From: Phycomyces blakesleeanus NRRL 1555(-)
Lineage: Eukaryota > Mucoromycota > Mucoromycetes > Mucorales > Phycomycetaceae
DNA: 64,000 bases
Reading direction: 5' to 3'
Assembly (NCBI RefSeq): GCF_001638985.1
Contig: NW_017265157.1
Coordinates: 62,001-126,000, forward strand
Shown piece after piece: positions 1 to 64,000 of the stretch. The position numbers and the translations under genes were made by a program. The notes under the pieces are model-generated. The model was not told where the DNA came from and searched no databases. It worked only from the letters and a program-made list of their open reading frames with translations. The stretch's first letter is position 1. Every line of letters starts with the position of its first letter.

Positions 1-223
1 AAAAAGAGAGGGGAAAGAGAAGATCAAATCATACTAGCTTCAATGGCTGAATCTGCTCTCCACTTTGCAGCTGTGAAAATAGTTGTAACAGTGAAAGGGA
101 GGAGACAGAATTGCAGAACAAAGAACTTTTCAGACAGCAAAGGACAAAAGAGAAAGAAGAGAGATAAAGGGAGTAAAGAACAATGAAAAGTGAAGAGCTA
201 TGAAAGAAAAGAAAAAGTCTAAA

Positions 224-3200
224 TTATATCCAAAGAGCACCATGTTCAGTCTCATGTGAATAGTCACCATCAGGATTACATATAACATCTATGTGCCAGA
301 GAATAGTCAGCAGTGGTATCCAGTAAGCAGGTCGCGGTTCTTGAGATGACAAAGGCAAGGATGTGATGGCAAAATCAATTCTGTGTATCTGATCTTGGTC
401 AGGTTGAGGCAACTGTTCAAATAGTGCCATAGGAACAAGTGGGCAATCCAACAAATGGCGGCGTGAGGTGTGATCTGATCCACAAGGACATTCCTTTGGT
501 TTGCCTGGTAACCACCCCATTCTCCAACGAATCAAACGGCTACGTTCCACACGTGAGGCTGGCAAAAACAAGATTGGATCAACTCCAAGAACTGGGCGGC
601 ATGCTTGAATGAGAACTTGCGTATTAGACTGGAGAAAGGTTGCAAATCCAGCTTCTCTAATGCTTTCAAAATGATTTTTTACAGCACTAGGGCTTCGAAG
701 TTTGAGTGTTGGAGGGAGATTGGACAGAAGACGGGTTTTTCCCAAGGAGACAAGTGAAGAATAGACGGTATGATGACGGTGCAAAAGAGACAGAAGGCAC
801 TGGGCTGGCAAAAAGCGTGATCTTATACAGAACTTGGCCATAAGAGCATCGGCACGAAACTTCATACTTGGCAGATTGCAGATGTGCTTTAACACAATTG
901 TAGAGGACGTGGCATGCCCCCCAACAATCATGCGAAGACACTTATCTTGAATGGACTCCAGCACTTTGATATCTTGCTTCAGTAGAGTGGAGATTGCCAA
1001 ACCATATTCAAACTTTGGGCGGACAAAGGTCTTATACAATCGTGAACTGAGCAGCAGAGAAAAACCAGAACGACAAGCACCAACAGAGTTTAGGGTTGCC
1101 ATTGTAGCGAGTGTACCAGAACGTCTATGAGTGGCAATGGACTTGGAAGAAATACCCTTATTGGCAAAAGGAACACCCAGATAAATAAACAGGTCAGTGG
1201 CAGGGAGAACTTGACCATATAAAAGAAGAGAAACTGGCGAGCTTGCACGTGTTTTGGGATATATAACTTCACATTTGGTGGGGCTCCATCGATATCCAAG
1301 AGTAAGAGAGTGGTCTGCAGCAAGGTCTAGCATGGCCTGAACGTCTGAAAGAGAACCAAAAATAGCTACATCGTCGGCAAAGAGCAGAGAATTGATGGGT
1401 GTTGAGAAATGAATATGTCCAAAGCCATCTACACCTGAAGGAGCAAGAAGAGCATTATATGCATCCAATGAGGTAGGAGAGGGTGATGGAACATGGGTTG
1501 TAGTTTGTGAGTGAGCAACTGTGCGGAGCAATGGGGGCAGGGAGTTGATATATATTGAATACAGATGTGGACTGAGGACAGAACCTTGGAGAACCCCAGT
1601 GGCAGGTGAGAACGAGTGTGAAGAAAAGTTACCCAAAAGGACACAGATAGAGACATTGTCAAACATGTTAACCAAGAGACCCAAAAGTGCCGGTGGAGTG
1701 CAACGTTTTTGTAAAGCATGCCAGATGATTCGTCGATCCACTGTATCATAGGCAGCCTTGATATCCAGAAATGCAACAACAGGGTAGTGCTTATGACGGT
1801 GATAATAGGCTTTCATCAGATCATGGAGACAGAGAGCTTGATCCAAAGCACCACGGCGAGGACGAAAACCACCTTGAGCCACATCCAAAGGAGGAGAGTA
1901 CTTGTGCAACTGGGGGGCTATACACATCTCAAAAAGCTTACGCAGTACAGAGGTCAAGGAGATTGGTCGGTAGTTTGCCGGGTCAGTTGGACTACCCTTC
2001 TTGAAGATTGGGAAGACCTGGGCTTGGCGCCACAAACTTGGAACATATGACCATTGCCAGCAAACTGTAAATAATAAAGTAAGAATGGGTGAGACATGTG
2101 TTTTTATAGGTTTTAGCATTTCAGCTCTGATAAGGTCTGGTCCTGGTGCCTTGCGGTTAGGCATAAATTGCATGAATTCCTCTACAATTGGTGAGGTAAA
2201 GGGAGAGTCATCAGAGGCAAAAGGCACACTGTTACAAGTGGTCATTGGTGCTGGTGGTCGGGTTGCTGGAAGTATATGTCCACTATATACTGTTGCCAAA
2301 TAGTCACACATTGTTGCTGCTGCTACGGCTGGTCCATCATCGTGCTGGAAAGTATGTTGCGGCTGTCTACGGCGTTTTAACTGCTTTATCTTTGATGTTG
2401 CTTTGCTGAAGTCACGTTCCATAGACTGACAAAAGACATGCCAAGACTGACGTTTTGCTTGCTGAACCTGAGATCGGAATTCGGCCTGTGCATGCTTGTG
2501 TTTAGTCCACCAAACAACTTTGTCAATACCTATTGCCAGGCGCCATTTTTTGTAACATTGGTTACGACGATCTGCTGCTGTTTGCAAAGCTACATTCCAG
2601 AAGGATTTCCAATGATTTGGGCGAGAGGGTCGATGTCCAATTGAGCTATTTAATGAGTCATAAATGAGTAAATTGAACTCATCAGTGATAGCATCAATGT
2701 TGGGTCTAGTGAGTGGTGGATTCTGAACAATGTCTTGCAAGGTGGAAAGGAGGGAGGTCGAGTTTTGATTGAAGGTATGAGCATAAAGAGCATGGACATC
2801 AGGTTCATTGAGGCGTGAGAGGTTCCATGTCTTGCGTAATGGTGGTGGCATATTGGTAGAGTGCTGTAGATCATAGGTAAAGGAAAGTGATAAAAGGCGA
2901 TGATCTGATCCAAGAGACAAGTCAGTAGCAATATGAAGAGAAGGATTGATGAGTGGCATATTAGTTATAAAGAGGTCAATAATACTGCTGATTTCATAGT
3001 TGTTGCGGAAAGAAATATATGTTGGTATGCAAGGTGCAAGATCTGCATTTACAACTGATAGAGATCTCTCTTCTATCCAAGAACATAGTGCCAGTCCACG
3101 AGAATTTGATGCATAGTCACCAGTAACAGAGCCAAGTCTTGCATTGAAGTCACCACAAAGAATGGTATCATATGTTAAAGGAATGGAAGAGAGTACATGT

Positions 3201-3547
3201 AGGACATCATGAGTGGGCATATTTGGTGGAAGATATAAGCATACAATTCTGAGTGAGCCAATTTTGACAGCCAGAGCATATTTGGAGGGCATAGGTATTT
3301 GAGTGACGGCATAAGGACAGTGAGGTGATATGAGAACAGAAACACCCATAGAGCCCCTATATGTGCCAGCTACAGGAGACCCATACAAGTGAATTTGTGA
3401 CCATGATGTGGGAAGATGTGAGGGAGAGAGAAGCCATGTTTCTGTAATGAAGAGCATATGTAAGGACTGACAGTGTTGAAGGGTATCTTGAATGGCTCTG
3501 GGTTGCAGGCCATTGGCATTCCATAATCCGATATTGAGATTACTCAT
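224..3547 (-). CDS. LINE ORF2: APE endonuclease / reverse transcriptase
   Basis: The 1107-residue protein should nick target DNA and prime reverse transcription at the nick. Residues 1-220 form an exonuclease-endonuclease-phosphatase fold, with ITETW (Glu36), GDFN (132-135) and SDH (214-216). The reverse transcriptase follows: NRKAPGPD near 464, the FLDIKAAYD motif A with Asp595, the GVLQGSVLSP region near 651, and FADD at 723-726. Near the C terminus is a zinc-knuckle-like CPCG...H...C motif. The start codon overlaps the ORF1 stop as ATGA, which suggests termination-reinitiation. The frame is intact. In the second copy (46769-50092) two nonsense codons break it. Function follows from family membership; specificity for tRNA genes is inferred from the insertion sites. 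Confidence 0.95.
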   Translation of the reverse strand: MSNLNIGLWNANGLQPRAIQDTLQHCQSLHMLFITETWLLSPSHLPTSWSQIHLYGSPVAGTYRGSMGVSVLISPHCPYAVTQIPMPSKYALAVKIGSLRIVCLYLPPNMPTHDVLHVLSSIPLTYDTILCGDFNARLGSVTGDYASNSRGLALCSWIEERSLSVVNADLAPCIPTYISFRNNYEISSIIDLFITNMPLINPSLHIATDLSLGSDHRLLSLSFTYDLQHSTNMPPPLRKTWNLSRLNEPDVHALYAHTFNQNSTSLLSTLQDIVQNPPLTRPNIDAITDEFNLLIYDSLNSSIGHRPSRPNHWKSFWNVALQTAADRRNQCYKKWRLAIGIDKVVWWTKHKHAQAEFRSQVQQAKRQSWHVFCQSMERDFSKATSKIKQLKRRRQPQHTFQHDDGPAVAAATMCDYLATVYSGHILPATRPPAPMTTCNSVPFASDDSPFTSPIVEEFMQFMPNRKAPGPDLIRAEMLKPIKTHVSPILTLLFTVCWQWSYVPSLWRQAQVFPIFKKGSPTDPANYRPISLTSVLRKLFEMCIAPQLHKYSPPLDVAQGGFRPRRGALDQALCLHDLMKAYYHRHKHYPVVAFLDIKAAYDTVDRRIIWHALQKRCTPPALLGLLVNMFDNVSICVLLGNFSSHSFSPATGVLQGSVLSPHLYSIYINSLPPLLRTVAHSQTTTHVPSPSPTSLDAYNALLAPSGVDGFGHIHFSTPINSLLFADDVAIFGSLSDVQAMLDLAADHSLTLGYRWSPTKCEVIYPKTRASSPVSLLLYGQVLPATDLFIYLGVPFANKGISSKSIATHRRSGTLATMATLNSVGACRSGFSLLLSSRLYKTFVRPKFEYGLAISTLLKQDIKVLESIQDKCLRMIVGGHATSSTIVLKHICNLPSMKFRADALMAKFCIRSRFLPAQCLLSLLHRHHTVYSSLVSLGKTRLLSNLPPTLKLRSPSAVKNHFESIREAGFATFLQSNTQVLIQACRPVLGVDPILFLPASRVERSRLIRWRMGWLPGKPKECPCGSDHTSRRHLLDCPLVPMALFEQLPQPDQDQIHRIDFAITSLPLSSQEPRPAYWIPLLTILWHIDVICNPDGDYSHETEHGALWI

Positions 3548-4449
3548 TCAGACATAGTGACTGATGAGCTGCGCTGACGTTTGAACAAAGACCCGCCAGT
3601 AGCATTGGTAAGAGTAGTACGTGTTGGTATTTCATCTTCACTGATCCACCCTTCCTCACAAAAGAAGTGACCAACTGGGATAGCAACGTGTGGGCGCAAG
3701 AACTGTAGGGCTTGGAGACATCTATCATGGTGAAGCATGGCAGCAGTGTTGGCAAGTTCATGAGTGGACAGAGATGCATACTTGGGATCAGCAACATTAT
3801 CAGGATCAAGTGGATCAAATGCGTCCAAAATCTCAACAGAAGCAGTTGTCAGTTTGGCCTTAAATGTATCAGCATACTGGACATGAACAAGGATGCCAAT
3901 GACACCTCTGGCTGGGAAGTTAATGTCCAAAAGTCGAGAAGAATCCACACCAAGAGTGCGGAGAGAGGAACGGACTTCTTTGTGCTTAAGGCGTCTTGAT
4001 CTTGGAATATAAACATATTCATAACCTGAAGGACCAGAGGGAAGAGCAAACATACGAACAGAAGCTGCAATACGGTGAGCAGAGGGAACAGTAGACATTT
4101 TTGGGGCAGTTACAGGAAGAGAAACACTGGCTTTAGTAGCCCAAGTGGAGGCTTCCAGACCTGGTTCTTTGTTTTTGTCAGGAGCACCTACTGCGCCGGC
4201 TGGGTTCGAAAGTGAAATTTCTGAAAAGTTTTTTTCAGATGCACTCTGAGATCCTAATTGCTTCTGCAGATTAGCAATTGTTGTTCTAGCATGGTCTAAT
4301 TCAGTAGTTAGTCTTGCATTCTCTGCTGCAAGTCGCTCCAACTGGTCGGTTCTGTTTTGCACATTCATGATTTGTGCCTGCAATGTTGTCAGGAATGAGG
4401 TAAGCTCGGTTGGCAATCCCTGCATGTTGCCGATTTGCAAATTGGCCAT
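3544..4449 (-). CDS. LINE ORF1: coiled-coil RNA-binding candidate
   Basis: The 301-residue protein lies upstream of ORF2 in the LINE. Residues 15-70 are a strong heptad-type coiled coil (LERLAAENARLTTEL...). A low-complexity Ser/Thr/Pro linker follows, then a folded C-terminal part of unknown type that begins near VRMFALPSG. No CCHC knuckle is visible, unlike many LINE ORF1 proteins. By position it should be the RNA-binding chaperone that coats the element's transcript, but no domain proves this. It is identical in the copy at 45867-46772. The stop TGA overlaps the ORF2 start by one base (ATGA). Confidence 0.88.
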   Translation of the reverse strand: MANLQIGNMQGLPTELTSFLTTLQAQIMNVQNRTDQLERLAAENARLTTELDHARTTIANLQKQLGSQSASEKNFSEISLSNPAGAVGAPDKNKEPGLEASTWATKASVSLPVTAPKMSTVPSAHRIAASVRMFALPSGPSGYEYVYIPRSRRLKHKEVRSSLRTLGVDSSRLLDINFPARGVIGILVHVQYADTFKAKLTTASVEILDAFDPLDPDNVADPKYASLSTHELANTAAMLHHDRCLQALQFLRPHVAIPVGHFFCEEGWISEDEIPTRTTLTNATGGSLFKRQRSSSVTMSE

Positions 4450-4686
4450 TGGGATTGAGAATGCAGATGGCGTGATGTTGTCTGATTGAGCTGAAATTTT
4501 TTTTTGCTGACAGCTGGGATACCAAGGACAAGGACTGCACTACTTTTGGCAATGGGAGGTACGTTTTTCGTGATGGATGGATCGTTTTGCGTAAAGATGT
4601 TGATGGATGGATACACTTTATATGTGGATTCGTCAAAAATAAAATTTTGGAACCAGGCAAATAAAATGCTTAAGCGAAAGAGCAGT
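4450..4686 (-). promoter_or_regulatory. LINE 5' UTR / internal promoter candidate
   Basis: The 237-bp leader sits between the LINE 5' terminus and the ORF1 ATG. The same leader occurs at 45630-45866 and, with few changes, at 50444-50680. Since the element starts exactly at the tRNA boundary, promoter activity must lie inside it or use DNA of the tRNA gene. I see no clear TATA box. A promoter here is inferred from position only. Confidence 0.4.
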
Positions 4687-4759
4687 GGGGATGTAGCTCA
4701 AATGGTAGAGCGCTCGCTTAGCATGCGAGAGGCACTGGGATCGACGCCCAGCTTCTCCA
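4687..4759 (+). tRNA. tRNA-Ala (anticodon AGC)
   Basis: The 73 bases fold as a cloverleaf: acceptor GGGGATG with CTTCTCC, D stem GCTC/GAGC, anticodon stem CTCGC/GCGAG with loop TTAGCAT (anticodon AGC), T stem CTGGG/CCCAG and discriminator A. One acceptor pair (T6/T67) is mismatched and one is a G-T wobble, so the gene may be slightly degenerate. The LINE at 1-4686 begins at the base before position 1. Confidence 0.9.
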
Positions 4760-5359
4760 TTTGATGAAGATATCTGTTATCATCTCTTTGTGTATTCAAT
4801 TATTTTTGATACTTTTGGAAAGTCTATATTTCCTGATATGTCATAAATGTCAAGTCTCGATCTGGTATTTCTTTTCTGGCACTTGTAACTAAGTCGCAGA
4901 ATCAATACCACTGGGGATCGTCAAGTTTATGAATAGTTTTTAGATAAGAATGAAGATGCTTTTTATTAAATATATTTCTTGACTATTTATACAAAATGAT
5001 AATTGATTTCTGGCTAAAAGAATAGCTACAATAATATGTCTTAGATGCCTGTTGTCCAGTAATATCTTCTACAAGTACATTCACCATCTTAAACATCTAA
5101 AACATATATGAAAGACTAATCGGCAAAGTCAAGATCTTTTATTCTAAAAAGTCAACTCTTACTGATTGCTTATAACTACCACTTTTGTTCACCAATGTCA
5201 ACTCTGACATAAATATTTAACCGAAATAGTGACTGCCAATACTTTTTCTTGTTTTTGAATTGTTTGTTTGAAACAAAGATTCTATATCCCCTGAAAGCGC
5301 ATTTTTTATTTACACATATTGCTATTAAACATGTCTACTGTCAATATTACACCAACGAA
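4760..5359 (+). mobile_element. PIF/Harbinger-like 5' portion (interrupted by solo LTR)
   Basis: This stretch, minus the LTR at 4848-5209, is alignable with the reverse complement of about 44861-45058, including GTGACTGCCAAT and a short ATG-started segment at about 5331. Both lie immediately outside the tnp-side end of a CACTA-type element. On the other side of element A the sequence continues into a Harbinger gene 1 remnant (18725 onward), so I read it as the promoter and start of that gene. No terminal repeat was located. The assignment to Harbinger is inference. Confidence 0.45.
4848..5209 (+). mobile_element. Solo LTR (362 bp, gypsy-type)
   Basis: It starts TGTCA and ends TGACA, a perfect terminal inverted repeat, and is flanked by TAAA on both sides (4844-4847 and 5210-5213). 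The beginning (GTCTCGATCTGG...CACTGGGGATC) resembles the gypsy LTRs at 24625 and 30637. The homologous flank near 45000 lacks it, which gives an empty site. Orientation and family are not certain. Confidence 0.75.
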
Positions 5360-5600
5360 CACTGGAAAAATAAAAAAATACTATAGCTTTAAGTAACGAG
5401 AAAGGTAGTGGAAATGTCAGGGTTTTTTTTCAGCTCAGCCGTTTTTTTATTTAAGTTGGGGGTGTATTTTCGACGTATTCTATTGGTTTAGATAGACAAT
5501 AAAAAATTCATATTTTTTTGGCTTGCTATAAAATCACATCAAATAAAGTATTTGTAGTACTTGTTTCCTTTTTTATTTTATAATTCAAGCTATACACAAT

Positions 5601-8600
5601 ATGTTTCCCTCTACCCAAATCCACACCTTAGACTGTCACTGCATTAAATGTCACAACAGTCATCAGAAATCTTCTTATGCTGCAAAGCGTACTGAGACTT
5701 GTCGTAATAAGAGAACTAGAGTTGAAGGTACCAGAATATTTGAGAATAGTATAATATATTCAGTGTTGGTTTTTTGTTTGCTGCGTAATAATCGTTTTAA
5801 TTTTTTATTTTTTATTTTTTATTTATGTTGTTTATTTTTAAACTTTTAATGAAACACAGCCGCAATGAGAAACATGGATGTAGATACTGAGGGTAAGAAT
5901 TTTTTTATTTGAAAGCAGAAAAAAAACTAATAAACTATTATATTCCATATTTGTAGTAATCCCGACGTCTCGTTCCGATTCTGCGGAAGCAATGGACGGT
6001 CAGGCCAACTCACCTTTTTTGGATGCCGCCTCAATGTTTGACAATGACAGAGATGACAATGATTTCGATGACAATGTTGAAGATGAAGTCAATGAGATCG
6101 AGATTGAAGACTTCAACAGTGAAGGTCAGTGTGAGATACATAAAGAAAACTAAAAGAAAAAGAGAGTAAAAGAAAAATCAAGTGTTAATTTTTTTTTAAT
6201 TTTTTACAGACCCTTTTGCTGCTCCTGATATGCCCAAAAATGAAGTCCATCAATTCATAGCCATCTTTATGGTACTGTTTGCTTCACGTCATGTTGTTGA
6301 TAAGGGTGCTGCTGTCTTGATTGAGTTTATCAACAACCTGCTGAGAATCTACGACCAAGATTTTCAATTACCAACCAGTCTTGCCGGTTTACAAAAAATG
6401 ACAGGATTTTCTGCTATTACAAAAGGCATCAAGAAATTTGTGGTGTGCCAAGACTGTCATACAGTATATCAGGATATCGTATCTGCTCCTCCTCGATGTG
6501 TTTCCTCAAAACTTGGTGCCAGGTCTGCATGCAACTGTAATTTGACGAAATTCATATCTTCCGGTGCCTTGGTTGCAAAGCGTGAATATGTCTACCAATC
6601 CATTAAAAATACATTGAGCGTTTTCTTCCGTCGCCCTAGTTTCGAAGCCAAGATTTGTCAATGGAATAAGGAGTTGAAGATGGTAGATACTCTGTGCGAT
6701 GTCTATGATGGTGCGATATGGAAGGAGTTGAAGGACAAGGATGGTGTATCATTTGTGTTGAACCTACGCTCACTAATGTTAACACTTAACATCGACTGGT
6801 TCCAGCCCTTTGATGGTGTCACTCACTCCTCTGGTGCTATCTATCTGGCCATCAACAACTTGCCCCGTGATGAAAGATTCAAGCCAGAGAATATTATCCT
6901 TGTAGGTCTCATGCCTGGTCCAAAGGAGCCAAAAACCAACGAGATCAATAGTTACTTGGAGCCCTTGGTGGATGATTTGAAGCAGCTGTACGTTGACATG
7001 CGGATTCCTACACATGAATTCCCAAATGGTGTCAGTGTTCGTGCTGCACTACTGATGGTTGCATGTGATATCCCAGCCGCCAGAAAGACAAGTGGATTCA
7101 CAGCGCATAACAGCACATGTGCTTGTTACAGGTGCAGCCGGCAGTTTACTTGGTTAGGGAGCAGCAACCAGGTTGATTTCCATGGATTAAATTATTCTCG
7201 TTGGAATATCCGCAGTGGTGCAGAGAGCAGGTTGCATACTGAGGAGTGGAAGGATGCAAGTACACTCTCAGAAAGGCATCAGCTGGAGGTCGAAAATGGT
7301 GTTCGATGGTCACAGTTGCAACACCTTGGATACTTTGATCTAGTACGTGGAACGATCATTGATCCCATGCATAATCTTTTCCTGGGGACGTCTAAGAGAT
7401 TAATGGATCGGTGGATTGATGAGAAGACAATTGGACCTGAAGAGTTTGCTTCGATGGAGAAAATTGCAGAGACAATGGTACTGCCCAGAGATTACACCAC
7501 ACTGACAACCAAAATTGGAAAGGGCTTCAGCTACATGAAAGCGGACGAGTGGAAATCATGGGTTCTGATTTATTCTCCTGTCTTGTTGCATGGTATTCTC
7601 CCTCCATTACAATTCAAGAACTGGATGTATTTTGTTGATGCATGCCGATACTACGTAAAGCCCAGCATTACTTTTGATGAGATCACCACTGCCCACAGCC
7701 TGTTAGAAAAGTTTTGCAATGCATATAACATAGACTATACCGCCACTATTCTCACCTGCAATATGCACCTACACCTCCATCTTCATGAATGCATTCGTGA
7801 TTTTAGACCAGTGTATGGTTATTGGCTCTTTGGGTTTGAGCAATACAATGGTATTTTAAAGAATTTCAAGACAAATGGCAAAGATGGTTTTGAGGCGACC
7901 TACATGAAAAATTTTGTTCAGAATGCATATAAGGGTGATTATGTCAATGCTGTTCTTAAAAGTTCTAGCCAGATCCCCTTCATTCACACTCTGTCTAAAC
8001 TTGTTACAACCTCCATACCTGCCGCCACAGTCACCACTCTCTCTAGTCGCCCATTCAGATTGCAAGCATTTGTTCAAGGCTACACTGATCCTTATAATCC
8101 ACCCAAGGGTAACGAGCCTCTTCCTCCTTCTACATTTCCTCTAAAATACAAAAAGCCATCAGTAATGGATGATTCCGACTATCTCCATTTACTTGAATAT
8201 TACCAAGTCGCTTACAACCTCCCAGACCTTGCCAGCTATCAGGACACGTCCTATAATCGCCCAGCACTTGACAATCAAATCATCAAATTGAAGTCAATTA
8301 ACATTCTTGGTCAACACTATCGAGGAACAAACAACAGCACAATCAGTTGCGGATCACTTGTTCAGGCAAAGTTTGTTGGTAGTAATGGAAACATTATACT
8401 TGGATTTGCTGGACAAATTCAGTATCTTTTTACACACTCCTTCCAACTTCCACCCACGCACAATCTCCATCTGACTCGCATAGTTCATGATCATCAACAT
8501 GTATTCGCATTTATCAAGTGGTTTCGTACTTCCTCTGATAGGTCGCGTGAGGATGACGGTGTTGAATTTTGTTTGCCCACGTTCTCTCCTGATAGCTACC

Positions 8601-8716
8601 ATAGCATTATACCTGTACATCGCATCTTATTAGAGGTTGCTACAGCTACTATTGCAACAAGTAGAAATGTTAGCAAAATGCTGGTAATTCCATTGCCAAA
8701 GAAGCTATATGCTTAA
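5601..8716 (+). CDS. Tnp2-type (CACTA/EnSpm, Plavaka-like) transposase of element A, four exons
   Basis: Exons 5601-5727, 5860-5892, 5957-6124 and 6210-8716 join in one frame through phase-1 introns with GT/AG borders and give 944 residues. Exon 1 has a Cys-rich CHCIKCH motif, possibly zinc binding. Exon 3 is strongly acidic (Asp/Glu rich). The large exon holds the Tnp2 core: LNIDWFQPFDG (first catalytic Asp), LVGLMPGPKEP, a CACYRCSRQF zinc motif, IIDPMHNLFLGT (second Asp) and YWLFGFEQYNGIL (Glu). The protein should cut and join the element's CACTG ends. It is the only one of four related transposase genes here without a disruption. Family role is established; activity is not shown. Confidence 0.9.
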
Positions 8717-9653
8717 ATAATAAATAAAGTGAACTTTTACATTTCTTTTTCTTTAACAAAAAAAACAGAGCGCGTATTTCTGATATATATATTGATAGTA
8801 TTTTGTATGTGAAAAGTAATATATAGATAAAAAGAGAGAGGCAATTTTTGTTTATTTAATACCCATCTCTAAGGGCCCACTGAGGAAATTTGGGGGTTAT
8901 GTCATCTGGGACTGCTGTATTGGACACACTGGTGAAAACCCTCTCCTTCATTTGAGAAGCACTTGACCCCATTGCTTTAATAACATACTCATCAACAAGT
9001 TTAATGAGAGTATTAAACTAAAATGATTTTGTTAATACTTCACTTTATATTTTTTATAATAAGACATAATTATTAATATAAAATAATATACCTCGTCACT
9101 TCTCCATCCTGGCCAAACAATCTTGACGATGCTCTTCGTGCGATTCTCGAAGTCTTCATCTGCAGATTCTCTATCGGACATTGCTGCCATTTGCATCGTG
9201 AAGTCACAATCTCTCTTCATTTGTAGATCAATTGCTTCTTTGCTGTCTGTGTATGCAAGTAAACGGCGAGTATAATTCTAATAGTAGTTTTTTTGTATTA
9301 GTATTTTTAAAATTCTCAAGACTAAACTATATTATTTTGAAATTATTTATTTAGAGATTACACTTACATCTCTGGCACGTCCTGCCCTTCTCGAACGAGT
9401 GTTTGTTGCTTTTATTTCCTCTTCGGTTTTTCTTGCTTTTGAAACCCGGCTGGTGAAGTTTTTGTGCAGTCTTGCTCTCAAGTCTGCCTCTCTAAATCCC
9501 TCATGGGTAAACTTGCGCTTCAAGTTTTCCAGAAGTCGCACCACCAACTCCTTGTTTGGCGAATTGTAAAAGAAAACATTTGTATTCCATCTGGGCTTAC
9601 TCTCATTTGCCAGGATATCAGCTTGATTTCTTGTTTTCAGCTTGGGATCCCAC

Positions 9654-9701
9654 CACTGCAAAAAAATGCCCGATTCCCATACGTGATGGGATGTAAAATT
9701 C
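9654..9701 (+). repeat. Left terminal inverted repeat of element B
   Basis: About 48 bp, starting CACTGCAAAAAAATGCCC. It matches the inverted sequence at 16065-16112 with one mismatch in the first 45 bases. The CACTG terminus fits the CACTA superfamily. Confidence 0.92.
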
Positions 9702-9913
9702 GGTGGACAGAAAACCCAAATTTGTAGTGCAGGATTTTTTTTTGTAGAATAAGCATTGCAATTTTTTTAAAACGATTCTATTGGTCATAGAGTACCGAGT
9801 AGCATAAAAAAATACAATAATAAACTTAAATTGAATGAAATAAACTGTACCTGAATATATATTTATCTTCTTTACTGTTTAAAAAATAATATTATTTTAA
9901 TAATTATTAAGCA

Positions 9914-12900
9914 ATGGCACCAACCCGTAAATCAAACAAAACAAAAGAATGCAAATGTTCTGTTTGCAAGACAAGATTTGGAGGATCAGATACAGTGTCT
10001 GTACAGACATTTAATTTTCATAAAAGAAGAGACGATGCTGGAATGAACATCTTTCGTAATAGATGTAGGGAATTTTCTTTTATGTTTTAATTATATTTAT
10101 ATTTATATTTTCGATTTAATAACATATGTAATGTAGTGATTATTAAGAGATCAGTCGAAACTACTGTAAGCTATGTTCCTGAAGTTATCAACAATGATGA
10201 ACAGAACTCGGTGGCCATAGACAATGATTATGATATGGATTATGACTTTGATGGTAAAAATATATATTTTTATTTTTATTTTTATTTGCTCTAACTTCTT
10301 TTATGGTTCCAGTAGAAATGGACACCAGTATAGAAGTAGACATGGAGACACAAGAGCCTATTCGAGTCTTACCTCTCTCAGAATCCAATGCTGTCTTTGG
10401 TTATGAGAATGAAGAGTTTAACTCTGATCTTGATTCTGACGGTTGCGAAGACGATTCCATTGAGGATGACATGCTTGATAGTGAAGGTTTGCACACTTTC
10501 ATAATGGATATTAGGTTCTGCTGTATAAAATAATAGAAATTAATTTTTTTTAAAAAAGACAACTTTCCTGAATTCAACTCAGAATTGAGTTTCATCCATC
10601 GTTTTATCGTACAGGTCCTTGCACTATTTGTATCCTTGTACGTCGTCGATGAAGGCGCCATTCTTCTCATTGCCATCATGAACAAAATACTTGAGCTTTT
10701 CAGAGATCCATTCCGTCTCCCAGTTAGCATCCCTGGTCTCAAAAGCATGGCAGGATTCAATACCTTTACAGACGGTATAAAGAAATATGTTTCTTGTAGC
10801 AAATGTCACAGCATATATGAGAACAATGAATCAACACCCCGCTTCTGTATCTTTGATAAATTTGGGAATAACTCAATGTGCGGTAATAGTTTGTTCAAGT
10901 CGGGAAATCAGTCGTCCATTCCAAAAAGAACATATGTGTATCACTCTGTTCAGAATTCGATCAAAGCTCTCTTTTCTCGGCCTGATTTTGAAACCCAAAT
11001 CGACTCGTGGAACCATAGCCCGAAGGCTGAGAATACTATGTTCGATGTGTACGATGGCTTGATGTGGAAGGATTTGAAAGACACCAATGGAATTCCCTTT
11101 GTTCATGGCAACCACTCACTGATGTTGACCTTAAACATTGACTGGTTCCAGCCATTCGACGGTGTGACATATTCGTGTGGTGCAATTTACCTGGCTGTAA
11201 ACAATCTTCCTCGAAGTGTAAGATTCAAGAAAGAAAATATCATTCTCATTGGGTTAATGCCAGGTCCGAAAGAAGCAAAAACATCCAAGATAAATTCGTA
11301 CCTCAGACCTCTGGTTGACGAATTAGAAAAGTTGTACAAGGGAGTCAGAGTCCAGACATATCAATGCCCAAATGGTACCACCATCCGCGCTGCTCTGTTT
11401 ATGGTTGCCTGCGACATCCCTGCTGCCCGAAAAGTGTGTGGATTCACGTCCCATACCAGTACAAACACATGCCACAAATGTAATCGCCAATTCTCCCGAT
11501 TAGCTGGAACGAGCTCTGTCGATTATTCTGGATTTGATTTCTCAAAGTGGCTCCGCACTAAGAATGATAATTGTAAGGATGCTGAGGTCTGGAGGAATGC
11601 AACCACTGAAGCTGAGAGACATCGTCTTGAAGTTGAAAATGGTGTTCGCTGGTCCGAACTGCATCGTCTCCAGTACTTTGACGTTGTCCGCTGCACGATC
11701 ATTGATCCAATGCACAATCTCTTCTTAGGCACAGCCAAGAGGATGATGGAGAAATGGGTTGCAGATGGTCTAATTGACAATAAAAAACTCGTTGCCATGC
11801 AGAAAATCGTTGAAAACATGACATTGCTGCCTGATTACACCATGCTAAGATCAAAGATTTCAAAGGGATTTCCCTTTATGAAGGCAGACGAGTGGAAATC
11901 GTGGTGTCTGGTATACTCTCCAGTGGTTCTACAAGGCGTACTACCAAAGCAAAAGTTTGAGAATTGGATGTTTTTTGTGAATGCCTGCCGTTTCCTTACC
12001 AAGCCAAATGTTTCCGAAGATGATGTACAGTCAGCACACATAGCACTTGAGAAGTTCGGTAAAGGTTGTGAAAGGCTGTATAGCAAGGATCTGTTATCTC
12101 CAAACATGCATCTCCATCTTCATCTTCGCGACACAATCAAGGACTTTGGGCCTGTTTATGGGTACTGGCTCTTTAGTTTTGAGCGATACAACAGCGTCCT
12201 AAAGAATATCAATACCAACAGAAGGAGCGGCTTTGAAATGACATACATGAAAACATTCATTGAAGATACCCGTAAAGGCGATTTTGTTCGCAATTTCTTG
12301 AAGACATCTGGTCCATTCAATTTCTCCGGCATCTTCGATAAATTGGTAACTGGTTATAGTCCTGCTGATTCTACAACTAGCACCGCCTTGTACAATTGGT
12401 TCTCTCTACCAGACTTTCTTGATGCTGCCGAAAATCCGAACTTGTCAATTCGTGGTAACGAGCCTTTGCCGCCATCAGCGCTGCCCTTGCAAAAAAAAGC
12501 GTATGAGATGATGCCAAGACAGGAGTATGATTGTTTGGTAGGATATTACCAAGCTGTTTACAACGATCCCACCATCTTCAGTTGCAAAGACGTGATTCAA
12601 GATACAGCTTTCGTCAATGACTGGATCGAAATGCTCAAATCCGTCAACCTCCTTGGACAGACATTCAAGGGAAGTAGAGGTACGAATGGAAGAGGATCAT
12701 ATATATAAGCAATGTTCATAGAAGGTCGAAATGGAGCAAAGTATGCGTATGTCAGAGAGATTCAGTACCTATTTGTTCACTCATTTAGTCCACTTGTTTC
12801 TACTCCACATCACAGAACACCCCAAAGTAGCCAACATACATTTGCTTATGTAAAATGGTACAAGGCTTCCAAGGAGACAAGTAGAAAAATTGCAGGCGTA

Positions 12901-13053
12901 GAAATATGGGATGTCGCGTTTTCTTTGCCTGACTTTCAAAGCATCTTGCCAGTGCACCGAATTCTCCTTCCTGTTGCAATTGTTGACCATACAACATTAC
13001 GAAATATCAGCAAAAAACTTATTGTTCCTTTGCCTAGAAAACTTTACTTTTAA
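9914..13053 (+). pseudogene. Tnp2-type transposase of element B, single nonsense codon
   Basis: Exons 9914-10055, 10137-10253, 10313-10486 and 10559-13053 join in frame (phase-1 introns). Exon 1 carries a CKCSVCK zinc-like motif and exon 3 is acidic. The core has LNIDWFQPFDG, LIGLMPGPKEA, a CHKCNRQF motif, IIDPMHNLFLGT and YWLFSFERYNSVL, so all expected acidic catalytic residues are kept. The frame is interrupted only by TAA at 12706-12708. The homologous codon in element D is CAA or CAG (GSYIQAYF), so a C-to-T change is likely. The frame then stays open for 114 codons to 13053. A truncated protein of about 860 residues could still contain the whole catalytic core. Confidence 0.88.
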
Positions 13054-13144
13054 AATATATAATTATCCCTTCTTTTCTTTTTAATAATATTATTCAATTT
13101 TTTTAATATGACAGTGAAAAAAAAAGAGAGCAAATTGTTTGTTT

Positions 13145-14425
13145 TTATTGGTTTTGAATTGCCCAGACAGGAAGGATCGCGGTCAGGTGACCGGGGACAG
13201 GAGTGACCGCAATGGTTTTTAGGTATCTGGGCATTCTTTGCTTTGATTGTGGTGTTGCAATCTTCTTGTCATTCTCTGATGCCAAGAAATCAATGAACTG
13301 AATAAGCCTATTCAGCTATGTATAATTAGTTAGTTTATTTCTGTACAGTCATCTTTTTATAGAAATATATTATAGTGTACACCTTTAAAAAAAATTACCT
13401 CAGCACTTCTCCAACTAGGACGAGCAACCTGCAAAACCCGCACACGGATTATAGGAGTGACGTCCTCATCTTCCGATTCACCATCAGACATCACACTCTT
13501 CTCGAGGAGATGCAAGTATGCTATCTCATCAGGGTTACCTGGCTTGTATCCCATCTTAGTGTCAATTGCTAGCCAATTGTTAATGTAGGTATCAACACAA
13601 CGCAAGTGAATCTAGATATATTTTAAAATGATTAGAACAGAATGCAAAATATTTAATTTCTTTTTTTTGTTTGTAATTTTACCTCAATGCGACGGCTGTT
13701 GATACGATTATTGCGCCTTTTGGAAGACGCTTGCTTGGGGGTTGCGTTGACAGCACGAAAACATGTCTTGTAATTGTTTTTTATTTTCTGCACTATCATA
13801 TCCTCCCAGAACCCAGCTGTGCGAGGCTGGGCAACGATATACTGTCGGAGGTAATTAATCACCTCAACATTGTCAGGATGATCGATCCTCTCATCCGTGT
13901 TCCATCACCTGCGGCTTTCGTTTTCAGCAACAAGCTCAGAATCATTCGAACGGAAGTTTCTTGCCCACATTCTCCCATTGATGAGATTCTATATGATTAT
14001 TATTATTATTATTTAGGTAGTGTGTTAAAGCATGAAGTCAGAAAAAATCATACCAGAACAATTGCATGCATTTCGCCTTTGGTGTGTCTATTTGTAGACA
14101 CATTGGCGGCAGTTACTCCCTGAGTTACAGAAGATGCAACAAGAGCTTGCTGGGCAATGGCTTGGTTGTGAGCATCGACCAGAAAACGAATTCCAGTGTT
14201 GGCTTCGACAGTACGATTGTACATCATGTTGATGGCTGCCATAACCTGCGTTAGGGACTCGACAGTCATTCCAGGAGCCTCTGCCCCACTTGGACCAGCT
14301 GCAAGTGGCGATACTCTTGGAGCAATCTCACGTTGCTCAATCCGGCCGGCAGCAACACGGCTAAGTGTTCCTTGGGCATTCTGTTTGCCTTTGCGTCCTG
14401 ATTTTCTAGTGGCATTGGAAGGCAT
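13145..14425 (-). pseudogene. Second (accessory) gene of element B
   Basis: Minus-strand exons are 14054-14425, 13683-13988, 13399-13611 and 13145-13315. Exon lengths are multiples of three and borders are GT/AG. Residues 1-25 are basic (MPSNATRKSGRKGK). The second exon has WARNFRSNDSELVAENES and a Tyr/Lys-rich region ending in a basic tail, the third has an acidic MSDGESEDED stretch and PSWRSAEV, and the last ends PVWAIQNQ. A TGA near 13900, probably a former CGA or AAG codon, interrupts exon 2. The gene converges on the transposase, 92 bp apart. It has no recognisable enzyme motif. The repeated presence in four elements indicates a transposition function, perhaps DNA binding. Confidence 0.75.
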
Positions 14426-14911
14426 GCTACAGATATTTACATATTTTTTAAAAAATAAATAAATATAAATAAATAAAGCATATATAGAAGAATATTATGA
14501 AATATTATTTTAATTATACAAACATACATGGTAAAGCACAGTAATAGTATGTGAGGTTTCTAATAAAATGTGAGGGAGGATATAATAATCTGGCAAATAG
14601 AAGTAGTATTTATATGTCCCAATACTTCTTGGGTGTACAGCAACAAAAGAAAAAATTATAGGGACACACGTTTTAAATTATAATAGACCCTAATAAATTC
14701 TGAGAACAGAATGAGCTTATTCACTACTCTTACAATTTGTTTTTTTATTTTTCTTTTTTTTTTATTTTCTTTTTTTTTGTTCTCTCTCTTTCTCTTATAC
14801 TGTTTACTTTTGCTTCTTTTTCTACACTATGGTAAATACTTAATATTTTCTTTTTACTTTATTTTACATGATTATTAACACTAAAAAACTTCTATCGTCT
14901 TTATTATGTAG

Positions 14912-15368
14912 GGCATCCTGCACGAGTTAATATAACACACTGGCTTACAAAGGTGAATAAGAAAGCAAACAACTTTTATTGCGCGATGCTAATCATCAGC
15001 TTATTAATCTTTAGATGCAAAACGATGATGATGACAACCATCAAAAGCTAATGATGGAAATAAACATGGTAAGCTTTAATAGAATATCTTCTAATCACTT
15101 ATATTAACGTTATACTTTCTTCATTATCATTTTGAATTTATTAGATTTTCTCTATCTCTCTTTTGCACGCACGCATTAAAAGGATGCCAAAGAATCACTT
15201 TTTCTGGTAAGCAAGACTTTATAATTATTATTCTCTCATACTAATCATATTTTTTTCCCTTTCTATCAGGAATACTTGGAGTACACCAACAATTATATAA
15301 ATGCTATCCGTAGCAATATGATCCTCTATTTCCAAAGAATAAATCTGGTCTGTACACACATGTTTTGA
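14912..15368 (+). CDS. Candidate micro-exon third gene of element B (partial model)
   Basis: The exons 14912-14952, 15015-15068, 15183-15206 and 15270-15368 have AG/GT borders, keep one frame and end at TGA. They would encode HPARVNITHWLTK, MQNDDDDNHQKLMMEINM, DAKESLFL and EYLEYTNNYINAIRSNM... The first exon was not found; it should end in phase 1. Element A has a comparable set at 17399-17703 with a Trp in the same place, and a rearranged copy lies in 36330-37536. It is divergent from the second gene. Function unknown; a short helical protein is suggested. Confidence 0.4.
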
Positions 15369-16064
15369 AAATGACAAAATCGATTTTGGTCATCCCAAGA
15401 TTCTGCCCCTTCCCTTAATATTCAAAGAGGTATTGCAGTATTCCCATTTATTTATCCCGAAAGGTAAGAGATATTATTAATGATCAAAGTAGAATCGCAG
15501 TACCTAAAATCAAGAACCCAAAACCGAGAATGCAAAACAAAGACCCAATGTCAAATGTCTGGATCAAATGCCCAGACCAAATGCCAACTATCCAAGGCCG
15601 ATTATTAGAGAACCTATTTTGAGATTTTTTTAATAAAATAAAATAAAAACCCATTTGTAAACTATTTCCCGTGAACTATTTTTAAATAAAAGTACAAGAA
15701 GTATATTTTTTGATCAATCAAATAATGAAATTCAAATTGTAAATGGAGTATCCGTCCAATAAGATTGATACTTGCCAGAAGATAGTTGAGCTATCATCAG
15801 AAGATTGTTGAAATATACACCTTCTTGAATGAGTCCGAAACAAGAATAAATAGGCAATACACAAAATAAATGTAACGTTTTACTAGAAAAAAAAACTCGG
15901 AATTCAATTAAGGTTTCGGATATAATGAGATATAACAGAACTCTATGACCGCGCACAGACCCATTCTATCCATAGAATCTAGGTGTTTAATATTTAGTAG
16001 CTAGTTTTCCTATCATTCTGAGAATTGTTGTATAATATTCGGAATGTATTTCAAAAATCACACA

Positions 16065-16112
16065 GAATTTTACATCCTATCACGTATGGGAATCGGGCAT
16101 TTTTTTGCAGTG
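16065..16112 (-). repeat. Right terminal inverted repeat of element B
   Basis: Inverted copy of 9654-9701, ending ...GGGCATTTTTTTGCAGTG and followed by the CAC target duplication at 16113-16115. Confidence 0.92.
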
Positions 16113-17398
16113 CACATGAGATTACGAATATGGGTCTGATAGAATATATGAGAAAATACATTGATAAAATTTTGCACATGTTGATACTCACATAAACATC
16201 ATTAGAGGCCTTCTTGCTAAACTCAGACGGGGCGTTGAAGGCAGGCTGAGAAACATTAGCCATTGTATTGGTAGGGGAAACGAGGGGGGCCCTGCTTAAA
16301 CTGTCAATAGCAGTGATTATCTCAGTGCTGCTGGTGGCAAGAACACCAATTCTGCTATTCATGTTTAGCAATGTATCTTCAACAGTGCCGATTTGTTCTT
16401 GTACAATCGACATGTCAGCTGCCATGTTGGTTCCCATGGCTGTCATATTAGTTTTCAAAGTAGAAAGAATTTCCATCAATTGTTCGTTTGTAATCTCAAC
16501 GGGACGAAGAGCAAGTTGACGTCTTTGAATAGCCATTGTCTACAGAATATAATAAAAGGTAAAAATGTAACTGTTAATTTTAGATTACATTGTTATTGAT
16601 GCTATTATACAATTGAATTGAATTGAATTAAAAATAAATTATATCAAATTTACATACTTAAATTATTTGAAATAAAATGGGTTGATGTGTGTGTGTTTGA
16701 GTATGAGTGCAATAAGTAGCAAGAAAGGAGGAGAAAGAGTAAACAAATTGTATAAAACGTATGGTTTATATAGATATTCAGCATATCTTTGATATATAAG
16801 TCTCTATTAATACTTCTTGTAATCACTGAGATGCAAATCGGCTTTCATACTGCTTTAGAACCCAATTGATCAAACCAGTCTAGTCTTTTGTTTCAAACGC
16901 ACTTTTCTTTTTTCTTTTTTTTTCTTTTTTTGTTGTTGTTCCTGTTTCTCTTTTTTTTTTGCTCTTTATATTTGCTATTGGTCTTTTCTTTGTTTCTCTA
17001 TCTCTGCAACTTCTATTATATTTGCGAACTATTTGTGTAAGACATGTTCTTTCTAAAAAGTCTTCTTTATAGAAAATAAAAGAATTTATTTATTCTGTTG
17101 CCATAGACACACTCTTCGTCGCTGTCTCCACCCATTTTTTTATTTTTTTATTAGACTTTTTTTTTAATCTACTTTTTTAAAGTACTTTTTTTTATATAAC
17201 TAAAAAGAATTAGTTGTTTCAGTTGCCATAGACACTCGCCCTCTCTTTTATTTTTACTTCTTTCTTTCTCTTTTACTCTTATACTTGCACATGTTCCTGG
17301 TAAGGCGCTTTTTTTCTTTATTTTTCTTTATTAGTAATTTCTTCAAATATAGCTGAGTAATAACAAGCATTTCTGCTACCATAGTCACTCGCGTATAG

Positions 17399-17703
17399 TT
17401 TCCTTCTGATGCATCCTCTTCACAATGGCCATCCGGATTAGCCAAGGTTAGTAAATATACTTCATACCATCATCTCATAAAAGTATCCTGATTTTTTCCT
17501 TTCTTTTTTATAGGACATATCACCCAAAATATTTTCTACAGCTAAACACAACCACCAACACGGTAATATTTTTATCTATTTATTTATTATATTTCTCTTT
17601 AATATTAATCAAACTGAATCCAATTTCTACTATAGATGAACAATCCTCTCCAAAACATGCTATGGATCAAAAGCTTCTATCTCATGCTGCTGTCATTGAC
17701 ATG
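17399..17703 (+). CDS. Candidate micro-exon third gene of element A (partial model)
   Basis: Exons 17399-17446, 17514-17562 and 17636-17703 keep one open frame through GT/AG introns (phases 0, then 1) and would encode FPSDASSSQWPSGLAK, DISPKIFSTAKHNHQH and DEQSSPKHAMDQKLLSH... Both ends of the gene are missing from the model. The position matches the candidate in element B: beyond the second gene and divergent from it. Function unknown. Confidence 0.35.
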
Positions 17704-18701
17704 GTAAGACTTTTTTTGTTCTTTTACTATCCTTATATGTATCATTATATTACTTATACTGTTTATTAATAAAAAAAACTACCAGATACTATATCGACTT
17801 TTGATAAGTATTATCTATATCTACAAATAAATCCGTTTGCTTTGGGTATGTAAATTAATAATTATATCGCCCAATTCACAAAAATTAATTTTTTCCAATC
17901 ATTTTCATAGTCAAAGGAATCAAAATTCCGTAGCTTTACTTGTAATATTTTATTGTTTGAACTTTGTACTGGATAATTCCAATGTAAGTATTAATGGTTT
18001 ATAAGAATTGAAATATCCAACACACACGCACACCCATCACTAACGATTTATCTATTCTCAAAGAGTACTGCTCGTACCCCAAAAAAAAACGTATTGAGCA
18101 GCTCATTTTCTTTAGGTATTTTTTTTTTGTAGAAAATTTTTCATCCCAAATATAACAAACCGACCGAGCAAGAAGTAGCTAGAGATATAGAATAGTATTA
18201 TTAGATCTGAAACCTAGAAACATTCTATTCTTTCCAATAAAAATAAAAGTGTAAACCATTATCAGCCTAATAAGAACAGGAAACCAAATAAATAAAGAAC
18301 ATATTACTGGTCCATAATTTTAAAGACGCCTTTTTTTGCTTCTGATGACCAAACTTCTTAACAATAAACTAGCTTAAAGGTCACCTTTACGCTACTTTTA
18401 ATCTTCATAATATGTCGGTGCCTGACCTTTATGGTTCCATATAAAGAATATCAAAATAGATACGCAGTTTTAAAAAACTTTCTTTTTATATATCAAGTCA
18501 GATAAGTATATCTAAAGTGCTAACAAACCTTACCTGCAGCACCCCCCACCCACAATTCCGCTAGTTGACTCTAGTCATTCCACTATCTGTGAAGGTCACC
18601 TTCAGCACAAGTGGAAAAAAAAATCAACTAATTTAAATATGAAAATTACACTACACTATACCCCATATTTAAACTACCTTATTTTTTTAATTTTTCCAGT
18701 G
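17704..18701. other. AT-rich right subterminal part of element A
   Basis: No convincing exon can be assigned here. The stretch is AT-rich with scattered palindromes such as AAGGTCACCTT (near 18377 and 18594). It ends in the right terminus AATTTTTCCAGTG of element A. Confidence 0.5.
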
Positions 18702-18724
18702 CATCTGTCATCCTCCCCTTCCCC

Positions 18725-19198
18725 ATGTCCTCCAATGAGGAAGCTGATGTTGAGAGTGTTTTCTCTCTTGACACATTCAACATGTTTGACGATGAGGAAG
18801 TCCTCATGAATGGCAGACAGGAGATTGGCAAGTCGAGCAGCTCTGCTCAAAGGAGACCGTTTTCTGCAACCTCTCATACTGCATAAAACCGTCCTTGGAA
18901 GAAGGTCTGCAAGACCATCAATGCTGGCATTGTGAACATAGTCCGCATGGTGAAAGAAATGCAAAGGGAGAATATTCAGCAGTTCCGGCAGAACCTTGCT
19001 GCTGAAGAGGTCTTCTGGAAGACGGAGCTAGTGCTTGAGGAGAAAATAGTGGCTGTGAAGGAGATGAGAGCTCTCACTGAGAGAATCAGAGCAGACAGTG
19101 AGAGGGCCCAACGTCAGGCAGCCCTTGTCCAGGCATGGTCTGCTGCTGGGTTCTCAAAGGAAGAGATTGTCAAGCAGTTGAAGCAAAACCCAAAATAA
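18725..19198 (+). pseudogene. PIF/Harbinger gene 1 remnant (charged helical protein), one in-frame stop
   Basis: The frame starts MSSNEEADVESVF and is acidic and Ser-rich. It meets one TAA (about 18883), then continues NRPWKKVCKTINAGIV... and a long charged helix (MQRENIQQFRQNLAAEE...) to a stop at 19198. Its location beside, and converging with, a Harbinger nuclease gene fits the second protein of Harbinger elements, which usually bears a Myb/SANT region. That domain is not seen here. The 5' part is separated by the insertion of element A; upstream sequence at about 5331 may hold the original start. Both points are inferences. Confidence 0.55.
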
Positions 19199-19250
19199 AA
19201 TATATTTAAAAAAGTATATTTTAAAAGTTTAAGAGTGTATTCAAAAGTGT

Positions 19251-19691
19251 TTATTGAATAATTATTTGCTTTATTCTTTCTCTTTTGTTTTTGCCTAACT
19301 CTGATGATGTTCTTGACTCTAATCTTTCATTGTTTCTAGATGTAGCAGTGTTTCTGACACTGTCTTCTACAAAGGTGTCATCACCACAGTCCAACAACAA
19401 GTTGTGTAAAACACAACAGCATCTTATCCAGTATTCAATTTTCTCAATGTTGTATTTGTCATAGACACTTGTATGGAGACCTTTCAGCAATTCAAATCTT
19501 GACTTGAGAATACCAATGCAATGCTCGGTTTGGACATATAAGTTGGCATGCAGTTGATTAAAAAGTACATTGTTGGCTGAGAGTGTACCATTGGGGGGCT
19601 TTTTGTACCCAGAAACTATTTCTATTAATGGTGTATAGACCAAATCTCCTAGCAAGTACTGATCATTAGAGAAGTGAGCTTCTGGAGACAA
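19251..19691 (-). pseudogene. PIF/Harbinger (HARBI1-like, DDE_Tnp_4) transposase, 5'-truncated
   Basis: The 146-residue fragment matches the C-terminal half of Harbinger nucleases: YLLGDLVYTPLIEIVSGYKKP, then FNQLHANLYVQTEHCIGILKSRF with the catalytic Glu, and YWIRCCCVLHNLLLD. The N-terminal half with the two catalytic Asp residues is missing because an LTR-like block begins at 19715. A basic tail follows. It converges with the gene 1 remnant at 18725-19198, spaced 52 bp. The family is clear; the gene is dead. Confidence 0.85.
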
Positions 19692-19714
19692 AGCAAGTTA
19701 ACTGCTGGTGTAGA

Positions 19715-20135
19715 TGTGGTGATCCAGACACTTGGTTGTTGGATTTATTACATCTAAGAACATATTCCTATTATTATAGTAAAGTAGCTATCATTACAAG
19801 AACAAATGAATAATTTATTTATTTTACTTATAGTAAATCAATAAGACCAATAATTAATTACAGTAAGTACTGTAATTATGACAGCTCAGTAAACACTGAG
19901 TTAATATGATGACACTGCAATAAGATTAAATTATAAACATAGCAGTACCAGCTCTCTAATATCTAAATGAACTCAGACTTAAGAAATTAAGATGTGACGG
20001 ACAAAGCAGATCGTGTTTTGATATAAAAAGGACAACTTTGTATTCTTTAATAAAGACAATCTATATACAGTCTCAAAGTATTCTTATATAAGTCTCAATC
20101 TTTTTACTGTTGATTTTATTCTATAAAACTTCACA
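19715..20135 (+). mobile_element. LTR-like block related to the LTR at 62063
   Basis: It begins TGTGGTGATCCAGACAC exactly like the LTR at 62063-62604. The match continues at intervals through GTAGCTATCAT, CAGATCGTGTTTT, a TATA-like ATATAAAAAGGACA and AAGACAATCTATATACAGTCT. It is shorter (about 421 bp) and diverged. The right border is approximate and no target duplication was found, so it may be a truncated LTR rather than a clean solo LTR. Confidence 0.65.
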
Positions 20136-20136
20136 A

Positions 20137-20673
20137 GTGCATAAGAAAAGTAAGAAAAATAAAAGAGGGAGAAACTAATTTTAGGAAAGAATAAAGGGAA
20201 GGGAAATTTGTCTTCAGAAAATTGGAGAAGAATAAAAATAAAAATAATGACAAGTCAAATTTTTAGAATAAGAAATAAAAAGAATATAAATAAAATTAAA
20301 ATTAAAATTAAAATATAAAATTATAATTGGAGGTTTGAGACTTTGTAACTGATTAAAAAGGTTGAAATCGATTGAAAAGGGGACTAGTACTGTGGCTAAT
20401 AAAAGCCACGACGCATTATGTCACAAATGACACATGGTGTGGTGACGTTGTTGGCCTCAGTCCAAAAAAAAACAAATTCTACCAAGTTCAGACCTTCTTT
20501 TGAAAGCCCCTTTTAATTTTACTTCAAAATTTTAATTTTAATTTTAATTTCTTTCTTCCACTTTCACAAAATTGTCTTTTTTTAAAAACCAATTTTTCTG
20601 AAAATTAAAATCTTTCTCCTTTATTTTTCCCAAAATTGTTTTCTCCCTTTTCTTTTTATTTTATTCCTGCACA
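20137..20673. repeat. Fold-back element: long imperfect inverted repeat with structured loop
   Basis: A purine-rich left arm (20137-about 20365) and a pyrimidine-rich right arm (about 20475-20673) are imperfect reverse complements. Examples are AAGAGGGAGAAAC against GGGAGAAAAC, and repeated AAAATT units at 20290-20315 against AATTTT units at 20525-20550. The roughly 100-bp centre contains two further hairpins, GTGGCT...AGCCAC and TGTCA...TGACA. No coding frame is present. It resembles a non-autonomous fold-back or MITE; the parent element is not known. Confidence 0.65.
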
Positions 20674-21525
20674 CTAAATGTGACGCTTCCTCTCAAACAC
20701 TACTTTACCAAAATTGTTACTGAATAGTTTTTTTCTTTTATTTATAACATACTTCCTTCCAATATTTTCTTTTTCTTGTAGTTATATATTATAATTTCAT
20801 CTATTTCTTCTTTCATGACAAAATATTTATATAGTTATTTTTCTTTATATTTTTATTTACGATTATCTCACTGAGTTTTATCTAGCCTATTTTTGCCATA
20901 TATTTTATTCATAAAGTAGTATAAATATCACTTTAAAATCAATCAATAAATAACTGTCAAATTTTTCTGATACAAGTTTTCTTCAAAGATACTGTCTATT
21001 ATCTCTGATCTCTCTTGTCAAATTTCTTCCATTTTATTTATTTTATTATTTTGTCCCAATTTCCCCTTTATTTATCTCTTATTATTAAGGGGTGAGGATT
21101 TCTAAAGATTTCTCTAGACGTTCATTTTTAATGACCGACGCTGGAATAACGGCCAATATCTTAGGTTCCCACCCAAAATAATTATTTCTTTTCAATGAAG
21201 GTCACCACGATTATTTTTTTTCCATAAGTTATATGCAGCCTAATAAAACTTTATTAAAAATTCGGTTTTTTTACACACATCTAAAAAATTATCATTATAT
21301 TTTTATATATGTTCTTTAACATATTGATGAAGAAGCAGGTTTCTTTTATTAAGTACTTGTCTTGTTTCTCATATATAAGTGCAGCAATATCTTAATGTCG
21401 GAATTTCTCTTAGTCACCTATTACTAAGCATAATAAATTACATGAATTTTCTGGCGACATTAATATAAGTAGCATGTAAAAGTGCTATCTTTTCATCTTC
21501 CCAGATCTTTTAATATCTACTCAAA
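20674..21525. other. AT-rich stretch without a gene
   Basis: No coding region, RNA gene or repeat that I can support is present. It probably includes the 5' flank and promoter of the Crypton recombinase gene. Confidence 0.5.
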
Positions 21526-23661
21526 ATGAACCCAAAGATTCCTAGCTATTCCGCCGCAACTTCTGATGTGAATGTTAGAATGATGGAGGCCCAGGTGTCT
21601 ACTTCTCGCGAAGCTGAAGTTAACAGACCAGAGAACACAAAGAGAAGCTATGCTTCTAAGCAAAAAGAGTATAAAGATTGGTGTGATGAAGCTTTCTTGA
21701 GCATTCCCCTCGAAAATTGCTACACTGTATATGGAGATAAGCTCCATTTATTTCTTAAAGACTGTGTAAGTTTTTTGCTGTTGTTTGGAGATATATTTTG
21801 TAAGTAATTGAATTAATTATTTTTTCTTCTGTTAGGTTGTCAACCAAACCCACAGAAGAGACACTGGAAAAACCATCAAGTATGGAACTGCAATGGCCTA
21901 TCTTGCTGCTATTGTGGATATGTACCAGAAGCAAGTTAAAGTTGGTGTGAACAACCACCCTCACCCTCGCAAGGCTTGTATCCAGCTGTTAGACAACATG
22001 AAGTTCAACGATGAGCGTACCCATCGTGCTGAAAACCAGGACCGTGGCCTTGGAACTCTGGTGGATGGATACACCACAGAGAACGAGATTGCTAGCATTG
22101 TTAGCTATTATTTCTTGAGATCAAGCGGAGGTGGCCTGAGAAATGCGGTGTCTTTTCTCCTGTCACATTTTTGTATACTCCGTGGCGAATCCGCAAGAAA
22201 AGCCAAATTCGTCGACCTTCAGACAGTCATGTTGGATTGTGAAGGACCTTCCAAATGCCCTGCCTTTGTCTTGGTCTTGAAGCAGGGAAAGACGAACCAG
22301 TTTGGACGAATTGAGCTTGCAGCCTGCTTGAGAAATTCCAAGGTTGAGATTTGTCCGTTCATGGCACTCAGATGCTATTTCTTCTGGAGATGGCATATTG
22401 ATGGTGAGCAGTTTCCATCTTTTGAAACATCCGAGGAATGGTTTAACCATAAGTTGCTACGATCTGGCCAGGAACCAACCAGGGAAATGCCTTACTCCAC
22501 TCATCTCGAAGCAATCAACAGGGCGTTCAAGGCCTGTGGAATCGTTTCCACAGCAAAGACCCATGCTGCCCATGGATCATCAGAAAGAATGGCTGACATG
22601 AGTGGTGCCGATGAGTTGGATATCAGAAGGCAGGGTCGCTGGAATAGCAGCACAATGAATGGTGCATACCTCACCAATCTTTCAAGAGGTGCGATGCGTA
22701 CTATAGCTGGATTTCTGTCAGCTGAGGGGCAGTTCTACTTGCCAAGAGCCCAAGTGAAACCAGCCAAGTCGCTCCAGCGCAAGGTTTTCCCAATGGTAGA
22801 CTTTTGGTACGACAGGATTTTGTCAGGAGCATGCCAGCAAACTGCAGCTGCACATGGGTTTCTGGAGCTTCTGAAGCAATTAAGAATCACTTTTCTACAG
22901 GATTCTGTGTTAATGATAAGCAAAACTCCAGGGCACCCATTGTGGCAGCACGGTGTATTCCATGATCTCAAATACATTGAGTTCAAGAGGTAAAAAAAAC
23001 TAATATATAATACAGTGAAAAAAATAGTTCTAATATATTTACATATCAATGTTTTAGATCAGTTGAGGCTTTTGTGGAGACAGATGTCGAGCCTACTGAC
23101 ATCCTTTTGCAGAGAGCACTTCCTCTGATGGCCAGAAAGTTGGCTGACATGCAGAATGCGGACAGTGAGTTTCGCAGAGAAGTTCTGCGGGAGTTTGGTG
23201 TTCTTCACCAGAAGATTGACGACTTGATATCTGGGAGAATCCCTCTTTGGTCCCTTCAAGAAGATGGAGGGGAAAGAGGTGGAGCTAGATCAACAGAGGT
23301 CCAAGAATTTCCAGTCCCGGCCAACAACTCTGAACCAATTTCCCAGCTGCCAGACATACCTGTTTGGTATAGAATGAGCAGAGGTGTGCAGATGGTGCCT
23401 GACTTGTGGAGAGAATGGCATGTGGGACTCTCTGGCTATGTCTCTGTATACAAGATGGAGACAAGATACGGTGTTGCTTGGAGAAACAATGATCAACAGT
23501 TCTTCAATAGACGTAAAAGAATTGTCGATTGTATTAAGGAATATATGGTTGACAATTCTGTAAGTGAAGAAACAGTAGTCGAACTTACAGAAGAAAACCG
23601 AAGAAGAAGACAAAGAACTCTGGACTTTTTGTCTAAAAATTCAAGCCAAATTTTTCAATGA
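21526..23661 (+). CDS. Crypton-type tyrosine recombinase, three exons, intact
   Basis: Exons 21526-21765, 21836-22989 and 23058-23661 join in frame with GT/AG introns to give 665 residues. The N-terminal exon resembles a SAM-like core-binding region (SYASKQKEYKDWCDEAF). Exon 2 holds the recombinase: LRGES with the first catalytic Arg (about residue 196), THAAHGSS (His, about 323), DIRRQGRW and GAYLTNLSRG with the nucleophile Tyr near 358. Exon 3 holds a GCR1_C-type DNA-binding domain (WREWHVGLSGYVSVYKMETRYG...RRKRIVDCI). This order is that of fungal Cryptons, which move as circles by site-specific recombination. No stop or frameshift is seen. Element ends were not located, as Cryptons lack terminal inverted repeats. 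Confidence 0.88.
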
Positions 23662-24464
23662 TTGTAAAAATAAAAAAAAATATATCTTGTTTCTTTTTAT
23701 GATATTCAGTTAATGTTGCTATTAAGTAATTTAATAGCTTCCCATTATTTTCTGGTACCATCCTTGCTATATTCTACTTTATTAGATCAAACAGCTATAT
23801 GTAATTAAACATATACTTAAAGAATAATACTTTATTCAATTCAATATCAGCTTTTTGATAAATATAAGAGAAATATAGATACTTTTAAAGCTTCTACTCA
23901 CGTTCATATATATATATATTTATAAGAATTTAAAAGAATCTCTTGTATGTAAAGAAATATTTTGTTTTGATCATTTTTTTGTAATGAGCAGCATATTTTT
24001 TTGGTGAAAATTACCTATAAAATTCGATATTCTAATGATTTTTTATTTTAAACAAGTCACTGGTTGGCTCATCATCTGAGTCTGTAACCTCATTAAAAAC
24101 TCTGTGATAACTCCTTAGTAAATTTACCATAGTAAATTTCTTTTTAGCTAAATTCTTTACTCTATTAAACATTTCTTTCTTACAATTAACTCTTTATAAT
24201 TAGTATTAATTACTTCACTTCTTTTAGTTTAACTATTTTCCTAATCATTCAAATTATTTACACTCTTACCTTAATGTTAGTTTCACTTTTTATTTCTTTA
24301 GCTGGTCTATTTGGTAACAAAGAAACTATTTTATCACCTCAATTTATCTGATATCAAACCCAAACCCTCAATTCCTCTTTTCAATTCCTCTTCTTATATA
24401 CAATTATCTTTTCTTGTATATTTTTTACACATAACAACATACTAAACGCGACACAAATAGCTTA
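23662..24464. other. AT-rich stretch without a gene
   Basis: I see no coding region or clear repeat. It may contain the 3' end of the Crypton element and the 5' flank of tRNA-Leu. Confidence 0.5.
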
Positions 24465-24547
24465 TCCAAGTTGTCCGAGTGGTCTAAGGAGTCTGACTTA
24501 AGATCAGATCCTCGTAAGAGGGCGAGGGTTCAAACCCCTCACTTGGA
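24465..24547 (+). tRNA. tRNA-Leu (anticodon UAA)
   Basis: The 83 bases form a type II tRNA: acceptor TCCAAGT with ACTTGGA (perfect), anticodon stem TCTGA/TCAGA with loop CTTAAGA (anticodon TAA), a long variable arm, and T arm GAGGG TTCAAAC CCCTC. There is no intron. TTTT follows at 24556 as a likely Pol III terminator. The gypsy element 1 LTR begins 77 bp downstream. Confidence 0.93.
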
Positions 24548-24624
24548 ATATTCTATTTTGGGTTGTTCTTCACTGTGTTGTGTGTCGGGCATTATTTTGA
24601 TGAATCCATAAAATCTGAAGATAG

Positions 24625-24943
24625 TGTCGTTCCCGATCTGGGTTGGTCTTCCTTTTACTATAACAAAGAAAAGGTCAAACCCACTGGGGATCAAGGAGTA
24701 TACGTAAAATCAAAGAGAGGATCAAAGATGCCTTTTATTGATAGGAATTGAATTGTCTTATATAGTTTTCTAAACTAATACTGCGCATTATCCGCAGTAA
24801 ACTATTATACTCTATTTAATTACAAGAGAAGTCCTTTTACTGCGGTTGATGCTCAGAAGATGTTACTGTGGTTAATCTTTACAAGACATTACTGCAGTTC
24901 GTTATCTATGAGGTATCTTTGACATACAGAACTGCTGCGGTCA
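24625..24943 (-). repeat. 3' LTR of gypsy element 1
   Basis: 319 bp; on the minus strand it starts TGACCGCAG and ends GGGAACGACA. It matches 29667-29889 over the part before the gap. Confidence 0.88.
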
Positions 24944-24944
24944 A

Positions 24945-27900
24945 TTATCCCGATTTCTCGGATTCATCAAAATAATGTCCGACATCACCCCCTCTCGAAA
25001 CTGTTGATCGTCCTCGGTCAACTCTGGTAGACTCTATCATCGAGAACGGCAAGGTGGAAGAGGAATCTATGGCCAGATCACGTCGCATATTGTTACGAGC
25101 AGCGGTCGGGTGATACCAGGTGCGGTCAAAATCGTCGGATTTGGCTATTTTGAGACGGTCAGCATGAACCCAAGAAGTATAAGGGACACCTTCCATTGTT
25201 GTGAGCTTGTATATATTCTTATCGAAATTTTTATCTACTACAATATATGGGCCCATCCAGTTATATTCTAGTCCAAATTTGTTTTCATGCCGCAACAACA
25301 AATGTTCACCGATTGCGAACTGATGAGGTTTCATGATCGAATCCCATCGTTCCTTGTCTTGTTGGCTGTTGGCGGTTACTCGAGCATCAGCATTTTTGCG
25401 AGCCTGTTGGAGATTACGAAGAAAAGGGATAGCACCATCGGATACGAGGGTCGGGTCGTCAGGGATAGATGTATCCATAAATGGACGTAGGGGATTGCCA
25501 GGAATACGAGGTTCGTGGCCATAAGTCAAGAAAAATGGACTGAACCCAGTTGTATGATGCTTTCTGATTCGGCAAGCCCAAAGTGCTGTTTCCAGATATT
25601 CGTCCCACCAGTGAATGGCACCATGTACATATTTACGTAACATCTGTTTAAGAACACCATTTAACCTTTCACATTTTCCATTAGTACGTGGGTGAAATGC
25701 TGAGGTTAATTTATGATGGAGCTTAATTTTCTTAATGTAAAAGCTCAAAATATGTGACATAAAGTTTGCACCACGATCTGTCAGAATTTCGTCTGGGCAA
25801 CCAAAACGCATGACTATTTCTTCGTACAAAAAGTTGGTGATGGCTTCGCCCGTAGCAGCAGGAACAGCACGTGCAATTGGCCAATTCGTAGCGTAGCCGA
25901 CGGCAACCAAAATCCATCGATTTCCATTGATTGTAGTGGGAAGTTCTCCAATGAAATCGAGATGCCAATGAGAGAAAGCAGGGGGGATATCCAATGGTTC
26001 CAAAGGGGCATGGTGTATGTTGCGTTCTGCGTTTGAGGCCAATTGACATTGATGACATTTCGATAACCATTCTTGAATTTGACTTCTCATGGCTGGCCAC
26101 CACCAACGCTTCTTCATTAAATCATACACCGTTGTTTCTCCAGCATGTCCGAAACCATTGTGGAAATTATTTACTAAGTCTGCACGCTTGGCAAACAGTG
26201 CAAAACGAATTTCTTGTACCGTGTCACCTATTTTAACGAGACGGAAAACCTTTTGGTCGTGGACCACAAACTTATTGCGTTGCCGATGGAGTAATTCTTT
26301 TATGTCTTCTGGCCATTCATCTTCTTTTCGTGCATAAAATTTTGGCCAGTCGGACGTTTGTGAGTCTGGTATGGTGTACAGGTATTCTGGTTCCATTGAT
26401 TTAATTAATGTTGCATCGTATTCTGGGCCATCGAGACGAGAGAGCACATCAGGGACACCATTGTCTTTGCCCGGTTTATATTGAATTATCGGGTCATACA
26501 GCTCGAATTCAGAAATCCACCTTATCAGGCGAGGCGTGGGCTTAACCTGACTGCGAAAATACTTGAGTGGTAAGTGATCGGTGAATACAGTGAACGGTTT
26601 TCCTTCGATCATGCAGCGCCAAGTATGCAAGGCATGTAGAATACCAAGTAACTCGCGCTCTTGAGCAGGATACGATCTTTCGGCAGGGGAGAGTTTTTTC
26701 GATTCGAACGCTAATGGTTTCCAACTTCCGTTTTCGTCTTCTTGCATTAATACGGCACCAACACCAAAATCTGAAGCATCTGTTTCAATGCGGAATGGTT
26801 TATCCATGTCTGGGGCAAGTAATACAGGTGCAGTACTCATTTTCTCTTTTAGTAAATCGAAACTTTCCTGGCATGTCTCCGTCCAAACGATAGGCCGTTG
26901 TTTTGGTCCTGTCCCTTTAGTTAAGTCTGTTAAGGGCGCAGCAATTCCAGCAAACCCAGGGATGAAGCGGCGGTAGTGCTGTGCAAGGCCAATAAATTGT
27001 CTAACTTCTTGTACATTTGTTGGCGGTGTCCATTCTTTTATAGTCTTTACTTTGTCTGGCGATGGTAAGATGCCTTGCGCAGATACGTTGAATCCAAGGA
27101 AAGTTAGTTCGTTTTTGTTAAATTCGCATTTTTTAAGGTTGGCAATTAATTTCGCTTCACGTAGTCGGTTTAACACATGTCGTACATGTTCTTCGTGTTC
27201 TTCTGGTGTTGTGCTAAAGATTAGGATATCATCCAAATAGACTAAGGCAAACTTATCCAAACAATCTCCAAGAACTTTGTTCATAAGATGCTGAAACGTC
27301 GGTAGGGCATTGGTGAGACCAAAGGGAAGAACCAGAAACTCGTATTGGCCATATCGGGTGTTAAAGGCGGTTTTTGGCACATCTGAGTCTTGAATTCTCA
27401 CTTGATGGTAACCGCTTTTGAGGTTCAAACTGGTGAAATGGTTTGCTCCACGAAGGCGTTCCAAACACTCATCGATGCGTGGCAATGGATGGTTATTGTG
27501 GATAGTAACTTTGTTCAGGGCTCTGTAATCAACACACATGCGCATCTCACCATTTTTCTTTTTAACAAATAAAATTGGAGCACCCCATGGCGAAGAACTC
27601 GGACGAATTAAGCCGAGGTCTAGAAGTTCCTTTAGTTGTTGCTGTAATTCGTCGAGTTCTCGAGGGCTCATTTTGAATGGCGGTTTATTGACAGGGTAGG
27701 CATCTCCAGTGTTTATAACGTGTTGGACGTCACGGTTCGGCGGTAATCCAGGTAAACCGTCTTGGAAAACGTCCTCGAATTCTTTTACTAATTTCATCCA
27801 GTGTTCATCATTATGTATTTCTTTTTCTGTCTTAATGTGCAACAAAAAGCATTCGGCCTCCTCTCTCCTAGAGAGTTTCTCAATTTGTTTTGCAGATATC

Positions 27901-28522
27901 AGATAGTTTAGGTGAGGTTTAGTAGGACGGGGCCCATGAGGACGCAAAATAAATTCTTGTTCATCACGATGTAAAGACCAGCTATCGACATGCCAATCTG
28001 GGACGGGTTTAGCCATTTGCAACCAAGTGCGGCCAAGAATCAAGTCGAATTTAGTGGGAAATACAAAAGCATTGATGGTGTCAGTGTATCCATTTAAAGA
28101 GAGGTTTAATGTTGCCTTCTGATGGATCTTAATGCTGTGTCCTCCTGCAGTTTCGACTGATCGTCCGGGTATATCCAAAATGTGTGTAGCCAAATGGGCG
28201 ATCTGGGGTGATACATAGTTTGCACTAGCACCACTATCAATTAACACCAGAATTTGTTGTCCGTCAAGTATAGCGGCGTATAAGGGCAAGTCTGTGTCCA
28301 CGGCAGCATGGAGATCTTCTAAGAAATGTTGGTCAGCGGTGAGAAAAGGGTCACAATTTTCTTCAGACATAGTCTCAGGCTCTTCATTGGTAACATTTGT
28401 ATACTGTTCAGACACGTCTTTATTAATTTCTGGTTCGCTAGTTTCGCTAATATTATTAGCCTGTGGGGAGGATTTTTCTTCCATTGAACACAACCAACCT
28501 CCCGTTACGGTTGTGTTTCGCG
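24945..28522 (-). CDS. Gypsy Pol: protease, reverse transcriptase, RNase H, integrase (reached by -1 frameshift)
   Basis: The first in-frame ATG is at 28484, but the frame is open from a -1 slip site at 28523-28529, so it is probably made as Gag-Pol. Counting from a TTG codon at 28493 (1182 residues), the parts are: protease LIDSGAS near 85, RT with CVDYRALNKVT (320) and YLDD (419-422), RNase H with TDASDFGVGA (571), and integrase with an HHCC zinc site (His778, His783, Cys813, Cys816) and Asp846, Asp906, Glu942. A GPYIVVDK motif follows near the C terminus. The RT motif A reads SLNLKSGYHQ, with Asn357 where Asp is needed. Gypsy 2 keeps SLDLKSGYHQ. The reading frame is intact but the RT is probably inactive. 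Confidence 0.93.
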
Positions 28523-28529
28523 AAAACCC
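28487..28529 (-). promoter_or_regulatory. Programmed -1 ribosomal frameshift signal between gag and pol
   Basis: On the minus strand, the heptamer GGGTTTT (28523-28529) is in the correct register of the gag frame (G GGT TTT). A 5-nt spacer follows, then a perfect 9-bp stem AACACAACC/GGTTGTGTT (28509-28517 with 28487-28495) with a 13-nt loop that contains the gag stop. Slipping back one base enters the pol frame exactly. Confidence 0.8.
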
Positions 28530-29626
28530 TGCTTCTTGCTACGTGCCTCATCTAACTGTCTAATCGCTGCTAATCGATCCCTACAGTTCCTCTTGAAGTG
28601 ACCAACTTTGCCGCACCAATGGCAAGTAGCCACATTACGTTTCTGAGGGGGGCAAGATCGGTAGTTATTACGGCGACCTTGAATCGCATCCAGGTCCATG
28701 GGCTCGGGACCACTGTACTGCTGTTGGTACGGCTGTTGGTACGTCTGTTGGTACGGTTGAGGGACGGGTGCGTAGTTGGTCTGTTGCCCCAAGTGGAGGC
28801 CACTGGCATATGCCAAAGCGATGTTGCAGGCATCGTCAACGTCGACAGGTCGGGCGGCAAGAACATTTCCTCGTATGGTGGGGTGAAGTCCGCGGACAAA
28901 CTTGTCGAGGGCTTCTTCATCGTTCATTCCAGGCAACTCCAACTGGATGTCGTGGAACGCGTCGATGTACTCTGCGACCGTTCCCGTTTGGTACAGTCGA
29001 GCAAGGCGGTCCCTGGACGTCTGTAGTGAGTAGACTGGACGGAATTCTCCCGACAGAGCCATCTTGGACTCATCCCAGGTTGTTGGATGTTTGTCCTTTA
29101 CTTCCATGCGTCTCCACCATGTGTCTGCTCTGTCACGCAACAGATTCACTGCAAATTCACAGGCTTTTGTTGCGGAAAAATTGTAGTATCTGGTGTAACG
29201 TTCGACTGCGCGCAGCCAACCATCCACTACTGTGGCAGAACGTTCTCCATGGAAGCAATCAGGTTGCTTGATTCGTTCAGCACGGGCCTCCTGCTGCACC
29301 GTGATTGCTTTCATTGCTTCGGCGACGGCAGCAGCAATTGCTTCAGCTGTTAGAGTGGCGGTTTGGGGGGCCATTGTTTCTTCTTGTTCTTGTTTGTTCT
29401 TTCCTGTTAAGGTTGCAGCTAGTTTTGTGGCTAGTTCGGTCCACTTCTGTTCTCGGGCAGGGGTCTTCTTAATACGCTGTTCTTCAGGGATATGAGGAAC
29501 ACGCCGATTCTTCTTGTAGTCGTTTACTAATTCGCTAGGTAACAAGTCCTGGACTCGTTCTTCAATCTCGAATTGGCTAAGGGTCTTCTTATCAAATATG
29601 TCTTGGTGTCTTTCAACCGGATTCAT
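28505..29626 (-). CDS. Gypsy Gag (capsid and CCHC nucleocapsid)
   Basis: From the ATG at 29626 the protein has 373 residues; the frame is open up to the primer-binding region at 29665. The central part (WLRAVERYTRYY...DRADTWWRRME...FRPVYSLQTSRDRL) is a retrotransposon Gag capsid domain. A Gln/Tyr-rich linker (YQQTYQQPYQQQY) follows. One zinc knuckle, CHWCGKVGHFKRNC, lies near the C terminus and should bind the genomic RNA. It is upstream of pol, and the -1 shift signal overlaps its last codons. Confidence 0.92.
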   Translation of the reverse strand: MNPVERHQDIFDKKTLSQFEIEERVQDLLPSELVNDYKKNRRVPHIPEEQRIKKTPAREQKWTELATKLAATLTGKNKQEQEETMAPQTATLTAEAIAAAVAEAMKAITVQQEARAERIKQPDCFHGERSATVVDGWLRAVERYTRYYNFSATKACEFAVNLLRDRADTWWRRMEVKDKHPTTWDESKMALSGEFRPVYSLQTSRDRLARLYQTGTVAEYIDAFHDIQLELPGMNDEEALDKFVRGLHPTIRGNVLAARPVDVDDACNIALAYASGLHLGQQTNYAPVPQPYQQTYQQPYQQQYSGPEPMDLDAIQGRRNNYRSCPPQKRNVATCHWCGKVGHFKRNCRDRLAAIRQLDEARSKKQGFRETQP

Positions 29627-29666
29627 CAAAGGTCTTGTTAGAGGAAAAATAGCTTCAGCTACCAAT

Positions 29667-29889
29667 TGTCGTTCCCGATCTGGGTTGGTCTTCCTTTTAC
29701 TATAACAAAGTCAAAAGGTCAAACCCACTGGGGATCAAGGAGTATACGTAAAATCAAAGAGAGGATCAAAGATGCCTTTTATTGATAGGAATTGAATTGT
29801 CTTATATAGTTTTCTAAACTAATACTGCGCATTATCCGCAGTAAACTATTATACTCTATTTAATTACAAGAGAAGTCCTTTTACTGCGG
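29667..29889 (-). repeat. 5' LTR of gypsy element 1 (partial)
   Basis: The sequence repeats 24625 onward, with a 2-base indel near the start, and is cut by the N gap at 29890. Confidence 0.88.
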
Positions 29890-29989
29890 NNNNNNNNNNN
29901 NNNNNNNNNNNNNNNNNNNNNNNNNNNNNNNNNNNNNNNNNNNNNNNNNNNNNNNNNNNNNNNNNNNNNNNNNNNNNNNNNNNNNNNNN
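29890..29989. other. Assembly gap (100 N)
   Basis: Exactly 100 N, so the true size is probably unknown. It removes the outer end of gypsy 1 and its target duplication. Confidence 0.99.
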
Positions 29990-30640
29990 AATTGTCACAT
30001 CAAACATGCTAGTACAAGTCATGCCTAGTCATGCCTAGTCTAGCCTAGTCTTGCCTAGGCTAGCATTCAGAGCCCGTCTCTTTACAGTATCCTGCATATA
30101 TGTACGTCTTGTATACTTAATAGATAACGAACCGCAGTACTGTCTTGTAAAGATTAACCACAGTAACATCTTCTGAGCATCAACCGCAGTAAAAGGACTT
30201 CTCTTATAATTAAATATAGTATAATAGTTTACTGCAGATAATGCGCAGTATTAGTTTAGAAAACTATATAAGACAATTCAATTCCTATCAATAAAAAGCA
30301 CCTTTTATCCTCTCTTCGATTTTACATATACTCTCCGATCCCCAGTGGGTTTGACCTTTTGACTTTGCTATAGTAAAAGGAAGACCATCCCAGATCAGGA
30401 ACGACACATTAACCGCAGTATAATGACTATTTCTTTAATTAAATATAAATAATATCTACTGGGGATAATACACAGTATCAGTTTAGAAAACTATATAAGA
30501 CAATTAAATTCATATCAATAAAAAGTATCTTTTATCATCTCTTTGATTTTATGTATACTTCTTGATCCCCAGTAGGTTTGACCTTTTGACTTTGTTATAG
30601 TAAAAGGAAAACCAACCCAGATCGGGAACAACAATTTGTT
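29990..30640 (+). mobile_element. Gypsy LTR fragments (two, plus orientation) and a short decamer repeat
   Basis: At 30088-30407 and 30413-30633 are two diverged copies of the gypsy 1 LTR in the opposite orientation to gypsy 1, ending in CAGATCAGGAACGACA and CAGATCGGGAACAACA. The second is truncated at its 5' side. Just before them, 30025-30065 holds about four units of a TCATGCCTAG-like decamer. Confidence 0.7.
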
Positions 30641-33155
30641 GTTTTTGATCTGGTTTGTTCTTCCAATGCTATAACACAGCCAAAGTTGGTCAAACCCACT
30701 GAGAATTGTAAATGAAGATAAAAAAATAAAAAAGGATAAAAAGATAAATAACTTTTATTGAATGAAACAACACTCTCTTTTATATCTTTTCTAAACCTAC
30801 TCAGTCATTATAAATGTCTGTTTCAGTTTCTATTCTACTTTTGTTAAGCTATGTGCCTTCTAATTCTTTTGTGAGCAAAAGGAAATCACTTTGATTGTCG
30901 TTCTCAAAAGAGAATTCTGTGTAATCGTCATCCTGATTGGTTAACAAGAATTCGGATATGACATCATCCCCTCCCCAAACTCTCGATCGTTCTCAAGCAA
31001 CTAGAGAATTATCAATAACAGAGTCATCTAATGGAGAAGAGCCAGCAGCAATCAAATCTTGGCGCAATCACACACAGAAAGCAGTAGAGTAGAACCAAGT
31101 CTGAGAAATGAAATCAACCTTGGCCAATTTCAAGTGATCTGCATGTACCCAATAAGTATATGAAACACCTTCAGTCATTGTCAGCTTATATACATCAGTA
31201 TCAGAATTTTTATCAACAACTACATATGGACTCATCCAATTATATTCCAGACCAAACTTATTCTTATGACGCATCAAAACATAAGCACCAACAGCAAAAG
31301 AGTGAGGTTTCATGACAGCATCCCAATGTTTTTTACCTTGCAAACTATTAGTGAAAACCCATATCTCAGCATCTTCACGTGCTTTCCAAAGGTTATGCAG
31401 GTAAGATAAAGCATCGTCAGCAAAAACTTGGGGATTGTCAGACAGATCAGCACTCATGAAAGGACGAAGGGAGTCACTAGGAAGACGTGGTGTGCGACTG
31501 CATATGAGGAAGAAAGGACTGAAACCAGTGGTACTGTGTTTATGAATGCGGCAGGCTAAAAGAGCAGTGTCCAAATACTTGTCTCAGTAGTGTATAGCAC
31601 CATGAACATATTTGCGCAGCATTTGCTTGAGAATACTGTTTAAACACTCACATTTACTATTGGTTCTAAGGTGAAATGCAGATGTAAACTTGTGATGGAC
31701 TTTGATCTGATTGGTATAGTGTAGAAAAATCTTGAACATAAAGTTTGCTCCACAATCAGTAAGAATTTTGTCTGGACAATCAAAACGCATAACAATTTTT
31801 TCATAGAGGAACGTTGCAATAGCTTCACCAGTGGTATCAGGTACAGCATGAGTGATTGGTCAATTAGTGATATAGTCTACAGCAACAAGGATCTAGCAGT
31901 TACCATTGACTGTTGTTGGAAGCTCACCAATAAAATCGAGATGTCAGCATGAGAAAGCAGGGGATACATCTAATGGCTTTATGGGGGCATAGTGGATATT
32001 TTGTTCTGCTTTTGATGCCAACTGACATTGGGGATACTTGGAAAGCCAGTCCTGAATATCTGTGCGCATACTAGGCCATCACCAATGTTTCTTTATGAGG
32101 TTGTAAACAGTTGTTTCACCAGCATGGCCAAATCCGTTATGAAAATTGTTGACAAGGTTGGCACAGTGAGCAAACAAGGCATATCAAATTTCTCTGAAAG
32201 TGTTACCAAACTTGACATGGTGGAACACCTTTTGATCACAAATTACAAAGCAGAAACATTGTTTTGCATTAATTCCTTATAGTCTTCTGGCCATTCTTCT
32301 TTGGGGTGCGTATACAATTTGGGCCAATCGGATTCATGTGGTATCTGTGACAAATAAAGGTAATCTGGTTCTATTGATTCAGCAGCAACATCTTTACTCT
32401 CCAGACCACCAATGCAAGACAAAACATCAGACACGCCATTATCTTTACCAGGCTTGTACTCAATAATGGGGTCGTATAGTTCAAGCTCAAAAATTCAACA
32501 GACAAGACGAGGGGTTGATTTCGCTTGACTACAGAAATACTTCAAGGGTAAGTGATTGGTGAAAACAGTGAAAGGTTTTCTTTCAATTAAACAGTGTCAA
32601 CTATGAAGTGCATGTAATATCCCAAGGAGTTTGTATTCCTGAGCAGGGTATGATTGTTCAGCATTAGATAATTTCTTGGACTCAAAAGCCAAAGGTCTCC
32701 AAGCATCATTATCATTTTGCTGTAACAGAACGGCACCAACACCAAAATCAGATGCATCAGTTTCAACTCGAAAAAGGCTTATCCATATCAGAGGCAAGAA
32801 TAACTGGGGCACTGGTAAGCTTTTTCTTGAGTAGCTCGAAACTAGCTTAGCATTCGTCTGTCCACACAATAGATCGTTGTTTAGGGCTAACACCACGAGT
32901 AAGATCTGTTAGGGGAGTTGCAATACCAGCAAATCCAGAGATAAATTGACAGTAGTGTTGGGCCAAACCTATGAACTGGCGAACTTCTTGTATGTTTGTA
33001 GAAGCAGTCCAGTTTTGTACAGCCTTGACTTTTTCAGGGGAAGGAAGAATACCTTGTGCAGATACTTGCAAACCAAAGAAGACTAACTCGTGTCTATTGA
33101 ATTCATACTTCTTGAGATTGGCCACCAGCTTTGCTTCTCTCAGACAGTTTAGAAC

Positions 33156-35673
33156 ATACCTACTTATTTCCTTGCGCGCCAAGTTTAAATTATTTGGAGG
33201 ATCTACTTTCTTATGTTGCAAGGGGCTTTAAATTATAAGAATGTGTAGAAGCAGTGACAGCTTTTACTTTTGTTGTTTCTTTTGGAATATTAATGTTTTT
33301 TTTTACATTTTTTTCTCTTTATCAAAGCATATTATTATAAAACATAAATGTAATTTTTTATTATCAAGATTTCTAAAGCGGGAAGAGTTTGCATTTCTAA
33401 GAGTGTCTATACGATTTATTGCTTCCCCAAGTAAACCACTAATCACTTGTAATTCGGCTTTATCAATTCCTGGAACATCCATCAACTGCTCTAAGTCTTC
33501 TCTTTGATGATGAAGTATTGTATTCTGTGTCATGATTCTTTGCAACCAAACAGAATAGTTTTTACCACTTACAACAACTGTGTTTGTTTCATTTTCAACT
33601 TCCTTATTAACAACCACCACTTCATGCTTGGATGCAAGTGATCTTTGCAGTTGAAGGTGGTTGTTTTCCCTTTGGACTGTATACGCAAAGTCTAGATCAA
33701 TAAATCTCTTTAGGAGATGTGCGTGTTTACAGGGAATTTGACACGAAGCAAAATTGGGACAAGTACAATTTTGTATCAAATTGTTTGATACATTAACCTG
33801 ATACTATTGTTTTTCACCTGTAAATGACTTTACTGTTCACTTGCCATTAGAGTCCTCCATGCTATTGCCAATCTCATTAAGAGGATTAATGATCATGAAA
33901 GGGAGCATGTCATCTTGTATGGTATTAGCAGAAAAAGAGTGTCAAGCAAGTTCATTGTCAATTGGACCCATTCGTCCATTTTGTATGTGGACTTGTTCCA
34001 CTTCTTCATTGTAAAAGAACTCCACATCATTTGTCAAAATAAAGACAAGACTGTCTAATCGTCTTATGCGAGTATGGCCAAAATATATTGTTTTCAATTG
34101 GTTGTGCCACAATTCAATATAATTGTTTGTCAAATACCTTTGGTAATTATTTGCAACATATGGCCTTCCCCATCTTCTCAACAATTCTTCTGTTCCAATC
34201 CATTTACATTCGAAATAAGTCAGGAATTGTTGCTGACTTTTTACACAAAGCCTAAACTCCTGGATTTTTCTCAAAAAATCATTCTCATCTGATTCAATAA
34301 GTATATTTTTGAGATTGGCCTTGAATTCATACTTGTATTTGCCAAGTTGTTCTGATGTGTATGAAGCATCAAGCTTTACTTTGCTGTCTAAATTATGCTG
34401 CCAGGCACACAAAACACGAAACTTGCAGAAATGGATGATTGTCTGTGGCAATGCTGCTGTAATTGCATTAACTTCAGCAATACTACAATCGATGGTAATA
34501 TATAAGGGAGTGAAACAGCTTTTCTCGCAAAGATGTACAAGCCATTGATTAATGAGGTCAACACTATGATTGTTTGTAATCAGATATGCAGCAGGAGACC
34601 CTTTTTCAGTATCAGAATGATGAGTAACAAGTGAGTATAATATTTCAATGTTGCGTGCAGAGATGTTGTATGTTGTGTTAAAACAAAACGACTGGGAAAT
34701 TCTCATAAGCATCATTTGAGATGGTGATTGAAATCCAAATGCAAAATGCTATACATTGTTGCTGTATGCAGAAAGATTGCTAGTAAAGATACAGTAATTC
34801 TTTGATGGTAACTTCTCATGCATTTAGATATCTAGATACTTATTTTCATCAGGGTAAAACTTATACAGTAAATTTTTTATCTATATTTTTTATTTAACAC
34901 TTGTTAATAACTTCTCTCTTATAGTATTATTCACATACCTTTCTCATTCTGTTATAGATATTTTCATAATTGGGCTTTCTAATGCCTATGCCCACTCTTC
35001 AATTTGTTTCAAAACTGAAATTCTAGTATTTCTACAGATGCTGCCACCTTTTAACTGATCTTCAATAATTTTGATGGCCTCAGAAGATAAAGGCAATGTT
35101 TTAATTTCAGAAGCATCGCCAGAAACATGGTTGGTATAATCGTTGGTTGTACAAATTAAAACTACTTCAGGGCTGTTGTCGTATGGCTTGATAAAAATAG
35201 TAGCTTTACAATAACAAAGCTTAGTGTCTTTCTGAGCAAGACGAACATTTCTGTCTGATATATAAAGTTCTGCTCGGTGATGTTTTTTTGTCTCTCCATA
35301 CTTCAATTCTCTTGCACAAAGTTTTCTACTTATATTCTACTTTGTTGAACAAAGTGATTGAATGCAGTCAAGGCATTTCTCCATTCACTTGCTTTTACTT
35401 TTACTACAACATCCAAAGGAAGCATTTTTATTTCTTTTGTAGGTGAGTTGACTAAAACATTGTGCACATTTGAAAGATTGAATATAGTGTTGGGCATTGG
35501 TGAGCTCTTATTATGATAGTATATGTAATTAAAATAAAGAGGAGGGAAAAAAAAAACATAGGAAAAAAATGTTTTAACAAAAGCCAAATTCTTATAATTT
35601 AAAGCCCTTTGCAACATAAAAAAGTAGACCCCCAAGTAATTTAAACTCGGCGCGCAAGAAAATAAGTAGGTAC
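33156..35673 (-). mobile_element. MULE DNA transposon inserted in gypsy 2, ~100-bp TIRs, 9-bp TSD
   Basis: The termini (A/G)TACCTACTTATTT(C/T)CTTGCGCGCC and about 100 bp inward are inverted repeats of each other (for example GGGCTTTAAATTATAAGAAT on the left and its complement on the right). GTTTAGAAC flanks both sides (33147-33155 and 35674-35682). Long TIRs and a 9-bp duplication are Mutator-like hallmarks. Length 2518 bp, with one broken transposase gene. Confidence 0.88.
33303..35497 (-). pseudogene. MULE transposase with SWIM zinc finger, broken
   Basis: The pieces in order are 35330-35497 (MPNTIFNLSNVHNVL...), 34986-35306, 33942-34715 with YITIDCSIAEVNAI (second catalytic Asp) and FRVLCAWQHNL, then RWGRPYV.NNYQRYLTNNYIE, and 33303-33779 with the SWIM motif CTCPNFASCQIPCKHAHLL. 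Stops between the pieces include TGA and TAG at Trp positions (about 33845 and 33808). The first Asp region between 34715 and 34986 is degraded. Role by family: cut-and-paste transposase of the surrounding element. Confidence 0.75.
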
Positions 35674-36329
35674 GTTTAGAACATGTCATACATGCTTTAC
35701 ATGATCTTCTGGGGACTTGCTGAAAATCAGAATGTCATCAAGGTATACCAACGCAAAATTATCTAAACAGTTGCTAAGTACATCATTTATCAAATGTTAG
35801 AATATAGGTGGAGCATTGGTGAGACCAAATGAGACAACCAGGAACTCATAATAACTATAGCAAGTGTTAAACGCAGTTTTAGAAACATCAGATGGCTGGA
35901 TACACACTTGGTGGTAACCACTTTTCAAATCCAGACTACTGAAGTGTTTGGAGCCACGAAGTTGTTCCAGGCATTTGTCAATACAAGGCAGAGAGTGGTT
36001 GTTGCGAATGGTTACTTTGTTTAAGACTCAATAATCCATACACATTTGCATGGCCCCATCCTTCTTTTTGACAAATAAAATTGGTACACCCCAAGGAGAT
36101 GAGCTAGAACGGATTAAACCAAGGTCCAGAGGTTTCTTGAGCTGCTTCCTGAGTTCATTGAGTTCACGTGAGCTAATCTTGAAAGGGGGCTTGTTAGTTG
36201 GTTCATCATCTCCAGTGTTAGTGACATGCTGTGCATCCTGATCTGGTGGGAGTCCAGGTAAACCTTCCACAAAAACATTGTCAAACTCTTTGACTAATCC
36301 ATTCCAATCATTGTCCAAGGATTGCTTAT

Positions 36330-37536
36330 CACTGCAAAAAAATGCCCAATTCCCATACGTGATAGGATGTAAAATTCTGTGTGGTTTTTGAAATATATTT
36401 GGAATATTATACAACAATTCTCAGAATGATAGGAAAACTAGCTACTAAATATTAAACACCTAGATTCTATAGATTGAATGGGTCTGTGCGTGATCATAGA
36501 GTTCTGTTATATCTTATTATATCTGAAACCTTAATTGAATTCTGAGTTTTTTTTTCTGGTAAGACGTTGCATTCATTTTGTGTATTGTCTATTTATTCTT
36601 GTTTTGGACTCATTCAAGAAGATATATATTTCAACAATCTTCTGATGATAGCTCAACTATCTTTTGACAAGTATCAATCTTATTGGATGGGTACTCCATT
36701 TACCATATGAATTTCATTATTTGATTGATCAAAAAATATACTTCTTGTACTTTTATTTAAAAATAGTTCATGGGAAATAGTTTATAAATAGGTTTTTATT
36801 TTATTTTATCAAAAAAATCTCAAAATAGATTCTCTAAAAATGGGCCTTAGATAGTTGGCATTTGGTCTGGACATTTGATCCAGACATTTGACATTGGGTC
36901 TTTGTTTTGCATGCTCGGTTTTGGGTTCTTGATTTTAGGTACTGCGATTCTACTTTGGTCATTAATAATATCTCCTACCTTTTACAATAAATAAATAGGA
37001 ATATTGCAATACCTCTTTGAATATTAAGGGAAGGGGCAGTATCTTGGGATGACCAAAATCGATTTTGTCATTTTCAAAACATGTGTGTACAGACCAGATT
37101 TATTCTTTGGAGATAGAAGGTCATATTGCTATGGATAGCATTTATATAATTGCTGATATACTTCAAGTATTCCTAATAGAAAGAAAAAAGATACGATTAG
37201 TACGAGAGAATAATAATTATAAAGTCTTGCTTATCAGACAAAGTGATTCTTTGGCATCCTTTTAATACATGCGTGCAAAAGAGAGATAGAGAAAATCTAA
37301 TAAATTCAAAATGATAATGAAGAAAGTATAACATTAATATAAGTTATTAGAAGATATTCTATTAAAGCTTACCATGTTTATTTCCATCATTAGCTTTTGA
37401 TGATTGCCATCATCATCATTTTGCATCTAAAGATTAATAAGCTGATGATTAGCATCACGCAATAAAAGTTGTTTGCTTTCTTATTAATTTTTGTAAGCCA
37501 GTGTGTTATGTTAACTCATGCAGGAAGCCCTACATA
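36330..37536 (-). mobile_element. End fragment of a B-family CACTA element
   Basis: The whole stretch is the reverse complement of about 14910-16112 of element B with scattered differences. It starts with the same terminus (CACTGCAAAAAAATGCCC) joined to gypsy 2 pol. It stops exactly where element C begins (CACTGG at 37537), at a point equivalent to the splice acceptor of the third-gene exon in B. The rest of the element is not found on the far side of C. Confidence 0.85.
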
Positions 37537-37559
37537 CACTGGAAAAATGACCTGACATA

Positions 37560-39300
37560 CGTATGTGTAAAGGCGTAGTTACTCAGGTGTCAAGACGGGG
37601 TTTAACATTGAGTCCAGATACATATCACCATGTAACAAGTTCGTCTTAGCACCATATGCCATGACCAGCTATACACATGTGTGGGGTCAAATAAAAATGA
37701 TGGGGATATAGTTCTTTAGCACTTTCGGTGTGTTGATCTGACTTGGGATATTGAAAAGAGTTTTTTGAAACCAAGGTTTTATTTTTATATGTTTTATATG
37801 GAGCTTTAAAGGTGGATAATATATTTATTTTCGATCTTGACACAGTAGTATAGTTCAACATTACACCTCTTCGTTATCTTTTATATCCAATTAAATTCAA
37901 TACTTGAGCAATTCTTTGGGTTCTGAACCATACTATAGTTCAATCGTTTTTATTTTAATTTCAGAAATTGTTTTATTGGTAAAAATTTATAGTAGTATTT
38001 ATTTGGAAAGAACAGAATGTTTCTAGAACTATAACAATCTTATAGTATTGATTTATTGGATATCCGTTATTGCTTCTACTGGTCTGCTTGATACTGTTTG
38101 AATAGAATAATTATCTACAGAAAAAAAATATCTGAAAATATAAAAAGAAAGCAGACTGTTTGTTGAAATACAACAGTCTTTAAGAAGCATAGACAAATTA
38201 TTAGCTATGTGTGCTGGGTACTACATGTAATATAGTATGCTTTTACATTTTGTGTACACTTTTATACTTACATTGTAAATATTGGAAAAGAGCGAGCAAA
38301 AAATAGATGTTAATATTGATAATCCATGGCGTTCCTTATGATATCTTTCACTATAAAAACAATGAAAAACATTAATTTTTGTGAATCGAATAAAATAATA
38401 AATAATTTACATACCAGTAGCAAGAATATATATTAACAGAGATAGATTGTCTTTGTAAACACTTGATAAAACTCTAATGAAAAATAATAATATTTTATGT
38501 TAACACATTATAATATTAATATAACTAAAATAAAAAATAAAGTAGTGATCCTTACCATGTAATGTCATTTCCAGCTGTATAATGTAAGGGAAATCAAAGA
38601 CGGGATCAACAGTGTTCATCTATAATAAGACTTCATTTTAGTAAGATACATGTCAAAATAATATATATATACACTACCTTGTTGTTTTTAACCAAATTCA
38701 TTTGTAGCAGTTATTCTTGATGATCAAGTCTGTAATAAAAAAAAACAAGTCAGAAGGATTTTTATAGATGTCAATTTCGCAAAATATAATATTGACCTTT
38801 GTTAATCTGGACAGCGATTGTGAAATGAATGCATTTAAATAAGAGCAAACGAGTATCTATTATGATAATAAAAGAATGTATTAATTTTTATTATTTATAA
38901 AAAAGTATTTAATAAAGAAGTATGTTACCAAAAAAAAGCCACCAATATAATAATGACAAACGTTGGAAAAGAGGAAAGAAGCAGAAAAGAAGAAAGAAAA
39001 AGACGTAAATTTTTTTTCCGCATTTGAAACAAAATACCAAAAAGCTTATCCAATAAACGATAGCAAAAAAAAACTGAAAAGGTGTGATCAATTGAGACCA
39101 AAAAATGTATCAAGGCCGATTTGCATCTCAGTGTTTCAAGAAGTTGTCTTTGAAGTGTTCCTGAAGCATCACTACCGTCTATAAATACTTAATATTTCTA
39201 CTTGCAATTCAATATCACTCACTCTTGATTATATCATCTCAACAAATCTACGTTGCGAATTTACTGTAATTTACATAACAAAATAGATGGATTGTCTCTT
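37560..39300. other. Non-coding part of element C, possible third-gene remnants
   Basis: The minus strand shows exon-like pieces with AG/GT borders (for example MNTVDPVFDFPYIIQLEM at about 38565-38625 and a piece at 38420-38480). They keep no long joint frame. The position matches the third gene of A and B. Nothing else is recognisable. Confidence 0.3.
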
Positions 39301-39359
39301 ACAAAAGAGAATAAAAAAGAAAAAGAACTAATATTAACAATTAAAAATATTATAATATA

Positions 39360-40497
39360 TTGCAGATAATACCTACCCCCAACCGCAGACTCACTCCTTC
39401 TCTTGCTAGCACTGATGTCCAGTTGCTACAAGCTTTGAATGCGATGAAAGAAGAGATAAAGGCCATGAAGTATAAGATCACATTGATGGATACAAGAATC
39501 GGTGTAGTGATCACCAGTAACGCAACCGCCATTAATGACATTGATGCCTTGTCTGCCCTCCCAGCACCTGTGGATGTGCCCACTAGTGTTGCATCCACTT
39601 CTGCTGCCCTTCCCACCACCGAATCAAGTGATACTAACGCTGTATTTGTAAGTATAAAGATACAAAAGACACTTGCCAATCTTGTTGCTAATTAAAATAT
39701 AATAGGGATACATTCATGGTTATATGTGGAACCCAAAGCTAAAATCAAGAGACCAGGCAGAAATCCAAGCGAACGCCATAAAACCAAAGTGGGCAGTTGA
39801 TATTCGTTTTGATTGCTCTCCAAATAGAGAGTTAGTCAAACAACTCTTGTATTACTTGGAAAAGAAGTTTGCTGGCACTGATATGAGGACACGTGACCCT
39901 CGTAAGTATATATACACAAACTTCTGTAGTAGACATTGCCAGTAAAGGGAACTTCTGGAAACAAGACAAGCCTTGAATACTAATTCAAGAAGATCTGACC
40001 TTGAAACTGATGTAAACTATATTTTCAATTTATGCTAAATAATAACAATTAGAATATTAACTGTATTGTCTTTTTTCTTTAGAACTACACTCACCGTCGC
40101 CTTGCTTATGATGCTTACAAGGCTGATATTGATCTCAAGATAGGTCAAAACTGCTCTGGACTGATCCAAAAGTCGGTCATGTCTGAAGGCGAATCAGACG
40201 ATGATATGTCCCTCTTTCAGCCAAGAAATGAGATTTGTGTTGCTCACCCAAGTTGGAGAAGTGATGAGGTAAAACCTAACAGTTTTCTTTTTTGAATGAT
40301 GCCAGGCTGAATGTTAATATATGTTTATTACTTAGCTTAACAAATTCATTACGGAGGTTGACTCATTTGTTGTTAAGTAATTGGGTGCAAATTCCCGCCA
40401 ACTGCTTAAGAGAGTTTATGGTAGAACAGTGGAATCAACAGTCCCAATTGATTTAGATCCTGCTCTACCTCAATGGGCTCTTAAATATGGGTCATAA
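39360..40497 (+). pseudogene. Second (accessory) gene of element C, broken
   Basis: Homologous to the second genes of A, B and D. The N-terminal exon (39360-39648) has a coiled-coil part (LLQALNAMKEEIKAMKYKI). The next exon has MWNPKLKSRDQAEIQANA and a basic region interrupted by TAA near 39944. The third has MSEGESDDDMS and PSWRSDEV (about 40252-40267), and the last is interrupted by TAA near 40379 and ends LKYGS at 40497. Start and first exon are uncertain. It converges with the transposase remnant, 140 bp apart. Confidence 0.65.
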
Positions 40498-40636
40498 ATA
40501 AAACTCATTTTTTGTTGTTTTTTTTTCTTTTACTCTCAAATTTTCTTAAAACATATGTATTGTTCGCAACATATATAATAAGACTACATTAGCTTATGTA
40601 TTGAAATTTTTTATTAAAAAAGAAATGTATTAAATA

Positions 40637-43600
40637 TTAATTGTATTGTTTGTGTGGTAAAGCGTTGACAAGTATTTTCTTATTATTTGTGCTGGTTTTA
40701 TAATTACATGTTGCAACAACTGATGATATTCGATGTACTGGCAAGATGCATTCAAAATCACACGCAATAAAATCTGCACTGCAGATGTCAACACTTTCCA
40801 ACTCTCTTGAACAGTCATGCTCAATCTGAAACCACTTAACAAACGCAAACACGTGTTTATCTTGATAAACGACACGTGTTTGAAGCTCTGTGTTGTTTAC
40901 TGGTGGAGTGAAAGAGTGCAAGAACAGATACTGAATTTGGCCAGTGTATGCCAACCGATTATTGCCTTGACTTCCAAGGAACAGAGATTGAACAAATGAG
41001 CTGCAACCAGAAGCATATTTGCAGCCTTTGTAAACCTGACCAAGCAAATTGATTGATTTCAACTTTATGATTTGGTTGTCAACAAAGGAGAATGGAGAGG
41101 AGGGATGCTGGTAACCTTCAAGATTTGGCATGCAGTATGCGACTTTATAGTAATCAAGCAAATGAGGATAGTCGACATCACTTATTGCTGATGGGGGTTC
41201 GATATGGAGAGGAAATGCGGATGGAGGAAGAGATTCATTGCCAAGGACTGGAAGAGAAGGGTTTGAGTATGCTTGGATGAAGGCTGATAGTCTGAACGGG
41301 CGCTGGGGAAAAGTTATTGCATTTTTTGAAGTGGAGGGTTGAGCTGTGGCAGTAAGCTTGGCAAGAAGAGAAAGAAATGGTACTTGGCTTGGGAACGTGA
41401 GAGCAGCATAACAAAATCACCTTTGAATGTATCTTGGACGAAACTATTCATGTATGTAACCTCAAAGGAATCTTTTCTGTTCGTATTCACGTTCTTTAGC
41501 AGACCATTATATTGCTCAAACCCAAAGAGCCAATATCTATATACTGGTCCAAAATCACAGATGGTCTTGCAAAGATGGAGATGTAAATGCATGTTACAGG
41601 TGAGAATAGTTGGAGTGTAAATATGCTGGCACTCAGTACAGAATTCTTGAAGAAATTTATGACCATCGTCAATGTCAGAGAACGTGATGCTTGGCTTTAC
41701 TAATTGGTGGCAGGCATCAACAAAACTGATCCAATTTCTGAACATTTCAATTGGCAGGATGGCCTTCAACATGATAGGCGAATACACTAGCACCCAGGAC
41801 TTCCATTCATCAGATTTCATATATGGAAAGCCCTTTTCAATCTTCAATTTCAACACCACATAATCCATTGGCACCACCATTGTCTCTGCCATTGTTTGCA
41901 TCGTAGCTAGCTTTCTATCGTCTATCAGTCCTTCTTTTATTCACCACTCCATCATTCTCTTTGGTGTCCCCAAGAATAAATTATGCATGGGATCGATGAT
42001 TGTTCCACATACTAGATCCAAGTATCCAAGGCGATGCAGCTGTGACCATCGAACACCATTTTCAATTTCCAACTGATGCCTTTCTGAGGGCGTACTGGCA
42101 CTCTTCCACTCCTCAGCATGCAACCTACTTTCCAGACCGCTATGGATTTTCCACGTTGAATAGTCGAACCCACTGAAGTCGACCTGATTGGTGCTTGGTA
42201 ACCTGGTAAACTGTCTCACACATCTGGGGCATGCACAAGTACTGTTGTGGGCGGTGAATCCACTGGTCTTCCTGGCAGCGGGGATGTCACAGGCAACCAT
42301 ATGTAATGCAGCATGTACATTAACACCAGCTGGGCACTCAAAGGTTGGGATGGTTATCCTTGTAAACAACTGCAGCAATTCATCGACTATTGACTTTAAA
42401 TAGTGGTTGATCTCTTCGGTCTTTGGCTCCTTAGAACCAGGCATCAAACCAACAAGGATGACATTTTCAGGCTTAAACCTTTCCTCACGAGGCAAGTTAT
42501 TTATTGCAAGTTAGATAGCTCCAATTGAATATGTAACGCCATCAAATGGCTGAAACTAGTTGATGTTCATTGTTAGCATCAATGAACGAGATTCATCCAC
42601 AAACGATACGCCACTTTGGTCCTTTAGCTCCTTCCACATAGTACTATCATAGACATTGCATAGTGTATCTATGACCTTAAGCTCTTTGTTCCATTGTCTG
42701 ATTTTTTGCTCAAACCCAGAACAAAGAAAGAAAACTTGTAATGATCTCTGGATAGAGTTGTAGATGTTGTAAATGAGTATTGACTACTGCTGTAATTGAG
42801 AATAAGTCTGAAGGAAATAATATAAGGCCTCAGCTATTCCAGTCAAAGGTGTCTACCGATTACTTTATTATTTAACACACAGGTTTAGCATGCATGATAG
42901 TGATTATATTTCATATGATGATATCACCATAATATGGGATACATCAGTGGATTATTATAAGCATAATTATAACTCATAAACACATTTACTTTCGATGTTA
43001 ATACTTCATTGGGACCACACACATTTATATAATTAATCATACATTAATTATCCCAAGATCACGTTGCTCTGATTAAGGCTCAGATAGGATCGATTACCTG
43101 ACCCCAGTCATATAATTTTCCCAATCCAAAACAATATAAATAGCAGTAGTAGTTCAGTGTAGGAACCTCGTCAAACTTTGATACAAAATCTTCTCAATAA
43201 ACAAAACCTACACAAGTTCTCACGAATCTTCGTTCCTAATTTCAAATCTTCAATTCTTCCTCTTAAAAACTTCTTCAACTTCAACCACCACAACAGTAGA
43301 CATATGATCACTTGGCTACCATGGCACCAGAAGATAAAACCTTCATCAATTCACAATTGCATGCTGATCAAGAACCATGCTTTTTGAAGTTGTAATGAGT
43401 AGGGAGAGGCACATCTTGTTTGTAAACCTTGTGGCAGTCTTCACATACAACAGACTTTTTGATATCATTGGTGTAATTGGAAAAACCAGTCATTCTTTGC
43501 AGACCAATAAGACTTGTTGGTAATTGGAAATCTTTGCCATAGATCTTGAGTAATTGATTGATAAATTCAATTAATACAGTGGCATCTTTGTTAACAACAT

Positions 43601-44328
43601 AACGCGAAATAAAAAGAACAGCAAAGGTAGCAATGAACCAATGGACAGGGTTTTCAGGCATGTTAGGAGCATCAAATGGGTCTATTTAAAATTAACAAAA
43701 ATAAATTAGAACAAATTTTCTTTAGGTCTGTTTTTAAGAAAACAAAATCATTTATGACTGACCTTCATTAACAAACTCTTCAACGTCTGTCTCAACACCT
43801 TCTTCTTCACTACTGCTAGAGTCAGAGTTCATATCTCTTTCAATGTCAGAGTTATTGCCATTGACCTCGCTGAACTCATTGTCTACCGAGACATTGTCAG
43901 CCATTGTAGCGGCATTCGAATCAGGTGAGTCGGTCTGATCATCTATTTTTTTGATGGATTCAGATTGACAGGTCTGGATATATACAAATATAGATTAGTT
44001 TAGCTTATTGTCTCTACTGGTTTTCAAATTTTTTTTTCTTTTCTCACATTGGGTATCAACGTTCATCATTTGTTCTTCTTGCACAGCTGTGTTTCATTAA
44101 AATTAAAAAAATAAAAAAGTTATTACTCAATAATCAAAAAATAAACCCTGAATATAACATACTATTTGCCAATCTTTCAGCCGTATTCAGTCTCTCAATT
44201 CTCTCAAGCTCATCTTTTCTAATATGGCACTCAGCGGTTCTGCTTGTTACCAGTGAGTATCCCTGTGAATTTCTGCTACATTGAGCACAACAGCAGACAA
44301 CATTACAGCGGTGGGAGATAGAAGGCAT
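40637..44328 (-). pseudogene. Tnp2-type transposase of element C, broken and interrupted by solo LTR
   Basis: Starting from the right, a Cys-rich first exon (CNVVCCCAQCS, 44328) is followed by a small exon at about 44046, an acidic exon at about 43760-43930 and the large exon from about 43680. A solo LTR (42765-43295) splits it where element A reads KREYVYQSI. Stops include NIN-stop in place of NIDW (42550; also Asp to Asn at the first catalytic residue), a Trp-to-stop at 41939 and others near 43357 and 41310. Recognisable motifs are LVGLMPGSKEP, IIDPMHNLFLGT and YWLFGFEQYNGLL. Confidence 0.88.
42765..43295. mobile_element. Solo LTR, 531 bp, TSD GTAGA
   Basis: Starts TGTTGT, ends ACAACA, with GTAGA on both sides (42760-42764 and 43296-43300). 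A nearly identical 531-bp copy lies at 58799-59329. It is inserted in the transposase exon of element C. No internal part of the parent retrotransposon is in the window. Confidence 0.9.
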
Positions 44329-44860
44329 TTTATGTGTTTTGTTTGATGTGATTTATTGAGAATAAAAAGAGAAACAAGCATAAAATATACTTTATTTGCA
44401 CCAACTTTATAATAAAACAAAGCATTATATTTTATGATTATTTAATTGAATTCTTCTAACAAGTTCTTTTCTATATCATTAAATATAGAAAGAGACATGA
44501 CAGTTATGACATTATTAATTAATAGTCTTTATTCAAATGTTTTCAAGAATGCCTGTTATGTGTAAAAGACATATATTTTTCTACTATGAGTTTATAAATA
44601 GATTATTGTGAGAGTAAATCCAGAAAATAGTAGGAATAAAAAAAAGGGGTGGTAGAATGAGAATTATAATAGGTCTCTGTATGTGAATTTAGCCTTCCAT
44701 ACCAGACTGATATTCCAAAATTCTGTTAGCCAATGAAACCAATTAAAGCTACATCTTTGACCTGAACTTCAAAAAACACACTGAGTCAAAAAAAATCACT
44801 ATTTCTACATATGTGTTTACCAACCTGGCTACATTGTTAATCAGGGCGGTTTTTCCAGTG

Positions 44861-45058
44861 TAAATGGCTTTATTAGATTGAGTGTTGTTGATTGACATAT
44901 TTGGTAAGAGTGTGTATTTTAATAAAATGTGTAATTTAATAGATATAGAATATCTGTTTCAAATAAACAATTCAAAATAAAGAAAACGATTGGCAGTCAC
45001 CATTTTGGTTAATATTTTATCATCTATCAGAAAATATAGACTTTCTTTAACAACACAT
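44861..45058 (-). mobile_element. Harbinger-like 5' flank, homologous to 4790-5359
   Basis: On the minus strand it reads GTGACTGCCAAT...ATTCTATAT... and an ATG-started segment (MSINNTQSNKAI) that runs into the end of element C. The same order occurs left of element A. It lacks the solo LTR found at 4848-5209. Confidence 0.5.
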
Positions 45059-45556
45059 GGAAAAAAAAGAAGGAAATGTAACTGCTGGGGATGCTCTTAC
45101 AGCATTGGAAGAAAAACCCAAATCGAAAACAACACCAGATTGAGAACAACAAATTTGCACATGATATAGACACAATGGTGTTGTGATTAATTTTTGTGAT
45201 ACAAGTTCTAGTGACTTGTTATTACAAAAGAAGCAGGAATTAGAATGATTATTCATCAGTTTGTAATTTTAGAAATTTGTAATCAGTTTATAATAATTTG
45301 TAATATTACTAAACACTACTTGAGTGTAGTCAAAGATTAATAATCATTTCAAAAAGTATATAAGATAACCCAAATTAAATAATAAAAATCATCTTTTTAT
45401 TCTCTCTCTTATTTGCTTACTTCTGTGTTATTAAAGCTTGACCAATTCGGCTACGTTTACAGTGAATTGGAAGATGGACTAGATCAGGAATGACAATGGC
45501 TTAAAAAATTATAAACCAACAATTTTTAAAACCATAAAAGATAATCAATGAATATA
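45059..45556. other. Diverged LTR-like remnants next to tRNA-Thr
   Basis: Pieces such as ACACCAGATTGAGAACAACA (about 45132) and GATCAGGAATGACA (about 45485) resemble the 3' ends of the gypsy LTRs in plus orientation, and a TATA-like AGTATATAAGATAACC precedes the second. I cannot set borders. The 3' side of tRNA-Thr is included. Confidence 0.35.
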
Positions 45557-45629
45557 TGCCTTCTGCCAGAATTGAACTGGCGACCTTCTGCTTACTAGGC
45601 AGACGCTCTGCCAACTGAGCCAAGAAGGC
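45557..45629 (-). tRNA. tRNA-Thr (anticodon AGU)
   Basis: The minus strand folds perfectly: acceptor GCCTTCT/AGAAGGC, D stem GCTC/GAGC, anticodon stem TCTGC/GCAGA with loop CTAGTAA (anticodon AGT), T stem GCCAG/CTGGC and discriminator A. TTTT follows about 25 nt downstream. LINE copy 2 starts at the base before tRNA position 1. Confidence 0.95.
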
Positions 45630-45866
45630 ACTGCTCTTTCGCTTAAGCATTTTATTTGCCTGGTTCCAAAATTTTATTTTTGACGAATCCACATATAAAG
45701 TGTATCCATCCATCAACATCTTTACGCAAAACGATCCATCCATCACGAAAAACGTACCTCCCATTGCCAAAAGTAGTGCAGTCCTTGTCCTTGGTATCCC
45801 AGCTGTCAGCAAAAAAAAATTTCAGCTCAATCAGACAACATCACGCCATCTGCATTCTCAATCCCA

Positions 45867-46772
45867 ATGGCCAATTTGCAAATCGGCAACATGCAGGGAT
45901 TGCCAACCGAGCTTACCTCATTCCTGACAACATTGCAGGCACAAATCATGAATGTGCAAAACAGAACCGACCAGTTGGAGCGACTTGCAGCAGAGAATGC
46001 AAGACTAACTACTGAATTAGACCATGCTAGAACAACAATTGCTAATCTGCAGAAGCAATTAGGATCTCAGAGTGCATCTGAAAAAAACTTTTCAGAAATT
46101 TCACTTTCGAACCCAGCCGGCGCAGTAGGTGCTCCTGACAAAAACAAAGAACCAGGTCTGGAAGCCTCCACTTGGGCTACTAAAGCCAGTGTTTCTCTTC
46201 CTGTAACTGCCCCAAAAATGTCTACTGTTCCCTCTGCTCACCGTATTGCAGCTTCTGTTCGTATGTTTGCTCTTCCCTCTGGTCCTTCAGGTTATGAATA
46301 TGTTTATATTCCAAGATCAAGACGCCTTAAGCACAAAGAAGTCCGTTCCTCTCTCCGCACTCTTGGTGTGGATTCTTCTCGACTTTTGGACATTAACTTC
46401 CCAGCCAGAGGTGTCATTGGCATCCTTGTTCATGTCCAGTATGCTGATACATTTAAGGCCAAACTGACAACTGCTTCTGTTGAGATTTTGGACGCATTTG
46501 ATCCACTTGATCCTGATAATGTTGCTGATCCCAAGTATGCATCTCTGTCCACTCATGAACTTGCCAACACTGCTGCCATGCTTCACCATGATAGATGTCT
46601 CCAAGCCCTACAGTTCTTGCGCCCACACGTTGCTATCCCAGTTGGTCACTTCTTTTGTGAGGAAGGGTGGATCAGTGAAGATGAAATACCAACACGTACT
46701 ACTCTTACCAATGCTACTGGCGGGTCTTTGTTCAAACGTCAGCGCAGCTCATCAGTCACTATGTCTGAATGA
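45867..46772 (+). CDS. LINE ORF1, copy 2
   Basis: 301 residues, the same sequence as the copy at 3544-4449: N-terminal coiled coil, Ser/Thr/Pro linker, unknown C-terminal fold. Probably binds the element RNA. It overlaps the ORF2 start by ATGA. Although this copy's ORF2 is dead, an intact ORF1 could still act in trans. Confidence 0.88.
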   Translation: MANLQIGNMQGLPTELTSFLTTLQAQIMNVQNRTDQLERLAAENARLTTELDHARTTIANLQKQLGSQSASEKNFSEISLSNPAGAVGAPDKNKEPGLEASTWATKASVSLPVTAPKMSTVPSAHRIAASVRMFALPSGPSGYEYVYIPRSRRLKHKEVRSSLRTLGVDSSRLLDINFPARGVIGILVHVQYADTFKAKLTTASVEILDAFDPLDPDNVADPKYASLSTHELANTAAMLHHDRCLQALQFLRPHVAIPVGHFFCEEGWISEDEIPTRTTLTNATGGSLFKRQRSSSVTMSE

Positions 46773-49700
46773 GTAATCTCAATATCGGATTATGGAATGC
46801 CAATGGCCTGCAACCCAGAGCCATTCAAGATACCCTTCAACACTGTCAGTCCTTACATATGCTCTTCATTACAGAAACATGGCTTCTCTCTCCCTCACAT
46901 CTTCCCACATCATGGTCACAAATTCACTTGTATGGGTCTCCTGTAGCTGGCACCTATAGGGGCTCTATGGGTGTTTCTGTTCTCATATCACCTCACTGTC
47001 CTTATGCCGTCACTCAAATACCTATGCCCTCCAAATATGCTCTGGCTGTCAAAATTGGCTCACTCAGAATTGTATGCTTATATCTTCCACCAAATATGCC
47101 CACTCATGATGTCCTACATGTACTCTCTTCCATTCCTTTAACACATGATACCATTCTTTGTGGAGACTTCAATGCAAGACTTGGCTCTGTTACTGGTGAC
47201 TATGCATCAAATTCTCGTGGACTGGCACTATGTTCTTGGATAGAAGAGAGATCTCTATCAGTTGTAAATGCAGATCTTGCACCTTGCATGCCAACATATA
47301 TTTCTTTCCGCAACAACTATGAAATCAGCAGTATTATTGACCTCTTTATAACTAATATGCCACTCATCAATCCTTCTCTTCATATTGCTACTGACTTGTC
47401 TCTTAGATCAGATCATCGCCTTTTATCACTTTCCTTTACCTATGATCTACAGCACTCTACCAATATGCCACCACCATTACGCAAGACATGGAACCTCTCA
47501 CGCCTCAATGAACCTGATGTCCATGCTCTTTATGCTCATACCTTCAATCAAAACTCGACCTCCCTCCTTTCCACCTTGCAAGACATTGTACAGAATCCAC
47601 CACTCACTAGACCCAACATTGATGCTATCACTGATGAGTTCAATTTACTCATTTATGACTCATTAAATAGCTCAATTGGACATCGACCCTCTCGCCCAAA
47701 TCATTGGAAATCCTTCTGGAATGTAGCTTTGCAAACAGCAGCAGATCGTCGTAACCAATGTTACAAAAAATGGCGCCTAGCAATAGGTATTGACAAAGTT
47801 GTTTGGTGGACTAAACACAAGCATGCACAGGCCGAATTCCGATCTCAGGTTCAGCAAGCAAAACGTCAGTCTTGGCATGACTTTTGTCAGTCTATGGAAT
47901 GTGACTTCAGCAAAGCAACATCAAAGATAAAGCAGTTAAAACGCCGTAGACAGCCGCAACATACTTTCCAGCACGATGATAGACCAGCCGTAGCAGCAGC
48001 AACAATGTGTGACTATTTGGCAACAGTATATAGTGGACATATACTTCCAGCAACCCGACCACCAGCACCAATGACCACTTGTAACAGTGTGCCTTTTGCC
48101 TCTGATGACTCTCCCTTTACCTCACCAATTGTAGAGGAATTCATGCAATTTATGCCTAACCGCAAGGCACCAGGACCAGACCATATCAGAGCTGAAATGC
48201 TAAAACCTGTAAAAACACATGTCTCACCCATTCTTACTTTATTATTTACAGTTTGCTGGCAATGGTCATATGTTCCAAGTTTGTGGCGCCAAGCCCAGGT
48301 CTTCCCAATCTTCAAGAAGGGTAGTCCAACTGACCCGGCAAACTACCGACCAATCTCCTTGACCTCTGTACTGCGTAAGCTTTTTGAGATGTGTATAGCC
48401 CCCCAGTTGCACAAGTACTCTCCTCCTTTGGATGTGGCTCAAGGTGGTTTTCGTCCTCGCCGTGGTGCTTTGGATCAAGCTCTCTGTCTCCATGATCTGA
48501 TGAAAGCCTATTATCACCGTCATAAGCACTACCCTGTTGTTGCATTTCTGGATATCAAGGCTGCCTATGATACAGTGGATTGACGAATCATCTGGCATGC
48601 TTTACAAAAACGTTGCACTCCACCGGCACTTTTGGGTCTCTTGGTTAACATGTTTGACAATGTCTCTATCTGTGTCCTTTTGGGTAACTTTTCTTCACAC
48701 TCGTTCTCACCTGCCACTGGGGTTCTCCAAGGTTCTGTCCTCAGTCCACATCTGTATTCAATATATATCAACTCCCTGCCCCCATTGCTCCGCACAGTTG
48801 CTCACTCACAAACTACAACCCATGTTCCATCACCCTCTCCTACCTCATTGGATGCATATAATGCTCTTCTTGCTCCTTCAGGTGTAGATGGCTTTGGACA
48901 TATTCATTTCTCAACACCCATCAATTCTCTGCTCTTTGCCGACGATGTAGCTATTTTTGGTTCTCTTTCAGACGTTCAGGCCATGCTAGACCTTGCTGCA
49001 GACCACTCTCTTACTCTTGGATATCGATGGAGCCCCACCAAATGTGAAGTTATATATCCCAAAACACGTGCAAGCTCGCCAGTTTCTCTTCTTTTATATG
49101 GTCAAGTTCTCCCTGCCACTGACCTGTTTATTTATCTGGGTGTTCCTTTTGCCAATAAGGGTATTTCTTCCAAGTCCATTGCCACTCATAGACGTTCTGG
49201 TACACTCGCTACAATGGCAACCCTAAACTCTGTTGGTGCTTGTCGTTCTGGTTTTTCTCTGCTGCTCAGTTCATGGCTGTATAAAACTTTTGTTCGCCCA
49301 AAGTTTGAATATGGTTTGGCTATTTCCACTCTGCTGAAGCAAGATATTAAAGTTCTGGAGTCCATTCAAGATAAGTGTCTTCGCATGATTGTTGGGGGGC
49401 ATGCCACGTCCTCTACAATTGTGTTGAAGCATATCTGCAATCTGCCAAATATGAAGTTTCGTGCAGATGTTCTTATAGCCAAATTTTGTATCAGATCACG
49501 CTTTCTGCCTGCCCAGTGCCTTTTGTCTCTTTTACACCGTCATCATACCATCTATTCTTCACTTGTCTCCCTGGGAAAAACCCATCTTCTGTCACATCTC
49601 CCTCCAACACTCAAACTCCAAAGCCCTAGTGCAGTAAAAAACCATTTTGAAAGCATTAGAGAAGCTGGATTTACAACCTTTCTCCAGTCCAATACACAAG

Positions 49701-50092
49701 TTCTCATTCAAGCATGCCGCCCAGTTCTTGGAGTTGATCCAATTTTGTTTCTGCCAGCCTCACATGTGGAACGTGGCCGTTTGATTCGTTGGAGAATGGG
49801 GTGGTTACCAGGCAAACCAAAGGAATGTCCTTGTGGATCAGATCACACCTCACGCCGCCATTTATTGAATTGCCCACTTGTTCCTGTGGCACTATTTGAA
49901 CAGTTGCCTTAACCTGACCAAGATCAGATACACAGAATTGATTTTGCCATCACATCCTTGCCTTTGTCATCTCAAGAACCACGACCTGCTTACTGGATAC
50001 CACTGCTGACTATTCTTTGGCACATAGATATTATATGTAATCCTGATGGTGACTATTCACATGAGACTGAACATGGTACTCTTTGGATATAA
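46769..50092 (+). pseudogene. LINE ORF2, copy 2, two nonsense codons
   Basis: It has the same length as the intact 224-3547 ORF. Codon 605 (CGA in copy 1, directly after AAYDTVD of RT motif A) is TGA at 48581-48583, and a CAA after FEQLP is TAA at 49910-49912. Both are C-to-T changes. The endonuclease part (residues 1-220) remains intact. The frame is otherwise open, so these stops are recent. Confidence 0.92.
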
Positions 50093-50428
50093 TTTAAACC
50101 TTTTTCTTTTCTTTTCTAGTTCTCTACTTTTCTTTTCTTTTTTCTTGCTTTGCATCTCTTCTTTCTCTTTTGTTCCCCTCTGTATGAAAAGTTCTTTGTT
50201 CTGCAATTCTGTCTCCTCCCTTTCACTGTTACAACTATTTTCATAGCTGCAAAGCAGAGAGCAGGTTCAGCCATTGAAGCTAGTATGATTTGATCTTCTC
50301 TTTTCCCTCTCTTTTTTTTGTCTTTTGTGATCCCTTGGGACTTTTTTATATCTTCTTTTTGTACTTTGGAGGCTATATGATCTATAGATCGCCAGCAATA
50401 TCTCCTTTAATAAAATATAATCTTTAAC

Positions 50429-50443
50429 CTGAGCCAAGAAGGC
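50429..50443 (+). repeat. 15-bp target-site duplication from tRNA-Thr 5' end
   Basis: CTGAGCCAAGAAGGC, identical to 45615-45629, that is, bases 1-15 of tRNA-Thr in reverse complement. It separates LINE copy 2 from LINE copy 3. Confidence 0.9.
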
Positions 50444-50737
50444 GACTGCTCTTTCGCTTAAGCATTTTATTTACCTGGTTCCAAAATTTTATTTTTGACG
50501 AATCCACATATAAAGTGTATCTATCCATCAACATCTTTACGCAAAACGATCCATCCGTCACGAAAAACGTACCTCGCATTGCCAAAAGTAGTGCAGTCCT
50601 TGTCCTTGGTATCCCAGCTGTCAGCAAAAAAAAATTCAGCTCAATCAGACAATATCACGCCATCTGCATTCTCAATCCCAATGGCCAATTTGCAAATCGG
50701 CAATATACAGGGATTACCAACTGAGCTTACCTCATTC
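50444..50737 (+). mobile_element. LINE copy 3, 5' 294 bp, cut by element D
   Basis: It starts GACTGCTCTTTCGC with one extra G compared with copies 1 and 2. It covers the 5' UTR and the first about 20 codons of ORF1, with several base differences (MANLQIGNIQGLPTELTS). It ends where the terminus of CACTA element D begins (50738). The remainder may lie beyond D, outside the window. It is older than copy 2. Confidence 0.88.
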
Positions 50738-50743
50738 CACTGG

Positions 50744-52398
50744 GGAATTAGATTTCTACACATATGCGATAGTATGGGAAATTCTGAGTGACAGAATAAT
50801 TAAATTCTGGAATTTGGCATTTATAGATTCCGTTTGCAATATGTTATGTTACCTGTGAGTTGTCCATGTAACTTCTGAACTTATAATGATTCATATAGAG
50901 ATGTAAGGTTCTTTTAAACTATTTAATTGCAGAGAGAATAATCAAATTATGGCATCTTTTTTTTTGGATGTTACATTAAATTAAACTTGATTTGAAACAG
51001 AGATTCCAATAAAAAATCTATTTTTGATAGAAAACTGTCTACTGAAATAATGATATTCTATTGGATCATTTAACAGAAGAAACAGGATTTATGTATACTG
51101 TCTTCCGAATCTAAACACTTTTATTAGACAATTATGCACGGCTAAACTATAGGATTCACACATGCCATACTACTGCAATACTTCTTGCACTTCATTTCAA
51201 ATATTTGTATAGGGATTGTTTTGGAAAAATTGTTTTTATTAAAAAAAAAGCTTCTTGCTTATAATATGTACGGCTTGACAATATATAGTCTAATCTAATA
51301 TATAGGCTACTACATAATTAATATAATAACAAACCCTTTCATATATTATAATATATAAATACTTCCAATACAATAGAATCCTAAAAAGAAACGCGTGTTT
51401 ACGGTATTTCACTAGTAAGAGAAGGCTAAAAAATTATTTAATTATATTAGATTATATAAATATTTATTTTTCTTTAATTTAAATAATATAGTTACTTACC
51501 AGTAATTTCGTCAGAACCAGGTATAGTGCACATTGACTGTTGTTCTGAAAGGTTTAATAAAACCCATTAGTAAAGATCATGAAATAAAGTTTGGCTTTAT
51601 TACTTACCAAAGAAAACCGGTTTTCAAAGACAAGCCATTCAATCAGGTACATAGAAATGTTGGCAGTACTAACAGAGATAGAAAATAAACAAAATTAGAT
51701 ATAAGAATAAAATAAATAAATACATTATTCAGACTTACCAGATAAATTTCTGCTGTTGATATGTCTTTATGATGAGCTGAGGAGTTAATGAGCTGAGGAG
51801 CTAATGAGCTGAGGAGAGAAAAAGAAAATAATTAATAAAGAAACACATACACAATAACCGCGTTTTACCTTTTTGTTCTTGTCCATTAATCAACACGGCA
51901 AAGACTTGTAATACTATCAGCAACCACAATAATAATAAAAGAAAAAATATTAAGAATAAATATAACAGTAGAATAATAAAAACAAATTGCTTACCAGGGT
52001 GTGAACTCAAATACATCAACCAGAATAAAAGTAAATAAAGCGGAAAAGAAACAAGAAAAAAAGAAGAAAAAAGTGGGCTTTCAAACAGAAGGCAGTTTAG
52101 ATGAGAATTGACTCTAGTAAAATACAATAGTAATAAAATAAATAGTCCAAAATTATATTGTAACACTAAGTTCTATGTTGAATATTAAAGAAGTTGTTCA
52201 AGGTTATAAAGGATTTTATAGAAAATAATATATAATCTCTTCCTTTTCTCAGCTATTTCATAAATCTATTTTATATTAACTTATTTTGTATGTATATCTT
52301 TGATTAAACAAAAATAAATATATTTCAACCCATATATTTATTTTATTTTAATAATTTATTAATGTATAAAACTTTAATAAAAATACAATAAAGAAAAA
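50744..52398. other. Left subterminal part of element D, no confirmed gene
   Basis: AT-rich, with exon-like pieces on the minus strand (near 51500-51550, 51860-51905 and 51995-52020), in the place where A and B have the third gene. No joint frame could be built. The direct triplet of GAGCTGAGGAG-like units at 51774-51815 is a small tandem repeat. Confidence 0.35.
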
Positions 52399-53691
52399 AT
52401 GCCTTCCAATAGCTGCAGAAAAACAGACCATAAAGGAAAAGGAAAAGCATCTGCAAGTATATCTACCTCTGCAAACCGTGTTTTGGCTGGCTGTGTTGGA
52501 CCTTGAGAAATTGCCCCCAGTTTCTCATCCGCAACTATCCAAGATCAGCAATACGCGGAAATTGTTGAAATGTTTAACAAAGTAAACAACAGTATCAACG
52601 GTGTCAAGGATGACATTGCTGCTGTCAATAGCAACATGACAGCCTTTAAAAACAGGATGGGTGTTGTTGTTGACACGTCTGGAAAGACACATACGGCATT
52701 TGCAGACTTTGCAACTGCTTATGCCAACGATCAGACTCGTATGGCTAGTCTAGGACCATCTCTGATGCCATCCTATGTCCCCCAGACCTCCCTCAGTGAT
52801 GCCGAGGTTTCTGTCATTATCTCGGTAATTAGTATTAATATATGTTAGTATCAACAACTTATTAAACAACCTGTATTTAGGAAATCTTCGCAGAAAAGTT
52901 GTGGGACTGGAAGTTCGAGTCTTACAACCCTGCTCTTGTTGCTGAGAACGAGAGTAAGAAGAAGTGGAACTTGAACGAGAAGATTAACCACCACAATAAC
53001 GTAGCTGTTATCAACTACTTGAAGAGCTACATTAGCGCCCAGACTCGTCTAGCTGGTACTCACCCACGGGTGATAAGTGATAAAATAAAGAACAGGTACA
53101 AGCACAGTCATCGTACTTTTCACGAGTCTCCTGAGCAGAAGGCCAAGAAAAACAGCAAGGGGAGAGCAAACAGTCGTACTCTTCAGGTTTGTATATACTA
53201 TATAAAAAATTAATTGGTATATTACTATTTTCTCAAGCTACAATCTATATAATCAGATGTCTATCTGACGCAAGTCGACATACATGGACAACTGGGTAGC
53301 CATTGATGCTGCAATGAGATATAAGACTGGAAACTCTGTTGAGAAGGCCTATCTCAAACTCTTTCAGAAGGATGCCATGTCTGATGGTGAGTCAGATATT
53401 GAGATTGTGGACAATCTTCCACGACGGTGTTTGCATGTGGCTTGCCCCACTTGGAGAAGTGAAGAAGTAAATAATATTTAGAATAAATAAATAAGTTTTA
53501 TAACAAGAAAAATAAAGAACTAATAAAAATAAATACAGTTCAACAGATTGTTGACAATGGTTGATGGCATTGATCGTACCCATCACGTGTCAAATGCAGG
53601 CATGGGAACAAAGCCAAGAATGAACAGATATCCAGCAACATTGTTGCCTTGCTCTGTTCCTGCCACCCTGTCCCAGTCATTGCCTCGTTAG
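52399..53691 (+). pseudogene. Second (accessory) gene of element D, broken
   Basis: Starts MPSNSCRKTDHKGKGK, similar to the basic start of the B homologue. Exons are about 52399-52825, 52881-53187, 53257-53467 and 53539-53691. Stops: TGA at about 52503 (B has Arg in the aligned REIAP) and TGA near 53268. Conserved parts are LWDWKFESYNPALVAENESKK, the basic region after VISDKIKNRYKH, MSDGESDIE and PTWRSEEV. It converges with the transposase at 53828. Confidence 0.72.
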
Positions 53692-55792
53692 GCAATCAAC
53701 GATGAATAAACATTTTCTTTTTTACTATGTTCTGTTGTAGGGCCAAATAGTAATAATTGAAATTGAATTGATTAAAGGAAATAATAATAATAGAGGATAA
53801 ATATATAAGTAAGTGTGTGTATGAGAATTAATAGTAAATTTTTTTTGGTAAAGGAATCGCAAGTTTTTTGTTGACGTTTTTTGTAGTTTTATAATCTACT
53901 ATTGCAACTGTTAGGAGAATCCGATGTACTGGCAGGATGCTTTGAAAATCTTGCTTGTAGAATTCATCCTGTAACAACTCAACTCCTTCTAATTCTCTTG
54001 TTTTGTCCGAAGTGGATTTGAACCATTTGACAAATGCAAATACATGCTGACTACTATGGGGATTTCTGTATGTTAGAGAAGAAACAGTTGGCCTAAAATT
54101 GTGAACAAAAAGATACTGAATATCTCCAATATACGCATGTTCCAACCCAGTTCGTTCAGTGAAATATGCTTGTATATATGATCCATGGTCATTCGTGCCA
54201 ATGCACCCTTTGTAGCTTTGCCCAATAAGATCAACAGACTTCACCATTTCGATCCAGTCATTGACGAAAGGTGGGTCATCAATTACATCTTTGCAACCTG
54301 AGATCTGTGGATTCTTGTACGCAGCTTGATAGTATCCTACAAGACAATCATATTCATGTTTTGGCATAAATGATAATGATCTTGTTTTCAATGGCAAGGC
54401 GGATGGTGGCAGGGGCTCGTTTCCACAAATTGTCATTGAAAGATTCTGTGAAGCTTCAAGATATTTGGAAATTGAGAAAGAGTGAGAGAGGTAGGTGTTG
54501 GTGTTGGTGTTGGTGTTGGTGTTGGTGTTGTTGTTGTTGGTGGTGAACTTATCAAAAATTTCAAAACATGCAAGTGCATGCATAGGTTTCAGAAGTCGAC
54601 AAACAAAATCTCTCTTCCACGACTCTTCAATGAACTGTCTCATAAATGTCAATTCGAACCTGTTTCTTCGATTGGTTTGGATATTTTTCAGGACACTATT
54701 GTACCTTTCAAAGCTGAAAAGCCAATAGTCATAGACGGGCCCAAAGTCAATCATTGTTTGGCATAAGTGCAGATACAGATGCATGTTGGGAGAGAGAAGG
54801 TCCAGGTTGTACAATGTCTCACACCCTTTACAGAATTCTTCTAAGCATTTGTGTCCTTTCTCAATGTCTTCTTCAGAAACACTAGGCTTGGTGAAGTATC
54901 TGCATGCGTTAACAAACTCTATCCAGTTCTTGAACTCTGGCAACGGCAACACATCCCTTAGAACCACAGGAGACTACACAAGGCACTAAGACTTCCACTC
55001 ATCAGCCTTCATATAGGGAATGCCCTTGGCAATCTTTGTCCCAAGTGACATGTAATTGGGCAGCAACACTACCTTCTCAACAGTCTTTTGCATGGCAACG
55101 AGTTTTTTATCGTCGATTAATCCATCCGCAACCCATCTCTCCAGCATTCTTTTGGCAGTGCCTAAGAAAGGATTGTGCATGGGATTGATGATCGTACAGT
55201 GGACAATGTCAAAGTACTGAAGACGATGCAGTTCGGACCAGCGAACACCATGTGCAACTTCAAGACACTGTCTCTCAGTTGGTTTGGTTGCATTTCTCCA
55301 GATCTCTGCATCCTTACGATTGTCATTCTTAGTGCGAAGGAGCCACTTTGAGAAATCGAATCCAGAATAATCAATGGAACTCGTTCCAGCCAACCTCAAA
55401 AATTGACGCTTACACTTGTGGCATGCATTTGTACTTGTATGGGATGTGAACCCACATACTTTCCTTGCAGCAAGTATATCACAGGCAACCATGAGAAGGG
55501 CTGCTCAGATAGAAGTACCATTTGGACATTGGTGAGTCTTAATCTTAATATCTTTGTACAGCTCCATCAACTCATCCACAAGCGGTTTCAGATAGTTATT
55601 TATGTCAGAAGTGCTCACTTCTTTAGGCCCTGGCATTAACCCAACAAGAATTACGTTCTCCTTGAACTGCTCACTGCGTGGAAGATTATTGATTGCAAGA
55701 TATATGGCACCACAGGAGTAGATAACACCATTGAATGGCTGAAACCAGTCAATGTTCAGTGTGAGCATGAGTGATCGCTTGGTATCAACAAA

Positions 55793-55975
55793 CGTAAATC
55801 TTAGGGGACAGGGGGTTTTTGGATGATGGGGACAGTGGGTTACACAAGCTTATAGTGAGTAGTCTGGCAGATAATTAGAGGCGTGACTACTTTTAACTTG
55901 TCCGGCAGACATCCATCATTTCTGTGTATAACACCCTGTCCCCCAAAAAACAGTCACCCCCTGTCCCCATCCAGT
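55793..55975. repeat. Left subterminal repeats of MULE-OTU
   Basis: Direct and inverted copies of GATGGGGACAGTGGG and CCCCCTGTCCCCATCC lie within 180 bp of the end, so the end itself can form a hairpin. Confidence 0.7.
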
Positions 55976-56825
55976 ATAATCACTTGTCTTTATTCACTAA
56001 GAAAAATCATGCAAAAGTGGAAGAACATTTGTCAGTAACTTTTCATTTTCATTTTTATTTATTTTTAAAAAATTCATAACTCGTTCAAAAAAATAGATAG
56101 AAATATGAGAGTAAGATGGTTGGTTTCATTGATTTTCTTTGCATAAAGTGAGTATTTGTTTGTTTTGTAATATTTTTTGAATCACGTTTAATGAGTGAAT
56201 TACAAAAGTTCTGTACATTTCATTTGTGAAAGATTGAACAAAAAAACAACAATTTGAAAATATTAGTAAAAATCACTTGCAAATGCTTTATATCAATAGA
56301 AAATAGTAAAAAAACGTTTCAGTAAAAGTTTTAGACCATATTATTATGTAGAAAAGATATTTATTAGCAAAAACAATATGTTTCAAATGTTTAAAAACGT
56401 GAAAAAAGTGTATATTTTGCTTGTTTATTCAACCAAAACATAATAAATTAACTTCAAATTTTGGATATAGAGATGTACGTATTTTTTTAGCAATACGGCA
56501 AAATATCCAAGCTTTAGCATTCGAATGAAGACAGATATCTATCAAAAGCTATGCATCATTTCTGTTTTACATCTTTTATAGTGAAATTCACGTCTGTGAT
56601 TGGATGAAGATCTTAATCAGATTGCTTATAAATGCACAGACTTTGTACTCCAAAAAATAAAAGCCAATTATATAGTCTTCTAATTAGTTGGATGCCAATA
56701 ATATTCGTATCTGGGTTTTATATGTAACATTAAAATTAAAGACAGACTGGGTGCAATTGTGTTTGTTAAAAAATTAAAGAAAAAAATAGGAGTAAAGTAT
56801 ATTAAAAGATAGAAAGATGGATAAG

Positions 56826-59800
56826 TTATATATGTGTGAGGTCAATAATATCGTAAGAATTTATGGGAGAATTTATAGGAGAGTCAGTGGCAGTAGTAAT
56901 AATTGTAGTAGTTGTAGTAGTGGAGGGTAAAAGATAAGACTTGTTCTTTAGGAACTGACCCCAATGATTCCAACTTGTGGAAAAGCAGTCAATGATACTC
57001 CCTCTATGGATAGCATCAAAATACAGCGCATTTACCTCAGGCCAGGACCGATGTACATGAGGCTTCACTTTAATTGTTGTCCAGTGGCACCCATGTACAT
57101 GGTGCAAGACCATCGGCAATGACTTTCTTTTGAGAGGCTTCTGATCATGGAGGGGAAGGAAAGTTACAGACAAGACGCTCCAATCGTCAGAGTACACACA
57201 AACAGGCTTGTTATAGGTGTCAGCTATTATCTGAGCACAGTCTGGTGCAGAGAACCACATAGAGGAAGGGCAAGATGGGATATTTTCCCCAAGAGCAGGG
57301 TCAATCTCGGAGCCAAAGGCAATGATCTCTGTCACTTTGGCAACATCCATGCCAAAGTTGTGCTCATAAAGTTTACCATGGGTTGCCATCGTGGCCAACA
57401 TCTTCTTCTTCACCAAAGGAAACTGATCCTCTCCACCCTCTTTCAGGTGTGCAAATACACGGAAACCGCACCAACCATTGTACTTGGGGTTAAACGTCAA
57501 CAAAATGGCAGCTTGTTCGATTTGAGCAGGCAGAGCAAAGTCATACACATTTTTGTTTTGTTTTTTTGGACTAGGCAAATCGTACCAGTAGTCGTCTTGG
57601 AGATGTTTAGGTCTTTTAATTCCAGAGAAATATTTTTCAGCTAAGAAGAAACAAAAAACAATGTAACATTTAGCATTTAATTTTAGTAAAATATCTTATC
57701 AGTTACCTTCTTCAAGAGACTCTTGCTTTTTAGCGAAATTGGTTGTTTTAGCTATAGAGAAAACATGCAATGTGTGAGCAAACCATACAAAATATTTTGT
57801 GATTCATTTATAAGTTATCAAAAATTACCTTCTTCAAGAGGCTCTTGTTTTTCAGCGAATTGGGTTTCTTTTTTTATTTCTTTTATGACTAGAAATAGTA
57901 AGCATTAGATATTACATTATAATTTCACAAAAAAACCAATTATGAATTACTTTTTTTGAGAGGCTCCCCCTCTAAGAACTCCTTCATCACTTCTTTAAGT
58001 CCTTCTTTCAAAATACTTCTGATATCATTCTAAAGAAATAAAGAATAAATATGTATTAGATTGTGAAATCATGTTTGTGTATGTTGCATGCTTACTTTGT
58101 TCTTTTGCACGAGGAGATATCTGTGCTTGTGATGGACAAAGTCCTTTGGGAGAGCAGTTTTTCTTTTGACGTACTTAGGTCTTCCAGGAGCTTTGACCTC
58201 ACTTGCCAAAGGAAATACAATATTTGGATGGTCAATTATTTCACCAGCATTGTCAACAAGTTCATTAACCATTGTTATAAGATTCTGGACTTGTTGATTC
58301 CCTTCACACTGACGAAACAATTGTTCAAGCTTTGTTATACATTTCACCCATGGGGCAGGCTTTTCAACATCAATTTTCTGTAGAGAAACGTCACATTCCA
58401 GTTGCTTCAAACGTTCACCCAAAGAAGAAGACAGAATCCATCTTTCAGGAATGTCTGATAACAGCAACATATGATCTCTTGGCAGATCATGGCAACAAGG
58501 AAGACCAAACACCACTTTTACTCTGCAATTGCAAAGCTCACCAGGTACAACCTCTTCTAGAAGCTTAGCACAGATGGTGATCAAACCAATTCTGGAGACG
58601 TGGTGAATCAATCCATGGAGGTGAGGTTCATGGTATATTCTGGCATCTGTGATAGTTGCCTTATTCAACTCAAGGTCCTGATAGTCGCCCTCGAACTGGA
58701 GAAGATAAGAGCAAATTTGCTCAAATGAAGAGTTCAATGACTGAAGAGCTGAGATTTTTCTTTTCAGAGCATTATGGCCACTCTCAACACGTTGTGTTTG
58801 TTGTAAATGAGTATTGACTACTGCTGTAATTGAGAATAAGTCTGAAGGAAATAATATAAGGCCTCAGCTATTTCAGTCAAAGGTGTCTACTGATTACTAT
58901 TATTTAACACGCAGGTTTAGCATGCATGATAGTGATTATATTTCATATGATGATATCACCATAATATGGGATACATCAGTGGATTATTATAAGCATAATT
59001 ATAACTCATAAACACATTTACTTTCGATGTTAATACTTCATTGGGACTACACACATTTATATAATTAATCATACATTAATTATTCCAAGATCACGTTGCT
59101 CTGATTAAGGCTCAGATAGGATCGATTACCTGACCCCAGTCATATAATTTTCCTAATCCAAAACAATATAAATAGCAGTAGTAGTTCAGTGTAGGAACCT
59201 GGTCAAACTTTGATACAAAATCCTTTCTCAATAAACAAAACCTACACAAGTTCTCACGAATCTTCGTTCCTAATCTCAAATCTTCAATTCTTTCTCTTAA
59301 AAACTTCTTCAACTTCAACCACCACAACAGTGTTATCACATAGTCAAAATGTTTTAATTGACTAGTGAGGTAGCCAGCCCACTTTTTCTTGCATGGCATT
59401 CACTCATCTTCAAAGTACTTTTCCAGAGTTCTTTTTTCTACAACCTTTGTAGAATCATCATTATTGTCTTCCAGCTGCTCTTTACTTTGGAAATCTTTCC
59501 AAGATGACAGCAATTTGAAAAGCTCAAGATTTTCATCAAAGACATCACGTTTATCTCCGAAGATCATTTTGTTGACTAAATGTGTGCACAACTCTTTTTC
59601 TTTTCCTGGCTTCATTGTTTTTTTTTGCCATTTTGGCAATGTTGTTGATCATATGCCAACCACACAGAAGCTTCTTGGCCAAGGGGAACTCGGAATCAAG
59701 CGCATTCATCAATGCTTTACATTTGTCTATAACAAATATAGGGGCTTTATCAACCCCCACCAAAACAATTGCTTTCAGAGACTTCACAAACCAAACATAG

Positions 59801-60657
59801 CTCTTCTCTGTCTCATCAGTTACCCATGCAAAGGCCACAGGAAAGCTCTTCAACCTTTCTCCACCTAGGTTACTGACACCCTCTATGCAAACCAATGGCA
59901 TCTTCGCGCAGTTTGTCTTGTATGTAGCATCCACAATAAAGACATTGGGGAAACGTCGAGCTCTCTTAATCATTATATTGTTCGTAAAAAATATATGAGT
60001 GAGTCTATTTCTCTCATTAAACTCATAGAGAACGGAAAATCCCTTTGCTTTCATTGTTCTGATGAGCTCAGTAGTGCCATGGGCAGACTCCTCATCACCA
60101 CGAGTAGCACTGTACTTGAGATTGTTGATATCACTGATCCTAAGCTTTGTCATTCCTGTCACCTTGTCACTTGTTGCCTTCTGAACATCACGGGACTTGG
60201 CATGATTCTCCAACATTATCTTTGCAATAGTGGCATCTTCAGCAGTCAAAAGAGACATTCTTCCTTGGTGAGAAGAAGCCAAATTCTCAGGGGTGACAGG
60301 GTGGTTGTGGCAATGTTCGTTTTCCCCATAGGCGGGCAAAGGAAGATATCTTTTGCTCTTCTTCTTATAAGAAAATCTTAAGAGATAGGGGCATCCAGTA
60401 AGAGAAGAGTTGGGCGTCTTCTTTCTTTTCTCATCACTTATATTGCGCTTGTCACGATAAACACCAGCGTTTGAACAAGCAATGTAAAGAATAGGAAATT
60501 TTCCATCCTTAATCTTAACAGTGAAGTTATTAGAAAGGGCGTAATTGTTTACAGCTTGAAGAACACTCTGCTTGTCAGGATAACCATTCTCGGGGAATGA
60601 GAGAGTTGTTTTAAGCGAGTACATCTTCTCAATAGGGGTATTGAAGCTGGTGTTCAT
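56826..60657 (-). pseudogene. MULE transposase fused to OTU-type cysteine peptidase, spliced, broken
   Basis: The first exon (from ATG at 60657) has a FAR1-like DNA-binding start (GYPDKQSVLQAVNNYA...CPYLLRF...H.H) and the MULE core: VFIVDATYKTN (Asp), PIFVIDKCKAL (Asp), CGWHMINNIAK, and later VESGHNALK (Glu). A SWIM motif CNCRVKVVFGLPCCHDLP follows (about 58490-58540). Small exons 57951-58029, 57829-57888 and 57707-57751 then lead in frame into an OTU-like domain (57655-56826) with NGWCGFRVFA (Cys) and HHVHGCHWTT (His). Breaks: one extra A in a 9-A run (59618-59626), TGA at about 59400, a 2-base deletion near 58795 and a solo LTR at 58799. The fusion is inferred from splice phases. Confidence 0.82.
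58799..59329. mobile_element. Solo LTR, 531 bp, TSD GTGTT
   Basis: Starts TGTTGT, ends ACAACA, with GTGTT on both sides (58794-58798 and 59330-59334). Almost identical to the copy at 42765-43295, so the family moved recently. It interrupts the MULE transposase just before VESGHNALK. Confidence 0.92.
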
Positions 60658-60858
60658 ATTTAATAAAAGAGCACTGTAGTTATATAAGTATTTTTATTGA
60701 TTTATGTGCGCAATGTATGCAATGTATGCAATGTACATAATGTAAAAAAGGCATCATATCTTGTTATTTGGAAATATTATTTTTTATTCTTACAACTAAA
60801 TATTAATGACTTTAAGAAAGGGGGTTTTTTATTTTTCCCGGGAAATTGGAATGATCTA

Positions 60859-61041
60859 AAGATGGGGACAGGGGTGTGCTTATAATGATGGAGCAAGATG
60901 TGCTTATAAATGATGGGGACAAGGGTGTGCTTATAAAGAATAGGGACAGGGGGTTCTTCAAGACACTTTATAGGCAGGCCTCAGACTCGCAGTCACCTTA
61001 AATTGTGCGGTGCCATTACCCCCCATCCCCTAAGATCACTG
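60859..61041. repeat. Right subterminal repeats of MULE-OTU
   Basis: Three to four direct units of the form ATGGGGACAGGGGTGTGCTT plus ATAA lie at about 60860-60950, followed by AGGGACAGGGGGTTC and the end repeat. Confidence 0.7.
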
Positions 61042-62009
61042 ATCAACTAAAGGTATACCATCTACGTCTACTATCTCATTCCACATTGCACTATCGTACA
61101 CGTCAAACAAAGTGCTATCCATTTTTGGGCCGCGGTTCCATGAGTTGATCTTGTTTTCAAAATCCGGGCATTGAAAAAACGTCTTTAGGGCTTTCTTGAC
61201 AGAGTGGAATACATATGTCTTTTTGGGTGTTTTTGACCTGGGACCAGACTTAAACAAGCTGTTGCCACACAAGAAGGTTTTATCAAAATTGGGTGATGTA
61301 CAACACAAAGGGGCGGCTTCATTATCATATATGACATGGCATTCACTACATACAACATATTTCTTGACACCACTTATCAATGCTTCAAATCCGGCCAAAA
61401 GTTTGAGGCCAGCAACACTCACGGGAAGGCGGAATGGGTCAAACAAAAACTGCAGGATCTTGCTGATTATGGCAATCAGGATTACAGCTCCTTCATCCAC
61501 GACGTATAGTGAGACAAAAAGAGCAACCGAAATAATAATGAATCGGTGAATCAAATTCAATTCCGAGATTGATTCCAATGAAGAATCTTTAATTTGATTT
61601 TTTTTAAAGAACGTTGATTAACTCTCTATTTTCTAGGATATAATATTATCTAAAGCTGTGTACCTACCTTCATCATTGTCCATCTCAACATCGGATTCAT
61701 CTTCATATTCTTCTTCTTCTTCGTAAGTGTCACTTGTATACTAGACATTATCTTCAGGGCCAAACACACAATGCGTTTCAGAGAAAGGTTGGTTTCTTGT
61801 CCATATATCCAAAATGTTATTTGTGTCATTTAGGTCTACAAAAGCGAAATGTTAGACCCAAATAAATCAATGTAATAAAATAAGTTTTCTTACTTCTAAG
61901 CTCAGAATTTATTTCAACATCTTCCTGTTCAAATTCAAAACTATCTTCCTCTTGATTTACAGGCTCAGAAACAGCACTACTAATTGTATCGCATGTGTCT
62001 TCATAGGCT

Positions 62010-62062
62010 ACACATTTATTATTATTAGTGTTAGTATTATTATTATTATTATTATTATTATT
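62010..62062 (+). repeat. ATT microsatellite
   Basis: About 15 TTA/ATT units with two interruptions, directly before the LTR at 62063. Confidence 0.9.
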
Positions 62063-62604
62063 TGTGGTGATCCAGACACTCAGATGTTGGATTTATCACA
62101 TATAAGAACATATTCATATTGGGATAGCATAGTAGCTATCATCTTGTCAGTATAAAATATATATAAACGATTAAGTAATCAGCCCAATAATTATTACAGT
62201 TAGTACTGTAGATAATATCTTAAAGATTGTTAAGATAATTATATCATACTGCTGAGTAAACTGTGTCAGATCGATATGGAGCTAATTTAGTAGGAAGTCC
62301 TAAAGCTCTAGTATAAAAGAGAAAAGAATAACTAAGAGCTAAAGAAGTACGATTTATGACTTGATATCATAATTGTAACACCGACACTAGTTAAGCAGTA
62401 AATACACTCTAATAACCAAATATAATAAAGGAAGAAAGCCTTAAGAAACTAAGACGTAATGACAAGAGCAGATTGTGTTTTCTTATAAAAAGGGACACTT
62501 TTTATTTATGAATAAAGACAACTTATATACAGTCTAAAGTATTTCTATATGTCTCTATTATCAAATATTTTATTTTTCTATTGTTTTGTACCTGAAATAC
62601 CACA
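62063..62604 (+). repeat. 5' LTR of LTR retrotransposon 3
   Basis: Begins TGTGGT and ends ACCACA, a perfect 6-bp inverted terminus. A TATA-like CTTATAAAAAGGGACAC lies at about 62484. Confidence 0.82.
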
Positions 62605-62626
62605 TTTTTTACTTTGAATTCTCGAA

Positions 62627-64000
62627 ATGTCTCAACAATCCGCTGTCAACTCTACTATTGTTTCTGGTGAAGAAACCGCCCATGTCAACTCTGGTGTCAT
62701 TCCTCCTCCTTCTGCTGCTGGTTCTGCCAACCACGATGGTGATACCGTGATGACTCCCTTGGGTTCTGAGGACGGTGCCTTTGATTCTGAAGAAGGTTCT
62801 TCTGGTTCTGATGCTGGCCGTTCTGGTTATGAGGGTGCCAATTCTTCTCGCATCTATTTGGGTAACTCTGGAGTCAGAGTTAACAACAACCTTGTGGCCA
62901 CCATGGAGATGTTGCTAGCTTCTGCTGAGGAGGACCTCAACACTAAGAAGGGCAACTACTACGCCGCTCTAGGCCACTACTTGGGTGTTTCCAAGAGGGA
63001 TCCCACCTCTACTGCTGCCAAGTATGCTTCCAAGGGTGCCAAGGAAGCACAAGAACTGTTTGCTGAGGCTGAGCAAATCCTCAAGGACCTCAAGACTTCC
63101 ACTGCTCCTGCGTCTAAGCCTCATGACAAGAGAAGCACTCTGGTTCCCAGTAACCTACCTTTTCTCCAGCTTCGTTCTGAGGGTCCTCTGGTGAAGGCCA
63201 ACTGCGATGTGTTCGATTCGGTGTATGACTTCTGCCAGGAGTTTATCACAGTCCTGGAAGCACACTCTCTGTCCTTGGATTCCTGCTGGGAACGTCTGTT
63301 GCCCACTTGTTTGAACAAGGAAGAACGTTCTTGGTTTGAGGACAAGCTCAAAGGCAAGGCCTACAACTGGAAGAAGGCCAAAAGTATTCTTCTGGATCAC
63401 TATGACACACCGTTCCATAAGTTCCTGAACATGGGTCGTGTCTGGTGCATGAAACAAGGCAAAGGAGAATCCGCTCGTTCTTTTGGTGCCAAGTTCCAAA
63501 AGTTCTGCCGCCAGGCCTTGTTGGACGATGGTGTTCAATTGGTTCTCTGCTTCTGGTGGAATCTGCGTCCGGAAGTCCAGGAAGCTTGTGTCATTCCTTT
63601 GTCAGCCAGCTATAGCACCAAGATGCCCTCAAAGATTGAGGACATCATCTCGTTGGTGAGTGTGTCAACAAGTGACTCCACTGCTTTGTTACATAATCCT
63701 GCCAATGGTATTGCTGCGTCCTCCTGGAGTTCGTTTGCTGCTCACAATGGTGCGTCCTCTCTCTCTGCTGGTTCCCACAAGGGAAAGAAAAGGACTTTCT
63801 CTCGTGAGCATGGTTCTCAGTCTCCCAAGAATTCATGGGACTTCAAGAAGACGATGAAGGATAGCATCTGTTTCTCGTGCAAGGCTCCCTGGGTTAAGGG
63901 ACACTCCTGTCCGGAACGGGAGAAGTATTTGACAAAGATGTCAAGGATGACAGTCCGCTCCTCTGCTGGTAGACCAGCAAGAGCTTCCACTGTGGTTGAG
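62627..64000 (+). CDS. Gag-like protein of LTR retrotransposon 3, open at window end
   Basis: The frame from ATG at 62627 is open for 458 codons to base 64000. Residues 1-80 are Ser/Gly/acidic and look disordered. A helical part follows (LLASAEEDLNTKKGNYYAALGHYL), then a retrotransposon capsid-like region (CWERLLPTCLNKEERSWFEDKLKGK, GESARSFGAKFQKFCRQALL). Near the end is a zinc-knuckle-like CFSCKAPWVKGHSCPERE. Codon use is GC-richer than most of the window. The protein should form the particle and bind the RNA. It may continue into pol. Placement directly behind an LTR supports the call. Confidence 0.85.
   Translation, partial: MSQQSAVNSTIVSGEETAHVNSGVIPPPSAAGSANHDGDTVMTPLGSEDGAFDSEEGSSGSDAGRSGYEGANSSRIYLGNSGVRVNNNLVATMEMLLASAEEDLNTKKGNYYAALGHYLGVSKRDPTSTAAKYASKGAKEAQELFAEAEQILKDLKTSTAPASKPHDKRSTLVPSNLPFLQLRSEGPLVKANCDVFDSVYDFCQEFITVLEAHSLSLDSCWERLLPTCLNKEERSWFEDKLKGKAYNWKKAKSILLDHYDTPFHKFLNMGRVWCMKQGKGESARSFGAKFQKFCRQALLDDGVQLVLCFWWNLRPEVQEACVIPLSASYSTKMPSKIEDIISLVSVSTSDSTALLHNPANGIAASSWSSFAAHNGASSLSAGSHKGKKRTFSREHGSQSPKNSWDFKKTMKDSICFSCKAPWVKGHSCPEREKYLTKMSRMTVRSSAGRPARASTVVE

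Follow-up and report, generated by a model that had tools for sequence, protein, structure and literature searches.

A LINE of Phycomyces blakesleeanus that probably inserts at a fixed position inside tRNA genes

Analysis of the window, a stretch of 64,000 nucleotides (C24:62001-126000) of the 53.5-Mb Phycomyces blakesleeanus NRRL1555 assembly, and of related copies elsewhere in this genome points to a 4.8-kb APE-type LINE that inserts site-specifically inside tRNA genes, apparently by TPRT from a nick at CTCA. Judged from sequence, we give this reading as a whole a probability of about 0.88. The element is antisense to the tRNA and joins it at two points, with its 3′ end behind A14 in the A box, directly after GCTCA, and with its 5′ end at base 1. 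Nucleotides 1-14 of the tRNA are present on both sides of the element, so that the gene is intact and could serve as a target again. Since a 14-nt copy of a tRNA start, or something close to one (the head), stands behind all 56 of the 3′ ends read, the gene would have been broken at A14 and rebuilt by duplication, and the abutment at base 1 would result from the stagger. Use of the same nucleotide position in a multicopy gene, the mark of site-specific LINEs of the R1/R2 manner, was seen at 56/56 3′ junctions and 56/58 5′ junctions.

The element and its copies in the window

Copy 1, of the A type, fills positions 1..4686 on the minus strand, with its 5′ end at 4686 and its 3′ end 112 bases to the left of the window (C24:61888). 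It carries an ORF1 of 301 aa without a confident domain (3544..4449, minus strand) and an ORF2 of 1107 aa (224..3547, minus strand) with an APE-type endonuclease, a reverse transcriptase (RT) and a C-terminal C-x-C...H...C motif. Its target is the whole tRNA-Ala(AGC) gene at 4687..4759 on the plus strand, whose nucleotides 1-14 (GGGGATGTAGCTCA, 4687..4700, plus strand) form the 5′-side half of the duplication; the other half lies on C24 just left of the window. Copy 2, likewise of the A type, spans 4800 bp (45630..50429, plus strand), terminates with ...AATAAAATATAATCTTTAACC without poly(A), and contains ORF1 (45867..46772, plus strand) and ORF2 (46769..50089, plus strand), the latter 98% identical to ORF2 of copy 1 and interrupted by two in-frame stops. 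Here the target is the whole tRNA-Thr(AGT) gene (45557..45629, minus strand); its nucleotides 1-14 (GCCTTCTTGGCTCA, 45616..45629, minus strand) form the 5′-side half of the duplication and their reverse complement, TGAGCCAAGAAGGC (50430..50443, plus strand), forms the 3′-side half. An extra G at 50444 is followed by a 5′ fragment of copy 3 (50445..50738, plus strand), an older insertion into the same tRNA-Thr gene.

An earlier note on this DNA had placed the end of copy 1 at 4686 before a tRNA-Ala start at 4687, and the start of copy 2 at 45630 beside a tRNA-Thr start at 45629 on the other strand, and these coordinates are confirmed. ARAGORN calls tRNA-Ala(AGC) at 4686-4760 (plus strand) and tRNA-Thr(AGT) at 45556-45630 (minus strand), with one base added at each end; the mature tRNA starts read from the sequence are 4687 and 45629, respectively. 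Both copies begin with ACTGCTCTTTCGCTTAAGC directly at the tRNA and together form an inverted repeat of 98% identity, gapless over 4520 nt and extending over 4687 nt by BLAST; two tRNA genes thus indeed carry one element at the same zero spacing.

The order of domains is that of an APE-type LINE, with an endonuclease/exonuclease/phosphatase domain followed by an RT in one ORF and with ORF1 ahead of it; target-site duplication and 5′ truncation are both present as well. In Pfam, ORF2 matches PF14529 (endonuclease, 5.6e-13) and PF00078 (RT, 1.1e-23), with PF03372 below its cut-off; no RNase H family was found in the window ORF2 (E <= 0.001) and no transposase family in ORF1 or ORF2. A profile of 16 sequences, the window ORF2 and 15 homologues, matches human LINE-1 ORF2p (4.6e-54, positions 5-780) in a ranking against PDB chains, few of them LINEs; the L1 clade is a candidate placement. 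C1020, C1022, H1031 and C1035 are invariant across the 16-sequence alignment.

At least 42 ORF2 loci (47 pieces) were scored in the genome, 14 of them full length without stops. Most are either 93-100% or 68-73% identical to the window ORF2, with a few between (78-90%). By their 5′ ends, the copies belong to type A (ACTG...), type B (ATCT...) or type C (ACTT...). When one 5′ end per type is compared without gaps, the first 19 nt agree pairwise at 14, 16 and 17 of 19 positions; in gapped comparison the agreement falls to 58-65% over the next 100 nt and to 50-51% over the 100 after. Copies have no oligo(A); their last letters are ...AATCTTTAACC, or close to it, and the tRNA head comes next. Homologues of ORF2 are abundant among the proteins of Mucorales and among those of one Umbelopsis; at the DNA level no relatives outside Phycomyces were confirmed in scans of viral contigs and genome contigs.

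A second LINE family, D (P0112-like; C17, C22, C28, C13), has an ORF2 that is 41-42% identical. Its copies recur at ~5.23-kb spacing on C17 and C22, which suggests that family D also stacks at a fixed site. None of 13 copies checked by script lies within 8 kb of the best 63 of 2452 tRNA candidates, and none was seen within 30 kb of 25 U6 matches when coordinates were compared by eye.

Other repeats in the window also lie near tRNA genes. A Ty3/gypsy element (24465-24889 and 24945-29889) is located ~75-120 bp downstream of tRNA-Leu, with gag at 28505-29665, pol at 24945-28493, and identical 177-bp stretches at 24669 and 29713 that we take as LTR parts; similar LTR-like copies are found ~45-120 bp downstream of tRNA genes at four loci (L066, L074, L076, L088). 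A repeat of ~365 bp at 4848-5210, L087 and L090, and of ~330 bp in L065, starts ~50-90 bp downstream of tRNA genes and is possibly another solo LTR. In Rhizopus oryzae, Ty3 elements are described as often co-localizing with tRNA genes (PMC2699053).

Junctions across the genome

A search with the 3′-terminal 35-mer yielded 55 places, which together with one met in other examined DNA gave the 56 3′ ends read. The next 14 nt are equal to the reverse complement of a tRNA start in 44/56 (Ala 27, Thr 16, Ile 1) and resemble one in 12/56. Among these inexact heads, eight are nearest to Ala, Thr, Ile or Tyr with 1-2 mismatches, one is Tyr-like with 3 mismatches, and three have GCTCA but match no tRNA read. 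TGAG begins 54 of the 56 heads, the other two starting with TGAA and TAAG, and it also comes first at two more decayed 3′ ends that were read separately (C1:3190000-3190350, C4:2965500-2965800). CTCA stands at the place of the 3′ junction in every whole gene that was read, whether Ala, Thr, Ile, Tyr or Glu. The TGAG may be target sequence, or common to the target and the element end; if it is element sequence shared with the target, the true stagger is maybe 10-14 nt.

For the 5′ ends, pattern searches with up to 3 mismatches gave 26 A-type (30-nt terminus), 19 B-type and 9 C-type places, a search by pattern that misses strongly diverged copies; with four met in other examined DNA, these 54 make 58 5′ ends. 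A whole tRNA gene precedes 19 of them and a LINE 3′ end plus 14-nt tRNA head 37, and the remaining two are split by another transposon. What precedes the 26 A-type places is a whole Ala or Thr tRNA gene in 12 cases and a LINE 3′ end with its head in the other 14. The whole genes comprise ten Ala, seven Thr, one Ile (C28:566864) and one Tyr (C4:2960850), the last called Asn-GTT by ARAGORN and read here as an intron-bearing Tyr-GTA gene. Head-preceded 5′ ends carry Ala, Thr or Ile-like heads in 35/37 cases; the head at C28:196608 matched no tRNA here, and that at C1:62343 is mixed: ahead of a B-type LINE, C1:62312-62343 reads as a Thr head followed by AGCTACATCCCC, which equals nucleotides 1-12 of the Ala head. 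This join may have arisen by 5′ transduction, with antisense sequence of the donor tRNA carried along, or by recombination. In the two transposon-split cases (C1:90777, C4:2966633), the LINE start comes after a tRNA head on the far side of the transposon, with GG between them at C4.

These counts bear on several expectations of the earlier note. Its view that the arrangement was not chance holds, as 56/58 5′ ends genome-wide follow a whole tRNA or a tRNA head; chance is not a serious explanation given these counts, though some copies are not independent. Exact abutment stands in part: spacing between tRNA and LINE is zero in 14/19 cases, but one extra base is present in 5/19 and the tRNA-Glu copy described below is not at base 1. 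It had also regarded the idea as lost if most full-length copies had no tRNA gene at their 5′ end. Taken literally that is the case, with a whole tRNA at 19/58, but a tRNA head is found at 37/39 of the others, each behind the 3′ end of another copy, as is expected if later copies inserted in between.

Ten small regions were examined at 5′ ends predicted from ORF2 positions. One (L113) is a 5′ end split by another transposon. In six (L112, L115, L117, L119, L120, L121), no LINE 5′ end was seen and no tRNA gene either; these six count against the reading given here, though a misplaced prediction, truncation or rearrangement may lie behind them.

Outside the 58 ends, at C18:479623-479696, a tRNA-Ile(AAT) gene has a seemingly decayed C-type LINE start directly at base 1. 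Another transposon, with a start TGTCACGTGTTG or alike (GACACAAGTGTTG at C4:2965500), begins 9-11 nt past the tRNA head; its places are C1:89731, C4:2965500-2965800, C4:2971370, C14:379057, C25:362663, C28:201373 and C46:90843. It sits within a LINE 5′ end at some of them and within other flanking DNA at the rest, as if choosing sites just upstream of tRNA genes.

Also outside the 58 is a copy at C1:3185427, with a 70% identical ORF2, at a tRNA-Glu(CTC) gene. This tRNA begins with TCCTCAATGG, has TCCTCA at nucleotides 1-6 and so CTCA at nucleotides 3-6, and shows no GCTCA at nucleotides 10-14. The 5′ side of the copy reads TGAGGAGAATATAGTTCTTTTACG and the 3′ side AACC-TGAGGAGAACATAGTTATG; both share TGAGGAGAAYATAGTT, a duplication of 12-16 nt starting after CTCA, the 16-nt version of which has one difference and in its last 4 nt perhaps element sequence. 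The 5′ end of this copy lies 6-10 bp upstream of base 1. As the copy is displaced together with its CTCA, it would seem to be CTCA plus a stagger of ~14, and not base 1, that sets the insertion position, as far as one decayed copy can indicate; abutment at base 1 in Ala, Thr, Ile and Tyr genes would then follow from their GCTCA at nucleotides 10-14.

Proposed insertion mechanism and stacking of copies

In the model that we favor, ORF2p would nick the sense strand of the tRNA gene after CTCA (A14), and the 3′-OH would prime reverse transcription of the LINE RNA (TPRT), with the other strand cut 14 nt away, before base 1. Later insertions would enter between the gene and older copies, so that copies nearer the gene would be the younger ones. 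The requirement for CTCA may come from endonuclease preference, from CTCA/UGAG pairing in read-through RNA, or from both: copies end ~15 nt after an AATAAA without poly(A), which makes priming on read-through RNA via CTCA:UGAG possible. Capped donor RNAs, or longer ones begun in the antisense strand of the tRNA, could have left the extra G, C or GC seen at some 5′ joins as well as the 12 nt of Ala head at C1:62343. An alternative source is recombination between arrays, and the mixed join on C44 described below speaks for some recombination.

For the restriction to Ala, Thr, Ile, Tyr and Glu genes, plus two heads without an assigned tRNA, DNA sequence or Pol III factors would have to supply additional specificity. 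A tethering as for TRE5-A, with TFIIIB/TFIIIC guiding the element and the exact site reflecting a local endonuclease taste for CTCA, is compatible with insertion inside the gene and concerns the choice of gene; we rate it somewhat below even odds. In its favor, all hosts that could be identified are tRNA genes, the CTCA used by the tRNA-Glu copy lies away from the A-box position but still within a Pol III gene, CTCA alone would be far too common to confine insertions to tRNA genes, and TRE5-A is thought to act in this way (PMC5391098). Against tethering, the junctions are exact to the base and not spread over a window, and only two of the best 63 of 2452 tRNA candidates lie within 8 kb of any of the 42 ORF2 loci, at distances that do not fit a full copy abutting the gene, a comparison that copies without ORF2 escape.

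Copies are arranged head to tail behind one gene, with the 14-nt tRNA head at the joins. Chaining from tRNA genes through 3′ ends no more than 5.3 kb apart gave arrays with 29 joins, and the heads match the tRNA of their own array in 28/29, including an Ile head at the one chained Ile gene. The exception is C44:84083, where a Thr head lies inside an Ala array. The other 27/56 3′ ends are not chained to a tRNA gene, the intervening DNA being outside the sequence examined or rearranged. The longest array is that of the tRNA-Ala in the window, with five pieces: A, B, A, a 309-bp piece and A.

Occupancy was assessed for Ala-AGC and Thr-AGT genes only, since the RF00005 inventory covered the best 63 of 2452 candidates. 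Of the 27 genes matching internal patterns (15 Ala-AGC, 12 Thr-AGT), 22 are filled, one is probably filled and four are not. A full 5′ end adjoins 17/27, and 5′-truncated copies also reach base 1 at L066, L070, L087 and L090. The copy at L074 is diverged: its alignment breaks off 215 nt short, but an Ala head is attached to its 3′ end, which lies 913 bp away. L088 is the probable case, with a 70% identical stretch 45 bp off, and no LINE was found in the flank examined at L065, L076, L081 and L086.

Several of these places are related by more than the element. L072 (C10) and L077 (C35) have common flanks on both sides. In addition, two joins on C24 have counterparts on C35: the outer flank begins alike at C24:886561 and C35:345813, and an identical extra GC is present at C24:881747 and C35:350627. 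This indicates segmental duplication, so that the counts are not all independent. The arrays as such could accordingly go back to a few old insertions multiplied by unequal crossing-over or segmental duplication instead of repeated insertion, and these shared flanks and extra bases, like the mixing of Ala and Thr heads at C44:84083 and C1:62343, are what recombination between arrays would give. However, arrays mix A, B and C types, with ORF2 only ~68-73% identical between types, as well as truncated with full copies, and the extra bases differ among joins. We therefore consider this origin unlikely, though repeated insertion was likely accompanied by some segmental duplication.

That the tRNA belongs to the element, as a LINE headed by its own tRNA promoter and moving together with it, would account for the whole tRNA gene at 19/58 5′ ends, but the same element stands at different tRNAs with mostly unrelated downstream flanks, stacked copies lack a whole tRNA, four Ala/Thr genes have no LINE in the flank examined, and the heads behind 3′ ends together with the array order refute this very improbable reading. 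Insertion upstream of the gene at base 1, with the gene unbroken, agrees with zero spacing in 14/19 and is just as improbable, refuted by the duplication, since the gene must have been broken internally for a second copy of tRNA nucleotides 1-14 to stand behind the 3′ ends. The earlier note was thus right that insertion leaves the tRNA gene whole, but the 14-nt heads behind 56/56 3′ ends place the insertion inside the gene at A14 and not beside it. Its suggestion of a safe-site strategy is plausible, with one LINE family, a fixed position and a tRNA gene left whole.

Insertion at CTCA with restoration of the gene lends itself to a broader reading, which we put forward tentatively, as a little less probable than its opposite. 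A Mucoromycota LINE lineage would have evolved a cut-to-cut ruler of ~14 nt that matches the span between A14 and base 1, making an essential gene usable without net damage and re-usable without limit. The conserved 19-nt 5′ terminus would serve as the new 5′ flank of the gene, and tRNA genes would act as docks at which copies load head to tail, their order in the stack recording the order of insertion; the Rhizopus, Mucor and Umbelopsis homologues may do the same. If insertion inside the gene works as proposed, a retrotransposon uses a conserved essential gene as target without loss, its duplication rebuilding the gene, and offers a sequence-defined APE-type LINE site, directly behind CTCA in the A box, for testing endonuclease site choice, and perhaps also a way of placing insertions at multicopy safe sites. 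The stacks would then preserve the order of insertion; a question that they raise is how a tRNA gene functions when a LINE forms its 5′ flank.

Comparison with known systems

The earlier note named the Dictyostelium TRE elements as LINEs associated with tRNA genes at a distance, and thought exact abutment in a fungus-like genome to be new. LINEs with closer ties to tRNA genes are, however, in print. NeSL-1_TV (tRNA-Pro), LIN15_SM (tRNA-Arg) and LIN25_SM (tRNA-Glu) are described as tRNA-gene-specific non-LTR retrotransposons (PMC4640811). These NeSL-related elements belong to the restriction-like endonuclease group, with one tRNA type named for each, whereas the Phycomyces LINE is APE-type and is found at Ala, Thr, Ile, Tyr and once Glu genes; its ORF2 has an N-terminal APE-type domain, and NeSL/R2-like elements are marked by a C-terminal restriction-like endonuclease. 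NLTR-A of D. purpureum sits 2-6 bp upstream of tRNA genes (PMC5006619) and resembles our element in lying almost at base 1. It differs in having an RNase H after the RT, of which we found none in the Phycomyces ORF2, and the available part of that source describes no within-gene duplication for NLTR-A.

Dictyostelium TRE5 elements insert within a window 40-54 bp upstream of tRNA genes, are linked to Pol III factors/TFIIIB and carry an oligo(A) tail (PMC5391098, PMC5911963). TRE5-A and its relatives share with the Phycomyces LINE the APE type, the location upstream of tRNA genes and a zinc-finger-like C terminus (PMC5391098, PMC5911963). In contrast to TRE5, the Phycomyces LINE is exact at A14, its 5′ end touches base 1 (at tRNA-Glu it lies 6-10 bp upstream), and it has no oligo(A).

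Further systems share single features. Zebrafish Dewa is a site-specific tRNA-linked LINE, but is reported in a tRNA-Leu spacer and not in the gene (PMC3706591). Dada DNA transposons of Perkinsus use the same A-box sequence in several tRNA genes, with the duplication TAGCTC, but are described with a DDE transposase and a 6-7 bp duplication (PMC3706591), whereas the Phycomyces ORFs show no transposase family. Grem-LINE1 of Mucor, compared by description only, is like our element an L1-like Mucoromycotina LINE with two ORFs; it is pericentric and has a zf-RVT domain, and the portion of its description at hand makes no tRNA link (PMC7377519). The available portions of PMC5035012, PMC10886601, PMC7928374 and PMC5014426 hold no closer match, and among the matches listed from open-licence literature, as far as their available text goes, no description of this Phycomyces element was found.

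Since TRE5, NLTR-A and NeSL each fail a tested feature, the Phycomyces element is filed as an APE-type LINE that works like the site-specific LINEs, and not as a member of any of these three. LINEs that target tRNA genes were thus already known; the exact A-box site, the duplication that restores the gene and the stacking of copies look new.
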